This document shows, piece after piece, positions 1-20,217 of a DNA stretch of 20,217 bases. Source of the stretch: a virus; the IMG/VR virus record IMGVR_UViG_3300028025_005681, positions 1 through 20,217 of that record. One strand, 5' to 3'. The number at the start of each line of letters is the position of its first letter. The first letter of the stretch is position 1. A program made the position numbers and the translations under genes. The notes beneath the pieces were generated by a model. The model was not told where the DNA came from. It made no database searches and saw only the letters and a program-made list of their open reading frames with translations.

Positions 1-1
1 T

Positions 2-250
2 ATTTTTCATATTAAAAAGAACAAAAGCTTTACCTCATTAAGATTTAACCCCCATTTGTTTTGGTATGGGAAGCCAGCAGATTTTTTTGAAATAAGTGAC
101 AAATACCCAAAACCTATTCCAGTCAATAAACACGACACTGATACTGATGCTTTGATTGATGATTGGCTCAAAGAAACTAAAAAAATATATGTCAATTCAA
201 TGCGTTTGCCAGTCCCTAAAATTTGTAAATCTATGCAGGTAGTGAATTGA
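2..250 (+). CDS. C-terminal end of an unrecognised protein (5' truncated)
   Basis: The frame is open from the first bases of the window to a TGA at 248-250, giving about 82 residues. The only in-frame start-like codon is a TTG at 56 with no Shine-Dalgarno sequence, so the gene most likely begins upstream of the window. The tail is rich in aromatic and charged residues, with a proline-rich stretch (YPKPIPV) followed by an Asp-rich segment (DTDTDALIDDWLKETKK). I do not recognise a family. In comparable phages the genes just before the adaptor region are portal, scaffold and capsid genes, but nothing in this fragment identifies it as one of them. The opposite strand is also open here, but it encodes a hydrophobic sequence from a TTG without a ribosome binding site and looks like a shadow. 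Confidence 0.55.
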   Translation: MFHIKKNKSFTSLRFNPHLFWYGKPADFFEISDKYPKPIPVNKHDTDTDALIDDWLKETKKIYVNSMRLPVPKICKSMQVVN

Positions 251-270
251 CTCCCAAACAAAGGAGAAAA

Positions 271-315
271 ATGAAAATAGTAAGTCTTCTCACGCTGAAG
301 TTGGTCAATTTTTAG
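271..315 (+). CDS. possible 14-residue ORF with a strong ribosome binding site
   Basis: An AAGGAG box at about 261-266 stands 5-6 bases before the ATG at 271. The frame encodes MKIVSLLTLKLVNF and stops at 313-315. A neighbouring frame stays open from about 276 to a TAA near 343 and reads NSKSSHAEVGQFLDNSILTK followed by VKF. One extra A in the AAAA run after the start codon would therefore yield a 25-residue product. It may be a genuine small peptide, a decayed or frameshifted gene, or chance. The good Shine-Dalgarno sequence is the only positive evidence. Confidence 0.25.
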   Translation: MKIVSLLTLKLVNF

Positions 316-376
316 ACAATTCCATACTTACAAAGGTAAAATTCTAAATGAAGCTATTAAAATTTTGAGGTAAGAA

Positions 377-634
377 ATGGAAACTAACCTTGACGTCAAA
401 TTGACACCAAAAGAATTAAACGAAGTACTTAAACAGAGATTTGGCGATGCGCTTAGGGCCGACTTAGAGGCAGCAGAACAGGCATCCGAAAGGTTTCGCA
501 GATTTCTAAGAGAAAGCGTCGGTAAGAAGGTAAAACACAAACCGGCTAAGGCTAAGCCTACTGGCCCAAACCGAAAAGCAAGAAGGGCATTAAAAGCAAA
601 GGAGAAAAATTATGGCAAGCAACAAGCTCCCTGA
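377..634 (+). CDS. small basic protein of unknown function (85 aa)
   Basis: It starts at ATG 377 behind GAGG at 367-370, six bases upstream. The N-terminal two thirds (to about residue 50) is predicted to be helical and charged (LTPKELNEVLKQRFGDALRA). The last 35 residues are dominated by Lys, Arg, Ala and Pro (KHKPAKAKPTGPNRKARRAL), a pattern that fits a disordered nucleic-acid-binding or scaffold-interacting tail. Its 3' end overlaps the next gene by 23 bases, so the two are likely co-translated. I do not recognise a family. A role in head assembly or DNA binding is only a guess from position and charge. Confidence 0.7.
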   Translation: METNLDVKLTPKELNEVLKQRFGDALRADLEAAEQASERFRRFLRESVGKKVKHKPAKAKPTGPNRKARRALKAKEKNYGKQQAP

Positions 635-824
635 ATTCCCCATGGAAGCTATTAAAGTTGTTGACGAATATTTCAATGAACTGATTTTCCATGTGCCACG
701 TCTCACATTGGATGACATTCCTACTGACCATTATTACGCTTTGAGAAATACGGGCTATGGTATTATTGAAATTTTAGAGACACTGGCTGCTAGGAAAAAG
801 ACATTGGCTGCTAGGGAAAAGTAG
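612..824 (+). CDS. small protein of unknown function (70 aa)
   Basis: The ATG at 612 lies inside the end of the preceding gene and is preceded by AAAGGAG at about 598-604, so the start is well supported. The protein (MASNKLPEFPMEAIKVVDEY...) is acidic and probably mostly helical. It ends in two near-identical heptapeptides, LAARKKT and LAAREK. These are encoded by a 21-bp tandem duplication (784-804 and 805-821, one mismatch over the 17 bases that can be compared). It sits directly before the predicted head-tail adaptor. I do not recognise the family. Confidence 0.65.
   Translation: MASNKLPEFPMEAIKVVDEYFNELIFHVPRLTLDDIPTDHYYALRNTGYGIIEILETLAARKKTLAAREK
784..821 (+). repeat. 21-bp tandem duplication in coding sequence
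   Basis: TGGCTGCTAGGAAAAAG at 784-800 recurs as TGGCTGCTAGGGAAAAG at 805-821 with one mismatch and a period of 21 bases. It adds exactly seven codons to the C-terminus of the 70-aa protein, so the frame is kept. It looks like a recent slippage or unequal-exchange event. Confidence 0.75.
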
Positions 825-840
825 AAAGTTGAGGGTGTAT

Positions 841-1512
841 ATGACTCTTGCATCAGCTCTTATTTCACAAGCCCGTCAAAGGGCTGATCAAGTTGGCAGT
901 CAATTTGTAAGTGACAGTGAAGCTTTAGATTATCTTAAACTGGGTTACCAAAACTTTTATGACCTAGTGGTGCAATCGAATAATACATACTACATTAGCC
1001 AGTTTGACGTTACACTTGTCTCTGGTCAGCAGGATTATCCTCTACCTGCTGACTTCTACAAGCTTTTGGGTATGGACTTAATGGCTACAGTGGGTGCTCC
1101 TGTCACTCTAAGACCTTTTCAATGGAATGAGCGCAACAGGTATAAATATGCAGGGCTAACCACCATGGCAGGGCCCGTGTATCGGTATAACTTGCTAGGC
1201 TCTAATGTTCGATTCACACCTATTCCGGGCTCGGGCAGCGTCAGAGTTTACTATACCCCACTTGCAGCTTTGCCCACTGCTGACACGGATAATATAGACA
1301 CCATGGGTTTTGACGAATTTATGATTCTGTCGGTTGCGCTCAAGATGTTAGCGAAGGAAGAGTCGGACACTCAACTGGTTGCAGCGGAGCTAGCAGCCCA
1401 AAGAGAACGGGTGCAAACTATGCTCGCTGACCAAGATGCTAGCTTCCCTAAAGCTGTTATAGATATCGACATGATTAACGACAATTTATACCTGCCAACT
1501 TTTTTACGTTAA
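841..1512 (+). CDS. predicted head-tail adaptor / tail adaptor-like virion protein (223 aa)
   Basis: The N-terminus (ALISQARQRADQVGSQFVSDSEALDYLKLGYQNF) has the helical layout common in podovirus adaptor-type proteins: an Arg/Asp-rich helix, then a 'sd.E.ldYL..gy..f.d' helix. A beta-rich middle follows (SGQQDYPLPADFYKLLGMDL, then VRFTPIPGSGSVRVYYTPL). A long helical C-terminus (residues about 160-200) ends in an aliphatic tail. Proteins with this plan sit between portal and nozzle in short tails; that is remembered family knowledge, not a search result. I prefer ATG 841, with GAGGGTG at 831-837, over the in-frame TTG at 829, whose upstream sequence is weak. Its position just before the fibre and nozzle genes agrees with the assignment. 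Confidence 0.6.
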   Translation: MTLASALISQARQRADQVGSQFVSDSEALDYLKLGYQNFYDLVVQSNNTYYISQFDVTLVSGQQDYPLPADFYKLLGMDLMATVGAPVTLRPFQWNERNRYKYAGLTTMAGPVYRYNLLGSNVRFTPIPGSGSVRVYYTPLAALPTADTDNIDTMGFDEFMILSVALKMLAKEESDTQLVAAELAAQRERVQTMLADQDASFPKAVIDIDMINDNLYLPTFLR

Positions 1513-1669
1513 TTTCACTTATACATTTTAAGTTTTGTTTCATTTAATTTGCTTATTATAGGCATTGTTGTAAATGCTTGTAAACGTTGAGTAATAAAAT
1601 TTCACTTGTGATAACTCCAATTATGTTGCCAGAAAATGGGAGTCTATTCACAAATTCATTTGGTTAGCA
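1513..1669. other. AT-rich intergenic region with short direct repeats
   Basis: This 157-bp gap separates the stop of the adaptor gene from the stop of the minus-strand gene. It contains no convincing ORF. AATTTCACTT occurs at 1511-1520 and again at 1598-1607. TTGTAAATGC (1568-1577) is followed immediately by TTGTAAACG (1578-1586). A loose promoter-like pair, TTGTAA (1568-1573) and TAATAA (1592-1597) with an 18-bp spacer, points along the plus strand, but the match is weak. No GC-rich hairpin followed by a T-run was found, so I do not call a terminator here. Confidence 0.4.
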
Positions 1670-1972
1670 TTAAAACACCAGTAGAGTGACAGTCACGGCA
1701 CTACTTGCATTGAGCTTTAAATATGTTTGTGGAAATTTGTTGGTTGCCTGCTCATCAAAAATCACAGCTCCTGAATTTCTGCCCACAACTACCCATCCTC
1801 TAAGTTTAGTTTGCAATTTATGGGCTATGGAATTGCTACCTGTCACAAGTTTTATGGGCCCAAGTAAACTAAAGCTAAAACACAGCGGACTTATTTTATC
1901 AGCCAGCTCTGCAACACTATCTTGCACCAAGTTTAAATCCTGATCCTTTGACACAATCCGCTTAGGCTTCAC
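1670..1972 (-). CDS. stand-alone fibre-type beta-domain protein (100 aa)
   Basis: This gene runs against all its neighbours. It starts at a GTG (complement of 1970-1972), with AGGAG seven bases upstream (complement of 1980-1984). The product begins with a short polar helix (SKDQDLNLVQDSVAELADKI). It ends with a pattern often seen at the end of phage fibre and minor virion proteins: a Gly-Ser-Asn turn, then IAHKL, then GWVVVGRNSGAVIFD, then YLKLNASSAVTVTLLVF. That 'H.L.R...GW.vv...........l.l..s..v.v.l.vF' pattern makes the minus strand the coding one, even though a plus-strand frame is also open. The product is probably a small virion or fibre-associated protein. It would need its own promoter, presumably in 1973-2034. 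Confidence 0.72.
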   Translation of the reverse strand: MKPKRIVSKDQDLNLVQDSVAELADKISPLCFSFSLLGPIKLVTGSNSIAHKLQTKLRGWVVVGRNSGAVIFDEQATNKFPQTYLKLNASSAVTVTLLVF

Positions 1973-2034
1973 GCACGCACTCCTACTGTTTTTGTTAATC
2001 TATAAGCACATTAACTTTACCAAAAGGCGCATAC
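1973..2034. promoter_or_regulatory. divergent intergenic region, probable promoter location
   Basis: This 62-bp AT-rich spacer separates the start of the minus-strand 100-aa gene from the start of the plus-strand fibre gene. It carries ribosome binding sites in both directions: AGGAG on the minus strand at 1984-1980 and AAAAGG on the plus strand at 2022-2027. At least the minus gene must be transcribed from here or from inside the fibre gene. I could not identify a good -35/-10 pair in either direction. If the phage sigma factor acts here, the motif would not be the standard vegetative one. Confidence 0.35.
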
Positions 2035-3219
2035 ATGACATCCACTCCTAACATGAATTTATTTCAGCCAGCTCCTGGTAGTCTTGGGCCACAGTGGGCA
2101 ACGGACTTAAACACAAACTCTGACACCATTGATTCCCATGACCACTCTGTAGGACGGGGTGTGCCTATCACGCCTAGTGGCATGAACATCAACACAGATT
2201 TTAGTATCCAAAGTTTCTCTTTATTGAATGCCAAAAGTGTAAAGTTTGTGAACCAAACCAGCTCACTTGCAACCAGCGGTGCCTTGGACGTTTATATTAA
2301 AAACGGAGATCTCTTTTATGCCAATGGTGGAACCGATGTCCAAATAACCAATGGAAACAGCGTAGCAGGAACATCAGGAAGTATTTCAGGCTTAGTGAGC
2401 CCTGCAAGCTGTGTGTTTTCAGGCCAGCAGTTCAGCTTTTTTTATGACGCTGGCACCTATGCAGACTTGCGCTGTCGTGACCTGACTTTATCCACTAATG
2501 GGGGTAGCACACTTAAAGTCACCCAATCTGTAAGTGCGACTTACACGTTGACCTTGCCTGAAAGCCCACCTGCAACGTCAACACAACTTGTGACCATGAG
2601 CACAACTGGGACTTTATCAGCCCCTGCAAGCCCAACTCTAGGCACCACGGCTAGTGTGTTGACTTGGCAAGGCACAACAGAATCCGTGAGTCCCACATCA
2701 GGAAGCGTTGTCATTTCTGGCGGTGTGGGCATAGCTAAGACTGTTCGAGTCGGTGGCAGTGTGGTGGCAACTGGAACAAACACATGCTCTGGTCTGACCG
2801 TGACAACTAACGGTGCTCTTATCACAGGCAATGTGGGAATTGATGGAGAAATTTCTGCTACAGAAGATATTTCTACAAACGCTAATTTTATAGCATCGGG
2901 TTATTTGCAAGCAAGTTTAGGAATCATAACCGACAACACAGAAACCTATACTAGGGTTTTAGAAGGAACAATAACAGACCTTTTATTAAATGTTTCTCAT
3001 GGTTTGCCATCAGACTGTCGAGTGATCAGCGCAACAGGTATTGTCGCAACCGTAGATGGTGCAATTGGCGGATATAGTATGGATACATCGAATGGATTGT
3101 ATGGATTCAATGGTCTTATTGTGAATGCAACCACAGTTCGAGGCTATAACGGCAATGACGGGCTAGCTCTTAATAAATTTTATAGAATCACTCTTATTTA
3201 TACAAAAACATCGGGGTGA
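2035..3219 (+). CDS. tail fibre protein (394 aa)
   Basis: The first 70 residues match a widespread phage-fibre attachment segment: a Pro/Gly turn, then GPQWATDLN (residues 18-26), IDSHDHS (32-38), GRGVPI (40-45) and an NIN...NAKSVKF stretch. The middle is Ser/Thr/Gly-rich, beta-repeat-like sequence. It includes SGSVVISGGVGIAKTVRVGG near residues 222-241, a motif typical of trimeric fibre shafts. The C-terminus (about 319-394) begins VSHGLPSDCRVISATG and ends in a beta-rich tip, probably the receptor-binding part. The start is ATG 2035 with AAAAGG seven bases upstream. It lies immediately before the nozzle gene and probably attaches to the tail hub. Bacterial surface binding is inferred. Confidence 0.82.
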   Translation: MTSTPNMNLFQPAPGSLGPQWATDLNTNSDTIDSHDHSVGRGVPITPSGMNINTDFSIQSFSLLNAKSVKFVNQTSSLATSGALDVYIKNGDLFYANGGTDVQITNGNSVAGTSGSISGLVSPASCVFSGQQFSFFYDAGTYADLRCRDLTLSTNGGSTLKVTQSVSATYTLTLPESPPATSTQLVTMSTTGTLSAPASPTLGTTASVLTWQGTTESVSPTSGSVVISGGVGIAKTVRVGGSVVATGTNTCSGLTVTTNGALITGNVGIDGEISATEDISTNANFIASGYLQASLGIITDNTETYTRVLEGTITDLLLNVSHGLPSDCRVISATGIVATVDGAIGGYSMDTSNGLYGFNGLIVNATTVRGYNGNDGLALNKFYRITLIYTKTSG

Positions 3220-3223
3220 TATT

Positions 3224-6200
3224 TTGCCACTACAAAAACAGCTCGTACCTGTTGTGGTTCCACAGGGAATCAACACTAAAATCAACACAACTCTGCTACC
3301 CATGCAACAAGCTGCTCAGCTTGATAACTTCAGACTTGATAAACAGGGTGAGATAAAAAAGCGTTTTGGCTTTGATCCCATTGCTTCACTTCCATCAAAC
3401 TTTAATCCTGAAGCATTAATAGACAACACCTATATAGCCAAAAGTGTTTTTGATTTTAATGGCCGTATGCTTTGCGTTGCCAAATTCCAAGACAACACGA
3501 TCACAGATCCTTTACAGGATCCAGACATTTATAGGCTTTTTGATTATGTGTCCTCTAGCAATACATTTTTAGACAGAGGCATCACAGGCAATTTCACTCA
3601 TGAACTCAAAGAGCTGACAAGCAGTGACACCGAAGAGGTTATGCCAAGCTGGGCAAGAGTAGGAAGTGTGAATGTGTGTGGCTTTATCCGCTACAACTCT
3701 TCTAACACCACCACTGGCCTTATGGGTGGCTTCCTGAACGTTTATGACGCACAGACAAGCCAGCTCATAACAACTTTCAATTTAGGTTCTACTGTAAGGC
3801 GTGTGAAAGTTTGTTATAGAAATCCAAACTCTGTTTATATATTAACCAACGCCGTAGCATCTTCTACACTCATAGCCCGTGTGTTGGACGTATCTCTTTT
3901 GACTCTTAGCTCCAGTGTAAACACGGCAACAAATTTAAGTATCAGTACACCTAACTTTGACTTAAAATTCCATCCACTCACTCAAAAAGCACTGGTCTTT
4001 TACAACACAGGAGCTGCCACAGTTCTGGGCTATCTGACCAGCACAGGTTTATTAGATAGCTCTCCCACTCCTTTAGTCATGAATGCCCTTAATGGCAGTG
4101 GAGCTGTGCATCTTAATACAATAGACAGTCAGCCAGAGTTAGGGCGTATCACTGCTATATGGGCCAGTGACGTTGCCCCAAATTTCATAGTCTCATGGGC
4201 TTACTTGAACTGGAATTGGACGGGGATTCCATCCATTGGAACCCAAAACCACACAGCACTTGTGAGACAAATCACATCAGATAGCGCTTTTGTTTACTGT
4301 GAACTTTCTGCTGCGCTTGTTTCCAACCAACCCATAAACTCTAGGGTTTTGATTTGGCAACCTAGCCTTGGCCCGTGGACACTTTGGGATACCGTGCGCT
4401 CTGTGGGTCTAGCTAGTGAAGCTCTTTTCAGCCAATTCATAGTAGCTCTAGCTCATGAATCCAAATTGCAGCCCACGACATTCCTCTATGATTCTTCGAG
4501 GAAAAGAATTGTCGCAAAAATGGCGCAATCAAAATCTGGGGGCCTTGCTGGAGCAATAGGGGCCACAGGCACCTCTGGCTATACTTTGATACCCTCATGC
4601 CTTCCTTCAATCAATTTGACCCTTTTAAATGATTCATTGTCTTATGAATTGATGTCTATAACCAAGTCAGGAACTATAAGCCAAGGTGGTGAGCTTTTTG
4701 GTACCCGCAATATTGCAAGTTTTAAGTTTACAAAGAGCGTTAGCCCACAAGCCATAAAGTCCAGTTCTCTTTTTCTCGCAGGAAGCCAAGTTGATCAATG
4801 GGACGGGGTAACTCTGGCTGAAGCTGGCTTCTATTTATCACCAGAGAACGTGATATCAGCCACAGACACGGGTGCTACCACAACCGCAGGCGTGTATGGT
4901 TGGGCTGTAACCTATTCGTGGGAAGACGCTTATGGGAAAAAATGGGAGTCCTTTGCAGCTCAAGGCACAATAACACTGACCGCAAGTCAGCAGATTAAAC
5001 TCACCATTCCAACCTTGCGGCTCACATCTAAATCCAATGTGGTTATCAACACCTACCGCACAACTGTCAATGGGACACTGCTGCAACGCTGTGACGCTGG
5101 CAATGCCACTGCTGCGACTATCACTTACACCCCAAGCTCACCACGGTTCAATGATAAGAGCGTGGATTCTATTGATCTGTGGCTCAATATTCCTGTTTCA
5201 GCCAGTGATATTGAAATAGAAACACGGGCAATCCTTTATACAAGCGGTGGGGAACTAGACAATGATCCACCGCCTAGCTGCACACATTTATCTATTTATC
5301 GTGGGCGCATTGTCTTTACAGGCCTAGAAGATAGAAGATATATAGGCTATTCCAAGCTATTCACTCCAGACAGTGCTCCAAACTATAACAACACGTTTAT
5401 TCTGGGCATTCCAGACGATGGGGAACCTGTAGTCGCAAGCCAACAACTTGACGATAAGCTCATAATCTTTAAGCCCACAGGACTTTACGCTTTAGCTGGT
5501 AGTGGGCCTCTAAACACAGGGCTTCAAGATGACTTTGACACACCTGTATTAGTAGCCACCGATGTGGGTTGCATCAGTCCACAGTCTATTGTTCTTTATG
5601 CTAACGGTGTTTTGTTCAAGTCTGGTAAGGGTATCTATGAGCTTAGCCGATCGATGCAGGCCAGCTATATCGGTGCCCCTGTCGAGGCATACAACACATT
5701 GGATGTCACAGGAAGCGTTTTAATAGATAACCGAAATGAAGTTCGGTTCACAACAAACGACAAAACTCTTGTCTATAACTATTTTTTCCAACAGTGGATG
5801 ACTTACAGCTCACTTCCTTCATTGACCTCTAACTTAGTCAATAACACACACACCATTTGCTTAATAGACGGTAGAATAGTGCAGGAAACATCAGACTTTT
5901 TGGACGGTGGCTCTTACATCAAAAGCACCTTAGAGACAGGTTGGCTTGCGTCAAGTCTCCAAGGCTTCCAAAGGGTATATAGGTTTTTATTCCTTGGGCA
6001 AAGCATAACAAATACAAATCTGTCCGTTGCTTTGTCTTATGACTATAATTTGTTTACCAGTGAATCTTTTTTAATCACTTCTCAAAACATGTTCCCCATA
6101 GGCCCACTTGGAGATTCAGGCTTTGGAGTTGGCCTATTCGGTGGCCCTTATAGTGGGGTTGCACAATTTATGGTGCTGCCTAGCGTACAAAAATGTGAAG

Positions 6201-6334
6201 CAATAAAAGTTAAAATAAGTGATAGCCCGCTAGAAACAGGTGAAGGCTTTATACTTTCTGCAATCACTGTCCAACTGGGAGCTAAGACAGGAACACAGAA
6301 ACTCAGCAGCCAATATAGGGCTGCTAAAAACTAA
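3224..6334 (+). CDS. large tail nozzle / DNA-stabilisation-like virion protein (1036 aa)
   Basis: The N-terminus contains QGINTKINTTLLPMQQAAQL (residues about 14-33) and then QGEIKKRFGF, the 'QGi.tK.d...vp...a..leN..f...g.l.kR.Gf' signature of a large podovirus tail protein. The centre is a long beta-rich, Ser/Thr-rich region suggestive of propeller blades. A second signature lies at about residues 744-826: DDKLIIFKPTGLYALAG, DVGCISPQSIVL, GVLFKSGKGIYELSR and YIGAPVEAYN. I place it with tail-tube nozzle or packaged-DNA stabilisation proteins (functional analogues of T7 gp12 or P22 gp10); which of the two it resembles more is not settled. The start is TTG 3224, five codons after the GGGGTG at 3212-3217. 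The next in-frame ATG (about 3302) would delete the N-terminal signature. It is only four bases from the fibre stop codon. Confidence 0.75.
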   Translation: MPLQKQLVPVVVPQGINTKINTTLLPMQQAAQLDNFRLDKQGEIKKRFGFDPIASLPSNFNPEALIDNTYIAKSVFDFNGRMLCVAKFQDNTITDPLQDPDIYRLFDYVSSSNTFLDRGITGNFTHELKELTSSDTEEVMPSWARVGSVNVCGFIRYNSSNTTTGLMGGFLNVYDAQTSQLITTFNLGSTVRRVKVCYRNPNSVYILTNAVASSTLIARVLDVSLLTLSSSVNTATNLSISTPNFDLKFHPLTQKALVFYNTGAATVLGYLTSTGLLDSSPTPLVMNALNGSGAVHLNTIDSQPELGRITAIWASDVAPNFIVSWAYLNWNWTGIPSIGTQNHTALVRQITSDSAFVYCELSAALVSNQPINSRVLIWQPSLGPWTLWDTVRSVGLASEALFSQFIVALAHESKLQPTTFLYDSSRKRIVAKMAQSKSGGLAGAIGATGTSGYTLIPSCLPSINLTLLNDSLSYELMSITKSGTISQGGELFGTRNIASFKFTKSVSPQAIKSSSLFLAGSQVDQWDGVTLAEAGFYLSPENVISATDTGATTTAGVYGWAVTYSWEDAYGKKWESFAAQGTITLTASQQIKLTIPTLRLTSKSNVVINTYRTTVNGTLLQRCDAGNATAATITYTPSSPRFNDKSVDSIDLWLNIPVSASDIEIETRAILYTSGGELDNDPPPSCTHLSIYRGRIVFTGLEDRRYIGYSKLFTPDSAPNYNNTFILGIPDDGEPVVASQQLDDKLIIFKPTGLYALAGSGPLNTGLQDDFDTPVLVATDVGCISPQSIVLYANGVLFKSGKGIYELSRSMQASYIGAPVEAYNTLDVTGSVLIDNRNEVRFTTNDKTLVYNYFFQQWMTYSSLPSLTSNLVNNTHTICLIDGRIVQETSDFLDGGSYIKSTLETGWLASSLQGFQRVYRFLFLGQSITNTNLSVALSYDYNLFTSESFLITSQNMFPIGPLGDSGFGVGLFGGPYSGVAQFMVLPSVQKCEAIKVKISDSPLETGEGFILSAITVQLGAKTGTQKLSSQYRAAKN

Positions 6335-6346
6335 AGGAGACACATT

Positions 6347-7549
6347 ATGGCATTTGATTGGGGTAGTGCAGCCAAGGGCTCAATGTTTGGATTGGGTGGC
6401 ATGATCGCTGGCGGGTTATTTGGAGACAAGATCGCAGGAATGGACCCCACTAATGTAAAGCGCACAACTGTTAGCCCTACTGAAACAAAAAACTCACAAG
6501 CTTTTTTAAACGCAGTGCAACAGCAGGGTAAGCAAGTCAGTGCTCCACAATTAGGAGCTGCACCGCAGGCACAAGCAGCCCAAATAGCTCGACAAAATAT
6601 GATGGGAAGCCAAGCCGGGCAACAACAGCTCTTGAACCGTCTCTTATCTCCACAAGGTCAGCAGCAGGAGCGGCAGCAGGCATTACAAACCAACCGAGCA
6701 TTGGCAGAACAGGGTGCACGGGCACAAATGGCAGCCCTTGCTAGTGGGCGTGGTAATGCCCAAGCTGCCAATCGGCAAGCCATGCAAACCGGTGCCATGA
6801 TGCAGTCCCAAGCTGCACAACAGGGTATGCAACAAGCAGGGCAAAATGAACTCCAGAGACAACAACTCGCTTCACAAATATTAGGACAGCAATATGGAAC
6901 CGAAGCAGGCCTTGCCCAAAGCCAAGCACAGCTTGCACAACAGGCAGCTCTAGCTAACCAACAACTCCAAGGTCAATTTGGACTCACAGCAGCAGACCAG
7001 CAGCTAAGAGCACAACAGCTGAATCAAGCTTCAGAACTTCAGCGTTTAGGTCTGCAAGGCCAAGCCCAAATGGGTATGGATCAAATGAGTAACCAAAATC
7101 TTGGCTTGCAAGCTCAACTTGATTCTCAAAGAGCTGCTGCTCAACGGGAAGCTAAGAGCGGCATACTCAGTGGACTTGGGAGTCTTGCCACAACGGCTAT
7201 GATGTTTAGCGATAAGCGTGTCAAAAAAGACATCAAAGCCACAACAACAAAAGCTAGCCGTGAGCTTGATAAAATGGCAGGCAGTGGCTCAGAGAGCCGC
7301 AAGTTTTTGGATGCTCTTCAAAGCTATGAATACAAATACAAACATGAAGGCAAAGATGCCACACCACAGATGGGCATTATGGCACAAGATTTAGAGAAGA
7401 CACGGCTAGGTAAACAAATGGTGGTCGAAAATGAGCTAGGTGTGAAACAAGTGGACTTTGGTCGGGGTTTTGGAGCCCTTTTGGCAAGCCAAGCAGAACT
7501 TAATAAGCGGATTAAAAAACTTGAAGCCGCTAAAGGGAGGATCGCTTAA
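6347..7549 (+). CDS. Gln/Ala-rich virion protein with C-terminal peptidase S74 self-cleaving chaperone domain (400 aa)
   Basis: It has three parts. Residues 1-30 are Gly-rich and hydrophobic (SMFGLGGMIAGGLFGDKIAG), possibly membrane-active. Residues about 50-270 are extremely rich in Gln and Ala; I count just over 60 glutamines, and the stretch is probably a long helical bundle or coiled coil. From about residue 284 comes MMFSDKRVKKDI, matching the Ser-Asp...Lys motif of peptidase S74 intramolecular chaperones, with S288 and K293 as the expected Ser/Lys dyad. YEYKYK, MGIMAQDLEK and a terminal leucine-rich helix follow, as in that family. S74 domains normally fold a trimeric fibre and then cut themselves off, so their presence on a non-fibre-like protein is notable. 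The start has AAGGAGA at 6334-6340. The stop codon directly abuts the next start (TAAATG). Confidence 0.75.
   Translation: MAFDWGSAAKGSMFGLGGMIAGGLFGDKIAGMDPTNVKRTTVSPTETKNSQAFLNAVQQQGKQVSAPQLGAAPQAQAAQIARQNMMGSQAGQQQLLNRLLSPQGQQQERQQALQTNRALAEQGARAQMAALASGRGNAQAANRQAMQTGAMMQSQAAQQGMQQAGQNELQRQQLASQILGQQYGTEAGLAQSQAQLAQQAALANQQLQGQFGLTAADQQLRAQQLNQASELQRLGLQGQAQMGMDQMSNQNLGLQAQLDSQRAAAQREAKSGILSGLGSLATTAMMFSDKRVKKDIKATTTKASRELDKMAGSGSESRKFLDALQSYEYKYKHEGKDATPQMGIMAQDLEKTRLGKQMVVENELGVKQVDFGRGFGALLASQAELNKRIKKLEAAKGRIA
7208..7549 (+). other. peptidase S74 / intramolecular chaperone domain
   Basis: This domain runs from the putative catalytic Ser288 to the C-terminus at residue 400, about 113 residues, which is within the usual size of such domains. 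In the known family, cleavage occurs just before the Ser. Here that would separate the Gln-rich body (residues 1-287) from the chaperone. The residues expected for catalysis are present; activity is inferred. Confidence 0.65.
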
Positions 7550-9151
7550 ATGCCTGCAAACTTCAACTTAAATATTGATCCTGTTACAGGTGAACCCATT
7601 GTTCAACAAGGCCAAATGCCAATGTCTCCACAAGCCTCACCTATGCTTGCGCCTATTCCACAAAAATTAACAACAGCCCAAATGGAAGAAATAGATGCAG
7701 CCAATGCTTCTGCTACTGCTGCTATTCCTCAAAACATAGCTGCGTTGCAAGCTGCTGGGATACCTTTAGTTGGAGCAGGCCCTCAAAGCACACAGCAGGC
7801 TAACCAGTCTGGCAATCCATTTGCCTTTCTTAGCAAAGGCCAATCACAACAACAAGACAATGGCATTGACCTTTATAAGCAATCACAACAATTGCAGCAG
7901 TCTGCAACTCCATCCGGGCAAGCATCTTCTATTGAAAGGCCAACGCTCCAGACTGCGCAGCCACAAGCTCCAACTGGCCCAATGTTTATACCTGTTCAAA
8001 GCAGACAACAGACAGATACAAACCAAACCACAACACAAGGCTTAACCGCTCAAAGCAAAAAAGATCTGGAATCCGCTAACACGCTCATGACAAGTGCTAT
8101 GGAGCGCCAGGGAGCGTTGGAATCAGAAAAAACAAAGCAACAAGGTTTAGACAAACAAGAGCTGGCCCGTATAGAAGGAGAACAATTAACCGCAGAAAAG
8201 CTAGCCAGAGATGCGCAAAGACAAAAAGAAATAGAAGCCCAAAAACAGTTAGACGCTTCAGCTCAAGACATGCTCAATTATGAGTTTGATCAAAACCGTG
8301 TCTGGAAACGGGCCACAACTGGGGGTTCCATAGCAGCAGGAATAGGCATAGCTTTAGGTGCTCTAGCTCAAGGCTTTGGTGCCAAAAGCAATGCTGCATT
8401 GGATGCAATAGATAAGCAAATTAATAGAGATATCGAACAGCAGCGCATGGAATACGAAAAGATAAAAGACAAGACTAGAGCGCAAGACAGTGCTTATGGA
8501 CGCTTGCGACAACTGGGTATGGATGACAGTCAAGCCCGTACACAGCTGCAAAAAGCCACATATAGCCAAATTCAAAACAAGTTGGAAGCTGGGCTGACAC
8601 AAAAATTTGGGCCAGAAGAGGCAAAGATAAAAGCTGATATGGCCATGGCTACACAAAACATGAGACTCGCCGAGGCCACAAAAGAGCAACAGAGCAAAGT
8701 AAAGGGAAGCACAGTCACTAAACAGACAGAAATGAAACAAGTCTCTGGCGGTGGTGGCAAAGGAATAACGGGCTATGACAATAAACCACTATCGGGAGAA
8801 ATGGCAAAACAGGTTGGCTTCATGGACGGCTTCCTATCGGATCTAGGTCTAATGAAAAACGCAATTAAAAAAGGAGATACCCGCTATAAATTCGGCAAAG
8901 ACAATGAATTCACAAGAGCACAGACTAGAGCTGCTGAAAACCTTGGTAGGCTACAGTCCGGTGGGGCTGTGACCGAAGGAGAAATGAAGATATTTGAAGG
9001 TATTTTAAAAGGCTTCTGGGACAATCCTCAAGAGTCCTTACAGCGTCTCCAAGAACAAGAAAACATTATTATGGGCCGCAGAAATGCAATCACCCCGACT
9101 CCGTTTTCAAGTTATCACGGGAATACAGGAACAGGGAGGCCCGTTGAATGA
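7550..9151 (+). CDS. internal virion / ejection-type protein (533 aa)
   Basis: The first 200 residues are Gln-, Pro- and Ser-rich low-complexity sequence. Charged helices at about 170-240 (QKEIEAQKQLDASAQDML) are followed by a Gly/Ala-rich hydrophobic segment at about 257-277 (GGSIAAGIGIALGALAQGFG). Next comes SNAALDAIDKQINRDIEQQR, a combination I associate with podovirus internal or ejection proteins. A further long helical part ends near residue 500 with NIIMGRRNAITP. A role in crossing the host envelope with the genome is inferred. The start is ATG 7550 with AGGGAGG at 7534-7540. It is coupled downstream by an ATGA overlap. Confidence 0.65.
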   Translation: MPANFNLNIDPVTGEPIVQQGQMPMSPQASPMLAPIPQKLTTAQMEEIDAANASATAAIPQNIAALQAAGIPLVGAGPQSTQQANQSGNPFAFLSKGQSQQQDNGIDLYKQSQQLQQSATPSGQASSIERPTLQTAQPQAPTGPMFIPVQSRQQTDTNQTTTQGLTAQSKKDLESANTLMTSAMERQGALESEKTKQQGLDKQELARIEGEQLTAEKLARDAQRQKEIEAQKQLDASAQDMLNYEFDQNRVWKRATTGGSIAAGIGIALGALAQGFGAKSNAALDAIDKQINRDIEQQRMEYEKIKDKTRAQDSAYGRLRQLGMDDSQARTQLQKATYSQIQNKLEAGLTQKFGPEEAKIKADMAMATQNMRLAEATKEQQSKVKGSTVTKQTEMKQVSGGGGKGITGYDNKPLSGEMAKQVGFMDGFLSDLGLMKNAIKKGDTRYKFGKDNEFTRAQTRAAENLGRLQSGGAVTEGEMKIFEGILKGFWDNPQESLQRLQEQENIIMGRRNAITPTPFSSYHGNTGTGRPVE

Positions 9152-11880
9152 GTAAAGAGCAGCAGGCACCTGTTCCAACTGTGCGTTTATGGGACGGCAG
9201 TCAATATAAGTCTCTAGATCAGCAATCTGCTTTAAATGAACTGACTAGCCCTACTGGACAGATGGGTTTTAAACAGGGCGACGAGCTGTTTTTTAAATAC
9301 CCCGATGGAGCTATAGGGCGGGCCAAAAATGCCAATGACTTTTTAGAAGCTGTAAAAGCTGGTGGTCAAGAGATAGACAAGCGCACTTTCGAGCTGCGCA
9401 AAGAAGCCCGTGGTGTGCTAGGCACTGCGACTGCTTTTGGCTCAAGCGCTTTAAGCAGTGCAACGTTTGGCGGCAGTGATGTTATTGCCCGTGGCCTAGA
9501 TGAATTGTCTGGCAACAAGTTTGGTATCACCGATCGCATTAAGGCAAGCCAAGAGGCCAGCCCTATAGCTTCCACGTTGGGTAGCGTCACAGGCGCAGTG
9601 GGTTCTGCTGTGCTACTCCCCGGTGGCGGCTTAGTGGGCCAAGCCAGTAGGCTAGCCACAGGAGCCGTTGCAAAGACCGCAGGCGGTGCTTTGGGCAGCT
9701 TAGCAGCCAAAGGAACCTTGGGTGCTATTGCCAGCAGTGGGGCTAAGCTTGCAGCCACTGGAGCTATTGAAGGTGGTTTGCAGGGCGTAGGCCAGACCAT
9801 TTCACAGCAGGCCTTGCAGTCTACTCCGCAGGGTGTTGTGGAAAGTCTTGTTGCCAATGTGGGCACTGGAGTCATATTTGGCGGTGGTGTGGGTGGTGCA
9901 TTAGGAGCAGGTGGTAAAGCCTTAGCTCCCGTTGTAGGTGGTGCAGGCAAAGCTTTCACGACTGTTACTAGTAAACTCAAAGGTCTTGACGCAAGCGAAG
10001 TCGCAGCAGCCAAAGAAATCTTTGAGCCCGGAAGTGAAGCTCTCAAAGTGTTGCGTAGCCCACAAAAGTTTGAAGAGCAGGTGGCAAGCTCAACTCAAAA
10101 ACTTATGAACGACATCGAAACTTCAGGGATAGAGGCTTCTAGTAAGCTCAATAAACTTATTGAAGATACGGCTACTGATCCCATTAAGGGGGCCCAAGCT
10201 AAGACCGTTGTTTTAGACCACATGGGTGCACTATCCAAAGATCCAAGTTTATCACCCAAAGTCAAAACAGTTTTGAGCGACATACAACGCAAGCTCGCTC
10301 CCATGACTGATGACGAGTTAAGAGCAGTTGAAACAACGTTAGGCAGCCTTGAGGTAAAGCTGACTCAAAACTTAACTGCTGCTGAAAGGGAAAGCGTACA
10401 GTCACAGGCTGAAGCACTGAAAAGAAGGCTGACGCTAGACAGTCCAGAGAATGCTTTACAGAATTTGCGTGAAATTAGACGTGACGTTTCGGAAGCCCAA
10501 AGGGACTTCCAAAAAGCCTATACCATGACAGGAGATAGGGAAGCCAATTTAGGTTTAAAACAGCTCGACAGTTTAAACTCAGTCCTTAAAAAGACAGTCT
10601 GGGACGAGAACACTTTCGGCCCACAGGCTGGTCTATTGGCAGATCTAGACGAGGCTATAGCTAAGCGTTATTCAGCTTTCAATGCTCTTAAAGAAACTGG
10701 AGCAGTGAAAAAAGAAGGAGCTGGTTTTGTATTGAAACGAAATGGCGTCAAAGCTCTTTTGAGGGACGAGAAAAACGCTGGCCTTATAGAAGACCTTTTG
10801 GCAGCAGAGCACCGTGTCCAGTCTGTGGGTTCACAACTCACAGGTGAGGCTATGGAACAAACGGTTTCTGATCTACCCAAGATGATACAAGCTCGACAAA
10901 CTGTGCGCTCACTTTTCGACAATGAGCTGATGACTGGGCGTTCACTTGGCCCCGGCATGGCAGGCTTTGCTATAGGTGGAGCACCGGGGGCACTCCTAGC
11001 CCATGCTCTTGAAAACCCTGGGCAAATAACTAAATTCCTAGCTAACCGTTACTCTGATGCTCTTAAAGTTGGAAAGTTGGTTGATAAGGATGCAAGCTGG
11101 GGTATCCTGCAAGGGCTGGCCTCAACACTCAATGACAAAGCCCGTGCTGATGCTTATAGCCGTGACTTAGAGGCCCAAAGCCAGCAGTCTGCCCTAGACA
11201 CCTCTAAGGTCATTAACCGTGCCACTAGTGGGCTTTTAAACCGTGAGCGTAGCCCATCCGTTACACCTAGCTCTGTTTACACCCCCCAAGATTTACAAAA
11301 GACTAAAGAGATGCTTGCCAGCCCTGCCTCTTTTGACAATGTGGGAGACCCCGTTCTCAAGGCCAGCCTCATGACACAACGTCAATTAGTGGAAGGCTAT
11401 CTCAACTCTAAGATGCCACCACAAAGGACAGACAGTGTGGGCTTTGAGAAGCAGCCCACTAAGCAGCAGCTGGTTTCTTTTGGACGCACGGTAGAAGCTG
11501 CAACAAACCCTATTAAAGTTATAGAGGACATAGGTAAAGGCCACGTTAGCCGTGAGGGATTGGAGACACTACAAGCTGTGTATCCTGCTCTTTATGAAGC
11601 TTTAAAAGAAGAAATTAAAGGCACAATAAAAAATGAACCTCACTTAAAGAACAAAGCCATTATTGCCCAAATAATAGGGACAGAAAATATTGCCAGTCGG
11701 GCTAAGAGATCTATGGATTTATGGGCTATAGCTTTCAGTGAAGAGCAGAAAGATCAGGCCACGGGCGGATTAAACCTTGATATGAATGGCCCACAACAAG
11801 GTGGTGGTGCTATGCCAAAGCTCAAGGGCATTGGTAGTATGGGAGCTGGTCAAAGCCCTAAGCGTGGAGCATTAGCCTAA
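9148..11880 (+). CDS. large internal virion / DNA-ejection-type protein (910 aa)
   Basis: ATG 9148 overlaps the previous stop codon (ATGA) and has AGGGAGG at 9133-9139. Residues about 1-80 form a small domain (VRLWDGSQYKSLDQQSALNE). Residues about 104-155 contain ATFGGSDVIARGLDEL and ASPIASTLGSVTGAVGS, a pattern found near the N-terminus of large phage ejection proteins ('t.G.sD.....g........e.nP.a...G...G'). Residues about 145-290 are very rich in Gly/Ala with several hydrophobic stretches, which could insert in a membrane. From about 300 to 650 it is long, charged and helical. The C-terminal 250 residues include a second helical block and a Gly-rich tail. I found no catalytic motif of a transglycosylase. 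It probably corresponds functionally to T7 gp16-type proteins, by position only. Confidence 0.65.
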   Translation: MSKEQQAPVPTVRLWDGSQYKSLDQQSALNELTSPTGQMGFKQGDELFFKYPDGAIGRAKNANDFLEAVKAGGQEIDKRTFELRKEARGVLGTATAFGSSALSSATFGGSDVIARGLDELSGNKFGITDRIKASQEASPIASTLGSVTGAVGSAVLLPGGGLVGQASRLATGAVAKTAGGALGSLAAKGTLGAIASSGAKLAATGAIEGGLQGVGQTISQQALQSTPQGVVESLVANVGTGVIFGGGVGGALGAGGKALAPVVGGAGKAFTTVTSKLKGLDASEVAAAKEIFEPGSEALKVLRSPQKFEEQVASSTQKLMNDIETSGIEASSKLNKLIEDTATDPIKGAQAKTVVLDHMGALSKDPSLSPKVKTVLSDIQRKLAPMTDDELRAVETTLGSLEVKLTQNLTAAERESVQSQAEALKRRLTLDSPENALQNLREIRRDVSEAQRDFQKAYTMTGDREANLGLKQLDSLNSVLKKTVWDENTFGPQAGLLADLDEAIAKRYSAFNALKETGAVKKEGAGFVLKRNGVKALLRDEKNAGLIEDLLAAEHRVQSVGSQLTGEAMEQTVSDLPKMIQARQTVRSLFDNELMTGRSLGPGMAGFAIGGAPGALLAHALENPGQITKFLANRYSDALKVGKLVDKDASWGILQGLASTLNDKARADAYSRDLEAQSQQSALDTSKVINRATSGLLNRERSPSVTPSSVYTPQDLQKTKEMLASPASFDNVGDPVLKASLMTQRQLVEGYLNSKMPPQRTDSVGFEKQPTKQQLVSFGRTVEAATNPIKVIEDIGKGHVSREGLETLQAVYPALYEALKEEIKGTIKNEPHLKNKAIIAQIIGTENIASRAKRSMDLWAIAFSEEQKDQATGGLNLDMNGPQQGGGAMPKLKGIGSMGAGQSPKRGALA

Positions 11881-11883
11881 TAT

Positions 11884-12456
11884 ATGAAACAAAAGATTAA
11901 GCATGAAATTAAGCAGACACCCATTGAACAACTCCATATGTATGCTCGCAATGCAAGAACTCATAGCGGTGAGCAGGTTAAGAGAATTGCAGAAAGCATC
12001 CAAGAATTTGGATTCCTGAATCCAATCCTTGTGGATAGTGCAAGTAAAGAAATTATTGCAGGCCATGGAAGGCTACTAGCAGCACGTGAGCTAGGGCTAG
12101 AAACAGTTCCCGTTGTCTTCTATAACCACCTGACAGATACGCAAAGGCGTGCTTACACGCTTGCAGACAATAAGCTGGCTTTGGATGCAGGCTGGGACGA
12201 GGATTTGTTGAAGCTAGAGCTAGATGAATTGAAGCTAGAGGATTTTGATCTAGACGTGATTGGCTTTGAAGGCTTTGATTTTAATACAATAAATAATGAT
12301 AGTGAGTTTAAACCAAATTTACCCAAAGAGGATAATGAAGATAGGAAAGGTATTGATTATGAGCAAAAATTTGAAATGATCATAATTGCAGAATCAGAAC
12401 AGCAAGAATTATTTGAAGAAATGACATCAAGAGGAATTTCATGCAAGATTTTATAG
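11884..12456 (+). CDS. ParB-like N-terminal-domain protein (190 aa)
   Basis: Residues about 10-105 form a ParB/Srx-type domain: PIEQLHMYARNARTHSGEQV, AESIQEFGFLNPILVD, then IIAGHGRLLAARELGLETVP with the G60-H-G-R63 core motif, and finally RAYTLADNKLALDAGWDE. The rest is an acidic linker (LDELKLEDFDLDVIGFEGFD) and a short alpha/beta tail (KFEMIIIAESEQQELFEEMT then RGISCKIL). In phages such domains commonly sit next to a DNA methyltransferase. Here the partner is instead an ABC-ATPase/GNAT protein, whose start codon overlaps this gene by 16 bases. A role in recognising DNA sites or binding CTP is known for relatives and is inferred here. The Shine-Dalgarno sequence is weak (TGGAG, 14 bases upstream). 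The last third of the gene is markedly more AT-rich than the first two. Confidence 0.82.
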   Translation: MKQKIKHEIKQTPIEQLHMYARNARTHSGEQVKRIAESIQEFGFLNPILVDSASKEIIAGHGRLLAARELGLETVPVVFYNHLTDTQRRAYTLADNKLALDAGWDEDLLKLELDELKLEDFDLDVIGFEGFDFNTINNDSEFKPNLPKEDNEDRKGIDYEQKFEMIIIAESEQQELFEEMTSRGISCKIL

Positions 12457-13538
12457 TTAATTTAAATTCTGAAATTCAAAAAAGTTTTTTATGTATCAAA
12501 GCAGCTAATAGCCAAGATATAGATATACATAAAAAGTCTGAATTTAAAAAAATAATTCGTGCAGATATAGACTCCCCTTATCATATAGGGTTAATAGCTG
12601 GGAATAGTGGGAGTGGGAAAACGACTCTAGCTAGAGAATGTTTCAAAGGTTATTTCAAAGAACAACCAATTTTAAATTTAAATAAATCTATTATAGACCA
12701 ATTTCCTAAACATTATTCGTATGAAGACTGTCAAAAACAATTAAGTTTTATAGGCCTGACTTCTGTTCCTTGTTGGATACGTCCAGCTTATACATTGTCT
12801 AATGGGCAACGTTTTCGAGCAGAAGTCGCTTTACAATGTGCTTTTGCTGGTGATGACGTTGTTGTTATAGATGAGTGGACGAGCGTAGTTGATAGAACGG
12901 TGGCAAAAGTCATGTCTCATAGCATTCAAAAATTCGCTAGAAAAATGAATAAAAAAATTGTCCTTCTTTCATGCCACCATGACGTTATTGATTGGCTTCA
13001 GCCAGACTGGGTTATTGATACCAATACAGATGAATTTGAATGTCGGAGGGGGCGAAGTCATGACAGAAAAGAACAACTCAACTTTACCATTAGAGAATTA
13101 CAAAACGGAAAATATTGGAAAAATTTTAGCCGTTATCACTATTTAAGTCAAAATCTGCCAGGAGGAAAAAAGTTTTATTATGGGCTATTCCATAAATACA
13201 CTCCAATAGGATTTATGTGTTTTGCTAATTATGTATTTGGTAGACGAAATATATTGCATTCCAATCGTATAGTCATTTTGCCTGATTATTGTGGATTAGG
13301 ACTTGCTAAAGAATTTGTCAATAAAGCGTGTCTTGATATGGCTTCAAAAGGTTATGATATAAGAGAAAAAAATAGTAGCTATCCAAGATATAATCAATTA
13401 AAAAATGATCCTAATTGGATTTTATTGTCTACCGATTTTAAAACACCTAGATCTTCATCTGCCAAAGAAAGCAGAACCATAAGACAAAGAAACAATGTTC
13501 GTTTTTGGTCTTGGAAATTTATTGGCAATCAAGTTTGA
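12441..13538 (+). CDS. ABC-type ATPase fused to GNAT/Mom-like acyltransferase domain (365 aa)
   Basis: The N-terminal ATPase half has all the ABC elements in order: Walker A GNSGSGKT (residues 54-61), signature LSNGQ (119-123, a variant of LSGGQ), Walker B VVVIDE (140-145) followed by a D-loop-like SVVDR, and the switch histidine in LLSCHHD (175-181). No membrane segment is present, so it is not a transporter. The C-terminal half (about 215-365) reads FSRYHYLSQNLPGGK, YYGLF, IGFMCF and NRIVILPDYCGLGLAKEFV. The last is a GNAT motif-A strand and acyl-CoA pyrophosphate loop, with D282-x-x-G285-x-G287 where most GNATs have R/Q-x-x-G-x-G/A. I recall the 'HYL...YYG.F....Gf' layout from Mom-type and related phage acyltransferases. 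The start has GAGG at 12431-12434. Base composition is strongly AT-rich. The gene converges on the minus-strand gene with 10 bases of overlap. Its substrate is unknown; DNA is the leading guess. Confidence 0.82.
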   Translation: MQDFIVNLNSEIQKSFLCIKAANSQDIDIHKKSEFKKIIRADIDSPYHIGLIAGNSGSGKTTLARECFKGYFKEQPILNLNKSIIDQFPKHYSYEDCQKQLSFIGLTSVPCWIRPAYTLSNGQRFRAEVALQCAFAGDDVVVIDEWTSVVDRTVAKVMSHSIQKFARKMNKKIVLLSCHHDVIDWLQPDWVIDTNTDEFECRRGRSHDRKEQLNFTIRELQNGKYWKNFSRYHYLSQNLPGGKKFYYGLFHKYTPIGFMCFANYVFGRRNILHSNRIVILPDYCGLGLAKEFVNKACLDMASKGYDIREKNSSYPRYNQLKNDPNWILLSTDFKTPRSSSAKESRTIRQRNNVRFWSWKFIGNQV

Positions 13539-13894
13539 CTTTGAACCGTGAGCTTTGCTAACCATTTCTCATTGCCTATAGCATTTATAGCTAAGTCCCA
13601 ACCCCCTAGTAGAAACTTCCTTTTATATTTCGGATAGCCTTTTACAGCCATGCTTTCTGCAAAGTGTAGGAACTCTTCCTGCGCATAATCGTAGGGCACT
13701 AGCTCGCTTTGGTAGTAGTGATACACTTTGTCACCATGAAAGTCTTTTTCAGAGTGAACATAAGTGTCATAGCCTTTTAGTTTGAGCCAAAAGGCTGCAA
13801 GCTCTTTAGGCCCTAGCTGGTAAGCATATTCAGCCTTCCTGGCAATGCTTAGTGGCTGCTCCTGTTTTTGCTGTGGTAAATTGTCTATAGCCAT
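13529..13894 (-). CDS. minus-strand protein of unknown function (121 aa)
   Basis: The likely start is the ATG complementary to 13892-13894, with GGAGA about 11 bases upstream on the minus strand. A longer frame to 13966 exists, but its extra residues come from sequence that codes on the plus strand. The protein begins MAIDNLPQQKQEQPLSIARK. It has a compact aromatic-rich body: AYQLGPKELAAFWLKLKGYD, YHYYQSELVPYDYAQEEFLH and YPKYKRKFLLGGWDLA. It is soluble, with no signal or membrane segment. I do not recognise it. It converges with the ABC/GNAT gene and diverges from the packaging cluster. It is the second gene in the window to run against the late transcription direction. Confidence 0.68.
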   Translation of the reverse strand: MAIDNLPQQKQEQPLSIARKAEYAYQLGPKELAAFWLKLKGYDTYVHSEKDFHGDKVYHYYQSELVPYDYAQEEFLHFAESMAVKGYPKYKRKFLLGGWDLAINAIGNEKWLAKLTVQSQT

Positions 13895-14231
13895 GAAATT
13901 GAAATCTCCAAAAGAAACCGCAGAGGAGTTTATGCAATCTAAAATCAATACAAAGTTTAAAAACATACAACTGGCTGAAAGTCTATTGATGGGGCTAGGC
14001 GCAATCCTTCATAGCGAAATGCGGCATATGCAGACAGAAGCTAAAGATGGGCCTTTGAGCCACCGATCCTATGCCAAACTTATGGCACTTTCGAGTCAAG
14101 TTTCCAACTATGCAAAAGCTAGTCGAGATTTGGTCACAGCAGATACTCTTAGTCAATTTAATGACGATGACTTGGACGCTGCTTTAGAATTGGCTACTGG
14201 CAAACTTAGAAGTGTGGGGCTTTTGTTGTGA
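13893..14231 (+). CDS. small helical protein before the packaging genes, possible small terminase (112 aa)
   Basis: The product (MKLKSPKETAEEFMQSKINT...) is predicted to be nearly all helix, with an acidic C-terminus (FNDDDLDAALELATGKLR). It is the first gene of the cluster that ends in the large terminase. That position is where a small terminase subunit is expected, but I see no recognisable DNA-binding helix-turn-helix, so this is only a suggestion. The start is uncertain. ATG 13893 has a poor ribosome binding site and shares CATG with the start of the minus-strand gene. ATG 13932 (residue 14) has AGAGGAG three bases upstream, which is strong but unusually close. The stop overlaps the next gene's GTG start (GTGA). 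Confidence 0.68.
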   Translation: MKLKSPKETAEEFMQSKINTKFKNIQLAESLLMGLGAILHSEMRHMQTEAKDGPLSHRSYAKLMALSSQVSNYAKASRDLVTADTLSQFNDDDLDAALELATGKLRSVGLLL

Positions 14232-14710
14232 CTGTGTATAAAATAGACTCAACAGTTTTACCCTTTGTTTATATAGACAACTATTCTCAAAAAGACATCC
14301 CATTCATTTGTGCAACGTGGTCAAACTCTTTTCGGCATTCCCGGATAGGAAGCCTTTTATCAGTCCGTGAGTTTAAACGTTTCCACTATGAGTTAATGGC
14401 TGCTGTACTGGCCTACCCTAGCACTCAAGTCAGAGTTGTGAGACTCAAAGAAGATGATACAAGTCTATTGTCTTACGCAGTCTATGACGTGTGTGAAAGT
14501 GTTCTGCATTACACCTACACTAAATACGAGTACCGCAAGAATGGACTGGCTTGTAATTTGTGCTTAGGGAAAAACATAAAATTTGTGTCTATGGAATCTG
14601 ATTTGAAGCTTCCAAGCTTTCTGTGGCATTTAAAGCACCACCCCTATTTTCTTTTTGGAGTTATGCAATCCTATGGCTACAAAACCTGTCTTGACCGTCC
14701 AAAAGACTGA
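14228..14710 (+). CDS. GNAT-fold protein of the packaging cluster (160 aa)
   Basis: Residues 30-38 (TWSNSFRHS), a long helix at about 46-62, a beta strand with VRVVRL, and then LLSYAVYD form the front half of a GNAT-like fold. LHYTYTKYEYRKNGLACNLC (residues 93-112) is a good match to motif A, with the acyl-CoA loop R103-K-N-G106-L-A108. The C-terminal part (FLWHLKHHPYFLFGVM) is aromatic and probably packs against it. Small GNAT-like proteins are often found near phage terminase or portal genes; their function is unknown. The start is GTG 14228, overlapping the previous stop (GTGA) with GGGG about eight bases upstream; GTG 14234 is an alternative. The acyl acceptor cannot be told from the sequence. 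Confidence 0.68.
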   Translation: MTVYKIDSTVLPFVYIDNYSQKDIPFICATWSNSFRHSRIGSLLSVREFKRFHYELMAAVLAYPSTQVRVVRLKEDDTSLLSYAVYDVCESVLHYTYTKYEYRKNGLACNLCLGKNIKFVSMESDLKLPSFLWHLKHHPYFLFGVMQSYGYKTCLDRPKD

Positions 14711-14969
14711 AGTGACTCAAGTGACTGAAGCGACTCAAGTGACTGAATCATCACCTGAATCAAAGCGTTTTATCGAGGCAATTTATTTAGCCCAAGCTGT
14801 TCAATATGCAGGCACTATGCGTACATTTTTTAGGTTTGACGATGGTTTTGAGTTAGAGAAATGTGACGGCAATGTTATTGTGACTTCAAAAGATAAGGGC
14901 TATGGCAGGTATTTAGAAATTGGATTCTCTAACATTAGTGCAGTGCTGTGGAATTGTGGACAAGGCTAA
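14673..14969 (+). CDS. small protein with Thr/Glu/Val repeats (98 aa)
   Basis: I prefer ATG 14673; the upstream in-frame TTG at 14655 is the alternative. GGAG at 14657-14660 fits neither start ideally. The N-terminal 30 residues are a polar linker built of hexapeptide repeats (TEVTQV, TEATQV, TESS). After it come a helix (SKRFIEAIYLAQAVQYAGTM) and a small beta domain (RTFFRFDDGFELEKCDG and VIVTSKDKGYGRYLEIGFSN). It overlaps the GNAT gene upstream by 38 bases and the terminase gene downstream, so all are probably translated together. I do not recognise the family. Its place directly before TerL makes a packaging accessory role plausible. Confidence 0.6.
   Translation: MATKPVLTVQKTEVTQVTEATQVTESSPESKRFIEAIYLAQAVQYAGTMRTFFRFDDGFELEKCDGNVIVTSKDKGYGRYLEIGFSNISAVLWNCGQG
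14705..14747 (+). repeat. 18-bp tandem repeat in coding sequence
   Basis: GACTGAAGTGACTCAAGT (14705-14722) is followed by GACTGAAGCGACTCAAGT (14723-14740) and by a partial third copy, GACTGAA (14741-14747). The period is a multiple of three, and a 9-bp sub-period is also visible (GACTGAA/GACTCAA). The encoded sequence is a flexible Thr/Glu/Val/Gln linker. Confidence 0.75.
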
Positions 14970-16425
14970 GCTCACAGACTTTGAAAAGAAAGTCTTACTC
15001 GAATACTACCGCAGACATAAGCATCTGCTTAAAGGGAAAAACCCTGCGGTGCTTCTCAAGGCCAGTCTATTCCAAAGCCAATCAGAGTTTATTTATGACA
15101 GCAGTGAGCTAGCCTTAGCCTGCTGCACCCGTAGGGCTGGCAAGTCTCATGCCTGTGCAGTGGGCCTACTGACAAAGGCCCTAGACACGCCTAATAGCGA
15201 ATGCCTCTATATAGGCTTAACAAGACTCACAGCCAAGAATATTATGGTTCCTAACATTGAGCGTCTACTCAAACGTTTCGATGTCGATTATGAATTCTAT
15301 AAAGCCGAATTGAGGTTTGTCTTTAAAAATAAGTCTCAAATAGTCTTGACGGGTGTGGGTGATAGTATCCGTGGCATTCAAAAGATGTTAGGCGTGGCTT
15401 ATGACTTAGTGGTCATTGACGAGGCGCAGAGCTTTCCAGAGCACATCAAGCCACTCATTTACGAAGTCCTGATGATAACCGTAGCGGAGCGCAAAGGTAA
15501 GATCCGCATGATAGGAACCCCCGGCATGATTGCCAGTGGGTTTTTTTATGATGTAGCCCATGGTAGAGAGCTGGAAAGTCAGTGGGCGACTTATCACTGG
15601 TCATGGACAGAGAATGCTGTTGTTAAAGATCTGATACAAGAGCAGGTAAACAGAATGGTGGCATCTAGCCCCCAAGTTGTGGATACACCTGCTTATAAAC
15701 GCAACTATTTGGGAGAATGGGTGGCCGACAATGACGCACTTGTATATAAGTTTACTGCTGATAAGAACCTTATATCCTGTAGCCAAATGGGTGAGCGTCC
15801 TATATGTGATGCTTATATTCTCGGAGTGGACTTGGGTTTTGTTGATGCAACAGCTTTTTGTATTGTTGGTTGGGGGCCTCACAATGAACGGATCTATATT
15901 CTGGAAAGTTATAAAGCTAGTGGGCTTATTCCATCCGATATAATCAAAGTTATTCAATCCTATCATGACAAATATGAGAATAAAATAATCAAAACTGTTG
16001 TTGACGAGGGTGGTCTAGGAAAGTCCATCGCCGAAGAATGGCGTAGGCGTTATATGGTTTCAGTCATTCCTGCAAAGAAGACAGAAAAAAGATTATTCAT
16101 TGACCATGTGAATGGCATGCTCATTCAAGGCCACATCCAAATTGCAAAAGAAGAAAACCCTGAATTGATAGAAGAAATAAAAAACTTAGTGTGGCTCGAT
16201 TCAGACAGGAAGCATGAGCACCCTGCATGCGATAACCACATTTTAGACGCTATGCTTTATAGCATAAGAGAATCAACAAGTTACTTATGGTCTCCTGAAG
16301 TTATAATGGATCCTATTAAAGAACAAGAGCGCAGATTGTTAGATGCCCACATAAAAGCGGTGCAACAAAAATCGAGTCTATTGGATAGATACATGGAAAG
16401 TGGTGACAATGAAGGATGGCACTGA
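14956..16425 (+). CDS. terL: terminase large subunit (TerL)
   Basis: This is the DNA-packaging motor ATPase and genome-cutting nuclease. Numbering from GTG 14956 (489 aa), the features are: Walker A-like TRRAGKS (58-64); Walker B LVVIDEAQ (about 151-158) with catalytic Glu; motif III MIGTPG (185-190); and an RNase-H-fold nuclease with acidic residues at GVDLG (D292), VVDEGG (D350/E351) and HILDAMLYSI (D431). The length is normal for a phage TerL. The start is unsettled: an in-frame TTG at 14920 and a GTG at 14938 are also possible, and none has a strong Shine-Dalgarno sequence. The gene overlaps the preceding 98-aa gene and, at its end, the small acidic gene, which implies co-translation. The portal gene that often follows TerL is absent here. 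Confidence 0.93.
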   Translation: MDKAKLTDFEKKVLLEYYRRHKHLLKGKNPAVLLKASLFQSQSEFIYDSSELALACCTRRAGKSHACAVGLLTKALDTPNSECLYIGLTRLTAKNIMVPNIERLLKRFDVDYEFYKAELRFVFKNKSQIVLTGVGDSIRGIQKMLGVAYDLVVIDEAQSFPEHIKPLIYEVLMITVAERKGKIRMIGTPGMIASGFFYDVAHGRELESQWATYHWSWTENAVVKDLIQEQVNRMVASSPQVVDTPAYKRNYLGEWVADNDALVYKFTADKNLISCSQMGERPICDAYILGVDLGFVDATAFCIVGWGPHNERIYILESYKASGLIPSDIIKVIQSYHDKYENKIIKTVVDEGGLGKSIAEEWRRRYMVSVIPAKKTEKRLFIDHVNGMLIQGHIQIAKEENPELIEEIKNLVWLDSDRKHEHPACDNHILDAMLYSIRESTSYLWSPEVIMDPIKEQERRLLDAHIKAVQQKSSLLDRYMESGDNEGWH

Positions 16426-16624
16426 AGATATTGACGATGATTATTTTATTTATGAGTGGCCCGATGAATTTGGGAATGGGCAAAGAATCAACGAATATAG
16501 AAGCCTGAGTAAAGAAGAAAAAGTAAATTATTTAAAAGAATATGAAAAAAATAAAATTGAAATTTTATTAGAGTACATTGAAAATTTAAAACATAAACAA
16601 AATTTAGAAAACAAAAAATCATGA
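16409..16624 (+). CDS. small acidic protein coupled to the sigma factor (71 aa)
   Basis: The gene begins inside the end of terL; ATG 16409 is preferred, with GGAAAG upstream, and GTG 16400 is an alternative. It ends ATGA with the sigma-factor start. The N-terminus is very acidic and aromatic (DIDDDYFIYEWPDEFG). The C-terminal 40 residues form a Lys/Glu-rich helix of coiled-coil character (LSKEEKVNYLKEYEKNKIEI). Base composition is extremely AT-rich: I count 9 G/C in the last 60 bases. I do not recognise it. Its tight coupling suggests it works with, or controls, the sigma factor, but this is inference from position only. Confidence 0.65.
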   Translation: MKDGTEDIDDDYFIYEWPDEFGNGQRINEYRSLSKEEKVNYLKEYEKNKIEILLEYIENLKHKQNLENKKS

Positions 16625-17142
16625 CTACTCAAGAAGATATTCAATGGATTCATAAGCTTGTGTCAGCGGTGATCGCAGACCACAACTTGAAACCAGTCCT
16701 TAGAATTTCTGTTTTTGACAAAGAAAATCTCATTGGCGCAGCTATGGAAGGGTACGTTAAAGCATTGAAAGCATTTGATGAAACAAAAGGTATACCTTTT
16801 AAAAAATACGCTTCATATAGGATTAAGGGTTCGGTTTTGGATGAGGTGCGCAAAGCTATGGGAGATGAAAGGATAAAGAATAAAAAGCCTAAACTAATTT
16901 ATGATTATGATTTTGGACTTTTCAAATACCAAGAAGACCCTTTTATTTGGAAGTTTAAGTATGACAATGAAATAGACAATTTTATAGAAAGCTTACCTTT
17001 TAAAAATACGGATAAACAAATTTTGTTTTTTAGACTCACAGGTATGAATCAAAAACAGATTGCACAGAAGTGCGACTGTTCTCAGTATTGGGTATCTATA
17101 AGATTAAGACATATCCAAGGGTTTTTAAAATGTTTTTTATGA
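16621..17142 (+). CDS. phage-encoded sigma-70 family factor, FliA/sigma-28-like (173 aa)
   Basis: Region 2 lies at about residues 33-80: ENLIGAAMEGYVKALKAFD, then GIPFKKYASYRIKGSVLDEV, then R77. The 'F..YA..RIKG..LDEvR' pattern matches FliA-type and sporulation-type sigma factors closely. Region 4 lies at about residues 127-170: DKQILFFRL...MNQKQIAQKCDCSQYWVSIRLR, a helix-turn-helix that would read the -35 element. Between them is a short, charged linker with no clear region 3, and region 1.1 is absent. At 173 residues it is shorter than FliA (about 240). It would bind host RNA polymerase core and direct it to phage, probably late, promoters. It has no visible Shine-Dalgarno sequence and depends on ATGA coupling to the small acidic gene. 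It lies in an AT-rich island. Confidence 0.85.
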   Translation: MTTQEDIQWIHKLVSAVIADHNLKPVLRISVFDKENLIGAAMEGYVKALKAFDETKGIPFKKYASYRIKGSVLDEVRKAMGDERIKNKKPKLIYDYDFGLFKYQEDPFIWKFKYDNEIDNFIESLPFKNTDKQILFFRLTGMNQKQIAQKCDCSQYWVSIRLRHIQGFLKCFL

Positions 17143-17201
17143 ACAAGAATTTGTTTTGCGCCTGAAGTAAACTTAAATACAACTCTGGCAAAGGAATTAC
17201 A
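17143..17201 (+). promoter_or_regulatory. intergenic region before the distal fibre cluster, weak promoter candidate
   Basis: This 59-bp gap follows the sigma gene. TTGTTT (17151-17156) and TTAAAT (17173-17178), with a 16-bp spacer, form a poor vegetative-type pair (3/6 and 4/6 matches). AAGGA at 17191-17195 is the ribosome binding site for the next gene. AACAA-GAAT-TTGTT near 17142-17155 is a weak hairpin without a T-tract, so I do not call a terminator. A phage-specific promoter read by the adjacent sigma factor could be here, but I cannot define its motif. Confidence 0.25.
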
Positions 17202-17534
17202 ATGAGCGCAAAGATTATTGGCCCATACAATTTATTGGACGCTGTGAGCTTAGGAGCAAGCGTCAATAGCAGTGAGTTGGATGTGACACGGCTTATTTAT
17301 GCCTCTATTGCTATTGATTGGACGGGAACACCTACGGGCACTCTGACTCTTGAAGCTAAAAATGGAAGCAGCTCATGGATTGCTATAACAGGTCAAAGCC
17401 AAGCTTTGGCAGGAGCATCGGGAAGCATTATGCTTACGCTCACTATACTGCCTTGGGAAAAGATACGCTTATCGTACGCAAGAACATCAGGAACTGGATC
17501 TGTCACTGGCGTTGTCATAGCTAAGGGGTGGTAG
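17202..17534 (+). CDS. small beta-sandwich-like virion protein, paralogue 1 (110 aa)
   Basis: The sequence is beta-rich with the order: LDVTRLIYASIAIDWTGTP, GTLTLEAKNGSSSWIAI, GASGSIMLTLTILP, KIRLSYARTSGTGSVTG and a C-terminal AKGW. The same plan recurs in the 115-aa protein at 18011-18358 (see findings). Proteins of this pattern are found in many phages as small structural or fibre-associated proteins, but the exact role is unknown to me. The start is ATG 17202 with AAGGA six bases upstream. The stop is one base from the next start. Confidence 0.7.
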   Translation: MSAKIIGPYNLLDAVSLGASVNSSELDVTRLIYASIAIDWTGTPTGTLTLEAKNGSSSWIAITGQSQALAGASGSIMLTLTILPWEKIRLSYARTSGTGSVTGVVIAKGW

Positions 17535-17535
17535 T

Positions 17536-17985
17536 ATGGCAGATCTGGTTTTCCCTTCAGTTTGGCCCATCGTAGATGTCAGCTATTCGGGTTTAGTATC
17601 AATGCCAACAATAGCTGCTACTGTGATACACAGTAAGGTTTTTGAAGCAGGAATGTATTGTATAGATGCTAGTATGAGTTTTTATTTTGGAGCGTCCCCA
17701 GCAGCGTTAACGACTGGGACTGGACTATGGAAAGCAGCTATTAGCTTAACAACAGGTTTTGATACAGCTAATAATATAGATTTAAGTGTTTCTCTTATAG
17801 ACAATGTTCCTTTGACAAACATCAACTCATCGGGCAATGCAAACGCACAAATTTGGAGATGTGAGTTAAAGCGTTATGTCACACTTTCTGCAAGCCAAAC
17901 TATTTATATAGTAGCTCAATATCCTATTATTTATTCTGGGGGGGCATTGCAAGGCATAGCCCAAATGATTGCTACTAAATATTAA
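17536..17985 (+). CDS. beta-rich virion or fibre-accessory protein (149 aa)
   Basis: The start is ATG 17536 with GGGGTGG at 17524-17530. The protein is hydrophobic and beta-rich, with little charge: FEAGMYCIDASMSFYFGA, LWKAAISLTTGFDTANNI, IWRCELKRYVTLSAS, then QTIYIVAQYPIIYSGG and a terminal IATKY. The alternation of strands and the 'aG.Y.i.a...f' opening resemble jelly-roll (C1q/TNF-like) domains at the tips of phage fibres; this is a visual impression only. It lies between two paralogous small beta proteins. Confidence 0.65.
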   Translation: MADLVFPSVWPIVDVSYSGLVSMPTIAATVIHSKVFEAGMYCIDASMSFYFGASPAALTTGTGLWKAAISLTTGFDTANNIDLSVSLIDNVPLTNINSSGNANAQIWRCELKRYVTLSASQTIYIVAQYPIIYSGGALQGIAQMIATKY

Positions 17986-18010
17986 ATTAAAGTTCAAAGG
18001 ACGTGTTTAA

Positions 18011-18358
18011 ATGAGTCAAACTAGACGTTTTATACAGCCATTCCATATTATAGATAACCAAACTATGGCAGCAGATATAACAACAACTGCTGTGGACATT
18101 TCTAACGTTGATGACATCAGCATTGTTTATGACTGGTCTGCGGGCTCTAGCCCAGTGGGCTCACTCATTGTTGAGGTGAGAAACGGAGAGTCTCCATGGT
18201 CAATTCTAGACATTGCACCACCTGCTGCTATTAGTCTCAATACAGGCAATAACAATATACAAATAACAAACGTGAGCTTTAAAGAGCTTAGGCTTATTTA
18301 TTCTAGAACAGGTGGTAGTGGCACTTTAAACGCTTGGTTAACAGGCAAAGGCAGGTAA
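18011..18358 (+). CDS. small beta-sandwich-like virion protein, paralogue 2 (115 aa)
   Basis: It has the same segment order as the 110-aa protein at 17202: DISIVYDWSAGSSPVGSLIV, EVRNGESPWSIL, a Gly/Asn loop, ELRLIYSRTGGSGTLNAWLT and a terminal GKGR. Divergence is high but the key positions agree: D-W, G-S-L or G-T-L, N-G, W, R-L-x-Y-x-R-T, S/G-G-x-G and K-G. The start is ATG 18011 with AAAGGA about nine bases upstream. It is probably a virion surface or fibre-associated protein. The next gene's start lies six bases after its stop. Confidence 0.7.
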   Translation: MSQTRRFIQPFHIIDNQTMAADITTTAVDISNVDDISIVYDWSAGSSPVGSLIVEVRNGESPWSILDIAPPAAISLNTGNNNIQITNVSFKELRLIYSRTGGSGTLNAWLTGKGR

Positions 18359-18364
18359 AAGCAT

Positions 18365-20217
18365 ATGACCTCTTTTTATCCTTCTCGGCAAGTTCAAGCC
18401 ACACTACCAAGCTATAGCTCTCCATCTACTTTGCCTGTATCGGCAACAATAGGAGACGTGGCAAGTGTTTTATCCGACAACTCTATTTGGCAATACACGG
18501 CTTCAGGCTGGGTGATGATAGCCAGTGGGCAGATGTTAAGTGCTAGTGGCACAGCTGTGCTTAAAGGTGGAACGTGTAGCATTGACGTTGGTGGGCTTAG
18601 CTATTCTATTTCGGACGGCTATGGGGTTTATATAGATTATAGCTTAACCCCTCATCAGCATAAAATTGTGGTCTGGACAGGGCTTACAAATATTCCTGTT
18701 AATAATACTAGGCCAAATACTTATATAGCAATTGACAAAGATGGTCTCTTGTATGAATCAGGCACAGAGATAACAACTTCACAAGAGAGAGATTATTTTT
18801 ATCTTGCAGGCTATACACAAATTGCAGGAACCATTCTAGGAATCAAATCTGCACCTGTAATTGGGCTTGCACCTTCTAACCAGATCAATGACATATTAAG
18901 AGCTATTGGTGTTTTTAAGGTTAGTGGCCTTGTGTTCTCAGGAATTGCTGGCACATTAACGCTTTCTAGAAGTGCTGGGATTCTATTTGATAGAGGCAAC
19001 AACTGGAAAAACTCAGAAAAAGATCCCCATAGGATTTCCATTTCTGCGCAAAGCCCTTTGCAGTTTAAACGGGTGACGCAGACAACCATTAACCAAACCA
19101 ACTTCACCACACTCGATGTGGGCAACTATGACAATGCTGGCACGGTTACAGCTATATCAGGATCTAACAACCAAGCTCAAAACATGCGTGTGTATCAATT
19201 CGGCACGGGCACTGTGTATGTGCAATATGGTGAGCAGATCTATGCAACTCTTGGAGCAGCGGTAGCAGGCATAGCCAGCGAAAACTTTGTGATCAATCCT
19301 GTGGCCTCTCCAGACAATTCTGTTTTGGTGTGTATCATTTCTGTGATTAAAGGTGCAACAGACTTATCCATAACTAGCCAAGCTATCTTTCATTTAGCTG
19401 GTAAGTTTGGAGACCAGGGCGGTGGTGCTAGTGGCTCAACTGCTTCTGTCACTTTGCAACAGGCTTATGACAATTCCGTGTCTCCAGAAATACAGACGAC
19501 TCTTTCTGGCGGAGCTTTACAGCTTAGGCGTGGAGCGACAGCACTTGCAGGTGATGTTTTAACCATTGAAAGCCAAGCAGGGAGTCGTGTTGCAGGCATC
19601 AGTGATACTGGAGCACTTAAAATAAACACAACAACTGGTGTGTTGAAGTCTGATACTAGTGGGAATATCAGCAGCAGTTTAATTGTAAATGCAGATGTGG
19701 ATGCAGCAGCAGCTATTGATGGGACTAAAATAAGCCCTAACTTTGGTAGCCAGACTGTCACAACAACAGGCGCATTAAGTGCTTTTAGTGTGACAGGCAC
19801 AAGCCAAGTTGTGAGTAATGGGTTCATGACAAGCTCTTTAGGCTATAGCTGTGGCTCCAGTTTTGGCTTAGACACTGTATCTGCCGGAACTCTGTCGCTA
19901 GGCCAAACCCAAGCTACGACTATAAACTTAGGTGTTAACTCGTCTAACAATGCTATAAACATTGGAACAGGGGTTGGAATATCTGCTATCTCTATGGGGA
20001 GTTCACCCAGCGACACGATTTTATTAACAGGTGAGCTACAAGTCGCAGACAAACTTATAACGTTAAATAAAGGTGGAGCGGCAGCTTCTGCATCAGGAGC
20101 TGGTCTAGAAATAGAAGAAAACGGTAGTGCCACTGGATACATAAAAGTTGGTGGAGCTCGCAATAGCTTTCAGCTCAAACCCCCATCAGCAGGCATGATA
20201 GAGCTTGTAAGCTCAGG
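18365..20217 (+). CDS. large tail fibre protein, 3' end outside the window (617 aa seen)
   Basis: From ATG 18365 (AGG at about 18353-18355) the frame stays open to the last base of the window, so the gene continues beyond it. The N-terminus (MTSFYPSRQVQATLPSYSSP) is followed by a small domain with SIWQYTASGWVMI. Residues about 100-350 are beta-rich, with NTYIAIDKDGLLYES, TTLDVGNYDNAGTVTAISGS, VYVQYGEQIY and SLCII-type strands ending in LAGKFGDQGGG. This arrangement is seen in phage fibre stems. The rest is Ser/Thr/Gly-rich shaft, including LNKGGAAASASGAGLEIEEN near residue 566, then GYIKVGGARNSFQLKPP; this is a motif of fibre proteins with repeated shaft units. It probably forms a trimeric host-binding fibre distinct from the one at 2035. 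Confidence 0.8.
   Translation, partial: MTSFYPSRQVQATLPSYSSPSTLPVSATIGDVASVLSDNSIWQYTASGWVMIASGQMLSASGTAVLKGGTCSIDVGGLSYSISDGYGVYIDYSLTPHQHKIVVWTGLTNIPVNNTRPNTYIAIDKDGLLYESGTEITTSQERDYFYLAGYTQIAGTILGIKSAPVIGLAPSNQINDILRAIGVFKVSGLVFSGIAGTLTLSRSAGILFDRGNNWKNSEKDPHRISISAQSPLQFKRVTQTTINQTNFTTLDVGNYDNAGTVTAISGSNNQAQNMRVYQFGTGTVYVQYGEQIYATLGAAVAGIASENFVINPVASPDNSVLVCIISVIKGATDLSITSQAIFHLAGKFGDQGGGASGSTASVTLQQAYDNSVSPEIQTTLSGGALQLRRGATALAGDVLTIESQAGSRVAGISDTGALKINTTTGVLKSDTSGNISSSLIVNADVDAAAAIDGTKISPNFGSQTVTTTGALSAFSVTGTSQVVSNGFMTSSLGYSCGSSFGLDTVSAGTLSLGQTQATTINLGVNSSNNAINIGTGVGISAISMGSSPSDTILLTGELQVADKLITLNKGGAAASASGAGLEIEENGSATGYIKVGGARNSFQLKPPSAGMIELVSS

Follow-up and report, generated by a model that had tools for sequence, protein, structure and literature searches.

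The window, by which we mean the whole 20,217-base stretch analysed here (an IMG/VR virus record classed as linear), encodes a ParB-like adaptor protein and, in a gene that overlaps the first by 16 nt, a fusion of an ABC-type ATPase with a GNAT acyltransferase domain. We read the pair as a phage DNA-modification cassette in which the GNAT domain would acylate DNA, the C-terminal tail of the ParB-like protein would dock on the fusion, and ParB would recruit it; we give this reading a probability of roughly 0.6. The guilt-by-association argument for DNA modification is strong but indirect. DNA is the proposed substrate because related ParB heads exchange partners with known DNA-modifying enzymes, and because ABC-coupled GNATs have been predicted to acylate a DNA base (Iyer 2013, as cited in the part of PMC7824862 that treats them, where phage pT24 is named).

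The gene pair in the window and its relatives

Features of the window (coordinates, strand, description) are as follows.

11884..12456, +, ParB-like adaptor gene, 190 aa: ParB_N head, linker and partner-specific tail (PF02195, E 1.7e-10; phrog_620, E 2e-55)
11905..12171, +, ParB_N head, residues 8-96, with the NTP-binding P-motif arginine R63 (GHGR) (Pfam domain range and motif position; role of the arginine from PMC12704722)
12355..12453, +, ParB tail, residues 158-190, proposed docking element for ABC-GNAT (tail profile; stand-alone form in a ParB-less branch)
12441..13538, +, ABC ATPase-GNAT fusion gene, 365 aa, phrog_11143 (ORF, PHROGs, AlphaFold)
12600..12626, +, Walker A, GNSGSGKTT, residues 54-62 (motif positions, alignment)
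12795..12809, +, ABC signature, LSNGQ, residues 119-123 (motif positions, alignment)
12858..12878, +, Walker B with catalytic Glu145, VVVIDEW, residues 140-146 (motif positions, alignment)
13080..13535, +, GNAT domain, residues 214-365 (AlphaFold and VIA-align, Z 14.9 to RimI; pLDDT 90.6 for the GNAT domain alone)
13137..13142, +, invariant His233-Tyr234 (HY), shared with Mom (alignments, profile alignment)
13281..13307, +, acyl-CoA pyrophosphate loop, PDYCGLGLA, residues 281-289 (alignments)
14920..16425, +, large terminase subunit (TerL), 1.4 kb downstream of the cassette, the usual neighbour of such modules (phrog_2, E 1e-35; PF17288)

Both genes lie exactly where the preliminary description had placed them. 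The window also encodes virion proteins and, shortly after the large terminase, a sigma-70 region 2-like factor (16621-17142, +; PF04542 barely above cut-off). Two ORFs between the cassette and the terminase (13529-13966, -; 14228-14710, +) gave no Pfam or PHROGs family match except one sub-threshold Pfam match. As had been noted from the sequence alone, no methyltransferase was recognised beside the pair among the window proteins scanned against Pfam and PHROGs.

ParB_N was the sole Pfam domain matched in the ParB-like protein, with an E value above the cut-off in significance; phrog_498 was a second strong PHROGs match (E 4e-52), and a TIGR00180 match fell under its cut-off. The protein shares ParB_N and the P-motif arginine with the ParB of ParABS partition systems, but the HTH, the dimerisation domains and a parA partner are all unmatched, and a partner-specific tail is found instead. 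We rejected a canonical partition function: no HTH domain like that of chromosomal ParB could be detected, and none of the window proteins scanned (a subset of the window genes, in a record that is possibly a fragment) matched ParA. The P-motif arginine is linked to NTP binding, and different ParB-fold fusions bind ATP, CTP or GTP, a bacterial ParB-acetyltransferase fusion binding GTP (PMC12704722), so the NTP specificity of the window protein is not predictable. The earlier suggestion that ParB selects sites has no direct support, since no chromosomal-type HTH was detected, and this gap in site recognition counts against the cassette reading.

The fusion protein matches phrog_11143, a family with no assigned function, over residues 11-364, which is its full length and includes both domains (E 4.8e-78). 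The ABC-type ATPase noted earlier in the N-terminal part was borne out by its Walker A, signature and Walker B motifs together with a D-loop (SVVD at residue 148) and a switch histidine (His 179); a Q-loop was not recognised by eye. D144, E145 and H179 are invariant across 52 sequences and the Walker A lysine is conserved. In the GNAT part of the same 52 sequences W226, H233, Y234, R276, P281 and G285 are invariant, and the acyl-CoA loop is conserved. The best Pfam evidence for this part was a match to Acetyltransf_1 under the cut-off (E 0.0027), and PADLOC matches cover parts of the ATPase only.

An AlphaFold model of the fusion, built with 51 relatives, has two confident domains (pLDDT 89.4, pTM 0.84), of which residues 1-213 form an ABC nucleotide-binding domain (Z about 15) and residues 214-365 a GNAT domain (Z 14.9 to RimI, 5isv). 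Since ABC transporters dominated the PDB search with the whole model, the GNAT domain was also folded and searched alone. It has both canonical features of the GNAT superfamily, the fold and the acyl-CoA loop, and its closest solved structures among the best 50 PDB matches listed are protein and polyamine N-acetyltransferases (RimI, SpeG, NatC and others).

A transporter role, as implied by annotations reading “ABC iron siderophore transporter”, was rejected: the ATPase is fused to a GNAT domain, and no permease adjoins it in the annotated loci inspected. ABC-GNAT pieces in MT939242.1, MK448681.1 and their relatives are annotated as DNA polymerase or iron siderophore ABC transporter, and these are probable misannotations.

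Relatives of the fusion turn up in 72 phage records (including pT24), in no fewer than 594 IMG/VR stretches and in 338 from prokaryote contigs, so the gene pair is not a chance arrangement; many of the prokaryote-contig relatives are prophage-like by gene order. We inspected 82 IMG/VR loci, six of which are cut off upstream. ParB lies directly upstream of ABC-GNAT in 70 of the remaining 76, mostly overlapping it, so an objection from lack of co-occurrence does not stand. Pasteurella, Leptospira, Streptococcus and Gordonia/Rhodococcus phages share this order, and cultured carriers of an intact cassette include Pasteurella phage Pmp13, Leptospira phages LE3 and LE4 and Gordonia phage Sisko. In a sub-branch comprising P12024S, PX29, pT24, VmeM-32 and some IMG/VR loci we found no ParB and no recognisable tail, and the adaptor is therefore not universal. 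Some phages carry two nearby copies of ABC-GNAT with ParB upstream of the first only (L075:869-1975 and 2912-4135; L079 likewise, L080 partly). Another locus has two ParB genes whose heads are 84% identical (L239:2028-3056 and 4219-4887), the first with a long N-terminal extension and the second adjoining ABC-GNAT.

Relation to Mom and exchange of enzymes behind the ParB head

The preliminary description had likened the C-terminal domain to Mom-type acyltransferases. A Mom-like role is plausible, as the same kind of ParB precedes true Mom genes, but the domain lies outside the Mom family: PF25680 did not match the window fusion at E values up to 0.1, and family membership was rejected on that basis. 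The same profile matched Mu Mom at 2e-75 and the Mom of phage Y8A at 1.8e-55. A weaker claim, that the two are specifically related, survived comparison with RimI and Acetyltransf_3. The HY pair (H233-Y234) is present in 52 of 52 ABC-GNAT sequences and is invariant in a five-member Mom alignment as well, and profile comparison co-places HY and the following Arg of the two families with 55-70% probability. Mom against RimI reached 2.7% and Mom against Acetyltransf_3 0.1%; among the three profiles compared with Mom, the ABC-GNAT domain matched best. The ABC-GNAT domain itself matched the RimI profile at 88.6%, above its match to Mom. In fold searches Mom (8bv8) was not among the best 50 PDB matches listed, an absence given no weight here; a viral Mom model ranked sixth in BFVD.

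On these comparisons the ABC-GNAT domain appears to sit between canonical GNATs and Mom. It has in common with the Mom family (PF25680, Mu Mom, PDB 8bv8) membership of the GNAT superfamily, HY after the first helix, a ParB before the gene and the pre-terminase slot; it differs in keeping the canonical loop PDYxGLGLG, which is absent from the Mom alignment, in its fusion to an ABC domain and in the tail of its ParB. Structure prediction thus upheld the GNAT fold, but the best solved matches are ordinary protein or polyamine N-acetyltransferases, which in part tells against the function first proposed. Overall, a DNA-modification module standing in a methyltransferase's place was right in outline, the link to Mom was over-stated, and neither site choice by ParB nor the suggested opening or flipping of DNA by the ATPase is supported.

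The case for DNA modification comes from the enzymes found behind related ParB heads. True Mom genes (PF25680) have the same kind of ParB upstream in 79 of 82 IMG/VR ORFs, and ParB followed by a genuine Mom is also found in Psychrobacter phage Y8A and Microbacterium phage Antuna. In HHTV-2 a related head precedes a TET-associated glycosyltransferase (PF20691); in phiFN37 one precedes a TGT homologue whose neighbour is a queuosine-precursor transporter. The head and partner genes (Mom, glycosyltransferase, TGT) mostly overlap, and other related heads are fused to a DNA methyltransferase (e.g., pOW20-A). A tree of 109 ParB heads gives 40 partner changes, a soft count given its 133 columns and long branches; well supported branches force at least five for ABC, at least ten for Mom and at least eight for the methyltransferase label, which denotes a long ParB ORF and includes at least one (L239) with no methyltransferase domain. 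In agreement with the tree, heads beside different partners share up to 75-89% identity. The heads of Psychrobacter phages Y8A and pOW20-A, for example, are 81% identical, and the slot before TerS/TerL holds Mom in the former and a methyltransferase in the latter.

For the window ParB head, the nearest relatives are long ParB proteins from the search for ParB-methyltransferases (66% over 119 aa). TerL lies at most 2.5 kb downstream in 43 of 77 ABC, 40 of 61 Mom and 39 of 48 methyltransferase loci, all of which are lower bounds. The nearest heads and the shared position, mostly just upstream of TerL for all three module types, support the claim that the fusion stands in a methyltransferase's place. 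Phage ParB-DNA methyltransferase fusions (phrog_498; PMC12704722) accordingly resemble the window cassette in head and in pre-terminase position; they differ in that a SAM-dependent enzyme is fused to ParB, whereas the window has an acyltransferase paired through a tail. The Dpd 7-deazaguanine system (DpdA TGT and the ParB-like ATPase DpdB; PMC12839542) likewise joins a ParB-fold NTPase to a base-modifying enzyme, but it is a bacterial restriction-modification system with a different enzyme, chemistry and organisation.

The exchange of partners bears on whether ABC-GNAT might instead acylate a protein, such as the terminase, a host polymerase subunit or a defence protein, with ParB and its tail serving as a protein-binding cofactor and the link to Mom and methyltransferases reduced to a shared late-gene position. 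The GNAT fold is closest to protein and polyamine N-acetyltransferases, RimI is the best profile control, the module adjoins the terminase, and host RNA polymerase is a known target of phage GNATs such as Rac (described in PMC7824862). Protein acylation would, however, make it hard to explain why closely related ParB heads turn up with Mom or a DNA methyltransferase in place of ABC-GNAT, or why the module occupies the mom position in a Mu-like phage (described below), and we consider it unlikely.

The position upstream of TerS/TerL, often immediate for all three enzyme types, would also fit a module that marks a packaging or replication site, with ParB clamping near pac/cos or an origin and local acylation controlling the terminase. 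NTP-dependent clamping of DNA is a known activity of ParB heads. NTP binding has also been described in ParB-fold fusions (PMC12704722). This idea is improbable in view of the Mu-like phage, where the module lies at the right end and not by the terminase, and of T4-like and Bacteroidetes phages, in which ABC-GNAT is away from the terminase within the stretches seen.

Partner-specific tails and split genes

The tail of ParB, not the ParB domain, tracks the ABC-GNAT fusion. A profile built from the last 48 residues of ABC-type ParBs matched 110 of 110 ParBs beside ABC-GNAT and none of 77 beside Mom, and a Mom-type profile gave the reverse pattern (77/77 beside Mom) with no crossover; many of the tested sequences had also trained the profiles. 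Of 87 long ParB ORFs, 84 match neither. Out of sample, the ABC-type profile trained without prokaryote contigs was found in 38 of 38 ParBs from such contigs.

A separate branch of ABC-GNAT, in which no full ParB gene was found, carries the tail by itself. In 24 of 25 loci the ABC-GNAT start is overlapped by a tail-only ORF, about 50-85 codons long from stop to stop, and in 25 of 25 IMG/VR loci a PurN-like gene (phrog_9240) directly follows or overlaps its 3' end. The two features lie at the following positions.

L104:3244-3372 (Porphyromonas phage007a), L103:3172-3369, and in L412-L436: stand-alone tail mini-protein before ABC-GNAT
L103:4481-5098, L104:4499-4972, and in L412-L436: PurN-like formyltransferase after ABC-GNAT

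The tail-only ORF is annotated as an anti-CRISPR candidate in Porphyromonas phages. A Mu-like Porphyromonas phage of this branch has the module at its right genome end and transposase and MuB-like genes at the left; in Mu the right end is the location of com and mom. Several IMG/VR members of the ParB-less branch are also near a contig end.

Because the tail is matched to its partner and also occurs alone, it is likely a docking subunit of the ABC-GNAT enzyme, and the head an exchangeable recruitment device. It is highly improbable that the upstream tail ORF chiefly couples or activates translation of the enzyme gene and is no enzyme subunit, on the model of the small com gene of Mu, which overlaps mom and regulates its translation (PMC6483171): the tail does always lie just before or overlap the enzyme start, but its protein sequence is conserved across phages and prophages of distant hosts and is confined to its own enzyme type, which a role purely in coupling or at the RNA level would not need.

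The window ABC-GNAT gene is a continuous fusion. Separate ORFs for ABC and GNAT were found at ten loci, two of which (L065 and L066) agree in lengths and spacing, probably as near copies of each other. The GNAT ORF is in the -1 frame with an overlap of about 100 nt in nine of the ten, and in seven of those nine a run of A9-10 or T9 marks the domain boundary at the overlap's upstream end. Positions of overlapping -1 frames are as follows.

L062:7573-7685, L065:1577-1671, L067:7573-7682, L070:3423-3511, L073:7597-7697, L074:7582-7679: overlapping -1 frames
L005 and L102, near 4576-4676: overlapping -1 frames

The boundary run of L062 is the one homopolymer of 8 or more in its 11.4 kb, and in the stretch examined for L062 and L070 the GNAT frame contains no ATG, GTG or TTG start codon. 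These loci likely use programmed -1 frameshifting or transcriptional slippage, which would yield ABC alone as well as ABC-GNAT. Sequencing error is disfavoured as a general cause, since all nine changes are in the -1 direction and seven have a boundary run, though single contigs may be errors.

Proposed mechanism and its implications

Under the DNA-modification reading, the GNAT domain would bind an acyl-CoA-type donor and pass on its acyl group, for which the likeliest acceptor is an exocyclic amine on a DNA base. The ABC domain would probably dimerise and position ABC-GNAT on DNA in an ATP-dependent manner. ParB would serve as an NTP-binding adaptor head whose short C-terminal tail docks on ABC-GNAT and brings it to the phage DNA at a late stage of infection, ahead of packaging. 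That such heads also occur with another tail for Mom, or fused to a methyltransferase, suggests that head, tail and enzyme may be exchangeable, and the benefit would be protection of phage DNA from restriction.

A broader version, in which an NTP-binding ParB head forms an exchangeable platform coupled by tails or fusion to a methyltransferase, Mom, a glycosyltransferase, a TGT or ABC-GNAT, is possible, at a little under even odds; it would include a new acylated base, PurN-like processing in some phages and control of ABC:GNAT stoichiometry by -1 frameshifting in some lineages. PurN needs an Asn preceding its HPSLLP motif. The PurN-like proteins found here have no such Asn (the segment reads LGYHPSLLP or similar), and for that reason the partner gene is weak ground for supposing that the added group may bear a formylatable amine.

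A small PUA/ASCH-like gene (phrog_625) converges on ABC-GNAT at six loci (L003:7085-7366, L190:2873-3184, L192:6076-6369, L231:1651-1926, L057:7552-7812 and L196:5967-6320, all on the minus strand). The ASCH protein YqfB hydrolyses N4-acylcytosines (PMC6972931), and by analogy a link of the phrog_625 gene to acylated bases is conceivable. The idea that it encodes an N4-acylcytosine amidohydrolase was set aside and not used, as its Pfam matches were sub-threshold only and the window's reverse-strand ORF did not match it.

The ABC-coupled GNAT system predicted by Iyer 2013, for which the passage of PMC7824862 on these proteins gives Tenacibaculum phage pT24 as an example, belongs to the same family and has the same two domains as the window fusion. 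In pT24 no ParB was detected adjoining and the domains are split by an in-frame stop, whereas the window gene is continuous and paired with ParB. That passage of PMC7824862 mentions no ParB adaptor, tail, mini-protein or frameshift. The ABC-GNAT family was thus predicted earlier; the partner-matched tails, the stand-alone tail, the variant at a Mu-like genome end and the frameshift were not found in the literature searched, nor was biochemistry or mass spectrometry on any family member.

If the proposal is correct, many phages and prophages carry a DNA modification of unknown chemistry, and cultured phages with the cassette would offer a direct route to new DNA chemistry. A ParB-derived adaptor would be a general part of phage modification systems, which would help to account for the frequency of ParB-like genes among phages lacking a partition system. 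The stand-alone tail also hints at what the very small gene labelled a candidate anti-CRISPR in Porphyromonas phages may do, and the cassette as a whole would show how phages swap anti-restriction enzymes yet keep the recruitment head.

Follow-up and report, generated by a model that had tools for sequence, protein, structure and literature searches.

A divergent, compact sigma-70-family factor encoded after the large terminase gene of a phage, probably as an accessory gene

The open reading frame at 16621-17142 (plus strand) of the window, which is the whole 20,217-bp IMG/VR record analysed here and most likely a fragment, encodes, judging by its sequence, a genuine sigma-70-family protein of 173 aa. 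It is a real, divergent and compact sigma factor, and ordinary in kind. The frame is intact from ATG to stop and its coordinates agree with those of the sequence-only reading that had first drawn attention to it. The explanation favoured here, which we hold to be reasonably probable, is that of a two-domain sigma that was acquired by insertion, is made late and acts as an accessory rather than an obligatory late switch.

Assignment to the family is based on profile matches, domain tests carried out separately on the two ends, an AlphaFold2 (AF2) model and fold matches. The full-length protein scores 47.6 bits against TIGR02937 (cut-off 42.9, E 1.3e-12, residues 32-170) and 24.5 bits against PF04542 (Pfam Sigma70_r2, cut-off 24), which bears out the compact sigma-70-family factor proposed by the sequence-only reading; profile searches for regions 2 and 4, the check that it had suggested, did return sigma-70 matches. 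Residues 1-90 alone reach 26.4 bits on PF04542, above the cut-off, and match the FliA/WhiG model TIGR02479 at 3e-12. Residues 111-173 alone match the region-4 part of TIGR02937 (E 4e-5) and fall below the cut-offs of the Pfam region-4 models (0.04-0.06). Taken end by end, region 2 is therefore clear and region 4 is real but has diverged more than region 2; with this difference between the two regions, the earlier observation is confirmed. The best PDB sequence match is sigma28. Profile searching of the 20,217-bp record returned 16621-17142 as the sole sigma match, with no second sigma gene, and among viral contigs, genome contigs and annotated phages no close homologue was found, only similarity at the level of region 2.

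The protein is composed of sigma2 (approximately residues 4-80), a disordered linker (85-115) and sigma4 (approximately 117-172), a layout of the ECF/Xpf type that is FliA-like in region 2 only. Alignment by hhalign with full-length FliA-like sigmas extends over just 48 columns, confined to region 2, and alignment with short or divergent sigmas from phage records takes in 133 columns and spans regions 2 to 4. The confinement of the former to region 2, together with the linker modelled as disordered, agrees with the earlier remark that region 3 is missing; missing as well is the DWVPR stretch that the aligned FliA-like sequences have in common after region 2. Against TIGR02479 the protein scores 46.8-46.9 bits for a cut-off of 189.6, failing the FliA/WhiG (sigma28) family cut-off by a wide margin, with a true FliA/WhiG member in another locus (L033) scoring 255 as a yardstick. 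The label "FliA-like" was thus apt for region 2, which is closest to FliA/WhiG, and does not extend to family membership, given this score and the lack of region 3. By architecture the protein belongs with the ECF, or group IV, sigmas, which contain sigma2 and sigma4 only in fewer than about 200 aa, as seen in its 173 aa, the 133-column alignment and the AF2 model; none of the named ECF subfamily models scored above its cut-off.

The AF2 model, run with a 6-row alignment, has a mean pLDDT of 68.9 (domains mostly 70-90) and places four helices in residues 4-79 and four in 117-172, on either side of the linker. The region-4 helix-turn-helix (HTH) is modelled intact, with helix pLDDT of about 75-90, while the pTM of 0.43 makes the relative positions of the two domains unreliable. 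A single-sequence model was discarded (pLDDT 46.5). Named fold matches (Foldseek, VIA-align) are mostly sigma factors or sigma-bearing polymerase complexes, the exceptions being a few viral entries under generic names (polymerase subunit, HTH protein) and, in the PDB list, the epitope-scaffold entry 3les. Domain 2 alone superposes on sigma domain 2 structures with an rmsd of 1.6-2.1 A and Z of 8.4-9.1, values that are only moderate for helical domains, so the weight rests on the sequence profiles.

Compact phage sigmas are already known. The notion that phages rarely use sigma factors in this way is not upheld, with approximately 13% of VOG phage genomes carrying a sigma factor (PMC9429907) and gp47 of Salmonella phage 7-11 being an experimentally proven late sigma, acting at late promoters (PMC8948821). 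This late ECF-type protein resembles the window sigma in combining sigma2 and sigma4 at a similar size (185 aa), but shares no pairwise BLAST similarity with it and is encoded in an oppositely oriented middle block rather than beside terL. The gp36 protein of phiEco32 is likewise a small phage sigma, working with host core polymerase; it is reported to lack region-4 homology (PMC8948821), in contrast to the window sigma, and has no significant BLAST similarity to it. On TIGR02937 these two score 54.8 and 23.3 bits, respectively, against 47.6 for the window sigma, which makes a working sigma of such size and divergence entirely plausible. Xpf of the B. subtilis prophage PBSX is a small group IV factor with sigma2 and sigma4 (19.95 kDa; PMC10141391), likened here by layout. 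In addition, a compact sigma of 174 aa in IMG/VR 3300017613_000145 (L035 644-1168) contains sigma2 and sigma4 and is 44% identical over 45 region-2 residues, in another gene context with no terL seen nearby in the DNA examined. Together with the many phage sigmas of 130-250 aa in a viral structure library, it indicates that the kind is well populated.

A FliA-like sigma lies on a contig with a terminase gene at L034 5443-6633 (a long ORF, with the sigma part from near 5797), the contig appearing Mu-like by eye only. A sigma-near-terL case in L033 is not claimed, as the 553-aa gene there has no confident terminase match.

The gene had been described as lying next to the terminase large subunit gene. 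The terL gene is indeed upstream (14920-16425, plus strand; phrog_2 E 1e-35, PF17288 above cut-off), but a 74-aa ORF that the earlier description lacked intervenes at 16400-16624 on the same strand (70-71 aa if counted from the ATG at 16410); it shares bases with the end of terL and, at an ATGA, with the start of the sigma gene. The three form a chain of overlapping ORFs in one direction, for which the simplest reading is that the sigma is made late with the packaging proteins; it is probably co-transcribed with terL. The GC content is 33% in the sigma gene and 0.256 (as a fraction) in the 74-aa ORF, against 43-49% in most conserved late genes, and codon usage does not set the sigma gene apart from other genes. 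No match to the 74-aa ORF was found in the relatives searched, including the closest one, and its product may be a partner of the sigma.

The nearest relative found is IMGVR_UViG_3300033415_000009 (G001; loci L005, L008 and L009), of 32,763 bp, which has most of the window genes in common, including most late genes, with identities of 74% for TerL (in L005), 78% for the adaptor, 80% for ORF 6347 and 70% for ORF 9148. In this relative only 38 bp (L005 14761-14798), with a ribosome-binding-like stretch, separate terL (end at 14760) from the homologue of window ORF 17202 (start at 14799), where the window has 776 bp (16426-17201, plus strand) between the same two genes. The first gene after this insert (17202-17534, plus strand, 110 aa) is 64% identical in L005. 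Neither the sigma nor the 74-aa ORF occurs between terL and the next shared gene of the relative, and no sigma gene was found elsewhere in its 32,763 bp by protein search, profile search or phmmer --max on six frames. The sigma gene is thus absent from one close relative that does have the late module, and whose record is possibly incomplete; a TerL search for further close relatives returned the same contig only, and no prophage with a related terminase was found that would assign a host. This absence, combined with the AT-rich composition of the sigma gene and the 74-aa ORF, suggests that an accessory pair was inserted into the late block, base composition favouring gain of the pair here over its loss from the relative.

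The two phages also differ outside the 776-bp insert. A 149-aa ORF at 17536-17985 (GC3 0.27) is absent from the relative and sits between two paralogous small genes, the 17202-17534 gene and 18011-18358 (28% cross-similarity). The window has its SU10-type adaptor gene (829-1512) before the tail genes, and L005 has it after them (10007-10678), a rearrangement between otherwise syntenic phages.

In the favoured explanation, sigma2 would contact the -10 element and bind core polymerase, sigma4 would contact the -35 element and a flexible linker would join them, with neither sigma1.1 nor sigma3. The sigma gene and the overlapping 74-aa gene would have been acquired as a pair inserted between terL and the gene that follows, and the sigma would most likely be read on the terL transcript and so be produced alongside the packaging and structural proteins. 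It may then bind host core RNA polymerase and divert part of it to a small number of promoters, giving an accessory boost to some phage or host genes, and is probably not an obligatory switch of the late programme. A working model for such a role, by analogy, is offered by Bacillus phage sigmas whose targets are host genes, a sporulation-like phage sigma being nonessential for lytic growth (PMC9429907). The existence of a close relative without the sigma makes an optional extra of known kind likelier than a master late-gene switch, and the gene behaves like optional cargo within the terminase and structural gene block. With the window sigma, a phage group that has been sparsely sampled gains a divergent compact sigma, and the two phages, having largely common late proteins and differing in the sigma, would constitute a natural test of switch versus extra, if culturable.

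The strongest competitor, although rather unlikely, is that the protein is the phage's late-gene sigma, made in small quantity by early host transcription and then turning on late promoters, its own included, and with them terL and the structural genes. Precedent exists in 7-11 gp47 and phiEco32 gp36, which direct host core polymerase to late promoters; within the phiEco32 group, related phages have independently acquired unrelated sigmas that are used at equivalent late promoters (PMC8948821). Since related phages can exchange sigmas in this manner, absence from one relative is compatible with a late role here, and, both records being fragments, the relative could have another late regulator in its unsequenced part. 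Nevertheless, the earlier proposal that the sigma governs late transcription is weakened by the relative, which has the same late module and no sigma, and by gene position: the sigma gene follows terL in the late block, in the same direction, rather than standing ahead of the late/terminase unit. Position and absence together make an obligatory switch less likely. The PBSX Xpf gene lies just upstream of the terminase genes. Known late regulators are encoded ahead of what they control, RinA upstream of terS and Ltr before the late promoter, in both cases preceding the terminase genes (PMC13123087). The sigma genes of 7-11 and phiEco32 lie in an oppositely oriented block, unlike here.

In phages whose TerL is approximately 35% identical, the terminase genes are preceded by the gene of a different small protein, which has a region-4-like HTH (L013 2537-2986; L012 1-405, truncated). 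The L013 protein matches PF08281 at 3.1e-5, just under the cut-off. This small protein is not demonstrably homologous to the window sigma and, by the position of its gene, is a candidate for a late regulator in the manner of RinA and Ltr; its presence lends the late-sigma proposal some support, in that the wider group may use such regulators.

Going by the genes called, non-coding DNA amounts to only 493 bp in the fragment, and no motif common to the gaps between genes stands out there; this gives no basis for inferring a target motif, and the earlier suggestion that the motif is probably new is not supported. Pairwise alignment of intergenic regions had succeeded for phage 7-11 (PMC4331800). 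Spaced dyads were shared by at most three of five gaps, a count that the null reaches in 42 of 200 trials, and the best pairwise gap alignment (p 0.0066 in 72 comparisons) does not go beyond the null. Matches to the FliA consensus with up to 3 mismatches number 29, slightly more than the 19.7 +/- 4.7 expected (2 of 100 shuffles reached 29). They were set aside as uninformative, as only one of the four best matches (2 mismatches) lies in a gap, where it faces the wrong way, back into the adaptor gene. A sigma-70 promoter scan stays at chance level (40 against 35.5 +/- 5.8). Ahead of the sigma gene itself, a candidate promoter matching at 9 of 12 positions (16557-16585) is within chance level, and a cryptic promoter there is possible.

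A captured sigma could instead switch part of a host regulon, for instance motility, in the manner of the sporulation-like sigmas of Bacillus phages, which can activate host sporulation genes and include at least one that the phage does not need (PMC9429907). The accessory distribution would fit, as would the region 2 nearest to FliA/WhiG (TIGR02479, 3e-12) and the sigma28 match in the PDB, but region 3 and the DWVPR stretch are missing and overall similarity to FliA is low, which leaves this reading doubtful. Also improbable is a late-made two-gene module in which the compact sigma, with a FliA-type region 2 in an ECF-type frame, would redirect host polymerase to promoters of undescribed sequence and the 74-aa protein would be its partner or anti-sigma. 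A decoy that binds core polymerase, displacing the host sigma and lowering host transcription while selecting no promoters, would suit the compact form and a region 4 below the Pfam cut-offs, but is very improbable, as region 4 is recognised alone (E 4e-5) and its HTH is modelled intact, with no sign of decay.

Returning to the wider set of related phages, a ParB-like gene lies beside, or is fused to, a different enzyme in each of them (11884-13538 in the window; L008 6578-8297; L010 7258-8508; L013 3663-4976). The companion is an ABC-ATPase/GNAT fusion in the window (phrog_11143, 4.8e-78, 33% GC), a TET-associated glycosyltransferase in L008 (PF20691, 1.1e-37) and DNA methylases in L010 and L013 (PF01555). 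The ParB-adjacent position has the look of a slot in which DNA-modification genes are exchanged. The GNAT half of the window fusion may be Mom-like. At the other end of the window, the gap at 251-376 contains an apparent 3' remnant of a gene that is intact in L005 (11208-11813), with 79% DNA identity over 268-347, reading SHAEVGQFLDNS.
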